From: Paenibacillus sp. FSL R10-2782
GTDB taxonomy: Bacteria; Bacillota; Bacilli; Paenibacillales; Paenibacillaceae
NCBI RefSeq assembly: GCF_038592985.1
Contig: NZ_CP151951.1
Span: forward strand, 2,037,001-2,101,000
Reading direction: 5' to 3'
DNA length: 64,000 nucleotides
Part shown: positions 1 to 64,000 of the stretch, one piece after another
Layout of the letters: each line of letters starts with the position of its first letter
How positions within the stretch are numbered: the first letter of the stretch is position 1
Made by a program: the position numbers and the translations under genes
The notes under the pieces: model-generated
The model's input: the letters and a program-made list of their open reading frames with translations, nothing else
What the model was told of the DNA's origin: nothing
Databases searched by the model: none

Positions 1-194
1 GTATCAAACAGAATCTTTCCCTCAGGATGGTCGATCAATACTGTATAAATGGGGAATTCTGCGAATTCTGTTGACGCATTAGGATTGTTAATCGTAGCCG
101 GGTTATGCATCGCAATGATCCAGTTCTTGTCCATGCTCATTCGTCCGTTATCCATCACATACAGTTTAGGCCGCGGTTTAATAATATTTGGCAT
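1..194 (-). CDS. N-acyl homoserine lactonase-like metallo-hydrolase (5' part)
   Basis: The first 64 residues of a protein that runs off the left edge. It begins at an ATG with GGGAGGAAAC just upstream (positions 199-208). The visible residues include HNPATINNPNA and then YTVLIDHPEGKILFDT, the first beta-strands typical of the AttM/AhlL lactonases of the metallo-beta-lactamase fold, which hydrolyse acyl-homoserine lactones in the cytoplasm. The zinc-binding HxHxDH motif would lie outside the window, so activity cannot be judged. It is divergent from an HxlR regulator that may control it. Another MBL-fold hydrolase is the main alternative. Confidence 0.6.
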   Translation of the reverse strand, partial: MPNIIKPRPKLYVMDNGRMSMDKNWIIAMHNPATINNPNASTEFAEFPIYTVLIDHPEGKILFD

Positions 195-272
195 GTTTGT
201 TTCCTCCCGATGAAGAGTAATTTACAAGTAGATCTCTGACTTCACTCGTGACGATTACGCTGCCGTAGCGGC

Positions 273-288
273 AGGTATAGACATACCT
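273..288. promoter_or_regulatory. Inverted repeat, candidate HxlR operator
   Basis: AGGTAT (273-278) and ATACCT (283-288) form a perfect inverted repeat with a 4-bp spacer, in the intergenic region between the divergent lactonase-like gene and the HxlR regulator gene. HxlR-family repressors usually bind inverted repeats in such divergent promoters. That this regulator binds here is inference from position. Confidence 0.4.
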
Positions 289-367
289 TAATATAAAATC
301 TAAACTTACATAAGGAGGCACTTTAATGTGTCCAGGGTACTTTTAAGTGCATAGGAGGGGATAGGAT

Positions 368-751
368 TTGACATCTTCAATCACCAAAAAACAACCCGAC
401 ATCACGCTGGCGGGTTGTGGCTATAGCAGAGTTCTCGACATTATTTCCAACAAGTGGACGGCGCTCGTCATTTACGCATTGGAGAATGGGCGCATCAGAT
501 ACGGGGATATTTCAAGAAGAGTCGAGGGCATCTCCAAAAAAATGCTGACACAAACGGTACGAAAGCTGGAGCGGGATGGGCTAGTCCAACGCCATATTAC
601 ACCAACAGTACCTGCTACTGTGGAATATTCGCTAACCCCTTTAGGCGAAACCTTACTTCTACCGATGAAAGAATTAAGACAGTGGGGCAGAACGAATTAT
701 TCGCATGTAGAAGAGGCAAGAGTCAATTATGATCTGAAATACAGTAAGTGA
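368..751 (+). CDS. HxlR family winged-helix transcriptional regulator
   Basis: A 127-residue DNA-binding protein, the usual size for HxlR/DUF24 regulators. It starts at a TTG with AGGAGGGG 7 bases upstream. The pattern is typical: a conserved N-terminal cysteine (Cys17 in ITLAGCGYSRVLDI), then KWTALVIYAL, the recognition region GISKKMLTQTVRKLERDGLV and the wing ending in EYSLTPLGETLL. Members with this cysteine often sense thiol-reactive electrophiles. It is divergent from the lactonase-like gene, with an inverted repeat at 273-288 between them, so local autoregulation and control of the neighbour are likely. Confidence 0.88.
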   Translation: MTSSITKKQPDITLAGCGYSRVLDIISNKWTALVIYALENGRIRYGDISRRVEGISKKMLTQTVRKLERDGLVQRHITPTVPATVEYSLTPLGETLLLPMKELRQWGRTNYSHVEEARVNYDLKYSK

Positions 752-888
752 AGATTTGGATTGTGCTTATCATCGGCTTGTTGATCAGCTTTTCGAACTC
801 GGCGGGGAATACATTTCAACAGCCACGTCAGATCGGCCTTTCCGAACAAGGCATTTGGATCATGGAAATCATCAAGGCAGCCCTGTAA
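748..888 (+). CDS. Small membrane ORF or gene remnant
   Basis: A 46-codon frame opening at a GTG that overlaps the HxlR stop codon. It reads a hydrophobic segment (IWIVLIIGLLISFSNSAG) followed by a short polar tail. The start resembles the first membrane helix of VanZ-like proteins, and nothing resembling the rest of that family follows. It could be a truncated remnant or a coupled small membrane protein. No independent ribosome site is visible. From 889 to 1150 I see no further gene. Confidence 0.22.
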   Translation: MKIWIVLIIGLLISFSNSAGNTFQQPRQIGLSEQGIWIMEIIKAAL

Positions 889-1030
889 TCTTTCATTATA
901 CAAGCCAAACTCGAACTATACTGAACTTGAAAAATAAACATCAAAACGGAGTAGGCGGAATGGTGCTGTACAAGCGAAGCGGTCGCTTTAAAAGCTTTCC
1001 GTAGGATAGCTGGCTTCGGAAGCATCACTT

Positions 1031-1075
1031 CCCCGGATTTTTACCTAGTTATATGATTATTCAAGAAATCCGGGG
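1031..1075. repeat. Long-loop inverted repeat
   Basis: CCCCGGATTT (1031-1040) and AAATCCGGGG (1066-1075) are perfect 10-bp complementary arms around a 25-base loop. Neither side has a clear T-run. It lies between the HxlR region and the end of the solute-binding protein gene and may be a weak terminator or a residual mobile-element end. Confidence 0.4.
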
Positions 1076-1150
1076 GAGGTGGCGATAGGAAGCACCATTC
1101 GACTGCGTAGTGGCACGATAAGTAACTTTTAAGTTCAGCCCCTTTGATCG

Positions 1151-2848
1151 TTATTTTTCCGCGTTCCACAGCTTAAGCCGATTTTGGATCAGTCCGGTGT
1201 AGATTTCTTCAGCCTTCGGCACACCTGCCTGATCCAGCTCTTGGAGCATGCGGTCATAGATAGCATCAAATTGATCGGGCTTGGCGAGTACAGCTTCGGG
1301 AATCCGTTTGCGCACAATGTCCTGCGACTTCTGATAAATGACATTGTAGTTTGTATTGGTCGGAACGGGCATGTTGTAGGCGGCGCCCCATTCTTTCACC
1401 GGAAAATCCTTTTCGTTCGGGAACAGGTCCTTCCACGTTCGAGCATTGTAGGCTTGCAGTGATTTTTTTTCGGCCCGGCTGTAATTTTCAGTAATCATCT
1501 CTGGATAGTTCGTCGTATAGTAGTTGCCGGAAGGGTCCTTGATGCCGTCACCGTAATGCGGCCCCCATATCCAGTACAAACCGATGCCCGACTCTCTCAT
1601 AAAGGCGGAATTATCGGTGTTTTTACGTTGCTGCACATCGGGCGGAATAACCCGTTTGCCGTTCTCTACATTGTAATGCTGGCCTTCGATTCCCCAGTTG
1701 CGCAAAATCTGTCCTTCGTCGGAGGCCAGAAAATCCAGAAACTTGATGGCACGCACGGGATTTTTGCACGAGGTCGTAATTCCGATCCCGTATGCAGCAT
1801 CAAAGCCGAGCGGCTGGAGGGAATGATCCTTGTATTTCTCGCTTAACGTAACCGGGAAATGCGCGTAGGTAAATTCATCCTTGCCCGACGCTTTGAGCGC
1901 GTTTTCGGCATCCTGATAGTTCCACTCCTGATCAATGAGTCCAATCACACGACCTGCGGCGATTTTGGACTTGTATTGATCGCTTTTTTGCACAAAAGTA
2001 TCCTTATCCAGCAGTCCTTCGTTGTACATATGATTCAGCCAGCGAAAATATTCCCGTTCCTCCGGGCGTTTGTAGTGGAGAATGGCTTTACGTGTCTTGG
2101 GATCGATATAATACTCTCCATCGTCCGGTCCGCCTGTAGCGGTAACTGCCGGATTTGTTACGGTAATTTGAATTTTCCAATCTTCGGCATCCAGGGAGAG
2201 GGGGATGGTAGGTTGACCGTTAGTGGTGGGATATAGGGCTACATAGTCCTTGAGTGCTTTTTCAAAATCCTGAACTGTGCGAATTTTCGGATAGCCGAGC
2301 TTCTCCAGCGCCTGATGCTGGATTTCGAACCCGGCTTGTGCGTCAAATGCGATGTGATCTACGCCTAAATTTGTCGGAATGGTATAGATGGCAGGGTCGT
2401 CATGGCTATATTTTATACGGTTAAAATAGTCTCCGTACACTTTCTTGATATTGGGGCCGTATTTATCAATCAGGTCGGTTAAGTCAATGAGTGCCCCGGC
2501 ATCGACCAGCTTACCGACATCGTTTTTGGGATAGACTAGGTCAGGATACTCTCCGCTGGCAGCCATCAAAGCAAACTTTTCCTCACTCCGGCCATTGACG
2601 GCATGTTCTCCGTTCAGTGTCACGCCCGTTTTTTTGATAATTTCCTGTCCAATTGCATCCTTCATGTTATTCCAATTCGAGCTGGCGTCACCACCAAAAA
2701 AAGTAAGTGTAACAGGACTGGTATCATCGGGATTTTCATTTTCTGCCGTACCGCCTGTTCCGTTTGCGCAGCCCGTCGTGACGAGCAGCAACAAAGCCAG
2801 GAGAAGGATGGAGCCTTGTCGTACCGACCTGATCTTGAACATCTGCAA
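1151..2848 (-). CDS. Extracellular solute-binding lipoprotein (LplA-like, family 1)
   Basis: A 565-residue lipoprotein that should capture an oligosaccharide outside the cell for an ABC importer. The signal peptide has an RSVRQG region, a run of leucines and the lipobox VTTGC (Cys27). The mature part begins with an acidic low-complexity linker, then the long Paenibacillus-type family 1 binding fold with aromatic-rich segments. The usual neighbouring permease genes (lplB/ytcP type) are missing on both sides, so it is an orphan binding protein that must use permeases encoded elsewhere. It is divergent from the LacI regulator and next to a beta-mannosidase, which suggests a mannoside or glycan ligand. 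The ligand is inference. Confidence 0.85.
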   Translation of the reverse strand: MQMFKIRSVRQGSILLLALLLLVTTGCANGTGGTAENENPDDTSPVTLTFFGGDASSNWNNMKDAIGQEIIKKTGVTLNGEHAVNGRSEEKFALMAASGEYPDLVYPKNDVGKLVDAGALIDLTDLIDKYGPNIKKVYGDYFNRIKYSHDDPAIYTIPTNLGVDHIAFDAQAGFEIQHQALEKLGYPKIRTVQDFEKALKDYVALYPTTNGQPTIPLSLDAEDWKIQITVTNPAVTATGGPDDGEYYIDPKTRKAILHYKRPEEREYFRWLNHMYNEGLLDKDTFVQKSDQYKSKIAAGRVIGLIDQEWNYQDAENALKASGKDEFTYAHFPVTLSEKYKDHSLQPLGFDAAYGIGITTSCKNPVRAIKFLDFLASDEGQILRNWGIEGQHYNVENGKRVIPPDVQQRKNTDNSAFMRESGIGLYWIWGPHYGDGIKDPSGNYYTTNYPEMITENYSRAEKKSLQAYNARTWKDLFPNEKDFPVKEWGAAYNMPVPTNTNYNVIYQKSQDIVRKRIPEAVLAKPDQFDAIYDRMLQELDQAGVPKAEEIYTGLIQNRLKLWNAEK

Positions 2849-2878
2849 AATCCCCCTTTATAAGTATGATTTACATAA

Positions 2879-2892
2879 TGTAAGTGCTTTCA
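2879..2892. promoter_or_regulatory. cre-like / LacI-type operator
   Basis: TGTAAGTGCTTTCA fits the catabolite-responsive element consensus TGWAANCGNTNWCA at all positions but one (T for C in the central CG). It lies just upstream of the solute-binding protein start and between it and the divergent LacI gene, so CcpA or the local LacI regulator could bind it. A related sequence is at 7041-7055. Confidence 0.42.
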
Positions 2893-3123
2893 ATAGTAAA
2901 TTGTAGGAAATACCGAACCTTACGTCAAGTCATTTATGTTGATTTGTTATGTGTTTGTTTTTTTATTATGCAAACATATTTTGGTGGATGGTGTGGATTT
3001 GTGCAAATCTATCGTTTGATGATCTCAAACAAAGTGTGCTACGATGATACCAGTTTATGGGTACACCCATGCAATTGGAAAGGCAGAGGCAAAAAAAGAT
3101 TCCGAATAGGGTTGGGTGAGAAG

Positions 3124-4191
3124 ATGCGTGGAAAAGTAACGTTGCAGGAAATTGCGGATGCGGCTGGTGTTTCAAAGTTCGCTGTTTCGCGTGCATTGTC
3201 CGGCAAGCCCGGAGTAAGTGAGGAAACGAGGGCAGTGTTGGTCAAGCTGGCTGCCCAGATGGGCTATTTTCGCAATCATCCAAAGACAACGGGGGTGGAA
3301 CCTCGGGACACGGATGCCGGGGAATGGTCGGGAACTGTGCTGGTGTTATTTCCAAATATACGGCACCAGAATAGAGAATCCAGGTATTGGGGTCCTGTGT
3401 TTGAAGGCATTTCTGAGCGCTTGAATGGAAAGGGAATGAACATGCTGACGTTAACGGAGCCTTCAACAGAGGATATGTTTGCTTTGCTGAATCCAGAAGC
3501 GATCAGGGGCATTATTACGGTAGGGTCGATTTCTACTTCTATATTGCTGAATATTTATCGGATGAGCATTCCGGTCGTTATGGTGGATCATTGGGATGCT
3601 GCGTTTTTAAGCGATACGGTGTTTACAGATAACCGCACATGTATGTCTGAGCTCATGAGAAATGTGCTGTGCAGGGGCTATACCCGCTTTCAATTTGTTG
3701 GAAATATCGACGATGCTCACAGCTTCTCTGAACGTTGGGAAGCTTTTCGCTCCACATTGGAGCTTGGAGGAATAGGATTAAAGCAAAATAGAGCCTTGCT
3801 CCACATGGGTGCGCAGAAGCTTGCCGAGGAATTGGACAAGCTGACCGAGGATGAATTGCCAGAGATGTTTGTATGTGTGAATGATGTGACTGCCGGGCAC
3901 GTGGTGGATGCGCTCAAACGAAAGGGAATTGACGTCCCGAGGCGCTGTGGAGTGACCGGTTTTGACGATACGAGCGAGCAGATGCCGATTTATGCTACGG
4001 TTAGAGTGGATAAGGAGCTTTTGGGCATGCGTGCGGTGGATCAATTGCTATGGCGCATAACCAACCCGGATTCCCCCGTCGAGAAAAAGCTTCTGCACGC
4101 GGAACTGGTCGTACGAGAGGGGTATGCGCCGCGGCTCAGTCAGGGTAAGGATGATCATGAACACCCGATAAGTACAATCACATATAGTTGA
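3124..4191 (+). CDS. LacI family transcriptional regulator
   Basis: A repressor of about 355 residues. The start chosen is the ATG giving MRGKVTLQEIADAAGVSK, because the LacI helix-turn-helix normally begins a few residues from the N-terminus; the frame stays open 80 codons further upstream without a credible start. HTH about residues 5-25 (TLQEIADAAGVS, FAVSRALSG), hinge to about 60, then a periplasmic-binding-like sensor domain with GFDDTSEQMPIYATV near the C-terminus. It lies between the divergent solute-binding protein and the downstream beta-mannosidase, so it probably controls both in response to a mannoside. The ligand is inferred only from context. Confidence 0.88.
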   Translation: MRGKVTLQEIADAAGVSKFAVSRALSGKPGVSEETRAVLVKLAAQMGYFRNHPKTTGVEPRDTDAGEWSGTVLVLFPNIRHQNRESRYWGPVFEGISERLNGKGMNMLTLTEPSTEDMFALLNPEAIRGIITVGSISTSILLNIYRMSIPVVMVDHWDAAFLSDTVFTDNRTCMSELMRNVLCRGYTRFQFVGNIDDAHSFSERWEAFRSTLELGGIGLKQNRALLHMGAQKLAEELDKLTEDELPEMFVCVNDVTAGHVVDALKRKGIDVPRRCGVTGFDDTSEQMPIYATVRVDKELLGMRAVDQLLWRITNPDSPVEKKLLHAELVVREGYAPRLSQGKDDHEHPISTITYS

Positions 4192-4236
4192 TGTCCAGAT
4201 ATAGATAGGTAGTTCCATACACGCGGACTGATAAAA

Positions 4237-4272
4237 AAGTCGCTTTTTAGCCTTTTGGGGCGAGGGCGGCTT
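4237..4272 (+). terminator. Possible terminator after lacI-type gene
   Basis: AAGTCGC (4237-4243) can pair with GCGGCTT (4266-4272) with one G-U pair, followed by a T-rich stretch (CTCTTTGTTGTTTTG). The stem is short, so leakage into the mannosidase gene is possible. Confidence 0.35.
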
Positions 4273-4403
4273 CTCTTTGTTGTTTTGCAATTTTTTTTGT
4301 CACAAAAAACGATTTGACTATTTTGTTAGCTTAATGTTATTTTTGTTATGTTTATAGAGGAGTCCAGATGTTCCCAATCATCCTTATAGGGAGGCTTGCG
4401 ACG

Positions 4404-6956
4404 ATGTTCAATGTGACAGGGTTGGATAACTGGAGGTTTAGGAAAGCACCAGGTGATGAGTGGCTTAGCGCGAAAGTACCGGGATGTGTGCATACGGACC
4501 TTTTACGACATGGCAAAATTCCAGATCCTTTTATTGGAACGAACGAGGCGGAGGTACAATGGATTGACAAACAGGACTGGATATACGAAGCCTGTTTTGA
4601 AATGAATGTGGAACAGCTTCAGTGCCCGTGTGTAGAATTGGTGCTGGAGGGCTTGGATACGTATGCGGAGGTAAAAGTGAACGGGCACCCCGTTTTGTCG
4701 GCCAACAATATGTTTCGGATGTGGAGGAGGGATGTGAAGGCATGGGTTCAGCAGGGAGGGAATCGGCTGGAAATCAAGTTCCGTTCTCCGGTAGCTGAGG
4801 ATCTGCCCAAGCTGGAGCAATTGGGTTACGCGCTTCCCGCGCCGAATGATCAGTCCGAAGCAGGTGGTTTGGCGGACAAAAAGGTAAGCGTTTTCGCACG
4901 TAAGGCTCCTTACCATTACGGTTGGGATTGGGGGCCGAGGCTGGTGACGAGCGGCATTTGGAGACAGGTACGGGTGGAGGCATGGTCTGGTCTGATCGTA
5001 AGAGACTTATTTATCCGGCAGGATGAAATCAGTGTAGACAGAGCCAGACTCACGGCTGTTGCAGAAATTGAAAATGCGGGTGAGATCAGAGAAGCCGATC
5101 TGCGTATTTCTGCTGACGGCAGGGAATGGCTGAAGCCTGTTCGTCTGTTGAAGGGAAGGCAAACGGTGGAGCTGGAGCTGTACATGGGGCAACCCAGGCT
5201 ATGGTGGTGCCGGGGACTGGGAGAGCCGCATCTATATACGTTTGCAGCCGAGCTTGTGGAGCAGGATGAAGGAGCTGTAATCGCGGAAAAAACGGTGAAA
5301 ACGGGCTTGCGTTCGATTCGTCTTGTGCGTGAACAGGATGCGGCGGGAGAGAGTTTTTATTTTGAACTGAACGGGGTTCCAGTGTTTGCGAAGGGAGCCA
5401 ACCATATTCCGAATGACAGCTTTGCCCCTGAAGTGACACGAGAAAGGTATCGGCATGAGATTGCCAGCGCTGCGGCCTCTCATATGAATATGTTACGGGT
5501 CTGGGGCGGCGGTATTTATGAGGAATATATATTTTACGAGCTGTGTGATGAATACGGTTTATTGATATGGCAGGACTTTATGTTTGCGTGCAGCATGTAC
5601 CCGGGCGATCCAGCTTTTTTGGACAATGTGTCTAAGGAAGCGGAGGACAACATCAAGCGTCTGCGTAATCATCCATGTATCGCGTTATGGTGCGGCAATA
5701 ATGAGATTGATTCAGCTTGGGCGCATTATGAGGAGAACGGGGGCTGGGGCTGGAAAAAGGATTATTCGCCAGCGCAGCGAGAGCGCATGTGGTCTGATTA
5801 TGAGACGCTCTTTCACGGGATTTTACCGGAAATGGTACACACCTGGTCCCCGCAGACGGCATATTGGCCCTCGTCTCCACTGATCGGCCTGTCTGGAGAC
5901 CGAAATCAGCATGCTCATCCGTCTTCGACGGCGGGAGATGTTCATTACTGGGGCGTATGGCACGCATCTGAGCCTTTTGAGCATTACCATGTGCATGTGG
6001 GGCGCTTTATGAGTGAATATGGCTTTCAGTCCTTTCCCGAATACAGGTCCGTGCGCGCCTATGCGGAAGAGAACGATCTGGAACTGGAATCGGTAGTAAT
6101 GCTGGCGCATCAGAAGAACGGGGCGGGCAATCGCCTGATTAAAGAATATATGGAGCGATACATGCGGGAGCCGAAGGATTTTAAAGCCTTTCTTCCCATG
6201 AGTCAGATTTTACAGGCGGAAGCGATGAAAATGGCCATTGAGGCGCATCGGCGTTGCAAGCCTTACTGTATGGGCACATTGTATTGGCAAATGAATGATT
6301 GCTGGCCCGTTGCCTCCTGGTCGAGCATGGATTATTTTGGTCGCTGGAAGGCGCTGCAATATACGGCTAAGCGCAGCTTTGCCGATGTGCTGCTGAGCGT
6401 AGCGGATACGGAGCAGGGGAATAAGGCGCTGCATATTGTCAACGATACGCTAAAGCCAGTTCAAGGCACGCTGCGGCTTACGCTTTTGCATATCCGGGGT
6501 AGCAAGGCCGTCCGTGAAGAGGACATTCAGGTAGAGCAGCAAGCTAATGCAGCGGGGCTGGTACATATACTGCCTGCCGACAAATGGCTGAATGGCCTGA
6601 ACCCTGCAGAGCATATACTGGTCGCAGGTCTGATACAAAACGGTGAGCAGGTGGCTTCCTGTGAAGTTTATTTTGCAGACACAAAAGAGATGGATTGGCC
6701 GCAACCGAATATTGAAGTAACAGAGGTACAGGGAAGTGGAGGAAGCAGCTTTAGCCTTTGCTCGGATGTACTGGCGAGGCATGTATGGCTGTCGGCGGAG
6801 CGGGAAGGCATTTTTAGCGACAATCATCTGGATTTGGCTCCCGGTATTCCTAAAACGGTGGGATTTTTGGCTCTGGGCAGAGGGAGCTCGGCTTTTGAGG
6901 CAGCTTCTCCAGGCAAACTGACGGTATGCTCGTTGGTAGATTGGATACAGGGATAG
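4404..6956 (+). CDS. Beta-mannosidase, glycoside hydrolase family 2
   Basis: An 850-residue intracellular enzyme (no signal peptide) that removes beta-mannose from the non-reducing end of manno-oligosaccharides. N-terminal jelly roll with VPGCVHTDLL and the WDWGPRL segment, immunoglobulin-like domain, then the TIM barrel. With this start, Glu434 in WCGNNE is the expected acid/base and Glu538 in SEYGFQSFPE the nucleophile, both in their family context. The ATG at 4404 has AGGGAGG 9 bases upstream; an in-frame ATG at 4368 with AGAGGAG adds 12 residues and cannot be excluded. It follows the LacI regulator on the same strand. Confidence 0.92.
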   Translation: MFNVTGLDNWRFRKAPGDEWLSAKVPGCVHTDLLRHGKIPDPFIGTNEAEVQWIDKQDWIYEACFEMNVEQLQCPCVELVLEGLDTYAEVKVNGHPVLSANNMFRMWRRDVKAWVQQGGNRLEIKFRSPVAEDLPKLEQLGYALPAPNDQSEAGGLADKKVSVFARKAPYHYGWDWGPRLVTSGIWRQVRVEAWSGLIVRDLFIRQDEISVDRARLTAVAEIENAGEIREADLRISADGREWLKPVRLLKGRQTVELELYMGQPRLWWCRGLGEPHLYTFAAELVEQDEGAVIAEKTVKTGLRSIRLVREQDAAGESFYFELNGVPVFAKGANHIPNDSFAPEVTRERYRHEIASAAASHMNMLRVWGGGIYEEYIFYELCDEYGLLIWQDFMFACSMYPGDPAFLDNVSKEAEDNIKRLRNHPCIALWCGNNEIDSAWAHYEENGGWGWKKDYSPAQRERMWSDYETLFHGILPEMVHTWSPQTAYWPSSPLIGLSGDRNQHAHPSSTAGDVHYWGVWHASEPFEHYHVHVGRFMSEYGFQSFPEYRSVRAYAEENDLELESVVMLAHQKNGAGNRLIKEYMERYMREPKDFKAFLPMSQILQAEAMKMAIEAHRRCKPYCMGTLYWQMNDCWPVASWSSMDYFGRWKALQYTAKRSFADVLLSVADTEQGNKALHIVNDTLKPVQGTLRLTLLHIRGSKAVREEDIQVEQQANAAGLVHILPADKWLNGLNPAEHILVAGLIQNGEQVASCEVYFADTKEMDWPQPNIEVTEVQGSGGSSFSLCSDVLARHVWLSAEREGIFSDNHLDLAPGIPKTVGFLALGRGSSAFEAASPGKLTVCSLVDWIQG

Positions 6957-6971
6957 AAAATAAACAGCTCA

Positions 6972-7014
6972 GGTTTATCCGTACTTCATGTAGGCGAAGC
7001 GGATAAGCCTTTTT
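6972..7014 (+). terminator. Rho-independent terminator after beta-mannosidase
   Basis: GGTTTATCCG (6972-6981) pairs with CGGATAAGCC (7000-7009) with one G-U, followed by TTTTT. Confidence 0.75.
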
Positions 7015-7040
7015 GCTATCTAAAGCATTTTATGATGATA

Positions 7041-7055
7041 TGTAGAGCGTTTTCA
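7041..7055. promoter_or_regulatory. Operator-like site upstream of a broken gene
   Basis: TGTAGAGCGTTTTCA resembles a cre site with one extra base and shares TTTCA and the TGTA start with the site at 2879-2892. It probably belonged to the promoter of the carbohydrate gene whose remnant follows at 7084. Confidence 0.3.
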
Positions 7056-7083
7056 TTATGTTAATATATTTAACAAAAATCAC

Positions 7084-7800
7084 TTGGAAGAGGTGTGTGA
7101 CCGTATCGTCTCCAAGGGCTATGATGTAGCAATTGGTATCGAAACGGGTTCACGCTGCTATCAGATGCCTACCTTACAGGAGGTCAAGACGATCATAGAC
7201 GATTTGAAGGACGCGCCCGTATATCTATGGTATGACATTGGACACGGCATAGATGAAGCAGGGCATCACCAGCACATTTATCACAGCAGGCTGCATACGG
7301 ATTTTGGCGCTCCAGTTGCTCGATATCAGCAGAAGGATACCAGCGCGACGCTCATGACCGAGGTTTCATCGTTCCTGTCGTTGCGGCATGGAGATGCGCG
7401 TCTGCTGGCGGTTCAGGCAGCTTCCTATTTCTCGCCAGGCTTTGTGCCTATGCAGGAGTTGACTGTCCATGAAACCGGCTGGACGCTATTGGGTCAGCAG
7501 GTCAAGGGATATTACGGGCCTGTTGCTGCCTCCGATCTGCCGCCTATCTCGCAGGAGGAGATCAGTCCGTGGTATCTGCTCCCGCATCACAAACGACCAA
7601 CTAACCCATGAACATAAGCATGAAATCCGGGTGGATGTGGATCGTCAGGAGGATGTGTGGACGCTTCGTTTTCGTTCAGAAGGTCCGTTGGATTGCATGA
7701 CACAGATTTTATTTGTTTTTGGGCGTGAGGGAAAATTCACTTGCGGGGAATATAGACTGGTTAATGGAGCGCTTCCATTGAGCTTGAAGCGATTGTGGTG
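7084..7800 (+). pseudogene. Composite gene remnant: sugar isomerase fragment joined to an unknown protein fragment
   Basis: A frame opening at a TTG without a ribosome site. The first ~55 codons (ETGSRCYQMPTLQEV, PVYLWYDIGHG) look like the end of a TIM-barrel sugar phosphate isomerase/epimerase, with no N-terminal half before them. The reading then passes directly into an unrelated segment (TDFGAPVARYQQKD, ALL-type hydrophobic region, YFSPGF) that I do not recognise. The first frame stops at 7609-7611, but the coding character continues in the next frame (HEIRVDVDRQEDVWTLRF) to about 7800, so a one-base frameshift is likely. Deletion fusing two neighbouring genes followed by decay is the simplest account. 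Confidence 0.6.
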
Positions 7801-7871
7801 TACACTGTCCAGAACAGGTGTAAATTGGAACGACAAAAGGCTGGACGGCTGTAAAGGAGGAAAAGACACAC

Positions 7872-8612
7872 ATGTATGCCCGTTTAAGATCGCTAAATTA
7901 TCCTATAAAAGGGTATGTTTTTATCGTATTAGCTGTATGCTCAGTGATCAGCACTCTATGGATCATTAACGTGCAGCTGCCCTCGGGAGGACGCCCTTAT
8001 CGCTTTATATGGTGGAATATGATGCTAGCCTGGATTCCCATGATCTTGACCTTGCTGCTGGACGTCGTTCATTGTTCCTGGAGAAGGGGGACGAGGACGT
8101 TTTTGTTGTGGATCACGGGAGCGGTATGGCTCTTTTTTTATCCCAATACTCCGTATTTAATCACAGATTTGCTGCATGTATTCGCAAGATATCCATTTCT
8201 TGGGGAGCAGCGCTTCTGGGGAGAGCCGTATTTCTGGAATCATGTACTGGGGATGCTGTTGGTCGCTGTCCTTGGGTTGACGATGGGATTTGTATCCCTC
8301 GAATCTGTGCGACAACTGGTACAACGTGCACGCGGCGGGTTTGTAAGCTGGCTGTTTGTGCTGGCGGTACTGCTGCTCAGCAGCTTGGGCATTTATATTG
8401 GCCGTTTCTTTCGAGGGAACACGTGGGACATTATTTCTGCACCTTCCCAGTTGTATGCGCAGGTGTCCTCCATATGGGCTGATACCCTACAGCGTACTCA
8501 TTTTGTAGAGTTTAGCGGGATGGTATTTGCTATTTTGTTCATTAGTTATGTGTCCACAATGTGCGTGGTTTGGATCGGCAATAGCCGTCGGGATGAATGG
8601 CGTAACTGGTGA
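7872..8612 (+). CDS. DUF1361 integral membrane protein
   Basis: A 246-residue membrane protein with about six hydrophobic segments. The family signature is visible: WWNMMLAWIPMILTLLLD near residue 50 and WLFFYPNTPYLITDLLHV near residue 85. AAAGGAGG lies 11 bases before the ATG. Function of the DUF1361 family is unknown. It starts right after the pseudogene at 7084-7800, and YwbE follows on the same strand after about 70 bases. Confidence 0.85.
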   Translation: MYARLRSLNYPIKGYVFIVLAVCSVISTLWIINVQLPSGGRPYRFIWWNMMLAWIPMILTLLLDVVHCSWRRGTRTFLLWITGAVWLFFYPNTPYLITDLLHVFARYPFLGEQRFWGEPYFWNHVLGMLLVAVLGLTMGFVSLESVRQLVQRARGGFVSWLFVLAVLLLSSLGIYIGRFFRGNTWDIISAPSQLYAQVSSIWADTLQRTHFVEFSGMVFAILFISYVSTMCVVWIGNSRRDEWRNW

Positions 8613-8683
8613 TTTCGATGCGACCGAGTAGCTGAGTAGCCGAGTAGCTTCATAAGATTGAATAGAGAGGGGGGATAGAGACA

Positions 8684-8881
8684 ATGAACGGACACAACCG
8701 ATCAGATATTCGCGCAGGGCTTCAGGTGGATATTGTGCTTAAAAAAGATCAGCCTTCCGGAAAGTTGACGCGAGGAACGGTGAAGGACATTTTGACCAAT
8801 TCTCCACGTCATCCGCATGGGATTAAAGTGCGTTTGGCAGACGGACAGGTTGGGCGTGTCAAGCATATCGTAGCTAATTAG
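8684..8881 (+). CDS. ywbE: YwbE family protein
   Basis: A 65-residue cytoplasmic protein of the YwbE (DUF2196) family. The whole length matches the family layout: RSDIRAGLQVDIVLKKDQ at the start, then LTRGTVKDILTNSPRHPHGIKV and a basic RVKHIV end. AGAGGGGGG precedes the ATG. The family is a small SH3-like barrel of unknown role. It is the last gene of the rightward group before convergent transcription. Confidence 0.9.
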   Translation: MNGHNRSDIRAGLQVDIVLKKDQPSGKLTRGTVKDILTNSPRHPHGIKVRLADGQVGRVKHIVAN

Positions 8882-8904
8882 AATAAAGCTGTAATGATAG
8901 TGGA

Positions 8905-8946
8905 GGGTGGTTATAGAATGCATGCTAAAGCATTTTCTAACCACCC
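8905..8946 (+). terminator. Stem-loop between convergent ywbE and glycosyltransferase genes
   Basis: GGGTGGTTA (from 8905) pairs with TAACCACCC (ending 8946), with a smaller inner GCATGC/AGCAT stem; only TTT follows on the plus strand. Confidence 0.55.
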
Positions 8947-8977
8947 TTTGATGTATCCTGAGATCCAGTTTCTGGGG

Positions 8978-10147
8978 CTATATATGCGTCATGGGACGGC
9001 TATTGAGATGTATGGTTGCGGCATCCATGTAGCTATCCAGCAGCCGTTCGAAAATGCGATCCCACGTCTGTTCCATGCTGTAGGCTCTACCCGCAACAGA
9101 CATAGAATCACGAAATGGTCTGTCTTTGTACAACAGGTGCACAGCTTCGGCAAAGGCAGCGGCATCTCCGGCAGGACACAACAAGCCCGTCTTCCCATGG
9201 ATGAGATTATCCTTTACCCCGCCTTCATCGGCACCGACCACGGGTGTTCCGCTCGCCATGGCTTCCAGCACGACATTGCCGAATGTTTCTGTAGTGGAGG
9301 GAAACAGGAATACATCCGCTGCGGCGTATAGCTCCGCTAATTCCTGCCCTTTCACAAAGCCAAGCCAATGGACTGCATGCTCTGGCACCCCCATGTCTGC
9401 CGCTGTTTTGACCTTGTACAGTGGACCGTCTCCTGCAATGACCAGCACAGATTCTGCCCGGACAACGTCCGGCAACTGGAGATAGGCATCCAGTAAGGTG
9501 TCTATTCCCTTCTCCAGTGCAAGTCTGCCAACATATAAAATAACGAATGCGTCTGCACGAATGCCCCATTTTTTCCATACTGCATAACGGTCCACTTTCG
9601 GTTGGAAACGTTGGGTATCAATGCCCCTGCCCCAGATTTCGAGCTGACTCATTCCTTTATTGCGCAATAGCTCCATGGTTGACCGAGAGGGTACGTATAC
9701 TCTTTCACAATTTCTGTGAAACCAGAGCATGTATTTCCACAAGGCAGGTTCAAGCCAGCGAAGCTTGTAATATTCGAGGTATTTATCAAAGTGGGTATGA
9801 TATGAGGCGACGAGTGGAACATGGTGTTTGACTGCGTAGCTTGTTCCGTACAGGCCAAGGTTAAACGGGGTAGCGACATGAATCAGGTGCGGGGAAAAGG
9901 CGGTCAAACGGTCGTTAATCTGTTTGGCGTTGGGAATCGCAAGTCTGCATTCCCGGTACAGCAAAAAAGGGATGCTCCGAAACCGTTCTACACCCGGCCC
10001 GGAGGGCAGATGATAGTCTGCCTCTGGTGCGAAGACAAGTGTAGATACCCCATGTTTCTCCAGATAGCCAATCCATCGTTCCAGTGTCAGGGCAGCGCCA
10101 TTTACGTCAGGCGCATACGTGTCCGTAAATAATGCGACTCGAAGCAT
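8978..10147 (-). CDS. Glycosyltransferase family 4 (GT-B fold)
   Basis: A 389-residue retaining glycosyltransferase resembling the GDP-mannose-dependent MgtA-type enzymes and other GT4 glycolipid synthases. It begins with FTDTYAPDVNGAALTLERW, the acceptor-side Rossmann start, carries SYHTHFDKYLEYY in the middle, VIAGDGPL near residue 240 and the nucleotide-sugar motif FLFPSTTETFGNVVLEAMASG about residues 285-305. No membrane segment or signal peptide. GGAGGAATGAAGGC precedes the ATG. The donor and acceptor cannot be told from sequence alone. It is 93 bases downstream of an MFS transporter gene on the same strand. Confidence 0.85.
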   Translation of the reverse strand: MLRVALFTDTYAPDVNGAALTLERWIGYLEKHGVSTLVFAPEADYHLPSGPGVERFRSIPFLLYRECRLAIPNAKQINDRLTAFSPHLIHVATPFNLGLYGTSYAVKHHVPLVASYHTHFDKYLEYYKLRWLEPALWKYMLWFHRNCERVYVPSRSTMELLRNKGMSQLEIWGRGIDTQRFQPKVDRYAVWKKWGIRADAFVILYVGRLALEKGIDTLLDAYLQLPDVVRAESVLVIAGDGPLYKVKTAADMGVPEHAVHWLGFVKGQELAELYAAADVFLFPSTTETFGNVVLEAMASGTPVVGADEGGVKDNLIHGKTGLLCPAGDAAAFAEAVHLLYKDRPFRDSMSVAGRAYSMEQTWDRIFERLLDSYMDAATIHLNSRPMTHI

Positions 10148-10240
10148 GCCTTCATTCCTCCTCCGCCATTCTCATTTATCCTATGACGTACCAAGGGAGT
10201 CCGCTTGGAGGCTCCGGCTTTTATTGTGCCATGATTTTGT

Positions 10241-11563
10241 TTACGGGCTTGCCGGGTTTTGTAAAAGCTGACCCGCGGACGGGCGGTTTTCTCGGAACAT
10301 CCAATAGTAGACGAGGGAGGACAAAATATAAAGCACACCTGTCATGCTGAACGTGATGGCATAGCCCCAGTAATTGCCGTAGGTCGTAATCAGATAGGCT
10401 TGTACAGGTCCCATGCCTGCGGTTCCTAGCATCCAGGTCGTCTGGAGAACCGAGTTGGCAATACCCCGGTTTTTATCCGATACACGTTCCACCAGAATGG
10501 CGGTTTGCAGCGGATTGGCGGCATTCATCAACGCTTGCCTGAACAGAAAGCTGATGGAAGCAATCCAGAGGACATTCGTGAAGCCGGTAATCAGGAGAAA
10601 CGGGAGCGAGAGCAATTGGAAGCCAACGACAGCCTTGACCAGTCCGATTCGGCTGCTAAGTGTAGGTCCGATCAGCATGGAGAGGATCGTCATCAGCTGA
10701 CCGAGAGCAATCAGCAAGCTCATCGCACTGAGCGATACGGAAAAGCGGTTCGTAAAATACAAATTGAGATACGGGATGACCAGACCTGAGCCCAACCCGA
10801 GAAAAAACTGGGCAAGCACAAATTGTCCGATGACCCGGGTATCCGAAGAAGCAGCAGGAGCAGGTGATACTGGTAAAGCGGACGTGGATTCCGCCGTATT
10901 CGCTGATACCGGTTCAGGTGTCGATTTCGCAACGGCCGCTTCTTCTTCGACGTGAGTTGCTTTTGTCATGAACAATAATGGTATAAAAGCGGTTAATGTT
11001 GCCGTTCCCCCGAGGAACAGAGCAACCCGCAGACTGGAGAGCTGTGTGATCCCCCACGTTTGCAGCCCATCTGCAAGCACACCCCCGCCAAAGCTCCCCA
11101 TGACCTGTGCTGCGAGTACAAGAGCCGAGTAATAGCTGAATATTTTCAAGCGTTGGGCTTTGCTGATGCTTTCCGCTAAAAAGGGTACAGCCAGCACCTG
11201 AATAAAGGCGGCGAATACGCCCGAAACGACGGCGAAAACCAGCATACTGCTGCTGGTATCTGTAAAGGTACGGATGAGAAAGGCAACACCGCTGAATAAC
11301 GCACCGATGACCAGCATGTGTTTGCGGCTCCTCCGATCCCCCAAAAAACCGACCGGAATAAACAGCAAGGCTGTAGCCAGTGCTTGCATGCTCACCACTC
11401 GGCCATTCATGTCATCCCCAAAGCCAAGCCCCTGGATATACAGGTTATACAGAACGGAAAACATTCCCGTACCCATCTGGTACAGCAGATTGGCGATAAA
11501 AAATAATCGGATATTACGCGGCCACTTTCGAGGCTCGTCTAACATTTTGTTAATCCATGGCAC
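10241..11563 (-). CDS. MFS transporter
   Basis: A 440-residue major facilitator with about 12 membrane segments. It starts at a GTG with AGGAGG 8 bases upstream. GDRRSRKHMLVIGAL is the loop 2-3 motif A region; the central cytoplasmic loop (about residues 205-250) is long and Ala/Ser/Thr/Glu-rich. Substrate unknown. It precedes the GT4 gene on the same strand but the 93-base gap leaves co-transcription open. Confidence 0.82.
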   Translation of the reverse strand: MPWINKMLDEPRKWPRNIRLFFIANLLYQMGTGMFSVLYNLYIQGLGFGDDMNGRVVSMQALATALLFIPVGFLGDRRSRKHMLVIGALFSGVAFLIRTFTDTSSSMLVFAVVSGVFAAFIQVLAVPFLAESISKAQRLKIFSYYSALVLAAQVMGSFGGGVLADGLQTWGITQLSSLRVALFLGGTATLTAFIPLLFMTKATHVEEEAAVAKSTPEPVSANTAESTSALPVSPAPAASSDTRVIGQFVLAQFFLGLGSGLVIPYLNLYFTNRFSVSLSAMSLLIALGQLMTILSMLIGPTLSSRIGLVKAVVGFQLLSLPFLLITGFTNVLWIASISFLFRQALMNAANPLQTAILVERVSDKNRGIANSVLQTTWMLGTAGMGPVQAYLITTYGNYWGYAITFSMTGVLYILSSLVYYWMFRENRPSAGQLLQNPASP

Positions 11564-11751
11564 GATGCGATCCTCCTGTGACGTTGATGCAGATCAGTAA
11601 ATTGTATTGATATATATTCTAGCAGGATCTGTGCATTTCATAAATATTTCTTGTCTCCGATTTTTTTTGGGTAATAATAAAGCATGGACTTTACAATGAA
11701 ATTTCATTATAGTAATTCGGTATGAATAAATTAGAAGGGTAAGCAGGAGGG

Positions 11752-12783
11752 ATGGCTTTGGCTTTTGGAGCACGGGTGTTAAAAACGGGGATCGCAGTGA
11801 CGCTCGCCCTTTTTCTGAGCATGCTTTTGAATACCCATTCGCCTGTGGGGGCAGCGATAGCCGCTATTTTTGCCATGCAACCGTCAATATACAGGTCGTG
11901 GCGTTATTTTCTGGATCAGCTCCAAACAAGCACATTAGGTGCAATCATGGCGTTGCTGGGCGGAATGGTATTTTCAAATGAACCGATTGCGGTCGGATTA
12001 GTATGTGTACTGGTACTAATGATATGTCTGAAAATAAATATGGCAGATACGGTAGGATTAACACTGGTAACCGTTGTTTCTGTCATGGAAGCCTCGGATG
12101 ACTGGAAATTTGCCGTGACCCGTTTTGTGCTTACTTTAATAGGGATTGTTTCTGCTTTTGTTATTAATATTACGGTGTTTCCTCCGAAACCGAAAAGACA
12201 GTTTATCAATCAGATTCAAAGTGTATTTAACAGTATGTCCTTGCTGCTGCGCACCGCCATTTCCGATGAGATTAAAGAGTCTGTCTTTAAAGAGGAAAAA
12301 GGTAATCTGGAGGGAGCCATAAAATCGCTATCGGATAAATATCATTTGTTCGAGGAAGAGCAGAAGAAGCTCAAGCGCTCTCGGTTCAGTCAGACGAGAC
12401 AGATGGTGGTATACAAGCAAATGCTCGGAAGTTTGCATAAAGGGTATGAGGTACTGGATGCGGTGGAAAGGCACTACTTCCAGTCTGTGCGACCGAAGGG
12501 AACGGATGCGTTTTTTGATGGTCATCTGGAACTGCTGATTCGGTTCCATGAACATGCGCTGCTGAAGTTTGAAGATAAGCTGAAACCGAACGAGGACGAA
12601 AGCGAAATGTTCCAGCATGCGAACGGTGAGTTTATGAAGCATGCGATTACCCGTTTTGACCACTGTCAGGAGGGGATGCTGAGACTCTCGATTGTGGCTG
12701 CTGCGATGTATGACTATGGTCATCAACTGGAGCGGTTGAGCAGACTGGCGGAACATATTCATCCTGTGGAAGAGAGCAAGTAG
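11752..12783 (+). CDS. Aromatic acid exporter (FUSC/ArAE) family membrane protein
   Basis: A 343-residue protein with the Gram-positive aromatic acid exporter layout: four to five hydrophobic segments in residues 1-150 (ARVLKTGIAVTLALFLS; AAIFAMQPSIYRSW), then a helical cytoplasmic part of about 190 residues rich in Lys/Glu. CAGGAGGG directly precedes the ATG. Related proteins include YqjA-type membrane proteins of Bacillus; the exported compound is unknown. It is a single transcription unit closed by the terminator at 12799. Confidence 0.8.
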   Translation: MALAFGARVLKTGIAVTLALFLSMLLNTHSPVGAAIAAIFAMQPSIYRSWRYFLDQLQTSTLGAIMALLGGMVFSNEPIAVGLVCVLVLMICLKINMADTVGLTLVTVVSVMEASDDWKFAVTRFVLTLIGIVSAFVINITVFPPKPKRQFINQIQSVFNSMSLLLRTAISDEIKESVFKEEKGNLEGAIKSLSDKYHLFEEEQKKLKRSRFSQTRQMVVYKQMLGSLHKGYEVLDAVERHYFQSVRPKGTDAFFDGHLELLIRFHEHALLKFEDKLKPNEDESEMFQHANGEFMKHAITRFDHCQEGMLRLSIVAAAMYDYGHQLERLSRLAEHIHPVEESK

Positions 12784-12798
12784 CGAATATATGAAAAA

Positions 12799-12845
12799 GC
12801 AAAAAGCGGCCGTGTTCATCTTACAGATGGACGACCGCTTTTTGC
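12799..12845 (+). terminator. Rho-independent terminator after the FUSC-type gene
   Basis: GCAAAAAGCGG (12799-12809) and CCGCTTTTTGC (12835-12845) are perfect complements; the right arm itself carries the T-run. Confidence 0.75.
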
Positions 12846-12875
12846 GTATATGAAAACATAAAAAAAGCCCGCTGG

Positions 12876-12904
12876 TTGCGAACAGGGGTTGAACTTGCTA
12901 CAAT
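12876..12904 (+). promoter_or_regulatory. Sigma-A type promoter and leader of helD
   Basis: TTGCGA (12876-12881) and TACAAT (12899-12904) are 17 bases apart. The leader to the start codon is about 180 bases and contains an 8-bp hairpin, TTACACTT (12951-12958) with AAGTGTAA (12983-12990). Apart from these, 12846-13090 holds nothing I recognise. Confidence 0.5.
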
Positions 12905-13091
12905 AGAGGATGCTATGTTTATGGTAAAACCATGAATTTAAAGTCGTTAATTACACTTCTTATTACATTATAGCATGTTTCAAAGTGTAAGTCAATTTTC
13001 CCGGATCAGAGGGATGCCATGGGTATACCCAGGTCCATAATAGAGCATAGTTTAGCCCTGCGGTGGAGCAGGAGGAAACGGAACAGGAGTG

Positions 13092-15470
13092 ATGTCAGTG
13101 ACTACTGAGCAGCAATGGAACGAGGAACAACGGAGAGTAGAGGATGTGACTGCTGTCATTAGCGGGCGTATTCGGAAGCTGGAGACGGAGGTTGGCTCTG
13201 TACGTGGAGATGTCGTAGATATGCGTAAAGATTTTTGGGATGAGGTAACGATCAATTTCAGCGAGGCGGATGATGTGGGCGAGACCTCCACCAGCTTGCG
13301 TCAGCAATCCGAAATTTTGTCGGAAAGGGAGCGCAGGCACAAGCATTCCACTGAGGCACTGGGCCGTCTGAAAAAGCTGCTGGAATCACCGTATTTTGCA
13401 CGTATTGATTTTGCTGAGGAAGGACAGCCCGCAGAGCGTGTTTATCTGGGGATCGCCTCCCTGCTGGATCATCAGGACGAGGAATTTCTGGTCTATGACT
13501 GGCGTGCGCCTATTTCCAATCTGTATTACGATCATATGCCGGGTCCCGCTTCCTATAAGTCTCCAGCAGGGGAAATGAAAGGAGAACTGACGCTCAAGCG
13601 CCAATTCTCGATCCGCGGTGGACAGATTCGTTTTATGTTCGATACAGGGGTAACGATTGGAGACGAGCTGCTCCAGGCGGTGCTGAGTCGCAGCTCGGAT
13701 GCTCAGATGAAAAGTATCGTGGCAACCATCCAAAAGGAGCAGAATCGCATCATTCGTGATGATCGAAGCCGTATGCTTATCGTACAGGGGGCGGCGGGAA
13801 GTGGCAAAACCTCTGCTGCGCTCCAGAGAGTAGCCTATTTGCTGTATAAGTACCGTGACCGCTTACGCGCGGATCAGGTAGTGCTATTTTCGCCCAATCC
13901 GATGTTTAACAGCTATGTTTCAACGGTACTGCCAGAATTAGGTGAAGAAAACATGCTCCAGGCAACGCTTCAGGAGTATTTGGAGCGTCGGCTGGGCCGG
14001 GAGTTTCAATTGGAAGACCCTTTTGAGCAGCTGGAATATGTATTGTCGGCATCTTCACAGCCGGGGTATGAGGCCAGAATGGAAGGCATCCGCTTTAAGT
14101 CTTCCAAGACGTTTTTGCAAGCCATTACCGGATATAAGGCGTATTTGGAGCAGGAGGGTATGCGTTTTAAACCGATCCGGTTTCAAGGGCGCGAGGTGGT
14201 TCCATTGGAGGAAATGGTGCATAAGTTTTATGGGTTTGATGCTTCGGTTCGGCTGGCGAATCGGCTGGAGCTGCTGAGAGACTGGATGCTCAAGGAGCTG
14301 GCCCGTTTCGGTAAGGAGGAATGCTCCGCTCCATGGGTGGATCAGCAGATGGATCTGATGGAGCCGGAGGATTACCAGCGTGCTTATAATCGCATGCGGC
14401 GTAAATCCAAGAATAAGGGCCATACCTTCGACGATTTTACACGTGAACGTGAAATATTGGCGCGAATGGTGGTCAGTGATCGCTTGAAGCCTTTGCGTAA
14501 ATGGATCAAAGCGCTTCGTTTTGTGGACACGACCCGCTTATACGGTGAGCTGTTTCAGAATGAGACGCTCCTGAGCCAACTGGCCGATCACGCCGAGCTG
14601 CCGGATAGCTGGAGCGAAATCAGCCGTCAAACGCTGGAACGGATGCAGGCCGGGGAACTGGCGTATGAGGACGTGACCCCCTTTTTATATCTGCGTGAGC
14701 TGATGTTGGGCTTCCGTTCCAATAGCCATATCCGTCATGTGTTTATTGATGAAGCACAGGACTATTCACCCTTCCAATTGGCTTTTTTCAAACGCTTGTT
14801 TCCACAGGCTAAAATGACCGCGCTGGGCGATTTTAATCAGGCGATCTATGCGCATGCTTCTGTGCTTCAGGATGCGGAGCCTCTCTATGAGCTGTATGGA
14901 GCGGAACAGACCGAGATGATTTCCCTGACACGCAGCTACCGCTCGACACAGGAAATTGTGGAGTTTACCCGGGGGATGGTGGCCGGGGGCGAGCATATTG
15001 TACCGTTTAACCGCAAGGGTGAGAAGCCTCGTGTTACGGAGGTACATTCGCATGAAACGCTGCACCGTCTGATCGTCGGGAACATCACGGAATTGCTGGC
15101 AGAAGGCTATGAATCCGTGGCAGTAATCTGCAAAAATGCTGGAGAAAGTGCAGCGGCTTTCGAAGCGCTCGAAGGGCAGTTGCCTGTGAAGCCAAGGCTG
15201 ATCAAGAAGACAACTCCGGCTTTTGAAAAGGGAGTCCATATCATTCCGGCTTACCTGGCGAAAGGCGTAGAATTTGATGCGGTCCTGATCTATGACGGAT
15301 CAGCGGAGCAATATCAGCGTGAAAGTGAGCGCAAGCTGTTCTACACTGCCTGTACACGGGCTATGCATTTGCTGCACATCTATACGATAGGCGAAATTAC
15401 ACCGTTCGTGAGTTCGCAGGAATCGGATACGTATACCTATAAGGTGGAAGAAAGTGATCCAGTTATGTAA
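13092..15470 (+). CDS. helD: RNA polymerase recycling factor HelD
   Basis: A 793-residue (or 2 fewer) SF1-helicase-like ATPase of the HelD family, which pries open stalled RNA polymerase and releases nucleic acid. The N-terminal helical arm (residues 1-90, charged, with many Glu/Arg) is the part that enters the polymerase channel in known HelD. Walker A is GAAGSGKTS with Lys239; the Walker B-type DEAQDYSPFQ has Asp553-Glu554; TRSYRSTQEI and the final FYTACTRAMH are UvrD-like motifs. Start: ATG 13092; an in-frame GTG at 13098 has AGGAG 8 bases upstream and is equally possible. Length fits the Bacillus YvgS class. Confidence 0.9.
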   Translation: MSVTTEQQWNEEQRRVEDVTAVISGRIRKLETEVGSVRGDVVDMRKDFWDEVTINFSEADDVGETSTSLRQQSEILSERERRHKHSTEALGRLKKLLESPYFARIDFAEEGQPAERVYLGIASLLDHQDEEFLVYDWRAPISNLYYDHMPGPASYKSPAGEMKGELTLKRQFSIRGGQIRFMFDTGVTIGDELLQAVLSRSSDAQMKSIVATIQKEQNRIIRDDRSRMLIVQGAAGSGKTSAALQRVAYLLYKYRDRLRADQVVLFSPNPMFNSYVSTVLPELGEENMLQATLQEYLERRLGREFQLEDPFEQLEYVLSASSQPGYEARMEGIRFKSSKTFLQAITGYKAYLEQEGMRFKPIRFQGREVVPLEEMVHKFYGFDASVRLANRLELLRDWMLKELARFGKEECSAPWVDQQMDLMEPEDYQRAYNRMRRKSKNKGHTFDDFTREREILARMVVSDRLKPLRKWIKALRFVDTTRLYGELFQNETLLSQLADHAELPDSWSEISRQTLERMQAGELAYEDVTPFLYLRELMLGFRSNSHIRHVFIDEAQDYSPFQLAFFKRLFPQAKMTALGDFNQAIYAHASVLQDAEPLYELYGAEQTEMISLTRSYRSTQEIVEFTRGMVAGGEHIVPFNRKGEKPRVTEVHSHETLHRLIVGNITELLAEGYESVAVICKNAGESAAAFEALEGQLPVKPRLIKKTTPAFEKGVHIIPAYLAKGVEFDAVLIYDGSAEQYQRESERKLFYTACTRAMHLLHIYTIGEITPFVSSQESDTYTYKVEESDPVM

Positions 15471-15578
15471 GATTGGCATAATGGTGTGTATTCCAGTAAC
15501 ATAAGCAAATAAGTGAGGATTTTGCAAAAATCCTGAAGCAAAACAGGCAAGAAGCATAAACGGAGGTTACAAAACGTA

Positions 15579-17420
15579 ATGAACATGAAGAGTGTATTTC
15601 AACGCCCGCCGCTGGCGGACTGTGTACCCGAGCTGGTAGCTACAGCCAGAGGGGAGCGCAAGGCATCGCTGGTTATCCGCGGAGGAACGCTGGTCAATGT
15701 GGTATCGGGCGAATTATTACCGGGAATGTCTATTGCTGTGCAGGGCTCCCGTATCGCATACGTCGGTCGGGACGTTAGCCATACCATCGGAGAAGACACA
15801 GTAATCATCGAAGCGGAAGGCCGCTATATGGCACCGGGATTACTGGACGGACATTGCCACATCGAAAGCACGCAGCTTACCGTAACGGAGTTTGCAAAAG
15901 CAGTGCTGCCGCTAGGCGTGACGGGAGGTTTTTTTGACCCGCATGAAATTTCCAATGTGCTCGGTCTGAAAGGGCTTCGCCTGATGCTTGATGAAGCACG
16001 TACGACACCGCTGGCTGCTTACTTGCAGGTGGCTTCTTGTGTTCCGTCCACAGGGCCGGAACTGGAAACGACAGGGGCCTCCTTCGGCCCTGCGGAAGTT
16101 GAGGAAGCCTTAAGCTGGGGCCCGGATATGATCGGGCTGGGCGAAGTCATGAATTTCCCGGGCGTCGTCTATGGAGACGATGTGATGATCGGGGAAATTC
16201 AGGCCACGCTGCGCGCGGGCAAGGTGGCGGACGGCCATTTTACATGGGCCTCCGACGATTGGCGGCTGCCGGTATATGCAGCCGCAGGGATTACGGGCGA
16301 TCACGAATGTGTCACGCCCGAGGATGTAGCCGAGCGTATCCGGCTCGGCATGTATGCCAAAATGCGGCAGGGCTCCGCATGGCATGATGTGGCCGAGACC
16401 ATCCGTGCCAGCACGGAAATGGGTCTCGACACGCGCCGCATGATGCTGGTGACGGATGACCGCAGTGCGGAATCCTTGCTCCATGAGGGTCAGATGGACT
16501 TCGTCGTCCGTCATGCTATTGCGCAGGGCGTCAAGCCCGTGACCGCGTTTCAGATGGCTACGCTGAATACGGCAGAGCGCTTCGGCGTAGCGCGGGATAT
16601 CGGCTCGATCATTCCGGGGGCGATTGCCGATATTATTTTGCTCGATGGCCGTCTGGCCGAAGTGAACGTGACCGCTACAATTGCGGCGGGTCAACTGGTT
16701 GCCGAGCACGGCCAAATGGTCGCCGATTGGGATGGCTTCGCTTATCCGGCGGAAGTGATGGACACGGTCCGTCTGGGACGCGACCTGAGTGCTGCGGATT
16801 TCCGCATTGCGGCTCCCGTACAGGAGGGAGACGTGCCTGTACGTGTCATTCGTGTCACGGAAAATCATGTGGACACGAAGGAAGTGCGGATGACCGTTCC
16901 GGTCCGGGGTGGTGAGGTCACGGCAGATCCCGCGCAGGATCTGTGCAAAATAGCCGTCTTCGAGCGGCATCATGCCAGTGGCAGCCACGCGGTGGCACTC
17001 GTGACGGGCGTCGGTTTCACCGAGCCAGCCGCCATTGCCATGACCGTGGCGCATGACAGCCACAACCTGCTCGTCATTGGCAACGATGACGAGTTGATGA
17101 TCCAGGCGGCGAAGCAGGCCGTGGCTATGCGCGGCGGCGTGGTGGTCGTGTCCGCCTCGGGCGAAACACGCTTCCCGCTGCCTATCGCCGGGCTGATGTC
17201 TCCTGCGCCGTTTGCAGAGGTGGCTGCGCAGTCCGAGAGCATCAGCCGGGCACTTCAGCAATCCGGCTGTGTGCTGAACAACGCGCTGATGACATTGTCG
17301 CTGCTGGCGCTGGTCGTTATCCCTGAAATCCGCCTGTCGGATCAGGGACTTGTTGTGATCGGAGCAGACGGTATCCGCAAGGTATCGCTCTTCGTGGAAG
17401 AGGATACTGCGGAAGCCTGA
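15579..17420 (+). CDS. ade: Adenine deaminase
   Basis: A 613-residue amidohydrolase converting adenine to hypoxanthine and ammonia in purine salvage. The metal site motif DGHCHIES has His92 and His94, and the family context GFFDPHEISNVLGLKG follows; MMLVTDDRSAESLL carries the later metal/base residues. The C-terminal region contains the AdeC-type MRGGVVVVSASGE stretch. CGGAGG lies before the ATG. The gene is noticeably more GC-rich than its neighbours. Slightly longer than the 577-residue Bacillus subtilis AdeC. Confidence 0.93.
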   Translation: MNMKSVFQRPPLADCVPELVATARGERKASLVIRGGTLVNVVSGELLPGMSIAVQGSRIAYVGRDVSHTIGEDTVIIEAEGRYMAPGLLDGHCHIESTQLTVTEFAKAVLPLGVTGGFFDPHEISNVLGLKGLRLMLDEARTTPLAAYLQVASCVPSTGPELETTGASFGPAEVEEALSWGPDMIGLGEVMNFPGVVYGDDVMIGEIQATLRAGKVADGHFTWASDDWRLPVYAAAGITGDHECVTPEDVAERIRLGMYAKMRQGSAWHDVAETIRASTEMGLDTRRMMLVTDDRSAESLLHEGQMDFVVRHAIAQGVKPVTAFQMATLNTAERFGVARDIGSIIPGAIADIILLDGRLAEVNVTATIAAGQLVAEHGQMVADWDGFAYPAEVMDTVRLGRDLSAADFRIAAPVQEGDVPVRVIRVTENHVDTKEVRMTVPVRGGEVTADPAQDLCKIAVFERHHASGSHAVALVTGVGFTEPAAIAMTVAHDSHNLLVIGNDDELMIQAAKQAVAMRGGVVVVSASGETRFPLPIAGLMSPAPFAEVAAQSESISRALQQSGCVLNNALMTLSLLALVVIPEIRLSDQGLVVIGADGIRKVSLFVEEDTAEA

Positions 17421-17498
17421 TAGGCTAATAGCCCCTGTTTACTGCATTTAATATCAAAAATTTTCCTTCCAAGCAGGAATACGGGGAGCAATGAGCAT

Positions 17499-18080
17499 AT
17501 GCATCAGTATTATCGTTCATTAGAGCAGATGGTTTATCAGGCCTCGATTATAGAGCAGGATTGGAACAGATTTGTAGAACGAACCCATGTGAAGCATGTG
17601 CAACAGGGAACGTATCTGATCGAAACGGGTGAACCCGTGAATCATGCCTATTTTTGCTCAGAGGGATTATTCCGTTTATTCTACACTTTAGCAGATGGCA
17701 GGGAGTATAATGTTGGCTTTTCGCCAGCAGATGATTACGTAACCTCTTACGGAGCTATGGTCCAAGGAGAGCCGTCGACCTTTACCATTGAGGCTATGGA
17801 GGATTCGATAGTCATTGAAATCCCCTATGACGTACTGAAGGAGCTTATGGATACAAGCCATATGTGGGAAAGATTCGTACGCAAGAGTGTAGAGAGACTA
17901 TACATTCGAAAAGAGGAACGGGAACGCGAATTACTGTATCTTTCCGCCAAGGAACGTTACCAAGCCTTTCTGCTCAAGTATCCCGGATTGGATAAACGAA
18001 TTGCCCAGTATCATATCGCTTCGTACATCGGTGTATCCCCCGTTTCGCTTAGCCGATTGCTCCGCAGCGATCCGCATTAA
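17499..18080 (+). CDS. Crp/Fnr family transcriptional regulator
   Basis: A 193-residue regulator with a cyclic-nucleotide-binding-like beta-barrel in residues 20-120 (YLIETGEPVNHAYFCSEGLFRLFYT) and a C-terminal HTH (YHIASYIGVSPVSLSRLL). No Fnr-type cysteine cluster is present, so oxygen sensing by an Fe-S cluster is unlikely; the effector is unknown. The darcynin gene follows on the same strand about 80 bases downstream and is the natural candidate target. Confidence 0.85.
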   Translation: MHQYYRSLEQMVYQASIIEQDWNRFVERTHVKHVQQGTYLIETGEPVNHAYFCSEGLFRLFYTLADGREYNVGFSPADDYVTSYGAMVQGEPSTFTIEAMEDSIVIEIPYDVLKELMDTSHMWERFVRKSVERLYIRKEERERELLYLSAKERYQAFLLKYPGLDKRIAQYHIASYIGVSPVSLSRLLRSDPH

Positions 18081-18161
18081 CATAGGTTAATGCAGCTTGG
18101 AGGACAAGCAGCATACAATAACGTTAGTCCATTCGAGCTTTATAAAAAAGGGGATAGGCAT

Positions 18162-18503
18162 ATGCGGTATATGATGATTGTATTGTTGGAATTTTATCCT
18201 TCCTGGCTGGCTTTGCCTCGGGAAGAGCGTCGAAAACATGCGGGGTCCTTGCAGGAGAGCATTCAAAAATATAGCGAGCATGTTCAAGTTCGCTTTTTTG
18301 ATGCAGAGGCGCTTCCCGGCAAGGATTACACTGATTTCGTCGTATGCGAAACGGAGGATATGAGACAGTATCATTATATGTGGGAAGAAATTCGCGACTC
18401 GGAGCCATACACCAAGGGGTATATGAAGATAAAAGATGTGGTCATGGGCATGGAAAATGCATTTCAGTCCTATGAGTCAGAAATACTACAGATGGAAAAA
18501 TAA
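18162..18503 (+). CDS. Darcynin family protein
   Basis: A 113-residue cytoplasmic protein. The start at 18162 follows AGGGGATAGG; the frame upstream to 18090 has no ribosome site. MIVLLEFYPSWLALPREERR matches the start of the darcynin family (TSPAWLAL-type), and VRFFDAEALPGKDYTDFVVCE and WEEIRDSEPYTKGYM are the later conserved blocks. Fold is likely a ferredoxin-like monooxygenase relative; function unknown. It is downstream of a Crp/Fnr regulator. Confidence 0.8.
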   Translation: MRYMMIVLLEFYPSWLALPREERRKHAGSLQESIQKYSEHVQVRFFDAEALPGKDYTDFVVCETEDMRQYHYMWEEIRDSEPYTKGYMKIKDVVMGMENAFQSYESEILQMEK

Positions 18504-18523
18504 CATGGATACCCATGCAAAAG

Positions 18524-18569
18524 AAGGCGGATTCTTGAGCTGTTCATATTCAGCTTAGGAATTCGCCTT
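18524..18569. terminator. Bidirectional terminator between darcynin and araC-type genes
   Basis: AAGGCGGATTC (18524-18534) pairs with GAATTCGCCTT (18559-18569) with one mismatch; an inner GAGCTG/CAGCTT pair extends it and TTTTTCTTTTT follows. The two genes are convergent. Confidence 0.7.
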
Positions 18570-18586
18570 TTTCTTTTTGCCATCAT

Positions 18587-19516
18587 TCAGCTTATATCTG
18601 TGACCAAGGGGGCTGCTGTAAGCATCTGCTCGGCTTCGTGCTGCTTGCGATATTGTGAAGGGGGCATGCCGTTCCATTTTTTAAAGGTTGCGATAAAATA
18701 ACTCAGATTGTCAAAGCCAACCTCCAGCGCAATATCGACCACTTTGCGGTCACTTTGCTCCAGCAGTCTGCAAGCCTTCTGAACCCGGTGGTAATTGATG
18801 TATTCGACCGGGCTTTTTTGCACCATTTGCTTGAAGAAACGGCAAAAGTGTCCCTCACTCATACGAATCTCATCCGCGATATCCCGCAAACGAATGGGCT
18901 CATGAGCATGATTGTTGATATACGCCAGCGCTTTTTTGATCCGTTCGACCTTGCTGCGTTGACCTGCCATAATCACATCCTCTCCGTTAGCTGGGGTCAT
19001 ATGAGGATACATGCTGGCGATGATGCCATAGAGCTGTGCCTTGGTTGCCAGCTCACGGGCAGGTGCATTCTGCTCATGGCTGGTAATGATGCGGCGTAGC
19101 GAGGTCAGCACCTCCTGTTCCCAGGGCAGGACCCCGCGAATGTGAGGGGGAACGACGAGCTTTTTGCTGATAAAGGGGTCGATAAACTGCTCCTGCACCG
19201 TATCCTGTGTCCGGCTGTGCAGCAGATCGGGATGAAACACCACAGCAGAGAATACGCAGCTTGGAGCATTTTTTAAATATCCGGCGTGAAGCTCTCCGCT
19301 GTTGACAAAAAGAGCCTCACCTTCACTGACCTCGGTGTATTCCATATCCGTCTGAAAGACGGCGCTACCCTGCTCCACGACGATAAACTCCATTTCCTCA
19401 TGCCAATGAGACTCCAGCACGCTGTTTCCGTTCAACTGCTCTACGCTCGGATACACGCTGACCGGATACATAGGGTTACCATGAATGCGGTTTTCCCGCA
19501 ACATTTCCCGATTCAT
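18587..19516 (-). CDS. AraC family transcriptional regulator
   Basis: A 309-residue regulator: N-terminal cupin with HWHEEMEFIVVEQG (about residues 37-50) that should bind a sugar, and a C-terminal double HTH (IRLRDIADEIRMSEGHFCRFFKQM and ALEVGFDNLSYFIATFKKWNGMPPSQYRK). It is divergent from the alpha-xylosidase gene with 187 bases between the starts, so it probably activates that gene in response to a xyloside. The inducer is inferred from this pairing. Confidence 0.9.
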   Translation of the reverse strand: MNREMLRENRIHGNPMYPVSVYPSVEQLNGNSVLESHWHEEMEFIVVEQGSAVFQTDMEYTEVSEGEALFVNSGELHAGYLKNAPSCVFSAVVFHPDLLHSRTQDTVQEQFIDPFISKKLVVPPHIRGVLPWEQEVLTSLRRIITSHEQNAPARELATKAQLYGIIASMYPHMTPANGEDVIMAGQRSKVERIKKALAYINNHAHEPIRLRDIADEIRMSEGHFCRFFKQMVQKSPVEYINYHRVQKACRLLEQSDRKVVDIALEVGFDNLSYFIATFKKWNGMPPSQYRKQHEAEQMLTAAPLVTDIS

Positions 19517-19556
19517 TTCACCCGCTCCCCTCCTGATTTTTGTTTTGTATAGAAAA

Positions 19557-19572
19557 TATCAAAATATTGATA
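19557..19572. promoter_or_regulatory. Inverted repeat in the araC-type/alpha-xylosidase intergenic region
   Basis: TATCAA (19557-19562) and TTGATA (19567-19572) are perfect arms separated by AATA, about 40 bases before the regulator start. It may be an operator for autoregulation; AraC proteins more often use direct repeats, so the assignment is weak. Confidence 0.3.
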
Positions 19573-19703
19573 CAATACGTCAAAATAAAAGAAGTAAACC
19601 CTTACATAAATCAATATTATTATAGTAAGGATTTCGAAAAAATCCAACCAGTGATTTTATCTGGGTTCAACAATATATAGATCGAAACGGAGGAAATAAA
19701 CAG

Positions 19704-22028
19704 ATGAAATTTACAGATGGCTATTGGATGATCCGCAAAGGCTATGAGATCCAAAACCCTGCCGAAATCCGTGATATTGTGACGGAAGATGCTTCCATGA
19801 CGGTATATGCGGCGACCCACCGGATTGAGCATAAAGGAGACACCCTGAACGGGGCGTTGCTGAAAGCGACCTATAGCTCGCCGATGCCGAATGTCATTCG
19901 GGTACGCTTTAACCACCACAAGGGGCGGGTGCATCATGGACCGGATTTTGAAATTCGCACCTTGCCAACAGAGGTGGATATTACGGTAGGTGAGGACACA
20001 GCGGTTCTGAAAAGCGGCAATCTGAGTGTGCGCGTCGGCCGTGGAAAGAGCTGGGACGTAGGTTTTTATGTGGAGGATCGTAAAATCACGGGTAGCGGAC
20101 ATCGTGGGCCAGGATACATTACAGACCCGCAGGCTCAGCCTTTTTTCCGGGAGCAGCTGGAGTTGGGAATCGGGGAGTACATATACGGCCTCGGGGAACG
20201 CTTCACTCCATTTGTGAAAAATGGGCAGGTGGTCGATATCTGGAATGAGGACGGCGGCACGAGCAGTGAGCAGGCGTACAAAAACATTCCATTTTACCTT
20301 TCTAATAAAGGGTATGGTGTGTTTGTCAATCATCCGGAAAAGGTATCGTATGAAATTGCATCGGAAAATGTCTCGAAGGTGCAGTTTAGCGTCTCCGGCG
20401 AATCGTTAGAGTATTTTATAATTGGCGGAGCTAACCCTAAAGAAGTGCTGGACAATTACACCAAGCTGACGGGCAAGCCCGCGTTACCACCAGCCTGGAC
20501 CTTTGGTTTGTGGCTGACGACCTCGTTTACGACCGATTATGATGAAGCGACGGTGAATCATTTTGTGGACGGGATGGCTGAGCGTGATTTGCCGCTCTCT
20601 GTATTCCATTTTGACTGCTTCTGGATGAAGGAATACCAATGGTGCGATTTCCAATGGGATCAAGATATGTTCCCGGATCCGGAAGGTATGCTACAGCGTT
20701 TGAAAGCGAAGGGACTCAAAATTTGCGCATGGATTAACCCGTATATTGCGGAAAAATCCATTTTGTTCGATGAAGGCATGGAGAACGGGTATCTGGTCAA
20801 AACCGCCGATGGCGGCGTGTGGCAATGGGATATGTGGCAGGCGGGTATGGGGCTGGTTGACTTTACCAATCCAGCTGCGGTGGCCTGGTATCAGGATAAG
20901 CTGAAGGTGCTGGTGGATCAAGGTGTGGATTGTTTTAAAACTGATTTTGGCGAGCGGATTCCTACGAATGTGGTGTATCATGACGGCTCTGATCCGGTGA
21001 AAATGCACAATTATTACACGCATTTGTACAACAAGGCTGTATTTGACGTGCTGGAGGAAAAACTGGGTAAAAATGAAGCGGCGTTATTCGCACGTTCCGC
21101 TACGGCGGGGGGACAGCAGTTCCCGGTTCACTGGGGCGGTGACTGCTCATCGACATATGAGTCGATGGCGGAATCACTGCGGGGCGGCTTATCGCTTGGC
21201 TTGAGCGGCTTTGGCTTCTGGAGCCATGATATTAGCGGCTTTGAATTAACGGCTGCGCCGGACGTGTACAAACGGTGGGTACAATTTGGACTATTGTCCT
21301 CCCACAGTCGTCTGCACGGAAATGAATCATACCGTGTGCCTTGGCTGTTCGATGAAGAATCGGTGGATGTGGTACGTAGCTTTACGAAGCTCAAATGTTC
21401 ATTAATGCCGTATCTGTATCCGTCCGCTGTGGAATCCTCGGTGAAGGGTCTGCCGATGATGCGGGCTATGGTGCTGGAATTCCCGCAAGACCCGAGCTGT
21501 GCAACGCTGGATCTGCAATACATGCTGGGCGATTCCATTTTGGTGGCCCCGATCTTTAATAAGGAAGGCAACGTACAGTATTACGTACCGGAGGGCCAGT
21601 GGACGAATCTGTTGACGAATGAAACCGTGTCGGGTGGTCGCTGGGTTAACGAGCATCACGATTTTACAACCCTGCCCGTGCTGGTGAAGCCGAACACGCT
21701 GCTGGCGATCGGTCATGAGGACAGCCGTCCGGATTATGATTATGCAGAACAAGTGGCTTTTCACTTGTTCGAGCTGGGTGAAGGGCAGCAGGCTCGGACG
21801 GTTATCGTGAATACTTCTGGTGAAGAAGAGCTAACCGTTACTGCCAGTCGCAAGGCTGCTGTGATTACGGTGAAGGCAGAGGGTGCGGTTAAACCATGGT
21901 CACTGGTTCTGCGGGGTATTCACGAGGCTATTCAGGTCGAGGATGGCAGCATTCAAACGGGAGAGCAGGGTGTGATCATTACACCAGCCTCAAGCGGACA
22001 GCAGGAGCTTGTCATTCACTTGGGATAG
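19704..22028 (+). CDS. yicI: Alpha-xylosidase, glycoside hydrolase family 31
   Basis: A 774-residue cytoplasmic enzyme of the YicI type, which releases alpha-xylose from xyloglucan-derived isoprimeverose units. N-terminal beta-sandwich (KFTDGYWMIRKGYEI start is typical), then the TIM barrel with Asp414 in KTDFGERIP as nucleophile and Asp480 in HWGGDC as acid/base, both in the YicI sequence context; GLWLTTSFTTDYDEATV precedes them. CGGAGG precedes the ATG. It is alone in its unit, divergent from an AraC regulator, and closed by the terminator at 22092. I see no xyloside transporter nearby. Confidence 0.93.
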   Translation: MKFTDGYWMIRKGYEIQNPAEIRDIVTEDASMTVYAATHRIEHKGDTLNGALLKATYSSPMPNVIRVRFNHHKGRVHHGPDFEIRTLPTEVDITVGEDTAVLKSGNLSVRVGRGKSWDVGFYVEDRKITGSGHRGPGYITDPQAQPFFREQLELGIGEYIYGLGERFTPFVKNGQVVDIWNEDGGTSSEQAYKNIPFYLSNKGYGVFVNHPEKVSYEIASENVSKVQFSVSGESLEYFIIGGANPKEVLDNYTKLTGKPALPPAWTFGLWLTTSFTTDYDEATVNHFVDGMAERDLPLSVFHFDCFWMKEYQWCDFQWDQDMFPDPEGMLQRLKAKGLKICAWINPYIAEKSILFDEGMENGYLVKTADGGVWQWDMWQAGMGLVDFTNPAAVAWYQDKLKVLVDQGVDCFKTDFGERIPTNVVYHDGSDPVKMHNYYTHLYNKAVFDVLEEKLGKNEAALFARSATAGGQQFPVHWGGDCSSTYESMAESLRGGLSLGLSGFGFWSHDISGFELTAAPDVYKRWVQFGLLSSHSRLHGNESYRVPWLFDEESVDVVRSFTKLKCSLMPYLYPSAVESSVKGLPMMRAMVLEFPQDPSCATLDLQYMLGDSILVAPIFNKEGNVQYYVPEGQWTNLLTNETVSGGRWVNEHHDFTTLPVLVKPNTLLAIGHEDSRPDYDYAEQVAFHLFELGEGQQARTVIVNTSGEEELTVTASRKAAVITVKAEGAVKPWSLVLRGIHEAIQVEDGSIQTGEQGVIITPASSGQQELVIHLG

Positions 22029-22091
22029 ATCATGTACACTCGCTCACAAGTAAAATTCGTCATTCTATAGTGTAGCAATGTATTGCAAAAA

Positions 22092-22127
22092 GGGGCTTGC
22101 CTGATCAAAACGGGCAGGCCCTTTTTT
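22092..22127 (+). terminator. Rho-independent terminator after yicI
   Basis: GGGCTTGCC (22093-22101) pairs with GGCAGGCCC (22113-22121) with one G-U, followed by TTTTTT. Confidence 0.8.
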
Positions 22128-22174
22128 GCTTTGGAGTCGTAATGGAAATTTTCAACGTAGGTTTCAATTTTTGT

Positions 22175-23125
22175 TTACCCTTGCTGAACAAGCATCGGTA
22201 CGATGAACTGCCTGAATATGTCCACAGGAGTCCGCTTCTTTTTGAACTTGTCAGCAGTAACAATAACCACTATGTCATAAGACGGGACGACAACAATGTA
22301 TTGACCGCCAAAGCCGAGCGCGTAATAATAATCCGTTTCAGTGCTTTTCTCCGTTTCGTCTGAAAAGGAAGAAGCCCACCAGTGCCAGCCGTAAAAGGCT
22401 TTTTGGGGTTTGGCCGTAGGAAGGAGCGCACGAGTGGACTGCCGGATTGTCTCTGCCTGGATGAACTGACGGCCTTCCCGGCTTCCTTCGTTTAGGTAAA
22501 GCAGGCCAAATTGGAGCATGTCCATGGGTTTGAGATGCAGCCCAAAGCCACCCGTATGAGTGCCGTGAGGATCGGTTTCCCAGTGGTAGCTTTCAATACC
22601 CAGCGGTTGGAATAACTGCTGCTCGGCAAATTCAGCTACCGCTTGTCCAGAAGCTTGACGCAAAATGGTAGCCAGAAGCTGAGAACAGCCGGAGTTGTAC
22701 TCCATTCGGGTACCTGGTACATCAGCGAGTGGCTGCGACAGCACAAATTGCACCCAGTCTGATGTTTTGCTCATCGTCGGAAATGAATTTTGCCCGCCAA
22801 ATTCAGTCCAGCTAAAGCCCGCGGACATCGTTAACAGATGTTCAATCGTAATATCACGCTTTCGTATATCACTGTCCTTGGCAATCTGGGGAAAAAATTC
22901 GAGGATCGGTGTGTCTGGTTGCGGTACGATTTGCTGATCCATGGCGATGCTGACTAATGCGGCAAGCACGCTTTTGGTGCAGGAATTTATTTTATAGCGT
23001 TCATTCGCAAATTGAGGTTCACGGTAGTATTCCAGCGCCATGCTCCCATGCTGGAAGATCAGGCAGCTACGGATTTCCAGCTCGGTCAGCCCGCAAACAA
23101 GCGGTGTAAGTTCCAGACTGCTCAA
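22175..23125 (-). CDS. Serine hydrolase, beta-lactamase class C family
   Basis: A protein of 316 residues if started at the TTG at 23125, which has AGGAGGG 6 bases upstream; the frame extends 16 codons further without a ribosome site. The SxxK motif is SCTK (NSCTKSVLAAL) and the YxN motif is YNSG (MEYNSGCSQLLATIL). LGFGGQYIVVVPSYDIVVIV replaces the HxGx C-terminal signature. No signal peptide, so it is probably a cytoplasmic esterase or peptidase-like enzyme rather than a resistance beta-lactamase. Confidence 0.82.
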   Translation of the reverse strand: MSSLELTPLVCGLTELEIRSCLIFQHGSMALEYYREPQFANERYKINSCTKSVLAALVSIAMDQQIVPQPDTPILEFFPQIAKDSDIRKRDITIEHLLTMSAGFSWTEFGGQNSFPTMSKTSDWVQFVLSQPLADVPGTRMEYNSGCSQLLATILRQASGQAVAEFAEQQLFQPLGIESYHWETDPHGTHTGGFGLHLKPMDMLQFGLLYLNEGSREGRQFIQAETIRQSTRALLPTAKPQKAFYGWHWWASSFSDETEKSTETDYYYALGFGGQYIVVVPSYDIVVIVTADKFKKKRTPVDIFRQFIVPMLVQQG

Positions 23126-23404
23126 GTAAGTCCCTCCTTGACATTTAAAGTACATAAATAAATAGTATATCATTTTTAAAGATCACCAATCTGACAAATC
23201 TCATGATCATCTAATAAGAGATGAATATAAGGATGGCGTTACTTTTTTTGTTTTTATTTCAGAAAAGAACATATTAATTCACCACATTGTCACAATTACA
23301 TTGAAAAAACTATACACTTTTCTTGTTTCGTTCAAAAACTTCAGCGAATTAAACGATATATAGTAAGTTGACATTATATTCAGACATAACTGGGGGACCG
23401 ATTC

Positions 23405-25120
23405 ATGAATTTAACGATTAAGGCTAAAATGATTCTTAGTGCGCTGCTTATTCCAGGTGTAATTGCAGCTATGCTGCTGACAAACTACATTCTGAGCGTA
23501 CAAAATGAGAATAAATACAAGGATGTTGTGAATCGTGAAGAGACCATTGTATATAATTCAAAGTCTCTTCAGTTTTTATTAAACGGGATATCTAATGACG
23601 AGCGAGGATACTTGCTAACTCGGGATGAACAATATGGAAAAGGGATTGAAAGCAAGCAGAGCGAAATTGTGAAGCTGCTTCAGCAAACGGAAGCTTTGCT
23701 CGATCTGAATGCAGGAGATACGAAGAAAACGATGGATGAATTGAAAATGGGAATCAACTCCTATTTCAACCGCGTTCATGGATTACTGAATACAGCGGGT
23801 TACCGGAGTACGAGCGATATGTTCCCACCGTTTTCGGATTTACTCGATACCTATGAAAATGAACGGGTTCAACGGAAACAGCTTGATGTGAAAATGATGG
23901 CGTTCGTTAAATCTCAGGAGGACATGGTAGCGGCGAAAGTACAACAAGCCCACCAAACCATGACCAACACGATCTGGATTACGAGCATTCTGGGCTGTCT
24001 TATTATCATTTACAGTATTGCACAATCGATCATTTTGATTCGCTCCATCCGGCCGTTGTACCATATGAATGAACAGTTGCTGGAGATGTCAGCGGGCGGC
24101 GGAGATTTACGTAGTCAACTCGATATTACGTCCAGGGACGAGATTGGCATGATTGCCAGCTCGTACAATAAGCTGATCGCGGGCTTTCGCAATATTATTG
24201 TAGATGCCCAGGACACGGCGCGTACCTTAACTGTGACTGCCGAGCGGGTAAGCCTGAGCGCTGAAGAAATGAATCAGGCCAATCGTCATACTTCCGGTGT
24301 GATGGAAGAGCTAGCGACTGGCATGGAGCATCAGGTCGATGACATCACACAGGCCACAGATGCAGTAAAAGAGCTTGCTCATGGACTGGAGCATATTGCG
24401 GTGACGAGCCAGCAGGTGTACAAGCTGTCGGATTCGGCTGCTAAGGACGCAGTAGCAGGAGAGCAATCCATCGGTCAAGCGATGAGACAGATGGAAAAGG
24501 TAAGCGAAAGTGTAGACAGCTCTGCTCGTGCTGTACGTCTGCTTAGTGAACAGGCTGAACAGATCGGAATGATCGGTTCAGTCATTACCGGCATTGCCAA
24601 GCAGACCGGGATGCTGGCGCTGAACGCGTCAATTGAAGCCGCCAGAGCAGGAGAACAGGGCAAAGGATTTGCTGTCGTAGCATCTGAGGTAAGAAGGCTG
24701 TCTGATCAGGTATCCGTCTCAGCAGCGGAAATTACACAATTTGTGCAGCATATTCAGGACCATGTTGGTCATGTCGCATCAACCATGCAAGCCGGAACAG
24801 TTGAAGTGCAGTCAGGTGTGAAGATCATGGAATCGGTCGAAACGGCATTTCGCCAGATTGGCAGCTCCATTCAACAGGTCAGCGAACAGATTCACAGTGT
24901 AAATCGGTCTGTGGAACAGATGTCCACCGGATCGGGGCAAATGGTGGGAGCCGTGGAGCGTATCCGTGAAGTAGCAGAACAGTCCGCTGGCGGAACCCAG
25001 AGCGTCAGCGCAGCGGCTGAGGAGCAGCTTGCTTCCATGGAGGATATCGCGTCATCCATTCATACGCTGGCCGAAATGTCGAAATTGCTGAATGCAAGCG
25101 TTGGAGGATTTAAGGTGTAG
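23405..25120 (+). CDS. Methyl-accepting chemotaxis protein (helical-bundle sensor)
   Basis: A 571-residue chemoreceptor. Membrane segment about residues 8-30, an extracytoplasmic helical sensor whose [17 protein letters not shown] resembles the CHASE3/4HB class, second membrane segment about 190-212, HAMP domain, then the signalling hairpin with [20 protein letters not shown] and [17 protein letters not shown]. It signals to CheA/CheW; ligand unknown. It stands alone; the following MFS gene begins about 90 bases later. Confidence 0.9.
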
Positions 25121-25210
25121 CTGTATAAATCCGCACTAATGTAAACACAATAACATTTGTTGAACCATTTTGGACAGCTATGTTATTACTTTTGCAAAGG
25201 TGGTAACGGG

Positions 25211-26521
25211 ATGCAACAAAATAAAGGGAATCTGCTTGCACTAGGTTCCATCCCGCTGATGATGACGCTAGGCAATTCCATGCTGATTCCTGTTTTGCCG
25301 GAAATCGGACGTAAGCTGCATGTCAGCTCCTTTCGCATTAGCATGTTGATTACGGTATATGCGGTAGTTGCCATTTTACTGATTCCAATCGCGGGATATC
25401 TCTCCGACCGATTTGGTCGCAAGGCGGTGATTGTACCCTGCCTGATCCTGACAGTGATTGGCGGGGGAATTTCTGCGGTGGGGGCATGGCTGCTTCATGA
25501 TCAGCCAGCCTACTGGACCATTATTGGGGGACGGTTGCTTCAGGGGGTCGGAGCGGCGGGTGCTTTTCCCATTGTCATACCGCTCGTGGGGGATTTGTAT
25601 GAGAACGAGGAAGAAGCCAGCAAAAACCTGGGTATAGTCGAGACCTATAATACATTCGGTAAAGTGCTAAGCCCAATACTGGGTGCGGCACTCGGCGCAG
25701 TCCTTTGGTTTTTGCCATTGGCAGTGATTCCGGGCCTCTGTCTGATTTCGCTCATTTTGGTGCTTTGGCTGATTCATGCGCCCAAGCGTAAGAACCAACC
25801 GAGCACGTTTCGGGAGTTTGTAGGAAATGTGAAGCAGGTGCTTGCCGAAAAAGGACGCTGGCTATATGCTATTTTCGCGGTGGGTGGCATTTGTATGTTT
25901 GTCATTTTTGGCGTCCTGTTCTACTTGTCCGACATACTGGAAAGTCGTTACAACCTTCATGGGGTCTGGAAAGGATTCGTGCTGGCGATTCCGTTGGTTT
26001 CTCTCTGTCTGTGCTCTTATATCGGAGGAAAAATCATCGGCAAGCACAAAAAACGGATGAAATGGATCGGTTTTTCCGGTTTGGCAGTGTTGACGATCAG
26101 CTTTGGCATTCTTGGATTTTTTCAACATATTTATGCGGTGATCGGACTGTTTACATTGGGGGGAGCCGGAATTGGACTAGCACTGCCTTGTTTGGATGCC
26201 CTGATTACGAAAGGGATTGAAAAAGAGGAGCGCGGAACGATTACCAGCTTGTACAGTAGTATGCGCTTTGTCGGGGTGTCACTAGGTCCTCCGGTTGTAT
26301 CCTTGCTGATCGGAAGCACTGGACATAGTTTGCTTTTTGGCGTGATGGCCGGAGTGGGCGGAATTGCGGCTCTGCTCATGCTGTTTGCGGTCAAACCGAA
26401 GCAAGATGAACCCTCAGACGAAAAATCCGGTGAACATATGAACACCACTGGGGGGCTGACAGACGTATCCCGGAAAAAGCCGCTTTCTTCCAAGCTGAGA
26501 CGCAAAACCCCGGCCAAATAA
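25211..26521 (+). CDS. MFS multidrug-type transporter
   Basis: A 436-residue major facilitator. The ATG at 25211 follows AAAGGTGG; the frame is open upstream but lacks another site. About 12 membrane segments; motif A is GYLSDRFGRKAVIVP and motif C-like GRLLQGVGAAGAFPIVIPLVGD marks it as a drug:proton antiporter type. The C-terminal 45 residues are polar and Lys-rich. No regulator adjoins it on its strand. It ends in a shared terminator with the convergent MFS gene. Confidence 0.85.
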   Translation: MQQNKGNLLALGSIPLMMTLGNSMLIPVLPEIGRKLHVSSFRISMLITVYAVVAILLIPIAGYLSDRFGRKAVIVPCLILTVIGGGISAVGAWLLHDQPAYWTIIGGRLLQGVGAAGAFPIVIPLVGDLYENEEEASKNLGIVETYNTFGKVLSPILGAALGAVLWFLPLAVIPGLCLISLILVLWLIHAPKRKNQPSTFREFVGNVKQVLAEKGRWLYAIFAVGGICMFVIFGVLFYLSDILESRYNLHGVWKGFVLAIPLVSLCLCSYIGGKIIGKHKKRMKWIGFSGLAVLTISFGILGFFQHIYAVIGLFTLGGAGIGLALPCLDALITKGIEKEERGTITSLYSSMRFVGVSLGPPVVSLLIGSTGHSLLFGVMAGVGGIAALLMLFAVKPKQDEPSDEKSGEHMNTTGGLTDVSRKKPLSSKLRRKTPAK

Positions 26522-26536
26522 GAGCGATATAAAACC

Positions 26537-26580
26537 AAAGAGCACCCGATTCCATGAAGCCATGGTGTTGGGTGCTCTTT
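26537..26580. terminator. Bidirectional terminator between two MFS genes
   Basis: AAAGAGCACCC (26537-26547) and GGGTGCTCTTT (26570-26580) are perfect complements with T-runs outward on both strands. Confidence 0.85.
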
Positions 26581-26592
26581 TTGAAATATGCT

Positions 26593-27792
26593 TTACCCCT
26601 CGACAGGGACACGCGTTTTGGGCTTGCGACCTACAGCAAGCTGAATAATATAGATGAGCAGGAACAATACGATAAACAGCGAGGAAAGGCGATACATCCA
26701 CGCATAATCGCTGGCTTTGGCGATAATACCAAGAATAAGCGCTCCGGCAGCGATTCCGAAATCAAGGGAGTTTAGAAACATACCGTTTGCCATGCCCCGT
26801 TGCTTGGGCGACACGACCTGAATCATCCACGTTTGCAAAGTCGGCTGCATGACGCCATAACCGATGCCATAGCAAAGGGCAGACAGATACATGAAGGCAT
26901 CACTGTGCGCATAGGAAAGCAGGATAAGACCGCCAAACAGGAACAGGGAACCGGGGATGAGCAGCGCTTTTGCTCCTTTTTTATCATAGATACGGCCTGA
27001 GAAGGGACGTACGATCAGAACGGACAGCGCATTAAACAGGAAAAAATAGGCCGGGTGCGACAAATTGGCTTCATCTCCGTAAAGCGCCATAAAGCCGATC
27101 AATCCGCCGTACGTAATAGACATGAGCATGTTCAGCAAGGCGGGAATCCAGAGCTTGCGGTTAAATGCCGGTTTTCGTCCTTCTTCCACAGGAACCATCG
27201 GCGGCTCAACATGTCCTTTCGGCAGGGTGCGAATCAGCCAGTAGGCCAACGGGAAAATGAGGACAATGACAGCTGAGGTCGTATATACAAGCAGATTAAA
27301 ACTGCCATATTGCAGCATCGAAATACCGATGGTCGGTCCAATCGACATCGCCAGGCTTGTGGACAAGCTGAAATACCCCATTCCTTCACCGAGACGCTTG
27401 GCAGGAATGATATTTGAGGCCATGGTTGGAAAGGCGGTACTACTCAAACCGAAGCCGATGCCAAACAGCATACGCATGAGTAGCAACACCGTGATCGTCG
27501 GTGAAACGCTGTATCCGAGCGTACTCGCTAATCCGAACAGCAGACCGATGAAAATCAGGGTATTGCGATGCCCTTTTTCCAGCATACGGGCTGAAAAAAG
27601 CCTTGCCACAATCGCGCTCAATGCGAATAGCGTAGTGACGAGGCTGACCTGAACGGAGCTGGCGTGGAATGTATTTTTAACATACGCAGGAATGGAAGAT
27701 ACGATCATCTGTAATTCCAGAAACAAAAAAAGATTAGATACGGTTAAAACGATAAATTCCTTGGTCCAAAGAGGCTGCTTGCCTTGTTGCAT
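26593..27792 (-). CDS. MFS transporter co-transcribed with a MarR regulator
   Basis: A 399-residue major facilitator with 12 predicted membrane segments, FSARMLEKGHRNTLIFIGLLFGLA as loop 2-3 and LMRMLFGIGFGLSSTAFPTMAS as the motif C region. Its ATG begins one base after the stop of the upstream MarR gene, so the two are a coupled operon and the pump is the probable target of the regulator. Substrate probably a drug or a self-made metabolite. Confidence 0.86.
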   Translation of the reverse strand: MQQGKQPLWTKEFIVLTVSNLFLFLELQMIVSSIPAYVKNTFHASSVQVSLVTTLFALSAIVARLFSARMLEKGHRNTLIFIGLLFGLASTLGYSVSPTITVLLLMRMLFGIGFGLSSTAFPTMASNIIPAKRLGEGMGYFSLSTSLAMSIGPTIGISMLQYGSFNLLVYTTSAVIVLIFPLAYWLIRTLPKGHVEPPMVPVEEGRKPAFNRKLWIPALLNMLMSITYGGLIGFMALYGDEANLSHPAYFFLFNALSVLIVRPFSGRIYDKKGAKALLIPGSLFLFGGLILLSYAHSDAFMYLSALCYGIGYGVMQPTLQTWMIQVVSPKQRGMANGMFLNSLDFGIAAGALILGIIAKASDYAWMYRLSSLFIVLFLLIYIIQLAVGRKPKTRVPVEG

Positions 27793-27793
27793 G

Positions 27794-28249
27794 TTAGTCG
27801 TTCTCTCCTTGTTTTTCCGATTGAGTCAGGTTAGCGTGGATTTGTAAAAGAGTTTGGTGGAACTGCTCCAGCTTAGCAGGGGAGATTCCATTCACAAAAT
27901 CGTGGTTGGCACTGCGCTCGACCGGAAGAGTTACCTCCACGAGCTGTCGACCGGCTTCAGTCAAATGAAGCAAATAGGCTCGACGGTCCTGTGGGCTATT
28001 CACACGCTGCACCCAACCCTTTTTGTCCAACAAATCAATAATTCGAGTCGTAGTTGGCTGGTCCTTAACCGCCTTAGCTGCAATTTCCTTCTGATTCAGA
28101 CCTTCTGCCTGGTAGATTTGATACAGAACCGACCATTGCTCAGGGGAAATATCATAAGGTTTAAGGCGATGCATAAGCTGCTGGCTCATCTTGCGATGGG
28201 TAATGCCGAGCAGCATGCCGATGGAGCAATCCGGGGGCAAGTTATTCAT
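27794..28249 (-). CDS. MarR family transcriptional regulator
   Basis: A 151-residue winged-helix repressor. Recognition region LNQKEIAAKAVKDQPTTTRIIDLLDKKGWVQR and wing VNSPQDRRAYLLHLTEAGR are typical. It is the first gene of an operon with the MFS gene (1-bp spacing), and a near-perfect operator sits just upstream of its start at 28282-28299. Confidence 0.9.
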   Translation of the reverse strand: MNNLPPDCSIGMLLGITHRKMSQQLMHRLKPYDISPEQWSVLYQIYQAEGLNQKEIAAKAVKDQPTTTRIIDLLDKKGWVQRVNSPQDRRAYLLHLTEAGRQLVEVTLPVERSANHDFVNGISPAKLEQFHQTLLQIHANLTQSEKQGEND

Positions 28250-28281
28250 GAGTAGCTCCTTTCTGTTTTCCGTACATAAAT

Positions 28282-28299
28282 TAATTGTTAAAACAATTA
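28282..28299. promoter_or_regulatory. MarR operator
   Basis: TAATTGTT (28282-28289) and AACAATTA (28292-28299) are perfect 8-bp arms around two bases, 33 bp before the MarR start. Size and AT-rich symmetry are typical of MarR-family operators; binding by this regulator is inferred from position. Confidence 0.62.
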
Positions 28300-28348
28300 T
28301 ATGTAAAACAAGTTATTTTGTCAAAAAAAGTTGTTCACCAATCCAAAA

Positions 28349-28373
28349 AACAGCCCGCAATATGCGGGCTGTT
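28349..28373 (-). terminator. Rho-independent terminator of the transaldolase gene
   Basis: AACAGCCCGCA and TGCGGGCTGTT form a perfect 11-bp stem with a 3-base loop. On the minus strand the T-run TTTTTT follows immediately. Confidence 0.88.
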
Positions 28374-28410
28374 CGGGTTAAAGCAATATAGTTTTGCCGT
28401 TTTGGGCTAA

Positions 28411-29058
28411 TTAGGCTTTAGGTACAGTTTCCCAGTCCTTCAGGAAGCGTTCAATACCGCTGTCAGTCAGTGGGTGTTTCCACAGGGAAGGGAGCAGAGA
28501 GCCAGGAATGGTGGCAATATGCGCACCAGACAGAGCAGCATCTTCCACATGCTTGATGTTACGGATGGAGGCTGCAATGATTTCGGATTTCAGACCATAA
28601 ATGTCCAAAATCTGTCTCAGATCACGAATCAGCTTCATACCATCAACAGCGATATCATCCAGACGTCCTACGAACGGGCTGATAAAAGTAGCGCCCGCTT
28701 TGGCAGCCATCAAACCTTGAGCCGCGGAGAAAATCAGCGTTACATTCGTTTTAATCCCGTTTTTAGTCAGCTCGTTACAAGCATACAAGCCGTCTTCAGT
28801 CATAGGCAGCTTGATAACAACGTTCGGTGCCCATTTGGCAATCTCATAAGCTTCCTTGAGCATATCCTCGGCTTTCAAGCCAATGACCTCAGCACTCACG
28901 GGACCTTCGACAATACCGCAAATCTCCTGAATGACTTCCTTGAACACCCGACCTTCCTTAGCGATCAGCGAAGGGTTCGTTGTTACACCATCAACCAGAC
29001 CCAAACGTTCAATACGTTTGATTTCTTCAATGTTACCAGTATCCAAGAAAAATTTCAT
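28411..29058 (-). CDS. tal: Transaldolase / fructose-6-phosphate aldolase family
   Basis: A 215-residue small transaldolase of the MipB/TalC class, acting in the non-oxidative pentose phosphate pathway. It begins [15 protein letters not shown] with [15 protein letters not shown], and Lys83 in NVVIKLPMT is the Schiff-base lysine. [12 protein letters not shown] and [25 protein letters not shown] complete the barrel. GGAGGAAATCAA precedes the ATG. It forms its own unit. Sequence alone does not separate transaldolase from F6P aldolase activity; Gram-positive homologues of this length are mostly transaldolases. Confidence 0.92.
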
Positions 29059-29311
29059 TTGATTTCCTCCTCAGGTTTTTTTAATTCATAATACATATCA
29101 CACACATGTACATCAGCTAAATAAAAGGTAGCATATTGCACACGTTAAACTTATAATTAGTATGTATTACATACTTGATTGTGACACATTTTAAAATTGA
29201 AAACAAGCTGTCTTTGATTAAAATTTGATGAATTGTCGGAAAATGCGGAAATTTACCGATCTATGCTCATCTATAATGTATACTACCCCATTTCATAAGG
29301 AGGTAATCATT

Positions 29312-29959
29312 ATTCAACTGTCTGAAAGACAGCGTGAAATTGTTGATATTGTCCAGCGTCTGGCGCCTGTTACGGGGGATAAAATTGCTGAGGAGTTGGG
29401 GCTGACGCGACCAACCCTTCGTTCCGATCTTGCGCTGCTCGTCATGCTCGGTCTGGTAGACGCCAAGCCGAAGGTAGGATATCTGCCAGGCCGTTACCCT
29501 AAATACGACAGTCATGTCGGCACGATGCTCAAAAAGCTGACCGTGGCTGATGTGCTCAGTGATCCGATTTTAATTTCCGGTGACGCTACAGCCTACGATG
29601 CAGTACTGATGCTGTTTCAGCAAAATACCGGTACGCTGATGGTCACGGGAGAGGATCAGGAGCTAATCGGAATTGTTACTCGCAAGGATCTGCTGAAGGT
29701 GACGCTGGGACATACCGATCTTCACGCCGTTCCGGTAACGATAGCAATGACGCGACGTGCACAAATGACGACACTCACTCCGGGGGATTCTCTGCTGGAG
29801 GCGATATCCAGACTCGTTCGTCATCAGGTCAATTGCCTTCCGGTCATGGACGAGCAACGTGTGGAGACCTCCTTCATTCAAGCCAATGGATTGGTGGGTC
29901 GGGTTACCAAAACGGACATCCTGAACGCTATTTTGAGCTTGACGGAAGAGAAGACGTAA
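29312..29959 (+). CDS. CcpN-like HTH-CBS regulator with an unusual start codon
   Basis: About 216 residues: N-terminal HTH (LSERQREIVDIVQRL, GDKIAEELGLTRPTLRSDLALL, VGYLPGR) and a pair of CBS domains (about residues 70-205), as in CcpN, the repressor of gluconeogenic genes. The best ribosome site, AAGGAGG at 29297-29303, is followed by no ATG, GTG or TTG at a workable distance: in frame it meets ATT codons at 29309 and 29312, giving a protein starting (M)QLSERQ, just where homologues start. A TTG-ATG pair at 29225-29230 lacks a ribosome site. The TraX gene follows closely. Confidence 0.8.
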   Translation: MQLSERQREIVDIVQRLAPVTGDKIAEELGLTRPTLRSDLALLVMLGLVDAKPKVGYLPGRYPKYDSHVGTMLKKLTVADVLSDPILISGDATAYDAVLMLFQQNTGTLMVTGEDQELIGIVTRKDLLKVTLGHTDLHAVPVTIAMTRRAQMTTLTPGDSLLEAISRLVRHQVNCLPVMDEQRVETSFIQANGLVGRVTKTDILNAILSLTEEKT

Positions 29960-29980
29960 AAGAAGAAAAGGGGGCCTTAT

Positions 29981-30601
29981 ATGTACTGGTTGGCCATGCT
30001 GACCATGCTGATTGATCATATCGGACTTGTATTTTTTCCGACTGATCCGGTCTGGAGAATTGCCGGCAGGCTTGCTTTTCCAATCTATGCATATGCGCTG
30101 TATATGGGATATGCCCGCACTCGGAATATGCGAAGCTATATGCTTCGCTTGCTCGGAATTGCCCTGATTTCTCAGGTGCCCTATATGCTGGCCTTTGATG
30201 TGTATAGGCCAAACGTGGTCTGGACGCTGTTGATCTCGTTGCTGGCGCTGGGTGCTGCGTCGCGATTGAAGAATTGGGCGGCTATAACAGGCTTATATGT
30301 GCTCACAGCTCTGGTCATGGAGTTTAGCCTGATGGATTACGGAGCTTATGGACTGCTGCTCGTCCTCATTTACCGTTATACCCGCTCCTATAGGATGGTT
30401 GCGGCACATTTTGCACTGAATGTCGTGTATGATATGGTGCATCACGCGAATCTCCAGCATTTTAGCCTGCTGTCCACTATTCTTATCGCATGCTTCGCAT
30501 CCGGGGAGAGCGGATTTTATAGCCGGGTACCGCGCTGGTTGTGGCGCAGCTTTTATCCGGTGCATCTGGCTGTTATTGCTGTCATTCGTCTCTGGCTCTA
30601 A
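29981..30601 (+). CDS. TraX family membrane protein
   Basis: A 206-residue protein with about seven hydrophobic segments. MLTMLIDHIGLVFFP near the N-terminus and RIAGRLAFPIYAYALYMGY are the TraX signature; the F-plasmid member acetylates pilin, and chromosomal ones probably acetylate a surface polymer. It begins 22 bases after the CcpN-like gene on the same strand, likely one operon. Confidence 0.87.
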   Translation: MYWLAMLTMLIDHIGLVFFPTDPVWRIAGRLAFPIYAYALYMGYARTRNMRSYMLRLLGIALISQVPYMLAFDVYRPNVVWTLLISLLALGAASRLKNWAAITGLYVLTALVMEFSLMDYGAYGLLLVLIYRYTRSYRMVAAHFALNVVYDMVHHANLQHFSLLSTILIACFASGESGFYSRVPRWLWRSFYPVHLAVIAVIRLWL

Positions 30602-30630
30602 TCATAAGCTCATCATCTTCAAAATCAGCA

Positions 30631-30675
30631 AAAGAACCTTCAAAACCACGGCATAGATGGTTTCAAAGGTTCTTT
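30631..30675. terminator. Bidirectional terminator between traX-like and deacetylase genes
   Basis: AAAGAACCTT (30631-30640) pairs with AAGGTTCTTT (30666-30675), followed by further T residues on the plus strand. Confidence 0.75.
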
Positions 30676-30688
30676 TTTATTCCAAAGT

Positions 30689-31687
30689 TTAGGACGCTTT
30701 GTTTGGACCTTGGGCAAATGGCAACGGTCGTTCCGGAGCGCCTTCCTTCATGTATTGCACCAATACTTCCGGAATATTGTGTATCCCACCTGCATTAACG
30801 CGATAGCCATTCGTTTGTCCAGGTGAGTTAATGCCACGCTTCACCGTGAAGGTAACGTCAATGCCCAAGGCGCGGCAAATTTCCAGCGTTTCCTTGGTAT
30901 ATCCTCCATACGGAAAGGCAAGGACGTTACGATCATTGTGAAGATGCTTGAACAGCTTCTTGTCGGCGGTGTCCAAATCGTTGTAAACCCGTTGCTTGAA
31001 TTCATCCTCGGTTTCCATACGCCCCAGCTTTTTCGAATATACCGGGCCCATGAGAAGCGGTTTTTCCTTGGTGCGTGCTACATTTGTGTACCCATACGCG
31101 TGCTGATCATTGGTGTGATTGTAGAAATCAACACCTTCGGCATGCATGTGCTGGATTTGCTCCCACGTCAGCTTCTTAATACCGATGTGCTTGGGATTAC
31201 TGATCGTGGATGTGATGAGAAAATTGGTTGCAGGTACACGGTACTTTTTCAACACGGGAAAGGTGTCTGTATAAAAAGATTCATAGCCGTCGTCGAAGGT
31301 CATAAGTACAGCATTATCGGGCACCTTGGCTTTATGCAGAATAAAGTCCGTATACTCTTTCATGGTAATCCAGTGGAAGCCGTTGGCTTTCATTTCATCC
31401 AGTTGCTTCGTAAAATTGCTGAGCTTGAGAGCGCCGGGATCGGGTGGAGTTTTGGTTACTTCATGATACATCAGGACAATAACCTTGTCCTGGTAATATA
31501 CTTTATCCGGCGTTGGTGTCAGAGAGAACAGGTGTCGTACCAGTCGATCTGCATTTGCTGTGCGTGTACGGTGAGTCCCTTTAACAAGGGGGGGATGGTA
31601 GATGGTGCGTGCTTCGTACACCAAAATCCCTAAAATAGCTAGCATGCTCATAATAAGCATTGTTCTTTTAAATATGACGTGTTTCAT
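30689..31687 (-). CDS. Polysaccharide deacetylase (CE4), membrane-anchored
   Basis: A 332-residue protein with an N-terminal membrane anchor (residues 8-24) and a NodB-type domain. VIVLMYHEVTKTPPDPGALKLS, VLMTFDDGYESFYTDTFPVLKKY (metal-binding Asp pair), and DFYNHTNDQHAYGY (His site) are visible, as is LAFPYGGYTKETLEICR. It resembles IcaB/YxkH-type deacetylases that act on an N-acetylglucosamine polymer or peptidoglycan at the cell surface. It is a single-gene unit. Confidence 0.88.
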   Translation of the reverse strand: MKHVIFKRTMLIMSMLAILGILVYEARTIYHPPLVKGTHRTRTANADRLVRHLFSLTPTPDKVYYQDKVIVLMYHEVTKTPPDPGALKLSNFTKQLDEMKANGFHWITMKEYTDFILHKAKVPDNAVLMTFDDGYESFYTDTFPVLKKYRVPATNFLITSTISNPKHIGIKKLTWEQIQHMHAEGVDFYNHTNDQHAYGYTNVARTKEKPLLMGPVYSKKLGRMETEDEFKQRVYNDLDTADKKLFKHLHNDRNVLAFPYGGYTKETLEICRALGIDVTFTVKRGINSPGQTNGYRVNAGGIHNIPEVLVQYMKEGAPERPLPFAQGPNKAS

Positions 31688-31804
31688 ATGAATGACATCC
31701 CCCGCATGCAGAAATTCTAAAAGTATAGATATGTAAACCCGATATCAACTAGCAAAACCTAGTTTATCATACCCAATACACGCGGGGAAAATATCACAAC
31801 TTTG

Positions 31805-34800
31805 TTACCTCTGTGTTGTTTTTGTGGATACCGATGACGCGATAGGGAAATAACCGATTTCGACCGCATGCTGGATCATATTTCGAATAAACTCCAGATC
31901 GGTTGTCGGGCACTTAACGCCAGCCTGATCCAGTAGCGCGGCGGTCACAGGGCAGCCATATCGGTAAGCGGAATCCTTGGCCCCGTCACCTTCCAACTGT
32001 CCCATAGCAAGGTGCAGCGCATCCTCCTGAATACCGGAAGAGGGGTTCAGCAGCCAAGCGCTATAATCGTCAAAAGGCATCGTGTCTACTGCATATCCAA
32101 GTTGGTTGACCATAGCGATCAGCTCATCATATGGCAGTGGGTTCGGATTGCAGATATGGAAAATGCGGTTCGCGCTTTTTTGATGCACAGACAGCTCTAC
32201 AATGGCGCGGCTCGCATAGTCAATCGGTGTAAAGTCCGTATGCCAATCAGCCTGTGGTGCTTTGCCCAGCAGCAGCATGGCCTTTATCATTCGATAGTAG
32301 GCGTTGCTGTCGATATTGCGCTGGAAGCGTCCGTTGGCCGAATGGGCCGTCAGATTGCCTGCACGGTAGATAGAGACAGGCGTGCCTGACTGAGCCGCTT
32401 GGAACAACAGCTTTTCCGCTGCGAGCTTACTGTTCGTGTACAGGTTGTCCACCTGTAGCTCGTCCGGGAAGGAGGACAGTTCCAATACGGATTCCCATTG
32501 TCCTTCATTCGCCAGATCCTCCGGTATGCCCATAGTTGAGACATGATGGAAGGATACACCTGGCTTGGCCTGAGCAATTTTCAGCAGTTCCAGTGTTCCG
32601 GTTACATTCGTACGGTCAAAGGCAGCCGAATCACCAAAATGGCGAACGTCAGCGGCGCTGTGAATAATGCCGTCAATTTGATGCTCCAGCATATGGCGGT
32701 CAACGGTAGAGAGACCAAGGTCTGCCTGCTCCAGATCACCGTACACGGCTTTGACCCGTCCTTCGATCAGGGCCGAGACATTTTGTCCAAAATATCCGGT
32801 CAGTACGGCCTGAATACGCTCGATGCCGGATGGCCCGTTCTGTGATGGACGTACCATCGCGTACACTTTGGCTTCTGTCCGTTGAAGCAGGTCATACAGA
32901 ATGTGCGAACCGAGATAACCTGTAGCCCCGGTCAGTAAAACAACATTCATGTCGCGCAATTCGGCTACACCCGCAGTGCCTAACAGCTCGATAGGATGCT
33001 CATTCAGGTCTGTTTTTTCTTGTTGAACCGCTAGTGCTTTACGTTGCGGCGCTTGTTCCGTGCCCAGTTGCTCCACGTATTCAGCAAGCTCGCGAACGGT
33101 TTTGTAGCGGAAAAAGTCTCCAATGCGCAACGCGCCATAACGCGGCTTCAAAATAGCCAGCACATGAATGACACGAAGGGAGTCGCCACCGATCAGGAAG
33201 AAGTCATCCGTTGCGCCGATGTTGGCTTTGCCAAGCACCTGTGTCCATGCTTCGGCAATAAGCGTTTCAGTCCCTTCGCGGAGAGGTTCGCTGCCATAGG
33301 AGCTGTGGGAAGCCTCGGGCAGCGGCAGCAGGGCCAGCTTCTTGCGATCAATCTTGCCCGTCGGTGAAATCGGCATAGCTTCGAGATGAACGACATGGCT
33401 CGGAACAAAATAGGAAGGCAGCTTACCCGCAATATAAGATTGAATCACGTCTTGCGGAATAGACTGTCCGTCCGAAGTAGTGTAATAGCCGACCAGCATA
33501 TTTTGATCCGTGTGATCTTTGACGGCTACGACAGACACGTCCTGAACACCAGGATGCTTGGAGAAATGATCTTCAATCTCTCCGATTTCGATCCGATTGC
33601 CCCGAATTTTGAGCTGTGAATCCTTCCGGCTTACATATTCAATCGTACCGTCTGGCAGCAGCTTGGCGATATCGCCTGAGCGGTACATTTTTTCACCCGG
33701 AACAAACGGGTTGTCCACAAACGATTGTGCTGTTCGCTCCGGCTGATGGAGGTAGCCATGAGCCAGTGCCGGTGTAGCAATGCATACTTCACCGGGAATG
33801 TTAATTGGGCATAGCTTGTTGTCATCGTTGACGATATAGACCTTGTAGTTGTAAATCGGCTTGCCGATTGGGATGTTGACGACGTGCTCAGGCACAGCAC
33901 CACGAACCCGGTGTGTCGTGGTCGCTACGGTGCACTCGGTCGGTCCATATACGTTTACGATGTCTGTATTTGTGCCGAATTTGCTTTGGAACGCCCGAAC
34001 TTGTGAGCCGTACAGCGCCTCGCCTGCCACGGTGACAATTCGTACCTTAGTCAATTTGCGGTAGCCCTCGTCCGACAAATACGTGGATAGCTGATTAAAG
34101 AACACGGTTGGCAAAATGGTAATGATCGTCGTGCCTGTGCGTGCGATGGCTTCTGCGAATTCTTCAACAGACACGCGTTCTTCGGAGGACAACAGGTACA
34201 GCTTGGCTCCGTAGAACAAGGCTCCAATCGTATCCCAAACAGATGCATCAAAGCTATAGGTGGCGAATTGCGTCAATACATCCTGAGGTGTAATATCGCA
34301 ATCGCGCTGTACGACAGCACCCAGGTTGACGACGCCACGGTGAGCGATCAGGGCACCTTTGGGCTTGCCTGTCGAGCCGGATGTATAGATCACATAAGCT
34401 AGATCATCCGGACCTACGTTAACGTTTGGATTGCTTGCGGCATAACCTGCCAGTGGTCCGTTAATAGCTAAAATTTCTTTTACTGTATCAATGGAACCGC
34501 ACAGTTCAGTCGCTTGCTCGATCAATGCTGAAGTCGTCAGGACGAAGGGAGAACGCGTATCCTCGACAATGTAGCTACTCCGGTCAGCGGGGTGGGCTGG
34601 ATCGACTGGTACATATACCCCCCCGGCTTTCAGAATGCCGAGCAGGGAAATGACAGTTTCCAGGCTTCGTTCCATGAAAATAGTCACGAACTCGCCCTTG
34701 GCAAGACCTTTGGACAACAGCACACGTGCGACTTGATTGGCACGTTCATTAAGCTCACGGTACGTATATTCCCCGGCGTGGGAAGAGATGGCCGGACGAT

Positions 34801-35500
34801 CAGGATATTGCGAAGCGGCTTCCTCGAACATTCCATGAATGGTCTGATGCTCAGGATACTTCACAACTGTATTATTTAAGGCTTCATGAGCTGCCTGATC
34901 TGCTTCGGATAAGATGTCAATCGAATTGACAAGGGCATGGCTGTTGGTGAGTGCGCCGCGCAGTAGCAATTCGAAGTATTCTGCATACCGGACAACCGTT
35001 GATTTCAGAAGAAGCGAATCATCATACCGAATATGGATATGGTAAGTGCCGTTGCTCTCGATGACAGCCCAGTCCATGATACAAGGCTCTGCGCCTTCAT
35101 CTGCCAGCAGATTTGCCGAGAACGAGGTATCAGCTTGCGGGTCTGCCAGATAAGCATGTGGTTTATGGAGCATGTCCTGAAACAGGCCTGCCAGTTCATG
35201 GAAAGTAGTATTCTTTTCCATCGTCAGCGAAGCCGTGAGTAAACCGGATTGAGGCACCAAAGTAGAGAAGGAGACTTCTTCCTCTGCGGACAGACGGTAC
35301 AGCCATGCTGCATACACAGACAGAAGCAAAGCATGTTGTTCTTCCGCCGACGTTTGCTGATGCAGCAGCTTTGAGAGGGATGGTTCTAACTCTGCCTGAT
35401 AAGCAGAGTATGTATACTTGCGTTGCAGACGTGCAAAATCCAAAGGAACCAGGAATGGGGATGGCGCTGTTTGTGTACTGTTTTGTAGCAATGAAGTCAT
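31805..35500 (-). CDS. Stand-alone NRPS-like enzyme: partial condensation, adenylation, carrier, thioester reductase
   Basis: A 1231-residue enzyme that should activate one amino acid, load it on its own carrier and release it by reduction to an aldehyde or alcohol. Residues 1-210 look like the C-terminal half of a condensation domain; no HHxxxDG is present, so it cannot condense. Adenylation about 225-720 (YTSGSTGKPKGA, FDASVWD, NVYGPTE, YRSGD, PTGKIDRKKL). Carrier Ser774 in FFLIGGDSL. Reductase about 850-1220 with TGATGYLGSH and a short-chain-reductase layout. My hand-read specificity code is D-A-W-T-T-A-V-V-A-K, near aromatic codes such as Phe, but this is only a guess. No phosphopantetheinyl transferase or partner module is nearby. 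Confidence 0.88.
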   Translation of the reverse strand: MTSLLQNSTQTAPSPFLVPLDFARLQRKYTYSAYQAELEPSLSKLLHQQTSAEEQHALLLSVYAAWLYRLSAEEEVSFSTLVPQSGLLTASLTMEKNTTFHELAGLFQDMLHKPHAYLADPQADTSFSANLLADEGAEPCIMDWAVIESNGTYHIHIRYDDSLLLKSTVVRYAEYFELLLRGALTNSHALVNSIDILSEADQAAHEALNNTVVKYPEHQTIHGMFEEAASQYPDRPAISSHAGEYTYRELNERANQVARVLLSKGLAKGEFVTIFMERSLETVISLLGILKAGGVYVPVDPAHPADRSSYIVEDTRSPFVLTTSALIEQATELCGSIDTVKEILAINGPLAGYAASNPNVNVGPDDLAYVIYTSGSTGKPKGALIAHRGVVNLGAVVQRDCDITPQDVLTQFATYSFDASVWDTIGALFYGAKLYLLSSEERVSVEEFAEAIARTGTTIITILPTVFFNQLSTYLSDEGYRKLTKVRIVTVAGEALYGSQVRAFQSKFGTNTDIVNVYGPTECTVATTTHRVRGAVPEHVVNIPIGKPIYNYKVYIVNDDNKLCPINIPGEVCIATPALAHGYLHQPERTAQSFVDNPFVPGEKMYRSGDIAKLLPDGTIEYVSRKDSQLKIRGNRIEIGEIEDHFSKHPGVQDVSVVAVKDHTDQNMLVGYYTTSDGQSIPQDVIQSYIAGKLPSYFVPSHVVHLEAMPISPTGKIDRKKLALLPLPEASHSSYGSEPLREGTETLIAEAWTQVLGKANIGATDDFFLIGGDSLRVIHVLAILKPRYGALRIGDFFRYKTVRELAEYVEQLGTEQAPQRKALAVQQEKTDLNEHPIELLGTAGVAELRDMNVVLLTGATGYLGSHILYDLLQRTEAKVYAMVRPSQNGPSGIERIQAVLTGYFGQNVSALIEGRVKAVYGDLEQADLGLSTVDRHMLEHQIDGIIHSAADVRHFGDSAAFDRTNVTGTLELLKIAQAKPGVSFHHVSTMGIPEDLANEGQWESVLELSSFPDELQVDNLYTNSKLAAEKLLFQAAQSGTPVSIYRAGNLTAHSANGRFQRNIDSNAYYRMIKAMLLLGKAPQADWHTDFTPIDYASRAIVELSVHQKSANRIFHICNPNPLPYDELIAMVNQLGYAVDTMPFDDYSAWLLNPSSGIQEDALHLAMGQLEGDGAKDSAYRYGCPVTAALLDQAGVKCPTTDLEFIRNMIQHAVEIGYFPIASSVSTKTTQR

Positions 35501-35553
35501 TACGCTAACCTCCTGAACGTATGATGTCGTAATATGATGCTAAAGTCAGTAAA

Positions 35554-35593
35554 TGCCTCCGATCCCTTCAAAAGCATGAATAGGAGGGAGGCA
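35554..35593 (-). terminator. Possible terminator between chemoreceptor and NRPS-like gene
   Basis: TGCCTCC (35554-35560) pairs with GGAGGCA (35587-35593). On the minus strand the sequence after the stem is TTTACTG, a short T-run, so termination would be partial. Confidence 0.4.
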
Positions 35594-35618
35594 CTACCAA
35601 ACGACTTACTTATGAAAA

Positions 35619-37388
35619 TTATGATTTGGTGCGGCTAGGGTCCGCAATTTTAAAAAATGAAGTAATTTCCTGAAGCTCTTCAGACATGGTTGACAGCTTA
35701 TGAGACGATTCAATGATGGAGTCCAGAGAAGCTTTTTGTTCATCAACTGTTTGTGCAATATGAATGCTGTTGTTAGCTGTTTTGCTTACAGTGGAAGAAA
35801 GATCATCTGCTGTCGCTGTCATTTCCTGCGTACCGGCGGATATTTCCTCGGTAGCACTGGATACTTCCTGAATCTGCCATGCTACTGTCTTGGTTGCTTG
35901 AAGTATGTTATTGAACAGCTCGCCCGCTTGTCCAGCTACGATGATTCCGTTCTGTGCCTCAACATTACCTTGTTCCATCGACTTCACAGCCTGTCCGATT
36001 TCGCTTTGGATCTCTTCAATCAGCGGTGTGATTTGTTTTGTTGCATCCGCTGTTTGTTCTGCCAGCTTGCGTACTTCACTGGCAACCACGGCAAAGCCTT
36101 TACCTTCCTCACCGACACGCGCTGCTTCAATAGAAGCATTCAGAGCGAGCAGGTTCGTCTGACTGGAAATGCCTGAAATCGTACCAATGATATTACCAAT
36201 TTCCTGTGAACGGTCGTTCAGCAACTTGATAATGCGGGATGTATTCGTAACTGTGTCTGTAATCAAATGCATTTGTGAAGAAACCTTGCCTACGATTTCG
36301 TTGCCTTCATTAGAACGCTTTTCTACCGAATTGGCTTCCTCTGCAACGGTGGCGGAACTGGCGGCAATATTTTGGATGACCGAGGCCATTTCAGCCATGG
36401 CACGTGCGCTATCGCCCGTTGCTTTTTCCTGTGCACGGATATTATCCGTAATTTCATTAATGTTCTGATTAATGATGTTGGAATTGATTCCGTTTTGCTC
36501 GCAGATCGCGAGCAATTCCTTCGCCGATTCATTCACTTCATCAGTTGTCAGCTTCACTTTGGTCATAATGCTGTTAATATGGCTAACCATATCATTGAAG
36601 TTGCTATTCACAACACCCAGATCGTCTTGCCCAGCTTGAATCTGAACATCCAGATTTCCACGGCTTACTTCACTGATACCATACATCAGTTGTTTAATAG
36701 GGGACAGCGTACGCCTTACGACCCAATATTGGAGCGCCAAGCAGATGAGCAGGAAAGCAGCCAGAATTGTAGTACCGCTAATCAGCAGCTTAGTCAAACC
36801 CGCAGGTACAGCGCCTGCATCTGCATCGACAGCAAAATATGCAAAGATTTTGCCATTTGAATCTTTAAGTGGATACGTCAAGGTTGTCCACGTACCGAAG
36901 CTGTCATCATAGAAGCTGGTAAACGTCGGTTTTCCAGTATCCAGCATGTGGCTTACGCCTTCGACAACTACAGATGGTTGCTTATACATACCGCCGACAC
37001 CCAATTTATCTTTTTCGAATGCTTCTCTAAGAGCGGTTGGCATCGCTACAACAGATGTCTTGTCACCGTCTTCCAGCTCGGTTCCGAAGATATAAGCTTG
37101 AGAGATATTCGGGTTCGTTGCTGTGATGTTATCCAGATAAGCGCGGAGTTTGGTCTGAACGGGACCATCATAACTTTTTTCCTGAATGGCTTGGGTTACT
37201 TCATTTACATTAATTCCCTCAGCCCACTTTAATGTGATTTTTTCCACTTGTCCATGCAGCTGGTCTATCAAAATCGTACGTTGGATCAAATAGCTGGACA
37301 CGATGAGGACTAGCCCGATCAATACGATGTTGAAGAAGGATAATAATAAGTTCTTGGTGAAGAAAGATAAGCTACTCCACTTTTTCAA
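35619..37388 (-). CDS. Methyl-accepting chemotaxis protein (Cache-type sensor)
   Basis: A 589-residue chemoreceptor starting at a TTG with GGGAGTGG upstream. Membrane segment about 13-35, an extracellular sensor of about 160 residues with the [25 protein letters not shown] and [24 protein letters not shown] pattern of single Cache domains, second membrane segment about 200-220, HAMP, and signalling domain with [20 protein letters not shown] and [17 protein letters not shown]. It is upstream of the NRPS-like gene on the same strand, but a stem-loop separates them. Confidence 0.9.
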
Positions 37389-37847
37389 AATGTTCCACTC
37401 CCTGGTTGTAATTTTTGTACATGGTGTTGAACCGCTTATCGAATGAGATAATTAAGTCCCCCTTACAAACATAGTAATTAAGGAAATTGACCTCTTGAAA
37501 TTTTTATAATAGGTCTTTAGTCCTTTTTAATTAAGTATGTATCCCTATATATATGTCGTACGATAAGCCCTTGAAATGAATACCTTGCCCAATAAAAATT
37601 TAATTTTTACCGGGTAATTCCTGTGTGTATCTCAGTATATTCCATTTTATACTTCAACTTGAAATTCAAACTCATTTCAGGCTTCAAGCAGGTATCCAAC
37701 AGAAACCATCATACTTTATAATAGAGTCAAATGCACTTGTCAATTTGGAACGTTTTTCATATTTGGCGTTACAGATGCTTGATTTGCCGCGGTTTTTGCG
37801 GATTCCTTGCATAATGAGCCAATGTAGCTACACGACATAGGAGAGGG
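37389..37847. other. Intergenic region, nothing recognised
   Basis: About 460 AT-rich bases between the divergent chemoreceptor and GNAT genes. It must contain both promoters. TTGTCA (37738-37743) and TATTTG 17 bases on could serve the GNAT gene. I found no riboswitch, repeat or small gene I can support. Confidence 0.4.
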
Positions 37848-38327
37848 ATGAAGAGAATGTCCAAGCTTACAATAGTAAAGGTTAAAAGCGATCATGCAGA
37901 TCTGCATGAATTGATTCAAAGGCTGGATAAGGATTTGCTAGAAAGGTATCCTGCTGATGAAATTTACTTGGTTGATTTTTCCAATCCAAAAGTTAAAGAA
38001 ATGATTTTCGCTGTTGTGTATTTGGATGCAGAACCGGTCGCTTGCGGTGGACTTAGGCCTATAGATGCGGAAGAGATGGAGCTTAAACGATTTTATGTCG
38101 ATTCTTCTTATCGCAGGCAAGGTATTGCCGTCAGTCTGTTAGCTTTTCTGGAAGGTGAGGCCCGGAAACGAGGCACTGTAAGAATCAAGCTGGAGACAGG
38201 GGCTGCTCAACCTGAAGCCATTGCGCTTTATACGAAGCAGGGATATGAGCCTATTGAACGATTTGGTGAATATGAAGAGGATGAAAATAGTCTTTGTTAC
38301 GGTAAAAACCTGACAGTGTCTTTATAA
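37848..38327 (+). CDS. GNAT family N-acetyltransferase
   Basis: A 159-residue acetyl-CoA-dependent transferase. VACGGLRPIDAEEMELKRFYVDSSYRRQGIAVSLL holds the RxxGI/A acetyl-CoA loop, and AIALYTKQGYEPIERFGEY the last conserved block. ATG 37848 follows AGGAG at 4 bases; a second ATG at 37857 has GAGAGGG 9 bases upstream and may be the true start. Substrate unknown. Confidence 0.85.
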   Translation: MKRMSKLTIVKVKSDHADLHELIQRLDKDLLERYPADEIYLVDFSNPKVKEMIFAVVYLDAEPVACGGLRPIDAEEMELKRFYVDSSYRRQGIAVSLLAFLEGEARKRGTVRIKLETGAAQPEAIALYTKQGYEPIERFGEYEEDENSLCYGKNLTVSL

Positions 38328-38387
38328 AACGTTTTCATATAAAATGAATGAGGATCTATACTAGCCTATAAAGCGGGAGAGATGACA

Positions 38388-39056
38388 ATGAATTTGAAGC
38401 AAAAAGCAGCTGAAAAAGCAGTTGAAGCCATTCAGGACGGCATGAAAGTAGGACTCGGCACAGGCTCGACAGCTTATTGGGCCATTCAAAAAATAGGTGA
38501 GCGTGTGGCGCAAGGCTTACATATACAGGCTGTAGCTACTTCCCAAGCCTCGGAGGATCAGGCCAGAGAACTGGGAATTCCCATCGTTCCATTTGATCAG
38601 ATTGGACGACTCGACGTAACCATTGACGGAGCGGACGAGGTGAATGAGCAGCTTGTTCTGGTGAAGGGCGGAGGCGGAGCTTTACTGAGAGAGAAGATCG
38701 TGGAAAGCAACAGCAACCGGCTAATCATTATTGTGGACGAGTCCAAGGATGTGAAGGTGCTGGGTGCATTTCCATTACCGGTCGAAGTCGTACCTTTTGC
38801 CAGTGTATGGACGTTGGAGGCAATACAGCAAACAGGCTGCCAGGCTGAATGGCGCATGAAGGACGGTGAGCGTTTCCTTACGGATAACGGCAATTATATT
38901 GTCGATTGTCGTTACGGAACCATTGATAATCCGCAAGAGCTGGAAATCCGATTAAATCAAATTCCGGGTGTGGTTGATAACGGACTGTTCATTAACATGG
39001 CGGACCAGGTTATCATCGCACGGGCCAATGGGCAGATTGATATTCGAAACAAGTGA
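38388..39056 (+). CDS. rpiA: Ribose-5-phosphate isomerase A
   Basis: A 222-residue enzyme interconverting ribose-5-phosphate and ribulose-5-phosphate. The family signatures are all present: GLGTGSTAYWAI, VTIDGADEVNE, LVKGGGGALLREKIVE and DNGLFINMADQVIIA. ATG 38388 sits 6-7 bases after GGGAGAG; the ATG 6 bases earlier is too close. Its stop overlaps the start of a VanZ gene by one base, so the two are translationally coupled. Confidence 0.96.
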   Translation: MNLKQKAAEKAVEAIQDGMKVGLGTGSTAYWAIQKIGERVAQGLHIQAVATSQASEDQARELGIPIVPFDQIGRLDVTIDGADEVNEQLVLVKGGGGALLREKIVESNSNRLIIIVDESKDVKVLGAFPLPVEVVPFASVWTLEAIQQTGCQAEWRMKDGERFLTDNGNYIVDCRYGTIDNPQELEIRLNQIPGVVDNGLFINMADQVIIARANGQIDIRNK

Positions 39057-39502
39057 TGCCTAGCGTCCGTCTGCTTCGTACTGTAGCTTTCGTGGTCTTC
39101 ATTTTATATACGGGACTGTTATTATACTGGATGTTTCTTGGTTTTGGACGTACAATACGACCGGGTTCTCCATATTCGTATAATATGGTTCCGTTGGATA
39201 CGATTGGGCGATATCTGAGGGCTGCGCAGTCGCTTTCTTTCCGGGTGTGGGGTGTCAATTTGCTCGGTAATATTGTTGTTTTCGTCCCGTTTGGCATCCT
39301 TCTGCCTATCATTTGGGTATCGTTACGCAGATTAGGTAGCTTGCTACTGACAGTGGTGGTCGCGCTGGTGATTCTTGAAGTGTCCCAAATGCTGCTCGGC
39401 GCAGGCACGATGGACGTGGATGATGTGATCCTGAATGTAACGGGTGTGCTTTTCGGCCGGGTTGTTTACGAGCTTCTACGAAAGAGGTTAGGGAATGAAT
39501 AA
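39056..39502 (+). CDS. VanZ family membrane protein
   Basis: A 148-residue protein with four hydrophobic segments. NMVPLDTIGRYL, VWGVNLLGNIVVFVPFGILLPII and ILEVSQMLLGAGTMDVDDVILNVTGVLFG are the VanZ signature. The first base of its ATG is the last base of the rpiA stop codon. Function of chromosomal VanZ proteins is not settled; they affect membrane or cell-wall targeting drugs in some cases. Confidence 0.9.
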   Translation: MPSVRLLRTVAFVVFILYTGLLLYWMFLGFGRTIRPGSPYSYNMVPLDTIGRYLRAAQSLSFRVWGVNLLGNIVVFVPFGILLPIIWVSLRRLGSLLLTVVVALVILEVSQMLLGAGTMDVDDVILNVTGVLFGRVVYELLRKRLGNE

Positions 39503-39504
39503 TG

Positions 39505-39556
39505 AAAGCCCTGCTCTCACGAACGGTGCTTCTGGTGCCGATTGGGGACGGGCTTT
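39505..39556 (+). terminator. Terminator of the rpiA-vanZ operon
   Basis: AAAGCCC (39505-39511) pairs with GGGCTTT (39550-39556), followed by TTTA, with additional inner pairing. Confidence 0.6.
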
Positions 39557-39621
39557 TTTACATAATAGACTGTAATTTTCACATCATACACCTTATGAAC
39601 AAAGGGATAAAACGGTTGAAC

Positions 39622-39663
39622 TTGACAAAAGTTTGCAATTAAGATATCTTTGAATAAAGATAT
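39622..39663 (+). promoter_or_regulatory. Promoter with embedded MarR operator
   Basis: TTGACA (39622-39627) and TATCTT (39645-39650) are 17 bases apart. A perfect inverted repeat, ATATCTTT (39644-39651) with AAAGATAT (39656-39663), overlaps the -10 box. A repressor bound here would block RNA polymerase; the MarR protein encoded immediately downstream is the obvious candidate. Confidence 0.68.
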
Positions 39664-39683
39664 GAGTAACGGAGGCTGTTAAT

Positions 39684-40142
39684 ATGTCAGTAAAACCAGA
39701 TGATCAGGACTTGGCGCTTAACTTGTTTGTTGTGCTGGCGCGCGCCTATAATTCGGTCACATCCCGCACGAATCGGGATATTCATAGTCATGGATTGAAC
39801 ACAACGGAATTTGGTGTACTTGATCTGTTATATTATCGTGGTTCACAGCCCTTGCAGAAAATTGGTGAAAAGGTGCTGATCTCCAGCGGAAATATTACGT
39901 ATGTCGTAGATAAACTTCAGAAAAAAAAGCTGCTTACCCGGCGTGCATCACAGGATGATCGTCGTGTGATTTATGCAGAACTGACTGACGAGGGACGTCA
40001 TTTCTTTGAGCAAATATTCCCACAGCATCATCGTGTCATCATGGAGACAGTAGACGGTTTATCCGTAGAAGAGAAAGAGCAGGTTATCCATTTGCTAAAA
40101 AAGCTGGGACTCTCGGCTGAAGGCCAGAAGAGTAACGACTAA
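39684..40142 (+). CDS. MarR family transcriptional regulator
   Basis: A 152-residue repressor with the recognition segment LQKIGEKVLISSGNITYVVDKLQKKKLLTRR and wing RASQDDRRVIYAELTDEGRHFF. CGGAGG precedes the ATG. The promoter carries an inverted repeat over the -10 box, so it is probably autoregulated. A strong terminator separates it from the MFS gene that follows. Confidence 0.9.
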   Translation: MSVKPDDQDLALNLFVVLARAYNSVTSRTNRDIHSHGLNTTEFGVLDLLYYRGSQPLQKIGEKVLISSGNITYVVDKLQKKKLLTRRASQDDRRVIYAELTDEGRHFFEQIFPQHHRVIMETVDGLSVEEKEQVIHLLKKLGLSAEGQKSND

Positions 40143-40177
40143 TAAGCTGCAAAAATCCACGTTAAATAGGCTTGTAG

Positions 40178-40205
40178 ATAAAATACCGGTTGTCCGGTAT
40201 TTTAT
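40178..40205 (+). terminator. Rho-independent terminator after marR-type gene
   Basis: ATAAAATACCGG (40178-40189) and CCGGTATTTTAT (40194-40205) are perfect complements around a 4-base loop, followed by TTTTTT. Confidence 0.88.
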
Positions 40206-40233
40206 TTTTTTGTTGCAATTTTGGGCAACGGGG

Positions 40234-40262
40234 TTAATGTAGAGGCGGAAATCAGGTATAAT
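40234..40262 (+). promoter_or_regulatory. Promoter upstream of the MFS leader
   Basis: A consensus -10 TATAAT (40257-40262) with a weak -35 (TTAATG, 40234-40239) at 17 bases. Transcription from here would run about 115 bases before the MFS start and meet the stem-loop at 40308. Confidence 0.45.
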
Positions 40263-40307
40263 TGACGAATAGTCACCATCAGTAATCGTTGGAATTATCC
40301 CTGTTAG

Positions 40308-40346
40308 ACTTGCACACAGATGGAAGAGCTGGGTGCAAGTTTTTTT
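40308..40346 (+). terminator. Terminator in the leader of an MFS gene (possible attenuator)
   Basis: ACTTGCAC (40308-40315) pairs with GTGCAAGT (40333-40340), followed by a run of T. It lies between the TATAAT promoter and the MFS start, where it would stop transcription unless read through. Confidence 0.6.
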
Positions 40347-40384
40347 CTGGAGACAGGGCAGAGAAGGAGACATAGATAACAGAT

Positions 40385-41626
40385 ATGAAGGAACAGCTTC
40401 GTTCGATTCACCCACTGGCCTGGACGATTATTGTGGGTACCATATTTGGTCGGATGGCGACATCCATGAGTATCCCGTTTTTGTCTATTTATTTGACTAC
40501 CCGGTTGGGGGTATCCCCTTTCCATACAGGGATGATCGTATCCGTCAGTTCATTAGTTGGCATTTTTGCCAGCTTTTATGGCGGCTACATTTCCGATCGG
40601 ATCGGACGGCGTAAAGTGATGCTGGTGTCCATCGCCAGTTGGGCGCTTGTATTCGTGGCTTTTGCGCTAGCTGAAGCGGCCTGGGCCTTTTTTGTCATCA
40701 ATGCTCTGAATGGTCTGTGCAGATCCTTGTTCGAGCCAACCTCGCGGGCGCTGTTATCAGATGTAACCCCCAAGGAAAAAAGATTGCTCATCTACAATAT
40801 GAGATATGCGGCGATTAATGTAGGTGTAGTGGCAGGGCCGTTGCTTGGTTTGATGTTAGGATCGGCATCCTCGGGTACACCGTTTATGGTAGCGGCTGGT
40901 GTGTATGCGCTGTACGGGGTGTTGCTGTTGATCCAATTTGCTCGGTATGCATCGGATCTTCGTACAGGGACAACGGCGGGAGAGGCTCCACTACGGATGG
41001 GTGAGGCGTTCCGTACAGCCAGCCGTGATCCGGTGTTTATGCCGATTTTGCTGGGGACGGTATTTTGCGTCATGGGTTATGCTCATTCCAATTCCACGAT
41101 GCCTCAATTCTTGTCCTTATCCTTCGAGGAAGGAACCCGGTGGTTTACATATATGCTTACAGTCAACGCGGTGTGTGTATTGGCTTTTCAATATCCGCTG
41201 GTACGGCTGGCAAGCCGTTTTTCCCCGGTGAATTCCTTGATTGCCGGAAATATATGTATTGCGGTCAGCCTATTGCTGTGCGGTATGTTACATTCGGGCT
41301 GGTTGTTTATACTGGATATGGTGCTGTTTACAGTGGGCGAAGTGCTATTGTTCACGATGCTGGACGTACTGATTGACCAAATTGCAGATGCTCAATATAA
41401 AGGGACCTATTTCGGTACGATTGGCTTTAATAATCTGGGTAGCGTGCTTGCTCCTTTGTTTGGTGGCTGGCTGCTGGATACTTATGGCCAAACAGCGCCG
41501 CTTGCCGTTTTTGTTCCGGTTGCGCTGTCGGTTGTGATGGGCATTCCTTTCCTGCTGGTCGCACGTCGTCGCTTGGCGCAGCGTACAGCCCGGATTGCAG
41601 CTCAAGGAGGGCAGCCCGTGCAGTAA
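40385..41626 (+). CDS. MFS transporter (drug resistance type)
   Basis: A 413-residue major facilitator with 12 membrane segments. GGYISDRIGRRKVMLVSI is motif A; LYLTTRLGVSPFHTGMI-like first helices and AINVGVVAGPLLGLMLGSA as motif C suggest an antiporter. The MDR-type MarR gene upstream is on the same strand but is separated by a terminator, a promoter and a possible attenuator. The nucleotidyltransferase gene follows 32 bases later. Confidence 0.86.
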   Translation: MKEQLRSIHPLAWTIIVGTIFGRMATSMSIPFLSIYLTTRLGVSPFHTGMIVSVSSLVGIFASFYGGYISDRIGRRKVMLVSIASWALVFVAFALAEAAWAFFVINALNGLCRSLFEPTSRALLSDVTPKEKRLLIYNMRYAAINVGVVAGPLLGLMLGSASSGTPFMVAAGVYALYGVLLLIQFARYASDLRTGTTAGEAPLRMGEAFRTASRDPVFMPILLGTVFCVMGYAHSNSTMPQFLSLSFEEGTRWFTYMLTVNAVCVLAFQYPLVRLASRFSPVNSLIAGNICIAVSLLLCGMLHSGWLFILDMVLFTVGEVLLFTMLDVLIDQIADAQYKGTYFGTIGFNNLGSVLAPLFGGWLLDTYGQTAPLAVFVPVALSVVMGIPFLLVARRRLAQRTARIAAQGGQPVQ

Positions 41627-41658
41627 CCGTCATCATAAAAAAGGGAGCTGAGTGCAGG

Positions 41659-42213
41659 ATGAAGTCGGAAGAGGATGTGCTACGAATCATACAATATATG
41701 AATGATCCGCAGGTGCTGGAAGACCTGCGTTATGTGCGAGATCTGAGGCTGCCGCAAGGGTGTATTGCCGCAGGCTATGTACGTAATCGGGTGTGGGACA
41801 AGCTGCATGGATATACAACTCCTACACCTTTGAATGATATAGATGTTATTTATTTTGACCCTAAAAATACGCTGGAGGAACGGGACGAGCATCTTGAGCT
41901 GTCCTTGAACCGCAAGCAGGCGGGACGCAACTGGTCTGTCAAAAATCAGGCGAGGATGCATCTTCGCAACGGGACAGCTCCTTATGCTTCGGTAGAGGAT
42001 GCGATGAGCCGCTGGCCGGAAACGGCTACGGCAGTAGCGATTAGATTGAATGACGAGGATCAAATGGAGGTCGTTTGTCCGCATGGATTAAAGGATCTGC
42101 TGGATATGCGGGTACGCCAAAGCCCATTGTTCCGCCATACGACGGCCTTTCGTCAGCGTGTATTTGAGAAGCAGTGGCTGGATAACTGGCCGTTGCTTAT
42201 GTTGGAGAACTAG
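41659..42213 (+). CDS. Nucleotidyltransferase family protein (PF06042 type)
   Basis: A 184-residue protein. LPQGCIAAGYVRNRVWDKLHGY followed by LNDIDVIYFDP is the Gxx…DxD pattern of this minimal nucleotidyltransferase family; RWPETATAVAIRL and the VVCPHGLKDLLDMRV segment are also family-typical. Biological substrate unknown. It lies 32 bases after the MFS gene and 42 before a GNAT gene, probably in one operon. Confidence 0.85.
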   Translation: MKSEEDVLRIIQYMNDPQVLEDLRYVRDLRLPQGCIAAGYVRNRVWDKLHGYTTPTPLNDIDVIYFDPKNTLEERDEHLELSLNRKQAGRNWSVKNQARMHLRNGTAPYASVEDAMSRWPETATAVAIRLNDEDQMEVVCPHGLKDLLDMRVRQSPLFRHTTAFRQRVFEKQWLDNWPLLMLEN

Positions 42214-42255
42214 AACGTAATCCCAATTTCAGGATATAAGGAGAGACGACGAACG

Positions 42256-42678
42256 ATGTTTAAAAATATAAAAACAGATTCAGATCGTGAGGAGGTTCTG
42301 GAGCTGCTAACCTACGCCGTGCTGGATCACCCTGAACGCGGAGAAGCAGCTTTACGTACCTATCAAACCTCGGATGACTGGAAGCTGTTCGGTGTAGAAG
42401 ATGAAGGACTTATTGTAGGTATTGTCGGATTTGAGGAGCAGGAGGATGAAACCATCGTAATCCGTCATCTGGCTGTGTTGCCTGAAAACCGTCATAGAGG
42501 ATATGCCAGAGGTATGCTGCTGACGCTCATTCAGGAACGTAATCCGAAACGGCTTACTGTGGACACCGATGCGGAAGGGGCAGACTTCTTTCGCAACGTA
42601 GGCTTTGCTGTATACGGATCGGAGGACTTGTCCGAGGATGGGCAATTTCATTGTGTGTATGAAATGGACGAAGAATAA
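42256..42678 (+). CDS. GNAT family N-acetyltransferase
   Basis: A 140-residue acetyltransferase. IVIRHLAVLPENRHRGYARGMLLTLI carries the acetyl-CoA loop; ADFFRNVGFAVYGSEDL is the last conserved stretch. The N-terminal part is short, as in small GNATs. AAGGAGAG precedes the ATG. Substrate unknown. Confidence 0.86.
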   Translation: MFKNIKTDSDREEVLELLTYAVLDHPERGEAALRTYQTSDDWKLFGVEDEGLIVGIVGFEEQEDETIVIRHLAVLPENRHRGYARGMLLTLIQERNPKRLTVDTDAEGADFFRNVGFAVYGSEDLSEDGQFHCVYEMDEE

Positions 42679-42804
42679 GCGAATCTCCGGGTCCTGCGTC
42701 TCTTTTTTTACATAAGATATGATATGTCGGGAATTGACATTATTCTCATGTAAAAGTTGATGTGCCTTTGGTTCCAAAGGCATTAGCGGGGGAGTTGGGT
42801 TCTA

Positions 42805-43443
42805 ATGGGTTACCACTATACGGCTATAGGAGATTCATTAACGACAGGTGCCGGGACGCTGCTGACTGGCGGATTTGTGCCTATCTATCGACGAATGGCG
42901 GAAGCACGTCTTCGTACTCCAGTCAGTTACGAGAATTTGGGAATCAACGGACTGACATCGCAGGAACTGCTGTCTTTGATCCGCAACAATCCGCTCTTTC
43001 GGTCGGCGTTGAACGCGGCTGAACTCATAACGGTGACGATCGGCGGGAATGATCTGCGTCCATACGTCAGCGCCCTTGCTGGAGGCTCCGGTTCGTCTGC
43101 ATCGTCCATTCCGCAAGCGGTGAACCGCACAAAAGAACATGTACGCCAAATCGTACATGCCCTGTATCAGATAAAATCCGGCCAGCGTGAGCCATTTATC
43201 ATTCGAATGGTGGGGTTGTATAATCCTTTGCCGGGCGTGCGGGAGGCGGGGATATATGTACGCCAATATAACTCATTTCTCGCTACGCTGGGCGGTCCAA
43301 ATTACCGGGTGGCGAACATTTACCCTGCGTTTGAGGGCAACGAACGGGAGCTGCTCTCGCTGGATCGGGTGCATCCGAACAGTCGCGGCTATCGCGTCAT
43401 TGCGGAGGAGCTGAATCGGCTTGGATATTCGCCATTACGGTGA
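42805..43443 (+). CDS. SGNH/GDSL family hydrolase
   Basis: A 212-residue esterase or lipase-like enzyme. The four blocks are visible: YTAIGDSLTTGAG with the catalytic Ser, ENLGINGLTSQEL with Gly, VTIGGNDLRPYVS with Asn, and LDRVHPNSRGYRVIAEEL with the Asp-x-x-His pair. There is no signal peptide. GGGGGAG lies before the ATG. Related Bacillus proteins include spore-associated esterases; the substrate is not predictable. Confidence 0.9.
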   Translation: MGYHYTAIGDSLTTGAGTLLTGGFVPIYRRMAEARLRTPVSYENLGINGLTSQELLSLIRNNPLFRSALNAAELITVTIGGNDLRPYVSALAGGSGSSASSIPQAVNRTKEHVRQIVHALYQIKSGQREPFIIRMVGLYNPLPGVREAGIYVRQYNSFLATLGGPNYRVANIYPAFEGNERELLSLDRVHPNSRGYRVIAEELNRLGYSPLR

Positions 43444-43468
43444 GCGTAGAAGGAATTTGCAACAGAAG

Positions 43469-43514
43469 AAAGAGGTCCATCATGGCTGTGTATCTGACCA
43501 TAGTGGACCTCTTT
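43469..43514. terminator. Bidirectional terminator between the SGNH and TetR genes
   Basis: AAAGAGGTCCA (43469-43479) and TGGACCTCTTT (43504-43514) are perfect complements. Confidence 0.82.
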
Positions 43515-43536
43515 ATCTTTAGCTGAATTGAACCTT

Positions 43537-44418
43537 TTAAACTTCCAAAATAGCTTTCAGCTTGGTACAGTCTTCCTGTAACTCGGGTAGCTGCTCCAAA
43601 AAAAGGAGGAGTGCTTTAACGTGGGCAGTTTCCACGTTTTGTTCCGAAAGCTCCCCCTGTAGCCTGCTTAGTATTTGCATATGTTCATTCTGGATTGCTT
43701 CATCTAATTCGATTTGTTTCAAGACTGCGTCCATATGTTGAAGCACATGGGCGATTTGTCTTCCTTTGGTCCAGATTTGATCAGAATCTTCATGGAATCC
43801 GGAATCGCGGCCCCACATGATTTGATGTTGAACATCAGGGCTCAGCATACTTTGTGCCAGCATATCCGTAATGCTGACGATAAATTCAGCCAGTGTTTGA
43901 TGTTCCGTCCAGGACAGCTCTGAATCGCTCATTCGGAAGGAATTGATAATAATGCTTTTGACGACAAACCCAATATCGTACGCATAGTCATTTATGGACT
44001 CTCCATAAGCATCAATTAAGAAATCAACCATCACGTTAGATAAATGGTGTTCAACACGGTCAATAGCTTGTGCGATTTTTTCTTCCTTGGAACCGATTAA
44101 AGGGACGGAGTATACCAGCAAATGAACTTTATTCTTATAAATCCGGCCCAGCGCAATCAAATTCAGTTGTCTCAACTTTTCACGGGAAGGTAGCTGGTGC
44201 TTCAAATAAAGTTCTTTAATATCTGCATCAAGAAGTTTTTCAATCAGGACGATTGTCCCCAGCAGCAACTCTTCTTTACTTTGAAAGTATTTATAAAAGG
44301 AAGCCTTCACCATCCCGCTTTCGCGGGCAATCTCATCGACCGAGGTGGCATCGTATCCCTTTTCTGAAAACAGGGAAAGGGCGGCATATATAATATCATC
44401 GCTCGTTATTTTTTTCAT
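43537..44418 (-). CDS. TetR/AcrR family regulator at the end of an RND operon
   Basis: A 293-residue regulator, unusually long for TetR (about 200). HTH: YAALSLFSEKGYDATSVDEIARESGMVKASFYKYFQSKEELL. The ligand-binding part is extended by a C-terminal region of about 90 Gln/Glu/Leu-rich residues that looks helical. Its start overlaps the RND permease stop by 4 bases, so it is the last gene of the three-gene operon and probably represses it. Confidence 0.88.
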   Translation of the reverse strand: MKKITSDDIIYAALSLFSEKGYDATSVDEIARESGMVKASFYKYFQSKEELLLGTIVLIEKLLDADIKELYLKHQLPSREKLRQLNLIALGRIYKNKVHLLVYSVPLIGSKEEKIAQAIDRVEHHLSNVMVDFLIDAYGESINDYAYDIGFVVKSIIINSFRMSDSELSWTEHQTLAEFIVSITDMLAQSMLSPDVQHQIMWGRDSGFHEDSDQIWTKGRQIAHVLQHMDAVLKQIELDEAIQNEHMQILSRLQGELSEQNVETAHVKALLLFLEQLPELQEDCTKLKAILEV

Positions 44419-47400
44419 TGTACCCCCAATTTTTTGCTCTGTCTTTTTAATTTCCAGCGGGCAATAACCATATACAGGGACGGAACCACAAACATCGTAA
44501 GAATGGTCGAGTACATCAATCCAAACATAATGGTATACGCCAGAGGTCTAAACATAAGTTCCCCAATTAGAGCAATCGGTATCAGACCGACAATGGCTGT
44601 CAGCGAAGTAAGCAGTATGGGGCGGAAGCGCGCTTTGGTCGCTGCAATAATCGCCTCTTTCAGTTCGATCTCTTCGCGTCTTGCATCCTCTATAAACTCG
44701 ATCAGCACAATACCGTTCCGTACGACAATACCTGCCAAGGTCATCAATCCCAGCACCCCCATAAAAGTGACCGGTGTGTTCAGAATGAACAAGCCGAGGA
44801 ATCCACCCGCAGCCGCCATATACACGGTAGTCAAGATGATAAGTGGGGTTGAGAACGAATAAAATTGCAAAAAGATCAGCATGAAGATTAATAGTATGAC
44901 GACAACATATAACCATCCTATTTCTGATAAAATGTCATCTTGTCCTGAAATCTCGCCGCCAATTTCCCAAGTGTAGCCTGGAGGAAATTTAATGTCCTGC
45001 AATTTAAGCTTGACATCCTTCATGACTTCGGAAGCTGTACGCCCGTGAACTTCAGCTTCAACAGTAATCGAACGCTTTAAATTATAATGGTTAATTTTTT
45101 GTGTTGCAAAGGATGGCTTCAACTCAGCCAATTGAGATAAAGGGATCTGAACACCATTGGCATTGGTCACATTCAATTGCTGAAACAAAATTTCAGGATT
45201 TTGATCGGTTTGGCTTAGCTTCAGCTTAATATTTATCAAATCTTTCCCCGTATCAAATCGGCTAAAGCTCACGCCATTACCCATTAACAAGAGTGTACGT
45301 GTCAGATCATTATTGCTAATCTGATATTGATCCATCGCTTGTTTATTGATTTGGAAATCCAGCGTATAGCCTTCATTTTCCATATTGTCTTGTATGTCCT
45401 GTGTTCCTCTGGTAGCCATAATGCCTTCTTTTAACTGCTGTGACAACGAACGCAACTGATCTACATCATTGCCTAAAATCCGAATGGAGATCGGCTTACC
45501 GAGAGGCACCCCCACTTTGGCTATTTTCAAGGAAATGGATTGACCCTGATAACGATCCTTTAAGATGGAGGGCCATTTGTCTGCCATTTCATCGGGATCA
45601 AATGCACCTTCTTCCCCAACAATAGCAATCTGCCCCACGGTTGTGCCTGTTTTGGCGTCAGCGGTCATATCTTGAAACAACGGGGGGGCGTCGCCGCCAG
45701 CCGCATAACTGATCGTTTCCACATGAGGCTGCTGCTTCACCCATTTGGCAATATCCTCGGTGACCCGCTTGGTTTCTTCTATAGAAGTACCTATAGGCAT
45801 ACGCACATTAATGCTTAATTCCGGATCGTTGGTTCTGGGGAACAGGTCGATCGGAATCAGAGCAAGTACACCGTACAGCGTGGTACTAATCAATAATCCT
45901 AATGAAGCATACAATGCAGGTCGCTTGATGACTTTGGGAATCAGCTCACTGACATATACGTTACGAAGAGCATCAATTTGTTTGCCCAGCAGTCCCGGCG
46001 GCTTCATGGTGGAGTTGGGCGTTTTTTGACTTCGTTGTCCATACCATTCTCTAAAGATTGGGATGACGGTAAAGGACATGAGCATGGAAGCCAATAACGT
46101 AAAGATAACAGCAAACGGTAATGGTTTTATAAGGGAGCCTGCATCGCCTGATAAAAAGAACAGCGGGGCAAAGGAGGCTACAGTTGCCAGAGTTGCGGTC
46201 AAAATGGAAATGGAAACTTCTTTTGTTCCATTTAATGCAGCTATCTTGGGACTCTCACCCAAGGTCATCATCCTGCGCTCAATATTATCATTAACCACCA
46301 CAGCATCATCGACTAGAATCCCCATTACAATAATTAAGCCAATGACCGTAACCTGATTCAATGTTATTCCGAGCATAGGGAGAATAATGAGACCTATGGC
46401 GATTGAAATAGGAATAGCCAGTGCCACAAAAGAGGATGTAATCAGATTCAAGCCCAATGTACATACGATCACAACCGCCGCAATGGCAAACAGCAATTCA
46501 CGGGTCAAGCCATGAAAAATATGATCAATCCGCTCGGTCTGTGAAAATAACGTATTCAGTTGAAACGTATTAGGCAGATCTGGTTTTAACAACTGCATCT
46601 CTTTATTTACTTTGCTATAAATCGTGTCTACGTCAGAGCCGGTATTACCGTTAATCGTCAGTGTAATAGCTGGTTTACCGTTAAAAAAGGCCATATAGCT
46701 GCTGGTGTTATGTGTAAGCAATATGGTGCCCACATCACTGAGATACACAGGAGCGCCGCTGTCCGTTCTGGAAATAATGACTTTACTCAAATCCTGAGCA
46801 TTCTTGGACTGCGTTACATTCATTCGGTACGTACGTTCATTGTAATCCAGATTGCCTATCGGATATTGCTCATTTTCCTTCTGCACTGCACTCATGAGCT
46901 GTTCCCAACTGATATGGTACTGCTGTAGCTTTTGAGCATCAATCTGAATCTGAACCTCTTGATCGGGTAATCCCTTAATTGTTACTTCCGATACACCGGG
47001 AATGGTTTTTAATTGATCCTTCCACGATTTCACCATATCATTTAGTTCATACAATTGCTCTATAGAGTCCCCCGTGATGGCGTAGGAATGGATAAATACT
47101 TTATTCAAATCATCGTTAACGACAGGCTTTTGAGCATCTGTGGGCAGAGAAGACTGGGCATCGTTTATTTTTTTGCGTAATGTATCCCAGGCTTCCTTAG
47201 CATTGGCATTGCCTTTGGTCTCAATGATAATCGTCGAAAGTCCATTTTCAGATGTAGAAGAAATCTTTTTAATATGATTGATTTCTTTCATTTTTTGTTC
47301 CAAAGGCTTCGTGACCGTTTGTTCTACCTTTTGGGGTGTAGCTCCAGGGTAGAGGGTCGTGACCACAGCGGTTTTCTTGATAATATCCGGCGTTTCCTGC

Positions 47401-47495
47401 CGGGGAAGTTGAGAGACACTATACAGCCCGGCAACAATCACCATGATAAAAATGAAGAGGGTCAGTTTTTTCTTTCGGATAAAATATGCAATCAT
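44415..47495 (-). CDS. RND efflux permease (SwrC/AcrB-like)
   Basis: A 1026-residue inner-membrane permease. First membrane segment at residues 9-29, two large extracytoplasmic loops, and the central GILVDDAVVVNDNIERRM segment, which carries the paired Asp of the proton relay; AAGGFLGLFILNTPVTFMGVLGLMTLAGIVVRNGIVLIEFIEDARREE is the second half's equivalent. It resembles Bacillus SwrC (surfactin export/self-resistance). It overlaps the adaptor gene by 4 bases upstream and the TetR gene by 4 downstream. Confidence 0.93.
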   Translation of the reverse strand: MIAYFIRKKKLTLFIFIMVIVAGLYSVSQLPRQETPDIIKKTAVVTTLYPGATPQKVEQTVTKPLEQKMKEINHIKKISSTSENGLSTIIIETKGNANAKEAWDTLRKKINDAQSSLPTDAQKPVVNDDLNKVFIHSYAITGDSIEQLYELNDMVKSWKDQLKTIPGVSEVTIKGLPDQEVQIQIDAQKLQQYHISWEQLMSAVQKENEQYPIGNLDYNERTYRMNVTQSKNAQDLSKVIISRTDSGAPVYLSDVGTILLTHNTSSYMAFFNGKPAITLTINGNTGSDVDTIYSKVNKEMQLLKPDLPNTFQLNTLFSQTERIDHIFHGLTRELLFAIAAVVIVCTLGLNLITSSFVALAIPISIAIGLIILPMLGITLNQVTVIGLIIVMGILVDDAVVVNDNIERRMMTLGESPKIAALNGTKEVSISILTATLATVASFAPLFFLSGDAGSLIKPLPFAVIFTLLASMLMSFTVIPIFREWYGQRSQKTPNSTMKPPGLLGKQIDALRNVYVSELIPKVIKRPALYASLGLLISTTLYGVLALIPIDLFPRTNDPELSINVRMPIGTSIEETKRVTEDIAKWVKQQPHVETISYAAGGDAPPLFQDMTADAKTGTTVGQIAIVGEEGAFDPDEMADKWPSILKDRYQGQSISLKIAKVGVPLGKPISIRILGNDVDQLRSLSQQLKEGIMATRGTQDIQDNMENEGYTLDFQINKQAMDQYQISNNDLTRTLLLMGNGVSFSRFDTGKDLINIKLKLSQTDQNPEILFQQLNVTNANGVQIPLSQLAELKPSFATQKINHYNLKRSITVEAEVHGRTASEVMKDVKLKLQDIKFPPGYTWEIGGEISGQDDILSEIGWLYVVVILLIFMLIFLQFYSFSTPLIILTTVYMAAAGGFLGLFILNTPVTFMGVLGLMTLAGIVVRNGIVLIEFIEDARREEIELKEAIIAATKARFRPILLTSLTAIVGLIPIALIGELMFRPLAYTIMFGLMYSTILTMFVVPSLYMVIARWKLKRQSKKLGVQ

Positions 47496-48904
47496 TTGCT
47501 GGTTCCCTCCGTGACCTGAAGAGGAAGTCCATTATAGATCAGGTTTACTCCGGTCGTAACCACACGATCCCCGACATTCAGCCCCTTGGTAATTTCGAGC
47601 TTGTTGTTGGACATCTGACCGACATTCACGATGGTTTTTAGCGCCTTGTTGTTCACCACTTTATAGACAAAGGTATCTGTACCGTTATTAATGACAGCCT
47701 TGGCCGGGAGCAAAATTTGCTCACTCTGGGTCAGTTGGCGGCCTGCCTTTACGACTTGTCCCGGGGCCCAATCACGCTGGGTGTTAGGAACAATCACTTC
47801 CACGTTGATACTGCCCGTATTGGTGTTGGTGGCCGGATAAATTTTGCTGACCGTTCCTTCTCTGTTCTCATCGTACAGTTGAAGCTGGACGGTCTGACCT
47901 TGTTTCCAGTTCGTGATTTCATGATCGGGAACAGGGAGCAGCACCTTGAGCTTGTCGATTTGTCCGATACGATATACCGGTTGTCCAGCGCTCGCCAATT
48001 GTCCGACGGTTGCTTTTTTCTCCAGAATAACGCCGGAAATCGGTGCTTTTAAAGCTGTCTTGGAGAGGGCAAGCTCGGCCTGCTTTTTGGCAATGACCGC
48101 TTGCTGGTATGCCGCAGCAGAGTTATCTTTGGAGGCTACGGCCTGTTCCTTCGCGGCGATGGCAGATTCTTTCCCGGCTTGGGCTTGCTGTAAACTGGAT
48201 GCTGCCGATTGCCGATCTTCTAATGTTGCTCCCTCCTGGATTAAGGAGAGGGCTTCTTGTGCATCCTCCAGGTCCTTGGTGGCATTGGTCAAAGCGAGCT
48301 GCACATTTTCATAATCGTTTTTGGTTGCAGCTCCCTGATCATATAAAAGCTTGGTGCGTTCAGCAGTAGCCTGTACTTTAGTCAAAGCGGATTGTGCTCT
48401 TTGCACTTTGGTGCGCACCTGCGCTTTTTCCTGCTCTCTGGCTCCTTTATTCACTTTGTTAACTCCGGCCTGAGCTGCTGCCTTTTGCGCATCAGCGGAT
48501 TGGATGGAGGCATCTGCGCTTGAAATGGCGGCTGTAGCATTTTTGATACCTGCTTGTGCTTCAAAAATAGTCGCATTCGCTTGCTCCAGTTGTAGCTGAT
48601 AGCTGGATGGATCAAGCTTCGTTAATATCTGCCCTTGGGATACGGAGTCTCCCACATTGACAACTGTGTCGCGTATTAGTCCAGATAACTCAAAAGATAC
48701 AGAGGTATCCTCATAGGGCTGTAGTGTGCCTGAAAGGTCAAAAGACGCAGACAGTGGCTCTTTTTTAACGATCATTGCTTCAACCTTTTGGTTTTGTTGT
48801 TCTGCTGCTTCATGATCACTCGATCCTGTAGATGAGCAAGCTGAGGTGAACAGAAGAATGAATATAGCAGATATGTAGAGACTGTGTTTCAACAAGATGA
48901 TCAT
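47492..48904 (-). CDS. RND adaptor lipoprotein (HlyD/MFP family)
   Basis: A 470-residue membrane fusion protein adapted to a one-membrane cell. Lipobox FTSAC near residue 23, biotinyl-lipoyl segment (GDSVSQGQILTKLDPSSY), then an unusually long Ala/Gln/Lys-rich coiled coil (about residues 110-290), second lipoyl half (ALKAPISGVILEKKATVGQLAS), beta-barrel and membrane-proximal domain. AGGAAGG directly abuts the ATG at 48904, so the real start may be one of the in-frame TTGs at 48895 or 48892 at proper spacing. It is the first gene of the operon. Confidence 0.9.
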   Translation of the reverse strand: MIILLKHSLYISAIFILLFTSACSSTGSSDHEAAEQQNQKVEAMIVKKEPLSASFDLSGTLQPYEDTSVSFELSGLIRDTVVNVGDSVSQGQILTKLDPSSYQLQLEQANATIFEAQAGIKNATAAISSADASIQSADAQKAAAQAGVNKVNKGAREQEKAQVRTKVQRAQSALTKVQATAERTKLLYDQGAATKNDYENVQLALTNATKDLEDAQEALSLIQEGATLEDRQSAASSLQQAQAGKESAIAAKEQAVASKDNSAAAYQQAVIAKKQAELALSKTALKAPISGVILEKKATVGQLASAGQPVYRIGQIDKLKVLLPVPDHEITNWKQGQTVQLQLYDENREGTVSKIYPATNTNTGSINVEVIVPNTQRDWAPGQVVKAGRQLTQSEQILLPAKAVINNGTDTFVYKVVNNKALKTIVNVGQMSNNKLEITKGLNVGDRVVTTGVNLIYNGLPLQVTEGTSK

Positions 48905-48937
48905 CCTTCCTGATTTGTACTTTACAGTTTATATTTA

Positions 48938-48949
48938 AACTCATTAGTT
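48938..48949. promoter_or_regulatory. Candidate TetR operator upstream of the RND operon
   Basis: AACT and AGTT frame CATT, inside a wider imperfect palindrome (TTTAAACT…AGTTCATAAA, 48935-48954), about 35 bases upstream of the adaptor start. Binding by the operon's own TetR protein is inference. Confidence 0.38.
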
Positions 48950-49072
48950 CATAAACGGATTATAGGGTCTGATCTGTGGCATGTCAATAACTGTTATGAA
49001 AAAACATTCCAAATTCAGGTGTCAAAAAAAGCCGATTCAGGCGAGTGGAGGTGCAGGGTGGACAAGCATAAA

Positions 49073-49105
49073 AACGACCTTTCTCAAAGGATGAGAAAGG
49101 TCGTT
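49073..49105 (-). terminator. Rho-independent terminator of the TPR gene
   Basis: AACGACCTTTCTC (49073-49085) and GAGAAAGGTCGTT (49093-49105) are perfect 13-bp complements. TTTTT follows on the minus strand. Confidence 0.9.
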
Positions 49106-49125
49106 AAGAAAAAAATATAAGCTCG

Positions 49126-49803
49126 TTAGCCGATTAATTTACGGAATAGGCTGCGTACAGCCCACTTGCGCTCACTTCGTTTGCGGTATTTGGGCAGGGA
49201 GCGGTAGACGGCAATCGACTGGTTAAAGGCTGTCGTGGCCTCCTCCTTGCGTCCCAGCAAACGATACATCAAGCCTGTCAGATAATAGCCTTCGCTGGAA
49301 GAGGACTGAATTTCCTGAAATTGCTGAAGATAGTGAAGCGACTTATTTACATCACGTTCCTTGAAAGCTGCGGCTAAATGCAAATAGGGTTCGCCGTATT
49401 GTACCCGCGGGTTAATGTCCAGTGCTTTCAGCAAATGCGCTTCTCCATCTTCGATGTGCCCCGTATGTACCTCAGCCGTTCCCCGTGCGTTCCAATAATC
49501 TGCGGAGTCCTCATAGCGGGACTCGATGTCCAGCAGCAGCTCCAAAGCCTGATGGTATTTCTTGCTCTCGATCCAAATACGAGCCAGATCGAACTTGGCA
49601 GCCACATCATTGGTATTTAAAGCGATCTGTTGACGCAGCCGGGCAGCATTGCGCCTTCTTTTCCATGGCTTGCTGATGCTGGGCAATACACCGACAAAGC
49701 TGCGATCCAATATATAGATCACAATCAGCAGTACGAGCAACGCCAGAAACGGGTTGCCGAGCAAGCTCCATAATAGAGAGAAAATTAAAAATTTCCCGAT
49801 CAT
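49126..49803 (-). CDS. Membrane-anchored tetratricopeptide repeat protein
   Basis: A 225-residue protein with a hydrophobic N-terminus (residues 3-35, FLIFSLLWSLLGNPFLALLVLLIVIYIL) followed by a basic stretch and three to four TPR units (KFDLARIWIESKKYHQALELLLDIE, YWNARGTAEVHTGHIEDGEAHLLKALDINP, GYYLTGLMYRLLGRKEEATTAFNQSIAVY). A cytoplasmic scaffold at the membrane is likely; partner unknown. It is the last core-like gene before the accessory segment. Confidence 0.82.
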   Translation of the reverse strand: MIGKFLIFSLLWSLLGNPFLALLVLLIVIYILDRSFVGVLPSISKPWKRRRNAARLRQQIALNTNDVAAKFDLARIWIESKKYHQALELLLDIESRYEDSADYWNARGTAEVHTGHIEDGEAHLLKALDINPRVQYGEPYLHLAAAFKERDVNKSLHYLQQFQEIQSSSSEGYYLTGLMYRLLGRKEEATTAFNQSIAVYRSLPKYRKRSERKWAVRSLFRKLIG

Positions 49804-49930
49804 TCTGCTCCCATCCTCCTGTATATGTCACTATCCATACTTTCCACATTATAGCATACGGTTATCTCAAGGGTCACTAGCATGGCGAGGTTGTAAAGGA
49901 GTGTAAAACAGGCAGTGTGAAGTAGTGTGT

Positions 49931-50134
49931 TCATTTATGATGTTCGATGTACATTCTTACCAGAAAGGCAACTTTGGAACGGTGGTAGCTCTCTAACTTG
50001 GTAGGGTACTTGTACGTGCTTTTGAGATAACAGTGGGCGCAAATGAAGGCACCTTTGGACATAATGATAGATTCGGTCGAATGGCAGAGTACACAACGTT
50101 CAGGCTTATGCTTATAAAAATGTCGCATGTTCAA
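49931..50134 (-). CDS. Small zinc-ribbon protein, unknown function
   Basis: A 67-residue protein with two CxxC pairs, CVLCHS (about residues 14-17) and CAHCYL (about 32-35), which can hold one zinc; the rest is basic and aromatic. The start is TTG 50134 or ATG 50128, both after GAGGGG. It starts 28 bases after the XRE gene's stop on the same strand, so the two are probably one operon. Confidence 0.55.
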   Translation of the reverse strand: MNMRHFYKHKPERCVLCHSTESIIMSKGAFICAHCYLKSTYKYPTKLESYHRSKVAFLVRMYIEHHK

Positions 50135-50162
50135 AGTTTCCCCTCATATGTACGATAGGTTT

Positions 50163-50372
50163 CTATGACTCGTCCTGAATGCCAAGTATTTGGGATACTA
50201 TTTTCCTGTGTCGTTTGGCTTTTCTTGTACCATGAATGAGATTCGACAGACGAGAAGGCGGAATTTGGTACGTCTCACAAAACGTTTTCTGATCCAGTTG
50301 CCTTTCCACAAGCTTCTGCTTGATCGTCCATCCGAAGGGCGTTACAGGGTGTTTTTTATTATTGTCCAACAT
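50163..50372 (-). CDS. Small XRE/Cro-type HTH protein
   Basis: A 69-residue protein with one helix-turn-helix (FGWTIKQKLVERQLDQKTFCETYQIPPSRLSNLIHG, about residues 13-48). Short XRE proteins of this kind occur with prophages and conjugative elements. AAGGTG lies 5 bases before the ATG. It is divergent from the RRNPP-type regulator across a 238-base gap that holds the regulator's promoter, so mutual control is plausible. Confidence 0.7.
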   Translation of the reverse strand: MLDNNKKHPVTPFGWTIKQKLVERQLDQKTFCETYQIPPSRLSNLIHGTRKAKRHRKIVSQILGIQDES

Positions 50373-50465
50373 GATTCACCTTCTCTGTGTATATAGGTTG
50401 AAAAATTAGTCTTGATTGGTTGCTAATTGGGTATTTAAAGCGTACCATGAGATAAAATAATTATC

Positions 50466-50488
50466 GAAAATAGATTTTCTTTGAAAAT
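50466..50488. promoter_or_regulatory. Triple half-site operator candidate
   Basis: GAAAAT (50466-50471), ATTTTC (50474-50479) and GAAAAT (50483-50488) alternate in orientation, giving two overlapping inverted repeats 22 bases upstream of the -35 box at 50511. Position suits a site for the HTH-TPR regulator or the divergent XRE protein. Confidence 0.42.
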
Positions 50489-50510
50489 TGCAACTTCATC
50501 GTGGGTATAA

Positions 50511-50540
50511 TTGACATTATTTATGTCTAAATTCTATAAT
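50511..50540 (+). promoter_or_regulatory. Consensus sigma-A promoter of the RRNPP-type regulator
   Basis: TTGACA (50511-50516) and TATAAT (50535-50540), both perfect, are 18 bases apart. Transcription would start near 50547. Confidence 0.72.
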
Positions 50541-50610
50541 CGGAATATTACGTAAAAAAGTAGGTTCTCTGAATGAAATTTTGAAATCATTACTGGAGGC
50601 GGGATATTCA

Positions 50611-52008
50611 TTGGAACAAGCCATTGTGATTCGTTCAGAAATACGAAAGTGTATGCAGGAAAAAGGCTTTACGCTAGGCGGTTTCTCGAAAGCAACAGAA
50701 ATAAGGGGTAGCTACCTTAGTTTATTGCTCAATCATGATCCCCATAAATATCCTCTTCCATTGCGGCATTTTGATAGTATGATCCAGGCTTTAGGAAAAC
50801 CAGAGGGATGGATGTATGAGTGTTACGTAGAAGAGTGTTTTATTACAGGAAAGCCAGACCGTCGCCGGGTGGAACCTTTTTTGCTGCGTTGTGCAGAGCT
50901 TGGGAAAACCGCTTGTATTGAACGAGTATTATCTCGTTTGATAGAGAATCTAAGTCAGATTTCTACGGTGTTTGAAATTGCAGAGAAGGTACACGCAGCA
51001 GGAAATCAGCAGGGGGCGGTACCATTCTATGAATGTGTGGCTGAACATGAGAAACACCAGCATTCCGAAACCTTGGCGATTAGCCAGTATCGACTGTTTC
51101 GTGCCGCCTTGGGACAAGACTTGCAGAAAAATAGAGATGCAGCCACACGGTTTTTACAGTTTCGAAATCGTTTACCTGTACATTTCCAGTTGGATGGACT
51201 ATTACAATTGGCAAACACATATTATACATTGAGTGACTGGAAACGAATGGGGGAATGCGCTGACGAGTTAATCGTATTGGCAAAGGTCGTTTATCAGGAG
51301 CAGAATCAAAGAAAAGGGAGTAAGCGAGAAAAGACTCCTTTGAATACCGAAAGACATTTGGTTGTGTATTATGGTCAAGGGTACCTATTAAAAGCAACTG
51401 AATATGAGAAGCAGGGTTTCTATGAAGACTCTAGAAAATATATTGATGGATATTCTGATTTGTCTTGGTTTAAAGACCTGAATATTATTGGAACAGAAGA
51501 AGTGAATAAGTTTAAAATGTTTGCAGTAGCTAATTCGTATATGTTGGATATGCTTATGGGTCATAATTATATGTTAACGGAATATACACATTATTTAGCC
51601 TCACATCCTCGTGAAGTTCTATTTGGATTGGCGATTATCGCAGGGACAGCAAATAAATACGGTTTTTCTATAGATAAATCCCTAGAGGAATTATCTGAAG
51701 AAATATCAAAGTTCAACCAATATGATGATATTATTGCATTAGGACGAAGATTACATTTTCATTATCATTTATCCCTGTATTATTTAGATAAAGGTGCGTC
51801 AGAACAGTGTATTCAAAATACTTTACAGAGTCTCAATTTATCAGTTACTATTAACAACAGTAGTATGTTTGCTCAGGGAGTTGCTTTGTTTGAATTATGC
51901 AGAGAACAAGCTACAGAAGGCCAACTAAACTGTTACAAAAAAATTTTGGAGGAGGTAAGAGTACATGAGAGGATTAATCTCTGCCATCTTAGTAATAAGT
52001 TTCTTTAG
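50611..52008 (+). CDS. HTH-TPR regulator of RRNPP type (peptide-pheromone receptor candidate)
   Basis: About 465 residues. N-terminal XRE-like HTH (IRKCMQEKGFTLGGFSKATEIRGSYLSLLLNH, about residues 10-42), then a long all-helical region with TPR-like repeats (ACIERVLSRLIENL; LLQLANTYYTLSDWKRMGECADELI; HYHLSLYYLDKGASEQCIQNTLQSLNLS). This is the layout of AimR, PlcR and other RRNPP receptors, which bind a re-imported peptide and change DNA binding. The TTG at 50611 has GGAGGCGGG upstream; the frame also opens at TTG 50581 with no site. The 3' end overlaps the small pre-peptide gene at 51965, a hallmark of rap-phr type pairs. Family assignment is from architecture only. Confidence 0.78.
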   Translation: MEQAIVIRSEIRKCMQEKGFTLGGFSKATEIRGSYLSLLLNHDPHKYPLPLRHFDSMIQALGKPEGWMYECYVEECFITGKPDRRRVEPFLLRCAELGKTACIERVLSRLIENLSQISTVFEIAEKVHAAGNQQGAVPFYECVAEHEKHQHSETLAISQYRLFRAALGQDLQKNRDAATRFLQFRNRLPVHFQLDGLLQLANTYYTLSDWKRMGECADELIVLAKVVYQEQNQRKGSKREKTPLNTERHLVVYYGQGYLLKATEYEKQGFYEDSRKYIDGYSDLSWFKDLNIIGTEEVNKFKMFAVANSYMLDMLMGHNYMLTEYTHYLASHPREVLFGLAIIAGTANKYGFSIDKSLEELSEEISKFNQYDDIIALGRRLHFHYHLSLYYLDKGASEQCIQNTLQSLNLSVTINNSSMFAQGVALFELCREQATEGQLNCYKKILEEVRVHERINLCHLSNKFL

Positions 52009-52090
52009 TTTTACTTTCTGGAGTGGACAAATTTCAACTACTTTTCCTGATGCTATTATAAAGCCAATGGATCACGGTGTAGGTTCCTAA
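51965..52090 (+). CDS. Signal pre-peptide, candidate pheromone of the adjacent RRNPP-type receptor
   Basis: A 41-residue peptide beginning MRGLISAILVISFFS, i.e. one charge and a hydrophobic export segment (residues 4-19), and ending PMDHGVGS. Its ATG has GGAGGAGG 9 bases upstream. The first 44 bases overlap the 3' end of the receptor gene in another frame. Phr/AimP-type pro-peptides are exported, cut, and the C-terminal 5-7 residues re-imported; DHGVGS is the natural candidate here. A stem-loop terminator follows at 52202. No experimental support is implied; the pairing rests on position, size and export-signal shape. Confidence 0.66.
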   Translation: MRGLISAILVISFFSFTFWSGQISTTFPDAIIKPMDHGVGS

Positions 52091-52201
52091 TTTCAAGACT
52101 GTCATACAAGAAATTTTCTTATCGTAATTTCTTTATATATTTATATGATTAAGGTTTCAATAAAAAAGATAATAGACCCACATACACTACATAATGACAT
52201 C

Positions 52202-52231
52202 AACCCTTGCCAATTTTGTGACAAGGGTTTT
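52202..52231 (+). terminator. Terminator of the regulator-peptide operon
   Basis: AACCCTTG (52202-52209) pairs with CAAGGGTT (52222-52229), followed by TT, C, and further T-rich sequence. Confidence 0.7.
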
Positions 52232-52307
52232 CTGCTTTTTTTCTCTCATTTAATCACAGCAAAAAGGAGTAATATTCTGTTAAAAGATACGAAAAGGTAC
52301 TTTCGGC

Positions 52308-52505
52308 ATGGGGAAAATGATTTATTCAAGCAATCACATGGAGCGATGTAAAAGAGATATCAGGATAAAATACGGATATACGTCATTTCAACCTTCTGAT
52401 AACATCGCGTACATCCTACTTTATAGTAAGCGTGGACTTATAGTGCGAATATTAGTTCCACCTGACAAACTGTTACAGATACCTGAGGTTAACAGGATTT
52501 TTTAA
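52308..52505 (+). CDS. Small unknown ORF
   Basis: A 65-codon frame with AAAGGT before its ATG. It reads a basic middle (HMERCKRDIRIKYGY) and a hydrophobic stretch (NIAYILLYSKRGLIVRILV). I do not recognise it. It lies between the pheromone operon terminator and the YjcZ gene and may be a decayed or a real small protein. Confidence 0.25.
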   Translation: MGKMIYSSNHMERCKRDIRIKYGYTSFQPSDNIAYILLYSKRGLIVRILVPPDKLLQIPEVNRIF

Positions 52506-52515
52506 TTGAAGTAAT

Positions 52516-52568
52516 TTCCGTTTAGCCTTGTCAAATTAATTGAATGACACATACGGTATACAGTATCT
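52516..52568 (+). repeat. Promoter-like repeat, copy 1 (pair of 56595-56646)
   Basis: About 53 bases largely identical to 56595-56646 (TTCCGTTT, AATTGAATGA, CATA and GTATCT in common). It ends just upstream of the YjcZ gene and contains CATACGGTA (52550-52558), which fits the CATAnnnTA -10 of the mother-cell sigma factor SigK. No clear -35 is seen. Confidence 0.55.
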
Positions 52569-52587
52569 TAAAAAAGGAGGAGTTCAT

Positions 52588-52734
52588 GTGAGTGGATGTG
52601 TTGGAGGAGCTGAGCGTAGGGAAGAGCGTAGGGAAGAGCGTAGGGAAAACTGTTTTGGTGCTTTCACATCGCCAGCAGCAATTTTGGTGCTCTTTATTCT
52701 GTTGGTTATCATCACTAAAGCCTGTTGGGTTTAA
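52588..52734 (+). CDS. YjcZ-type small sporulation membrane protein
   Basis: A 48-residue peptide from a GTG with AAGGAGG 7 bases upstream. Layout: Gly/Ala/Cys start, a charged block, and a hydrophobic C-terminal segment, AAILVLFILLVIITKACW, that matches the YjcZ family of small spore-coat or forespore membrane proteins. The charged block is three tandem 12-bp units (GAGCGTAGGGAA, 52612-52647), each giving ERRE, where homologues usually have Gly/Tyr. The CATACGGTA upstream suits sporulation control. Confidence 0.65.
   Translation: MSGCVGGAERREERREERRENCFGAFTSPAAILVLFILLVIITKACWV
52612..52647 (+). repeat. Three tandem 12-bp repeats inside the YjcZ-type gene
   Basis: GAGCGTAGGGAA is repeated three times without change, encoding (ERRE)3. 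A slipped-strand expansion that keeps the frame. Confidence 0.85.
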
Positions 52735-52849
52735 TTTTTAAAGCAATGTCACGGTAATGCCCGATCATTGTTTCGGTATAAAAGGCTCTATCGGTATGTA
52801 ACCGGTAGAGTCTTTGTAGTGTGTACCTGTCATTTTTTTTCGGGTATTC

Positions 52850-53240
52850 CTCCAAGTGTCATTACCCCTGAATTAAAACCTGGTATCCGTCGTGACTACA
52901 CCTATTGTGGAAATGCTGGTGAGCAAGCGGCCCGCAGATGTAGGTACACCTGGAAACTGACCTTAATCGCCGCTTGGATTCAGCGTGAGTTTGGACAGGG
53001 ATACACCGTTCGCGGTGTTCGCAAAGTGTTGAGACGACTGGGATTAGCTTCACAAAAGCAATGTATACCCTGCCAAAGCAGATCCGCAGGAGCAGGTCGT
53101 TTTTCGGGATGACACGTTCCCGCAGCTGAAACGCAAGCTGGAGGAAAGACATCGACCATCTGTTATTTGAAGATGAGGTTAAAGTAATAGCCCAGGATAC
53201 TTCTGAAAAGGTAGGACGCACTATAACGCAAGGCAGTTAA
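52850..53240 (+). pseudogene. IS630-type transposase remnant, N-terminal part
   Basis: Reads, across three frames, pieces typical of IS630 transposases: LTLIAAWIQREFG, YTVRGVRKVLRRLGL, then AKADPQEQVVFRD, FPQLKRKLEER and HLLFEDEVKVIAQD. Frameshifts lie near 53065-53140. The matching catalytic C-terminal part is not here but at 56722-56874, so the element was broken and separated. Confidence 0.7.
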
Positions 53241-53500
53241 TTTGAATTAAGAGTAGATGTAGAGAAGGACTCCACTGGTATGTAGCCGGAATGGAGTCCT
53301 TCATATCATTTATTTAGTTGAATACTCACTTACTTCAAACGTAAGTATTTTATTGAATATTACGTAGTCTTTACGGTTGCTGAATGGACCCTTGTTATTA
53401 TTGTGCTTATCAATGGCAAAGAATGAAGCACCTCTACCAGCATCTTTAGCATCATACCAAGCGATGAAGGAATTCAGTTCTTTTTTGCTTAAATCGAATT
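53241..53500. repeat. 260-bp duplicated segment, copy A
   Basis: Matches 59149-59408 in the same orientation with no gaps; I count about 16 differences by eye (about 94% identity). It covers the terminator and the 3' end of the SPRY-protein gene. Confidence 0.85.
53264..53302 (-). terminator. Terminator of the SPRY-protein gene
   Basis: GAAGGACTCCA (53264-53274) and TGGAGTCCTTC (53292-53302) are perfect complements. The same structure occurs in the copy at 59172-59210. Confidence 0.75.
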
Positions 53501-54296
53501 CTTTATCTAAACCATTGTCCATTGTTACAGTCAGAATTGCACGGTCACCAGTAGGCTGGGTGGTACCATCTGTATCCGACGGATTCGGTGTTGTAGTTGG
53601 ATCAGGTTTAGTAGACGGATCCGGTGTTGTAGATGGATCGGGCTTTGTAGATGGATCGGGCTTTGTAGATGGATCAGGCTTTGTAGATGGGTCAGGTGTG
53701 GAAGATCCGCCCGTAGCTTGATAAGGTAAAAATCCTTCAGGAACTGGATACTTAAACTCACTTGCTCCAAAATTAGCTTCAAAAGATATTTTCTGGCCAG
53801 TTCCGCTTAAAACAACAGGGAAAATCTGGGTCCCCTCTAGTTCAGATGGTTTAATGGAATTAGCTCCGCGTGAGACCCCATTAATGTACCAAACAATTTT
53901 ATCGTTATCTAAGTCCAATGCAATGCCGATAACGTAACCAACTCCAAAACCAGAATTGTAACCTACTGCTACTGGTGATGTGATGTTATTCCAAATTTGA
54001 CCACCAGCTCCATAAATCACTTGGTATTGTTTGTCCGATTCACCTGTTATTCCTACGTATGAGGCAACATTGTTTACCTTTACTTCCCAATACCATTTCC
54101 CATTTGTTTTCCCTACTGTCGCTCTGTCCCTTGTTTCTCCCTTCTCACGATCAATAGTAGTTGTTGTAGATCCATTTGTCCAAGTTACGTTTGTAGTCTC
54201 AGCTTTTGTAACTGTAGGAAATAATGAGAACACAGAAACTCCAATAAATAATGCTAACAAGATACTCCCAAGCTTTTTGAACATTTTATTATTCAT
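53310..54296 (-). CDS. Secreted SPRY-domain protein with Pro-Asp-Pro linker and a shared C-terminal module
   Basis: A 328-residue exported protein. Signal peptide residues 1-31 (ending TVTKA). SPRY/B30.2-like domain about 38-195: GKWYWEVKVNNVASYVGITGE, then VGYVIGIALDLDNDKIVWYINGV, a layout rare in bacteria. Linker of six to seven PDPSTK hexapeptides (about 198-245). C-terminal module about 250-328: AILTVTMDNGLDKEFDLSKK, SFIAWYDAKDAG, KHNNNKGPFSNRKDYVIFNK, ILTFEVSEYSTK. This module is also at the end of the F5/8-type gene and in the remnant at 59218. Function unknown; likely surface binding. Confidence 0.82.
   Translation of the reverse strand: MNNKMFKKLGSILLALFIGVSVFSLFPTVTKAETTNVTWTNGSTTTTIDREKGETRDRATVGKTNGKWYWEVKVNNVASYVGITGESDKQYQVIYGAGGQIWNNITSPVAVGYNSGFGVGYVIGIALDLDNDKIVWYINGVSRGANSIKPSELEGTQIFPVVLSGTGQKISFEANFGASEFKYPVPEGFLPYQATGGSSTPDPSTKPDPSTKPDPSTKPDPSTTPDPSTKPDPTTTPNPSDTDGTTQPTGDRAILTVTMDNGLDKEFDLSKKELNSFIAWYDAKDAGRGASFFAIDKHNNNKGPFSNRKDYVIFNKILTFEVSEYSTK
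53596..53703. repeat. Six 18-bp repeats encoding the PDPST linker
   Basis: Six units related to GATGGATCGGGCTTTGTA (plus strand), the middle three nearly identical, encoding (PDPSTK)n on the minus strand. Likely variable in copy number between strains. Confidence 0.8.
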
Positions 54297-54456
54297 GACT
54301 TCCTCCTAAAATTATGTAATAACAAAATGGATTATAAAACTGAAATAAAGGAATGTCTAAACATTTATATCTATATATTTAAATATATGTGTAGACAAAT
54401 TCCGAGGAATTTATTACCTTTGTATCTGTTCAACTAGATCATTAGGGGGAAATAAA

Positions 54457-55081
54457 GTGAAAATGCAGTTCCTTAAAAAAGTAAGTATCTTGTTTGGAAT
54501 GTTTTTATTTGGGGCACTTGCGCTTTTTCATTCAAGCATGTATGCAGCGTCTGAGCCTGGGAGTAGTGAAGGGGTAACCAATCTTATACCTAAAATGACT
54601 TCTAATACTGCACCGTCAGGCGAAGCAAGCGCAAGCAGCACTTGGAGTTCTGGACATCAGGCCTATAATGCGTTTGATCATACAGCTGAAGGAATTGGAT
54701 GGGCAACTAAAGATGGGGTACCGTACGGTTGGTTAGGTTATGAATTTGAAAAACCAGTAGCTATAAATACGTACACGTTAGAACCTCGAAAAAATTATAC
54801 TGAATCGGGTACAGAATCTCCGAAAGTTTGGACTTTTGAGGGATGGGACGGAGCAAATTGGGTTATACTAGATACTCAAAAAAATATTACAGACTGGAAA
54901 CAAGGAGTCAAGAAAGTTTTCACCTTTAATAATGACACAACATACAAAAAATATCGACTGAATATCACAGAAAATAACGGGCGTCCTTATTATGTGACCT
55001 TAGGTGAAATGGAAATGATGTATGATCCTTCAATTGTGGCCCCTGAGCCCGCAGAGCCGTCTCAACCAACAGGCAACCGTG
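54457..55081 (+). pseudogene. Secreted F5/8 type C (discoidin) protein, 5' part of an IS-interrupted gene
   Basis: Codons 1-208 of a gene cut by an insertion sequence. Signal peptide (residues 1-30, ending SSMYA). F5/8 type C domain about 48-190 (AYNAFDHTAEGIGWATKDG, GWLGYEFEKPVAINTYTLEPR, KVWTFEGWDGANWVILD, YYVTLGEMEMMYDPS). A Pro-rich PAEPSQPTGNR tail leads into the IS at 55082. Joining to 56313-56539 in frame gives 283 residues, ending in the same C-terminal module as the SPRY protein. GGGGGAAATAAA precedes the start. As it stands the product would end in VDCQH encoded by the IS. Confidence 0.85.
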
Positions 55082-55099
55082 TGGATTGTCAACACTAAA

Positions 55100-55900
55100 C
55101 TAGACAACTTTTTTATGGTGCCTCTGCTTGAACTCAGCCGGACTCAAGTACTCCAGAGAACCGTGAATCCGAATATGGTTGAACCAGTGCACATAGTCAT
55201 GTAATTCTGTGGTTAGCTCAGCTAGACTTTCAAAATGACGTTTCTTCACAAACTCCGTTTTGAAAATTTTAAACGTGGCTTCCGCAACGGCGTTGTCATA
55301 GGGGCAGCCTTTCATGCTTAAGGAACGCTCAATCTGAAAAGCCTCCAGCGCATCGTCGATGAGCTTATTCTTGAATTCATTGCCTCGGTCCGTGTGGAAG
55401 AGCTGAATGTCATTCAGGTTGCCCTTAATCGAAGCCAAAGCACGGTAAACCAGCTTGGCATCCTTGTGTGCCCCCGCACTGTAACCGATAATTTCGCGGT
55501 TAAACAGATCCACAAAGAAGCATACGTAATTCCAATATGAACCTACTCTAACGTACGTCAGATCGCTTACGACGACAGATAACGCCTGCTCTTGCTCAAA
55601 TTTCCGGTCCAATACATTCGCTTGCTTGGCTTCATTGCATTTCGTGGGATGAGGCTTGTACTGAGCGATCGTATACGAGGAAACCAGCCCATATTCTTTC
55701 ATGATTCGTCCTATTCTCCGCCTGGATACCGTAAAGCCTTGTTGGTGCAACTCTTTTTTTATCTTACGCGTACCATAGTTTTGTCGGCTGCTTTGAAAAA
55801 TGTCCATAATCAGGGAGGGAAGCTCATCCTCCGATGTCACTTCCACTTTGTTTTCTTCATAATAATAGGTGCTTCTAGGGAGCTTTAGGACGTCGCACAT
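55100..55900 (-). CDS. IS3-family transposase OrfB (DDE)
   Basis: Coding frame with DDE residues in their usual context: SDLTYV, FHTDRGNEFKN, and the final Glu in DNAVAEATFKIFKTEF. The frame stays open beyond the first ATG back to about 55970, where it overlaps OrfA, so the full product is probably OrfAB made by -1 frameshifting near ACGAAAG. It contains an HTH_21-type region (FQSSRQNYGTRKIKKELHQQGFTVSRRRIGRIMKEYGL). Confidence 0.9.
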   Translation of the reverse strand: MCDVLKLPRSTYYYEENKVEVTSEDELPSLIMDIFQSSRQNYGTRKIKKELHQQGFTVSRRRIGRIMKEYGLVSSYTIAQYKPHPTKCNEAKQANVLDRKFEQEQALSVVVSDLTYVRVGSYWNYVCFFVDLFNREIIGYSAGAHKDAKLVYRALASIKGNLNDIQLFHTDRGNEFKNKLIDDALEAFQIERSLSMKGCPYDNAVAEATFKIFKTEFVKKRHFESLAELTTELHDYVHWFNHIRIHGSLEYLSPAEFKQRHHKKVV

Positions 55901-55941
55901 TGCTGATACCGAGTATTTATGTTTATTCTGGCGAATGACAT

Positions 55942-56226
55942 TTACTTTCGTCCCATGATCAGCGCGGCTTGCTTTAAAATGTCATTCTCCATGAGCAGTT
56001 GCTTGTTCTGTTTTCGAAGCTCGATCAGTTCTAATTCCTCTGGAGTTCGGTTGTCTTTCTCTTTGAAGGATCCAGATGTGGAACTCTGTTTCACCCATTT
56101 ATCTAACGATGAAGGATTCAAATCATACTCTTGAATGATATCCTTTCGCGGTTTACCACTCTGATAGAGTTGAACCATTTGTGCTTTAAATTCAGCGCTA
56201 AAGGTACGTCTTTCTTTTTTAGTCAT
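55942..56226 (-). CDS. IS3-family transposase OrfA
   Basis: A 94-residue helix-turn-helix protein: RTFSAEFKAQMVQLYQSGKPRKDIIQEY, SSLDKWVKQ, then a leucine-zipper-like ELIELRKQNKQLLMENDILKQA. It binds the IS ends. Confidence 0.9.
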   Translation of the reverse strand: MTKKERRTFSAEFKAQMVQLYQSGKPRKDIIQEYDLNPSSLDKWVKQSSTSGSFKEKDNRTPEELELIELRKQNKQLLMENDILKQAALIMGRK

Positions 56227-56309
56227 CGTCCATTTGCTCCTTCTAGGTTGGTCTGTAGTCTACTATATTAGACCACAATTTTTCTGTCTAGAAGAGTGTA
56301 GCCGATCCA

Positions 56310-56539
56310 GTGCAATATTGGTAGTCACCATGACCACCGGCTTAGAAAAAGAGTTCGACCTGAGTATGAAAGAGGTCAACGACTTCATTACCTGGTATGA
56401 AGGCAAGCAGGCTGGAACCAGCAAAGCTTCATATGCCATAAATAAACACGACAATAATAAAGGTCCATTTAGTAGTCGTAAGGATTACATGCTATATGAG
56501 AGGATATTAACGTTTGAAGTGAGTGAATACTCAAAATAA
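56310..56539 (+). pseudogene. 3' part of the IS-interrupted F5/8-type gene (shared C-terminal module)
   Basis: Begins with the duplicated GTG and continues AILVVTMTTGLEKEFDLSMK, then ITWYEGKQAG, KHDNNKGPFSSRKDYMLYER and ILTFEVSEYSK, closely matching the SPRY protein's C-terminal module. Removing the IS with one GTG makes the frame ...GNR-AILVV... exact, against GDR-AILTV in the SPRY protein. Confidence 0.85.
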
Positions 56540-56594
56540 GAATAAATCCCCGCTAAACTTAATTGGTCGGCGGGGAATTTTTCGTTGAGGTGAA

Positions 56595-56646
56595 TTCCGT
56601 TTGCCTAGCCAAATTTATTGAATGAAACATAAGGTATGCGGTATCT
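56595..56646 (+). repeat. Promoter-like repeat, copy 2 (pair of 52516-52568)
   Basis: About 52 bases matching 52516-52568, with CATAAGGTA (56628-56636), again a CATAnnnTA box. No YjcZ gene follows; IS630 transposase sequence comes next, so this copy is orphaned. Confidence 0.5.
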
Positions 56647-56721
56647 ATATTAGTTGAACTAAAGATTAGAAAACTATGGTAGAATTATACTTTAGAAACA
56701 TTTTTGATCTTTTTGAAAAGA

Positions 56722-56874
56722 GTGTTAACCGAATATCCGACAGGTAAAATTGCGATGATCCTGGACAATGCGCGAATTCACCATGCGAAGCTGCTGGCAT
56801 CGTTCCTAAACGAGATGAAGGATCTACTTGAGCCTCCCCATAGTCTCGAACTGAATGCAGTCGAAGGGGGCTGA
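56722..56874 (+). pseudogene. IS630-type transposase remnant, C-terminal part
   Basis: Reads VLTEYPTGKIAMILDNARIHHAKLL and ends in a degenerate PHSLELNAVEG, i.e. the last two catalytic acidic positions of IS630 transposases with part of the usual LPPYSPELNP block lost. It complements the N-terminal remnant at 52850-53240. The 150 bases after it, to about 57028, hold nothing I recognise. Confidence 0.7.
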
Positions 56875-57027
56875 AATGGCTTAGTCCGATGTGAATGTTT
56901 CTTTAATCGAATTAAGCATTAAGCACCCGTTGTGCAATCCGAAAGCAATGGTGACACGCTACTGACTACCTTGGTGGTTTTTTTGTATTTAAGGGATGAA
57001 TGTTAAAGGGTAATTAATCTATATATT

Positions 57028-57063
57028 ACAAAAGACTCCATCATTATTGACAGAGTCTTTTGT
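57028..57063 (-). terminator. Rho-independent terminator of the PLAT-domain gene
   Basis: ACAAAAGACTC (57028-57038) and GAGTCTTTTGT (57053-57063) are perfect complements. Confidence 0.78.
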
Positions 57064-57087
57064 ATTAACTGTTATAAGAATTTGTTA

Positions 57088-57576
57088 TTAGGATGGGAAA
57101 AGTGTTTCGGAATCTGCGGAACCGCCATCACCAAGCCAGCGGTTAGGGCCTGCAAATGAGAAAGTTTTCCCGTTTCCAGTTATTTTAATATTAGCGATTT
57201 TCCAACCAGGTTTATATCCAGATCCATCTGTTCTAATCGTAATTTTTCTGATGTCACCAAGGTTGCTGGTGCTGATTCTTGTTGTATCAGAATCCCCCTG
57301 TTCAAAGCTTCCATTGAGTGTAGCGGTAGCATAATCTCCATTAGAACCATACAGAGTTATAGAAATATTTGAATCGGTTCCAGCATCTTTAAGATTGGCA
57401 GTGTTTACAGTAACAACATATTCAACATTAGCAAAAGGTGTAACTGACTCTATACTTCTACTAGAGTCTTGAAATGAACTATAAGTGTCACTTGTGACCT
57501 GATCGGCAAAAGAAGGCGCTGCGAAAGCTACAGATGAGATAAACAGTGCTGATGCTAGTAAAGATACTTTTTTCAT
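57088..57576 (-). CDS. Small secreted PLAT-domain protein
   Basis: A 162-residue exported protein. Signal peptide residues 1-24 (ending PSFA-DQ). PLAT/LH2 beta-sandwich about residues 50-145: EYVVTVNTANLKDAGTDSNI, ITLYGSNGDYATATLNGSFEQG, DIRKITIRTDGSGYKPGWKI and KTFSFAGPNRWL, the lipid- or membrane-binding fold of lipoxygenases and alpha-toxin C-terminus. No catalytic domain is attached. AAAGGTGG lies upstream of the ATG. It may bind lipids or surfaces outside the cell. Confidence 0.8.
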   Translation of the reverse strand: MKKVSLLASALFISSVAFAAPSFADQVTSDTYSSFQDSSRSIESVTPFANVEYVVTVNTANLKDAGTDSNISITLYGSNGDYATATLNGSFEQGDSDTTRISTSNLGDIRKITIRTDGSGYKPGWKIANIKITGNGKTFSFAGPNRWLGDGGSADSETLFPS

Positions 57577-57745
57577 TAAATTGTTACCACCTTTCTAGTA
57601 TTTGTATTTAATGTTATACATGTGGCATATACTTGTACATAGTTCTTTGGTAGTGAAGAAGAATATTTTTATTGTCTTTGTTTGTCATATTTTATCCTTA
57701 TGTGTCGATATCCTTGTTTCCATATGAATTACTGAGGTGATCAGC

Positions 57746-58012
57746 ATGAATCATACATATAAAGTGTTAAAGTCGCGTATCGAACTATTTGCAGCAGCAT
57801 TAAGCCAGGTAAGAGTATATGTAGTAAAGCCGTTGGGTGAGGATACGGTGGGGGTTGTAGACTACCTTTTTGCCGCACCTGAGGCACAGCGACTTTTTAT
57901 TTTACATTATAAGGGGGTGTGCCAGCGCCGTTGTCACCAGGTGCATACATATGTAAAATATAGCGAATATATTTGGGTTGACAGCACATTTGGACAGCAG
58001 TATGCTTGCTAG
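57746..58012 (+). CDS. Hypothetical protein
   Basis: An 88-residue frame with GAGGTG before the ATG. It reads KVLKSRIELFAAALSQVRVYVVKPLG then VVDYLFAAPEAQRLFILHYK and CQRRCHQVHTYVKYSEYIWVDS. I do not recognise it. Its last 35 bases contain the promoter of the following riboswitch RNA. Confidence 0.5.
   Translation: MNHTYKVLKSRIELFAAALSQVRVYVVKPLGEDTVGVVDYLFAAPEAQRLFILHYKGVCQRRCHQVHTYVKYSEYIWVDSTFGQQYAC
57978..58006 (+). promoter_or_regulatory. Promoter of the M-box RNA, inside the preceding ORF
   Basis: TTGACA (57978-57983) and TATGCT (58001-58006), 17 bases apart. Transcription would start near 58013, just before the riboswitch. Confidence 0.72.
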
Positions 58013-58021
58013 GGAAATATG

Positions 58022-58190
58022 GATGTCCTCGTTAGGTGAGGCTCCTATACGAACATAAGCCACTGCCCGGAAACATCGAAAGATGCCAATGGGTATAACA
58101 GGAATTGCCGGATTAAGGCTCTTCTTAATGTGGCTAAAGAACTTTGGTTCTTTTACGTCGTATAGTGCTAAAGCTCGACTTGGGGGAATC
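58022..58190 (+). promoter_or_regulatory. M-box (ykoK leader) magnesium riboswitch
   Basis: Carries the conserved M-box elements in order: CGTTAGGTGAGGCTCC, CACTGCCCGGAAAC, GAAAGATGCCAATGGGT, AACAGGAAT, and near the 3' end GTATAGTGCTAAAGCTC. These match the magnesium-sensing leader known from mgtE and related genes of Bacillus. The folded, magnesium-bound form would release the terminator at 58225. The controlled gene is the DUF1003 gene at 58507. Confidence 0.93.
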
Positions 58191-58224
58191 GGATATTTGC
58201 ATGCCTTATCTTGCATGCAGAACG

Positions 58225-58257
58225 ACGCCCCTTCAGTTGAACTGAGGGGCGTTTTTA
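58225..58257 (+). terminator. Expression-platform terminator of the M-box
   Basis: ACGCCCCTTCAGTT pairs with AACTGAGGGGCGT, followed by TTTTTA. Placed directly downstream of the riboswitch core. Confidence 0.88.
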
Positions 58258-58353
58258 TTTCAATGTGTTAGGTATTGGCAGTGACATGGTTCTTGTGAGA
58301 TCAGTAAAATATGGAGCCAACAATACGATATGGGAGAGGGGGGTAACCATTCT

Positions 58354-58467
58354 ATGAGTAGTCGAAGTTCGACTGAACCGGATCCAGAGCCAGTGAGTCT
58401 ATTGGCAGTCGGGTTAAAACTAGATACCGTAATTGAGTATGGTTGCAGCTCCTCTCCTACGGGGTAG
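58354..58467 (+). CDS. Possible leader ORF between the M-box and the DUF1003 gene
   Basis: A 37-codon frame with GAGGGGGG about 11 bases upstream of its ATG, reading TEPDPEPVSLLAVGLKLD then VIEYGCSSS. It lies inside the leader, and GGCAGTC (58404-58410) within it pairs with GACTGCC (58478-58484) next to the DUF1003 ribosome site. It could be a second regulatory layer or noise. Confidence 0.25.
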   Translation: MSSRSSTEPDPEPVSLLAVGLKLDTVIEYGCSSSPTG

Positions 58468-58506
58468 TATTGGGCCTGACTGCCTTAAAATAAGGAGGTA
58501 GTCGAC

Positions 58507-59064
58507 ATGTCAAAAATGAATTTTTTTCAAAAAAAGCAGCAAAATAAAAGTGCTGCTCAAATTCAAGGCTTTGATATTGAATTGAATCCGGAAAATACTC
58601 GTCGTATTGATCGGCTAGTCGATAGTTACGAAAATAGCATTCTTTCTCATTTAGATGAAGCGTACCAAAGAACGACAAGCTGGCAAGATCGTCTTGCGGA
58701 TCGGATTGCATCATTCGGCGGTAGCTGGAGATTTATTACTTATTTTGCTATCTTTCTGACCATCTGGATACTCTTGAACAGCTTGCCGTTTACTCGCTTT
58801 CATTTCGATGAACCTCCATTTATCTTGTTGAACTTGTGTTTGTCCTTTATCGCAGCATTCCAGGCTCCAGTCATTATGATGAGTCAGAACCGCCAAGCTG
58901 CAAGGGATAAGCATGAATCGATCATTGACTTTGCGATCAACTACAAAGCGGAACAAGAGATTGACGATATGCAAAGCCACCTTCATCGGATCGAAGGCGA
59001 GCTGATTGAGATTAAAAAACTTTTACTTGTTCTAAACAACCGAATGAATGAAGAACACAAATGA
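58507..59064 (+). CDS. DUF1003 membrane protein under M-box control
   Basis: A 185-residue protein. Charged N-terminus, two membrane segments in the DUF1003 block (FITYFAIFLTIWILLN about residues 78-95, FILLNLCLSFIAAFQAPVIMMSQNRQAARDK about 105-135), then a coiled-coil tail (MQSHLHRIEGELIEIKKLLL). AAGGAGG lies 9 bases before the ATG. DUF1003 members occur under magnesium riboswitches, and this one's leader begins with an M-box, so a role in magnesium uptake or homeostasis is likely. Confidence 0.88.
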   Translation: MSKMNFFQKKQQNKSAAQIQGFDIELNPENTRRIDRLVDSYENSILSHLDEAYQRTTSWQDRLADRIASFGGSWRFITYFAIFLTIWILLNSLPFTRFHFDEPPFILLNLCLSFIAAFQAPVIMMSQNRQAARDKHESIIDFAINYKAEQEIDDMQSHLHRIEGELIEIKKLLLVLNNRMNEEHK

Positions 59065-59148
59065 CCCTTTGGATTATATGGAGGCCCCGTAGTAAAGTTT
59101 TCACCTGAATCGATTAAGATTAACGGAAGCTATTTTATGAGGAATCAG

Positions 59149-59408
59149 TTTGAATTAAAAGTAGATGTAAAGAAGGACTCCACTGGTATATAGCCAGAAT
59201 GGAGTCCTTCATATCATTTATTTAGTTGAATACTTGCTTACTTCAAACGTGAGTATTTTATTGAAGATTACATAGTCTTTACGGTTGCTGAATGGGCCTT
59301 TGTTATTATTGTGCTTGTCAATGGCAAAGAATGAGGCACCTCTACCAGCATCTTTAGCGTCATACCAAGCGATGAAGGCACTCAGTTCTTTTTTGCTTAA
59401 ATCGAATT
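59149..59408. repeat. 260-bp duplicated segment, copy B
   Basis: Same orientation and length as 53241-53500, with about 16 differences by hand count. Sequence on both sides is unrelated to copy A. Confidence 0.85.
59218..59408 (-). pseudogene. Truncated copy of the shared C-terminal module
   Basis: Encodes FDLSKKELSAFIAWYDAKDAG through NNKGPFSNRKDYVIF to EVSKYSTK and a stop, with no start codon or upstream domain. Part of the duplicated block, so it arose by copying the end of the SPRY gene. Confidence 0.8.
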
Positions 59409-59507
59409 GACCGGAATTGTAATTGGACAGATAACCAATTTTGCATTATCAAAACGAGAGAAATAAAAGCCTGTTTGTCTCGAATTGCATAACTACTCCT
59501 CTTGTCT

Positions 59508-59801
59508 TTATTCCAAAGACTCTACCCAGTTTTTAAAAATAATCAGCAACTCATTTAGATTTTGTACACCACCGTAGCCTTTAAATGTTGTTTCGGCTTT
59601 TTTACAATGAATCCAATCTGATTCACTTCGTTCGACAGATATCGGTTCAAAATCTTTTTCAGCCAGTATCGTTCCTTCTAAATGAATGAATATAGACCAG
59701 CCTGGATTATCCAGTGTTAAAATCTGTATTCCTTCTGCATGTTCCCAGACTCCATTACAATGTTGAGCAAACCAATTTTGTATCCATGTCATAGTATCCA
59801 T
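59508..59801 (-). CDS. Imm53 family immunity protein (orphan)
   Basis: A 97-residue protein. WIQNWFAQHCNGVWEHAEGIQILTLDNPGWSIFIHLEGT at the start and RSESDWIHCKKAETTFKGYGG with a final IIFKNWVESLE match Imm53, the antitoxins of polymorphic toxin systems. No toxin gene, Rhs/YD repeats or WXG100 partner is visible nearby, so it is an orphan, possibly protecting against siblings' toxins. Confidence 0.82.
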   Translation of the reverse strand: MDTMTWIQNWFAQHCNGVWEHAEGIQILTLDNPGWSIFIHLEGTILAEKDFEPISVERSESDWIHCKKAETTFKGYGGVQNLNELLIIFKNWVESLE

Positions 59802-59860
59802 TGAAGTATAATACCTCTACATAATAGACTTCGACAATATAAAATAGGGCCGACTTCATT

Positions 59861-60895
59861 CTAAAACAGCCTGCGGGCTGTTACGAAACGTTGCTGCCAT
59901 TTATCGTCAAGCGTGTCAAAATGAACGCCGCGTTCTTTGGAGAACGTATGCAGCAATTTGTTGTTCCCCGCATAGATAGCCACATGGCCGATCTCCAGCC
60001 CGCGTGCGCTGAAGAACAGCAGGTCGCCTTTGCGCAGCTCGTTTAGCCCGACCTTCCGGCCTTCTTTAGCTTGATCGTAAGAGACCCGGGGGAGCTCGAT
60101 GGAGAGCGTATGCCGGAACACTTCCGCTACAAAAGAAGAACAATCAAAGGTCGATGTCTGGCTGGTTGCTGCGCCGAATTCATAAGGGGTACCGAGGAAT
60201 TTCTCCCCGTAGGCGATCAGTTCTTCCCCTTGCCGTTCCGCCAGGGATGGGCTGGTATAATCGCTGTATTTTGGTTTTGCCGATATGTATCCGGTCAGAT
60301 TGTCTTTGGTGCGCACTTCCAGCCAGAGGGCATTGACCTCGCGGATGACATGAACCTTTTCGCCGCCTGAAATAAGCCGCAGGGAAGGGGAAGCTCCCGA
60401 TGAATCTGGCTCGCTGCGCAGGTTGACCCTGGAAAGAACCGTTGTGAAAAAATCGTTCCTGGAGACAATCCGAATCGTCCGAGTCAGTGCATCCCACTTC
60501 ACTGTGCTCCCAAGCGCTTCGCTTACAAAGCGCAGCGGAATCATCGTATTACCTTGAACAATCTGTCCGGGAACATTCAGGGACAGCTCATTGCCGTTTA
60601 GGGTGGAGGTGAGTTCCCCGATACGGTAGGTCAGCACCGTGTCGTCTTTGGTTGCCGTTACGGTTTTGCTAGATCCGTTCCAGGAGAGCCTGGCTCCTTG
60701 CGCCTCAAACAACTGGCGCATGGGGACGAGCGTTGTCCCGTCTAGCAGCAGCGGCGGGGCGGCAAGCTGGAGCGGGCGGTCATCCAGATAGACGGTCGTC
60801 ACTGGAGTCAGCGGCACCGATTTCGCATAAGACGGGTTCGCTTGGAGCTGCGATACGGCCAGTAGAGCCAGCAATACTCCCTTTTTGATTGTCAT
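59861..60895 (-). CDS. Secreted NlpC/P60 endopeptidase with copper amine oxidase-like and SH3 domains
   Basis: A 344-residue exported enzyme. Signal peptide residues 1-24. Copper amine oxidase N-terminal-type domain about 30-148 (DGTTLVPMRQLFEAQGARLSWNG; GNTMIPLRFVSEALGSTVKW), SH3 domain about 155-205 (RVNLRSEPD), then NlpC/P60 about 225-344 with Cys252 in TFDCSSFV, GHVAIYAG and LHTFSKERG as the Cys-His-His set. It should cleave peptide stems of peptidoglycan outside the cell. It follows murQ on the same strand after 85 bases, fitting muropeptide recycling. Confidence 0.9.
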   Translation of the reverse strand: MTIKKGVLLALLAVSQLQANPSYAKSVPLTPVTTVYLDDRPLQLAAPPLLLDGTTLVPMRQLFEAQGARLSWNGSSKTVTATKDDTVLTYRIGELTSTLNGNELSLNVPGQIVQGNTMIPLRFVSEALGSTVKWDALTRTIRIVSRNDFFTTVLSRVNLRSEPDSSGASPSLRLISGGEKVHVIREVNALWLEVRTKDNLTGYISAKPKYSDYTSPSLAERQGEELIAYGEKFLGTPYEFGAATSQTSTFDCSSFVAEVFRHTLSIELPRVSYDQAKEGRKVGLNELRKGDLLFFSARGLEIGHVAIYAGNNKLLHTFSKERGVHFDTLDDKWQQRFVTARRLF

Positions 60896-60980
60896 GCTGT
60901 CATCACCTCGTTGTTGATATGTTCATCTAAGTTGTACGAGGCTACCCTTAATTAGTTGTGTACCAAATATTGGAGCGATT

Positions 60981-61883
60981 CTAGCTTTCCTTCAAGGCGC
61001 CGTGCACGAATCCATCCGCCGCCGTCAACCGGCGATGTGCTTCAGCGGCGTCAACTCCAGCCAGCAGCATAACAATCGCCGTCTTCACGTGACCTTCCGA
61101 TTCATGGAAGGCTTGTTCAATTTGCTCCCCGGAAGCATCTGTAGCCAGTTCGATAATGCGCTTGGCCCTGTAGACCAGCTTCTCGTTAGAGGGGTTCAAA
61201 TCGACCATCAGATTCCAGTACACTTTGCCGATACGGATCATTGCTGTTGTGGTCAGCATGTTAAGAATCATTTTTTGCGCCGTTCCCGATTTCATCCGCG
61301 TCGAGCCCATGACAACCTCGGGCCCGACGACGGCTTCAATCGTCAGCTTGCCGAGCCTGGTCATCGGCGTTCCGTAGTTGTTGCAGAGGCCGATAACCAC
61401 CGCTCCCCGTTCTCCGGCGCGTTTCATCGCGCCCAGCACATAAGGCGTACGTCCGCTGGCGGCAATGCCGATGACGACATCGCTCACGCTGATTGCGGCA
61501 TCGTCGATATCGGAGGCGCCCAACTCCTCGCTGTCCTCCGCGCCTTCGACCGGGTCCTTGACGGCCCAGAATCCGCCGGCGATTAAGCCCTGTACCATCT
61601 CGGGGGTGGTCCCGTAGGTCGGCGGGCACTCCGAGGCGTCAAGAATGCCAATTCTCCCGCTCGTTCCGGCACCAACGTAGAACAGCCTGCCGCCATTGCG
61701 GAACGCCTCCACGATAAAGTCGGCTACTTCGGCAATCTGCGGTATCAGACCGTGGATTACCTCGGCGACCTGGCGGTCTTCATTGTTAATTAGATGCATA
61801 ATTCCAGCGGAATCGAGATGGTCGATTGCATTTGTTTGGTCATTGGGCTGCTCTGTAATCAAACTACCTAAAATATGGTTCAT
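60981..61883 (-). CDS. murQ: N-acetylmuramic acid 6-phosphate etherase
   Basis: A 300-residue SIS-domain enzyme that splits the lactyl ether of MurNAc-6-P to give GlcNAc-6-P in cell-wall recycling. RLFYVGAGTSGRIGILDASECPPTYG, AVKDPVEGAEDSEELG, IGIAASGRTPYVLGAMKRA and GSTRMKSGTAQKMILNMLTTTAMI are signature blocks. AGGAGG precedes the ATG. Unlike Bacillus operons, no MurR, MurP or NagZ gene adjoins; the remnant at 61993 is likely its former upstream partner. Confidence 0.95.
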   Translation of the reverse strand: MNHILGSLITEQPNDQTNAIDHLDSAGIMHLINNEDRQVAEVIHGLIPQIAEVADFIVEAFRNGGRLFYVGAGTSGRIGILDASECPPTYGTTPEMVQGLIAGGFWAVKDPVEGAEDSEELGASDIDDAAISVSDVVIGIAASGRTPYVLGAMKRAGERGAVVIGLCNNYGTPMTRLGKLTIEAVVGPEVVMGSTRMKSGTAQKMILNMLTTTAMIRIGKVYWNLMVDLNPSNEKLVYRAKRIIELATDASGEQIEQAFHESEGHVKTAIVMLLAGVDAAEAHRRLTAADGFVHGALKES

Positions 61884-61992
61884 GAGGTTCCTCCTACCAG
61901 TCTAGTATACTGAGTATTTCGCATAATTTCCCAAGCAATATTACAGCGGTATTTCAATTGAATATGCAAAATCCTGTTTCTCTGTATTGAAG

Positions 61993-62211
61993 CTACAACA
62001 AGGTGGATGGGGGTTCATCCTGCCGCCCGTCCACCAGTTCGCGGGCCAGCCGCGCTGCTCCGACCGAAGGCGGCGCTCCCTGGCTCCCGTCAACAAAAAC
62101 CAGTCCACCGAATGACTCCTGCAGTCTACCGCACAGCATTTCGCGGAAGAGCGGGGCGTATCTGAAATGTATCTCATGCCTCGAATACCCCTTAATTTCA
62201 TAATTAAACAA
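61993..62211 (-). pseudogene. C-terminal remnant of a sugar-kinase-like gene (BadF/BadG ATPase type)
   Basis: Reads RYAPLFREMLCGRLQESFGGLVFVDG and APPSVGAARLARELVD before its stop; this resembles the end of N-acetylglucosamine/N-acetylmuramic acid kinase-type proteins, whose last helix carries P-x-x-GAA-x-x-A. Everything N-terminal is missing. It lies 109 bases upstream of murQ on the same strand, where such kinases are often found. Assignment is moderate. Confidence 0.45.
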
Positions 62212-62330
62212 TGTAAGTCAAAATACTCAAAGTCATTAATGAACTAAGGGTATTTTGGCTTTTTAATGCGTCTGTGAGATGAGAGCATTCATACGTTAAA
62301 CTTAAAACCAGATAAGACTGACAAAAATAC

Positions 62331-62359
62331 TTGATATATATAGATGTCTATGTAATAAT
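62331..62359 (+). promoter_or_regulatory. Promoter with operator, probably giving a leaderless marR transcript
   Basis: TTGATA (62331-62336) and a TAATAAT -10 (62353-62359). TATAGATGTCTATG (62339-62352) lies in the spacer and is a near-copy of the palindrome at 62806. The ATG at 62366 is 7 bases after the -10, where transcription should start, and no ribosome site precedes it. Confidence 0.55.
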
Positions 62360-62365
62360 ACTTGT

Positions 62366-62788
62366 ATGTTAAAAAATAACGCAGCTGCACTGATAGGAAC
62401 GATCAGAGACTCGATCAATAAATTGATTGTGTCTGAACTCGAATCCTATGGAGTTGAAGGGATTGTTCCTTCCCATGGTGGAATATTAATGTTCCTCTAT
62501 CAAAAGGACGGGCTTTCTATTAAAGAATTGACGCAAAAAATTTCTCGTCAGCAGCCCACAGTCACGGTTCTGATCGACAAGCTAGTGAGGCTGGGGTATG
62601 TCGAAAGAAAAAAAGAAAGGGAGGATAGCAGAGTAACCCTGATATATCTGACCGATAAGGGGAAAGAGCTGGAGCCTGTATTTGAAGTGATCTCCAATAG
62701 ATTAAAAGAAACCATTTATGGTGGTCTCAAAGACGAAGAAAAAGAACAACTGGAGTATCTGCTGGAACATGTAAAAAACAGATTATAA
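62366..62788 (+). CDS. MarR family regulator of the adjacent oxidoreductase
   Basis: A 140-residue repressor: LSIKELTQKISRQQPTVTVLIDKLVRLGYVERKK and EREDSRVTLIYLTDKGKEL. No ribosome site is visible before its ATG. Matching palindromes in its own promoter and just before the downstream oxidoreductase gene indicate it controls both. It resembles quinone-sensing MarR regulators of Bacillus in gene context. Confidence 0.9.
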   Translation: MLKNNAAALIGTIRDSINKLIVSELESYGVEGIVPSHGGILMFLYQKDGLSIKELTQKISRQQPTVTVLIDKLVRLGYVERKKEREDSRVTLIYLTDKGKELEPVFEVISNRLKETIYGGLKDEEKEQLEYLLEHVKNRL

Positions 62789-62805
62789 ATTTTTTTAAAT
62801 TAATG

Positions 62806-62819
62806 TATAGATATCTATA
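62806..62819. promoter_or_regulatory. MarR operator before the oxidoreductase gene
   Basis: TATAGATATCTATA is a perfect 14-bp palindrome and shares 12 of 14 positions with the site at 62339-62352. It overlaps a TATATT -10-like box (62816-62821). Confidence 0.66.
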
Positions 62820-62860
62820 TTAAATTCAAAATAACATAAAAACATCTGGAGGTAATTAAA

Positions 62861-63442
62861 ATGAAACATCTTATCGTTTATGCTCACTCTAACGCTGAAA
62901 GTTTCAATCACGCGATACTGGAAACTGTTGTAAATACCTTGAAAGAAAAAGGTGACGAAGTCGTTATACGCGATCTATATGCCCTTGGTTTTCAACCTGT
63001 ATTAAAAATTGAGGATACTGCCGCTATGAGAGCTGGGCAAACTCCAGCTGATATTAAAGTAGAGCAGGAATACATTTCGCAGTCCGATACGATCACGTTT
63101 ATTTCTCCGATTTGGTGGACAGGTCTTCCTGCTATCCTGAAAGGTTACGTTGATCGTGTATTTGCCTACGGCTTTGCATATACGGCTGGTCCGGAAGGGA
63201 TTAATAAGCTCCTTACAGGTAAAAAAGGTTTTATTGTGAATACACACGGTACCCCCAACGCGATCTACGATGAAATTGGTATGAGCGCAGGATTGAAGAT
63301 CACTTCGGATACGGGGATTTTTGATTTCGTTGGGATTGAATCCGTCGGTCACTTGCTGCTTGGAAGTATCGGCTACCTTGATGAAGATGGCTATAAAGGA
63401 CTGTTGAAGCAGGTCCAAGACACCGTCAAATCGGTATTGTAA
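62861..63442 (+). CDS. NAD(P)H-dependent flavin oxidoreductase (quinone reductase type)
   Basis: A 193-residue flavodoxin-like enzyme. HLIVYAHSNAESFNHAIL is the FMN phosphate-binding start, FISPIWWTGLPAILKGYVDRVFAYGFAYT the conserved core of the KefF/MdaB class, and GFIVNTHGTPNAIYD the next loop. It probably reduces quinones or azo dyes by two electrons. GGAGG precedes the ATG. The palindrome at 62806 makes it a likely target of the upstream MarR regulator. Confidence 0.9.
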   Translation: MKHLIVYAHSNAESFNHAILETVVNTLKEKGDEVVIRDLYALGFQPVLKIEDTAAMRAGQTPADIKVEQEYISQSDTITFISPIWWTGLPAILKGYVDRVFAYGFAYTAGPEGINKLLTGKKGFIVNTHGTPNAIYDEIGMSAGLKITSDTGIFDFVGIESVGHLLLGSIGYLDEDGYKGLLKQVQDTVKSVL

Positions 63443-63468
63443 AATATAAGTCAGTCTTCAAATGATGA

Positions 63469-63498
63469 GGTCAACCAGCATTTACTGGTTGGCCTTTT
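63469..63498 (+). terminator. Rho-independent terminator after the oxidoreductase gene
   Basis: GGTCAACCAG (63469-63478) pairs with CTGGTTGGCC (63485-63494) with one G-U, followed by TTTT. Confidence 0.78.
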
Positions 63499-63570
63499 CT
63501 TCTATATAAGCTGATTCCGAATGCGCAGTGGCAATTACATGAAATTTTTAAGTTCAGTTTTATATAGATG

Positions 63571-64000
63571 CTAATATCCTTCGACGGTTTTGGAATGTCC
63601 CTCTACGATTAAGGACATGTAAACGTCAATAGGATCCTCGCTTTCAACTTTAAAACCAAACCGTTCATAAAGACGTCTGGCAGAGCTTCCTTGCAGGACA
63701 TTTAAGGTTACACGTTTTCCTTTTACATCATTTTGTTCAAGCAGATTACTTAATACTTGGTTTCCGACTCCTTTACCTTGGTAATTGGGGCGAATATAAA
63801 AATGCTCCAATAAATAACCGTCTAACGTCGGTTTAAAAGCTATGCAACCAACAAAAGAAGAATCTACTTCGATGATCCAGGTATGTACAGAGTCGAATGC
63901 ATCACGGAAGCGTTGACGAACTTTTTCTTCATCAAATCTTCCTAACCTGGTTAAATCGTTACGCAGTACAGTGGCCCGTAAATGAGCAATGGTTTCAACA
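63571..64000 (-). CDS. GNAT family N-acetyltransferase (3' part)
   Basis: The reading frame runs without a stop from the right edge to its end, so its 5' end is outside the window. The acetyl-CoA loop is in LEHFYIRPNYQGKGVGNQVL, and ARRLYERFGFKVESEDPIDVYM is the last conserved block. Residues before these (RLGRFDEEKVRQRFRDAF, WIIEVDSSFVGCIAFK) show the N-terminal half is intact. Substrate unknown. Confidence 0.88.
   Translation of the reverse strand, partial: VETIAHLRATVLRNDLTRLGRFDEEKVRQRFRDAFDSVHTWIIEVDSSFVGCIAFKPTLDGYLLEHFYIRPNYQGKGVGNQVLSNLLEQNDVKGKRVTLNVLQGSSARRLYERFGFKVESEDPIDVYMSLIVEGHSKTVEGY

Follow-up and report, generated by a model that had tools for sequence, protein, structure and literature searches.

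An AloR-AloP quorum-sensing operon of Paenibacillus with a ligand half and pheromone gene probably exchanged between lineages at a fixed site

Introduction

The window analyzed in this work, a stretch of 64,000 nucleotides from Paenibacillus sp. FSL R10-2782, contains a regulator gene whose 3' end overlaps a small ORF. The questions raised by this locus are whether the two genes form a receptor and its peptide pheromone, as a sequence-only reading had proposed, to which known family such a pair would belong, and how it varies among related genomes.

The receptor gene and its small ORF

The features of the locus are listed below with window coordinates and, in parentheses, their basis.

50163..50372, minus strand: small divergent XRE/HTH gene, 69 aa (ORF; PHROG 1468 'transcriptional repressor', E 5e-18)
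50466..50488, plus strand: GAAAAT/ATTTTC/GAAAAT triple half-site, candidate operator of presumed function (sequence)
50511..50540, plus strand: TTGACA-18-TATAAT promoter of aloR-aloP (12/12 consensus)
50611..52008, plus strand: aloR-type receptor, 465 aa, N-terminal HTH and TPR-like helices (ORF, homologues, model)
51948..51955, plus strand: GGAGGAGG, ribosome-binding site of the small ORF (sequence)
51965..52090, plus strand: aloP-type pre-peptide, 41 aa, hydrophobic start, tail PMDHGVGS (ORF, counterparts in genomes G006 and G092)
52202..52242, plus strand: probable terminator of the aloRP operon, a hairpin with U-run (RNA fold)
52308..52505, plus strand: 65-codon ORF 3' of the terminator (ORF; frame interrupted in G092)
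52588..52734, plus strand: YjcZ-like small membrane protein, 48 aa (Pfam YjcZ_2, E 9e-4, under the curated cut-off)

The receptor frame starts with TTG at 50611, preceded by a GGAGG site, and GGAGGAGG lies nine bases ahead of the ATG of the small ORF at 51965. The elements named in the sequence-only reading (the 465-aa HTH-TPR receptor, the 44-nt overlap between its 3' end and the 41-codon ORF, the exact GGAGGAGG site, the hydrophobic start and PMDHGVGS) were all found in the sequence. So was the perfect TTGACA/TATAAT promoter; of the 12 promoter-like sites between 50150 and 52650 (8.0 expected from shuffles), no other is a 12/12 match. An export signal was predicted for the small ORF with hydropathy as the sole basis (mean 2.56 over 12 residues), and a protein search with the 41 aa returned the identical entry as its sole match. 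The terminator of the earlier reading is borne out in part: a hairpin and a U-run, which begins six bases past the stem, are present, but the fold is only modest (-11.4 kcal/mol, z -2.15, a level reached by 8 of 200 shuffles) and it is missing from the output of a consensus scan with a loop limit of 8. The 65-codon ORF gave no Pfam family, and the YjcZ-like gene is not conserved at the corresponding place in G006. Both were considered as regulatory targets, and no evidence was found for either.

Membership in the Alo family

The locus is an Alo system (AloR-AloP), a type of RRNPP quorum sensing of Paenibacillaceae published in 2020, in which an HTH-TPR receptor is followed by a pre-peptide of 32-50 aa (Voichek et al., 2020, PMC7425212). 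This family membership supports the earlier receptor-plus-pheromone reading. A new kind of switch is ruled out, since the family was described in 2020 and P. terrae NRRL B-30644 (G092), which carries the 78% homologue of the receptor, was among the genomes surveyed (PMC7425212). That survey counted 16 AloRs in P. polymyxa ATCC 842 and 40 in NRRL B-30644, 27 of the latter with a peptide gene; the 40 receptor places that we found in G092 equal the published number. A total of 274 proteins match the receptor at E<=1e-30, and among the best 120 of these 274, which were listed, the named organisms are Paenibacillus, Brevibacillus and Saccharibacillus. A scan of genome contigs with the receptor gave 3 loci. 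The receptor matched no model of Pfam or NCBIfam, and its best PHROG match reached only E 0.098; its N-terminus gave a SinR-type HTH by profile (E 9e-4). The structure model (pLDDT 90.7), for which the window receptor was aligned with 74 of the 120 listed homologues (75 sequences in all), consists of an N-terminal helical bundle containing the HTH, followed by repeat helices. In a Foldseek search with this model, designed and general TPR proteins came first and RapF ranked 40th; the matches to RRNPP receptors tied with those to unrelated TPR proteins.

A tested member of the family is Alo13. Its signal SHGRGG, the C-terminal hexapeptide of AloP13, reduces a spo0E-like transcript within ten minutes and nearly silences an AloR13-driven reporter in B. 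subtilis; AloR activates and the peptide turns it off (PMC7425212). A spo0E-like gene lies directly downstream in six P. polymyxa Alo systems and is not obligatory (PMC7425212). AloP13 is carried by a locus in our set (L027, 22 of 23 residues of the published pro-peptide) whose receptor is 43% identical to that of the window. By analogy with AloP13, the mature signal of aloP in the window is probably its last six residues, DHGVGS.

The genome of the window (G000; one contig, 5.60 Mb) contains 21 places that match the receptor: the receptor itself, paralogues from 45% identity downward and a few fragments. The 3' ends of many paralogues carry a hydrophobic small ORF, mostly at offsets of -38 to -50 nt (-38, -44, -47, -50), and some do not. 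HG- or GG-bearing tails recur (FNHGMG, HHGGGA, GHVGGS, HHGVNG), and the DHGVGS tail fits this pattern in sequence; similarity to SHGRGG, the pheromone that has been tested, is seen in many small-ORF tails of the family. The arrangement recurs beyond chance. A hydrophobic small ORF was found at the receptor 3' end in 83 of 118 AloR-type loci, and HG within its last nine residues in 46 of 118, compared with 2 and 0 of 42 other frame ends of the window (frames >=200 codons). Fragments of receptors were kept out of the 118 loci, as were ten places in G092 that lack a locus. The set contains a few false ORFs from the automatic pick, and its loci are not independent, because orthologues of several genomes are included. 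Duplicated AloP tails were seen in L024 and L025 (FGHGNG...YGHGNG) and in L044 (NGSGG twice), and could possibly represent promiscuous intermediates; the duplication in L024 and L025 is reminiscent of the intermediate with a doubled pheromone that has been proposed for Rap-Phr (PMC5199041).

Alleles at the fixed site

The site is syntenic in five genomes, including that of the window, with an upstream flank 92.7-98.6% identical and a downstream flank 88-94% identical in three of them; in G006 the downstream flank stops at 52501. G006 has the same allele as the window, its receptor being 94% identical in amino acids and its AloP different by one residue. G093 is assigned to the same species as the window strain and its flanks are 98.6% (42435-50384) and 94% (52310-52830) identical, but its receptor only 57%, and the intergenic region including the promoter differs as well. 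Its aloP is degenerate, with the receptor frame continuing into it; the best leftover small ORF has 29 aa, a TTG start, no ribosome-binding site and no HG tail. G034 resembles G093, and its receptor is broken by an internal stop. G092 has a mixed pattern relative to the window: nucleotide identity is 92-94% over the intergenic region and the HTH half, 67-69% over the last part of aloR, 63% over aloP, 88% downstream of the terminator and 97-100% beyond it, starting at 52506. Its aloP counterpart has 42 aa, a GTG start and the tail PLDHGMDH. The C-terminal half of a P. peoriae receptor (P0003) is 74% identical to that of G092 and 60% to that of the window.

The elements outside the receptor follow these allele types to different degrees. 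TATAAT is conserved in 5/5 aligned alleles, and the terminator segment is 75-88% identical in the four other alleles. The triple half-site tracks the HTH half, being present in the window, G006 and G092 and absent from G093 and G034; the three carriers are few as independent sequences and 93-94% identical in that stretch anyway. The XRE gene product is 97-100% identical in G093, G034 and G092 and is split over two frames in G006. Relatives of the XRE gene adjoin further AloR loci (L158, L140, L169, L150, L007, L128) in more than one arrangement.

Probable exchange of the sensing cassette

Divergence between the alleles is not uniform along aloR. Third-position differences between the window and G092 rise from 28/170 codons (1-170) to 110/225 (226-450; p 1e-11), and those between the window and G006 show the reverse pattern, from 34/170 to 4/215 (251-465; p 1e-9). 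The best single split falls at codon 215 for G092 and at codon 143 for G006, matched by 0 of 2000 permutations in each case; both kinds of test (Fisher and permutation) assume that codons vary independently. Along the gene, dS relative to G092 runs 0.25 (codons 1-100), 0.29, 0.71, 2.46 (251-350) and 1.91, where values above 1 are near saturation and thus rough, and relative to G006 it runs 0.37, 0.32, 0.18, 0.02 and 0.03. Flanking genes have dS of 0.08-0.13 relative to G092, and the TPR and RND genes 0.08-0.20 over G092 and G006, the comparison with G006 being made without the membrane-fusion gene because of a frame slip at an indel. The C-terminal half of the window receptor is thus closer to G006 than the N-terminal half is. 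The dS shift and the split points imply that the C-terminal half and aloP of the window and of G006 have a recent common origin, although they sit on N-terminal halves that have diverged more, and that G092 carries an old, different C-terminal half and aloP. Furthermore, aloP changes together with the C-terminal half of aloR. At the level of sequence, these alignments demonstrate allele replacement at a fixed site, and we read the pattern as the exchange of pheromone-sensing cassettes between lineages. We consider it very probable that the locus is an aloR-aloP quorum-sensing operon in which the ligand half and aloP are exchanged as a cassette. The available text of four papers (PMC7425212, PMC9765709, PMC10075063, PMC12700828) gave no description of pherotype exchange at Alo loci, and a literature search on receptor exchange gave no match.

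The C-terminal half and aloP might instead have diverged in place by diversifying selection without recombination, as Rap-Phr pairs diverge through intralocus phr duplication (PMC5199041), and the duplicated AloP tails described above would suit such a course. We consider it unlikely, because selection on the protein sequence alone is insufficient where synonymous divergence also shifts along the gene, upward toward G092 (roughly) and downward toward G006.

It is less likely still that the regulator is an orphan and the small ORF a non-functional overlap. Orphan AloRs are known (PMC7425212), and at this site G093 and G034 have lost a usable aloP; both keep a receptor there (broken in G034), so the peptide can be dispensed with. 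The loss of the downstream ORF and of its tail, which the sequence-only reading had regarded as speaking against a pair, was thus found in one allele type only. On the other hand, the small ORF keeps its frame, ribosome-binding site, hydrophobic start and DHG tail in the window, G006 and G092, in the last despite 63% nucleotide identity, and it varies along with the receptor C-terminal half. Six database proteins (P0004, P0006-P0010; P0005 is the receptor of G093 itself) are 55-60% identical to the window receptor and share the extended C-terminus of G093. Together with L049 (8189-9652), P0004-P0010 form an orphan group in which the receptor C-terminus extends over what was formerly aloP (LLLLGLDKT...), an extension that is conserved in several Paenibacillus; the signal of this allele group would be fused or lost.

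Neighborhood of the locus

Ten neighbor proteins between 43.5 and 59.1 kb were tested. They comprise a TetR-like regulator, an RND permease and its adaptor, a TPR protein, one protein without a family, exported proteins with SPRY, F5/8-type C or PLAT domains, and two IS3 transposase frames; the two-frame IS3-type transposase stands beside the exported proteins at 53310-57576. It is extremely unlikely that the locus belongs to a mobile element and acts as an arbitrium-like lysis-lysogeny or element-transfer switch, as suggested earlier from the divergent XRE gene. Some findings point that way: the XRE gene hits a family of phage repressors, there is an IS3 transposase 3-4 kb downstream, and relatives of AloR were found in two records of Brevibacillus phages, in 35 of plasmids and on 4 viral contigs. 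Two exported neighbors also match PHROGs named tail protein (F5/8, E 9e-42) or virion structural protein (SPRY, E 2e-11), matches which we take to reflect shared surface domains. Against such a switch, none of the ten neighbors is an integrase, lysogeny or transfer gene, and the site is syntenic in five genomes.

Elsewhere, relatives do occur on phages. Brevibacillus phage SecTim467 (L047, KT151957.1, 5631-7392) encodes an AloR relative (35% identity) that is closely preceded by a Spo0E-like gene; a search of the receptor 3' end gave no hydrophobic small ORF. Three of the four viral contigs were examined (L189 is a cut-off match). These IMG/VR contigs (L186, L187, L188) have a hydrophobic small ORF near the receptor 3' end, with the tails THGAGG, EHGADD and IHGSDD and with the exact receptor end blurred in L187 and L188; they are Alo-type pairs on what are likely prophages.

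Comparable allele variation at other Alo loci

Fifteen of the 21 places in G000 were compared with G093 in pairs chosen by receptor and flank matches, leaving out L004, L007, L012, L013, L020 and L021 (fragments, weak or partnerless). Seven of the 15 receptors are 98-100% identical over their full length. In five others (L008, L009, L010, L014, L017) the first third is 95-99% identical and the remaining two thirds 75-91%. Identity by thirds is 88, 63 and 52% for L002, with flanks of 91 and 100%, and 93, 84 and 90% for L003, whose upstream flank has no match. The window locus is replaced as a whole. The downstream flank alignments are patchy for L001, L009, L015 and L017.

The Alo13 locus corresponds to L002. 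Across ten genomes its N-terminal half is 79-97% identical in nucleotides and the downstream spo0E-like stretch 90-100%, while the C-terminal half and aloP are only 42-71% identical in the seven of ten genomes with another type; the farther upstream flank ranges over 45-97%. The spo0E-like ORF could be read in all five Alo13 loci looked at, and the tails found are FNHGMG, FYHGAGG, SHGRGG, GHGNGH and GHGIGG. Among 31 aligned sequences with an Alo13-type N-terminal half (at least 88%, a few proteins being represented by two entries) there are seven C-terminal types, five from genomes with checked flanks and two from database proteins alone. The mean identity of type representatives is 95% for the N-terminal half vs. 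47% for the C-terminal half. G092 shares the C-terminal half of the window genome at the Alo13 locus and not at the window locus.

Proposed working and meaning

We hypothesize that AloP is exported and cut to its C-terminal DHGVGS, as in AloP13, and that this peptide would be re-imported by the oligopeptide permease. It would then bind the C-terminal helical-repeat half of AloR and alter the activity of the DNA-binding regulator, as in Alo13. The direction of regulation may also be that of Alo13, with AloR activating and the peptide turning it off. The likeliest targets would be the promoter of the operon itself and the divergent XRE gene, because the intergenic region and the HTH half vary jointly among the alleles; no spo0E-like gene (SpoOE match) was found among the three downstream ORFs up to 52734. 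Swapping of the ligand half and aloP at the fixed site would give strains of different pherotype, presumably with lost cross-talk.

More broadly, we lean slightly towards the view that Alo loci are built for part exchange, with a fixed module (site, promoter, HTH half and target gene) and a replaceable sensing module (AloR ligand half and AloP) joined at about codon 145-215. They would together form a combinatorial identity code of about twenty channels, because variation affects several loci per genome without running in parallel among them, and SHGRGG would be one of five in-place Alo13 pherotypes, with two more receptor types seen as sequences only. Neighboring strains may be mutually deaf on a channel, because relatives carry different receptor-signal combinations at the same place. 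If exchange is true, peptide effects in one Paenibacillus strain need not hold in its neighbors, which bears on mixed inoculants of plant-associated Paenibacillus and on specificity change in intracellular pheromone receptors. Natural receptor chimaeras should then keep DNA binding and change the signal, a test of which was not found in the published text available. The family is already published (PMC7425212), and the allele pattern of the locus merits a study in its own right.

Comparison with known systems

The window locus resembles Alo13 of P. polymyxa in its HTH and TPR-like receptor, the overlapping small ORF with a hydrophobic start, the HG-containing C-terminal tail and the many genomic paralogues. 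It differs in receptor identity (43%), in the tail DHGVGS, in the divergent XRE gene and in that no spo0E-like gene was found downstream. AimR-AimP is borne by temperate phages beside lysogeny genes, whereas the window locus has none in its ten neighbors and occupies a syntenic chromosomal site; arbitrium peptide sequences also differ from that of the window. We know of no DNA-binding role for Rap. Rap-Phr, PlcR-PapR and ComQXPA of Bacillus resemble Alo in having many receptor and signal alleles, as far as the sources at hand describe them, whereas at the window locus the HTH half and promoter are kept and the ligand half and peptide are replaced.
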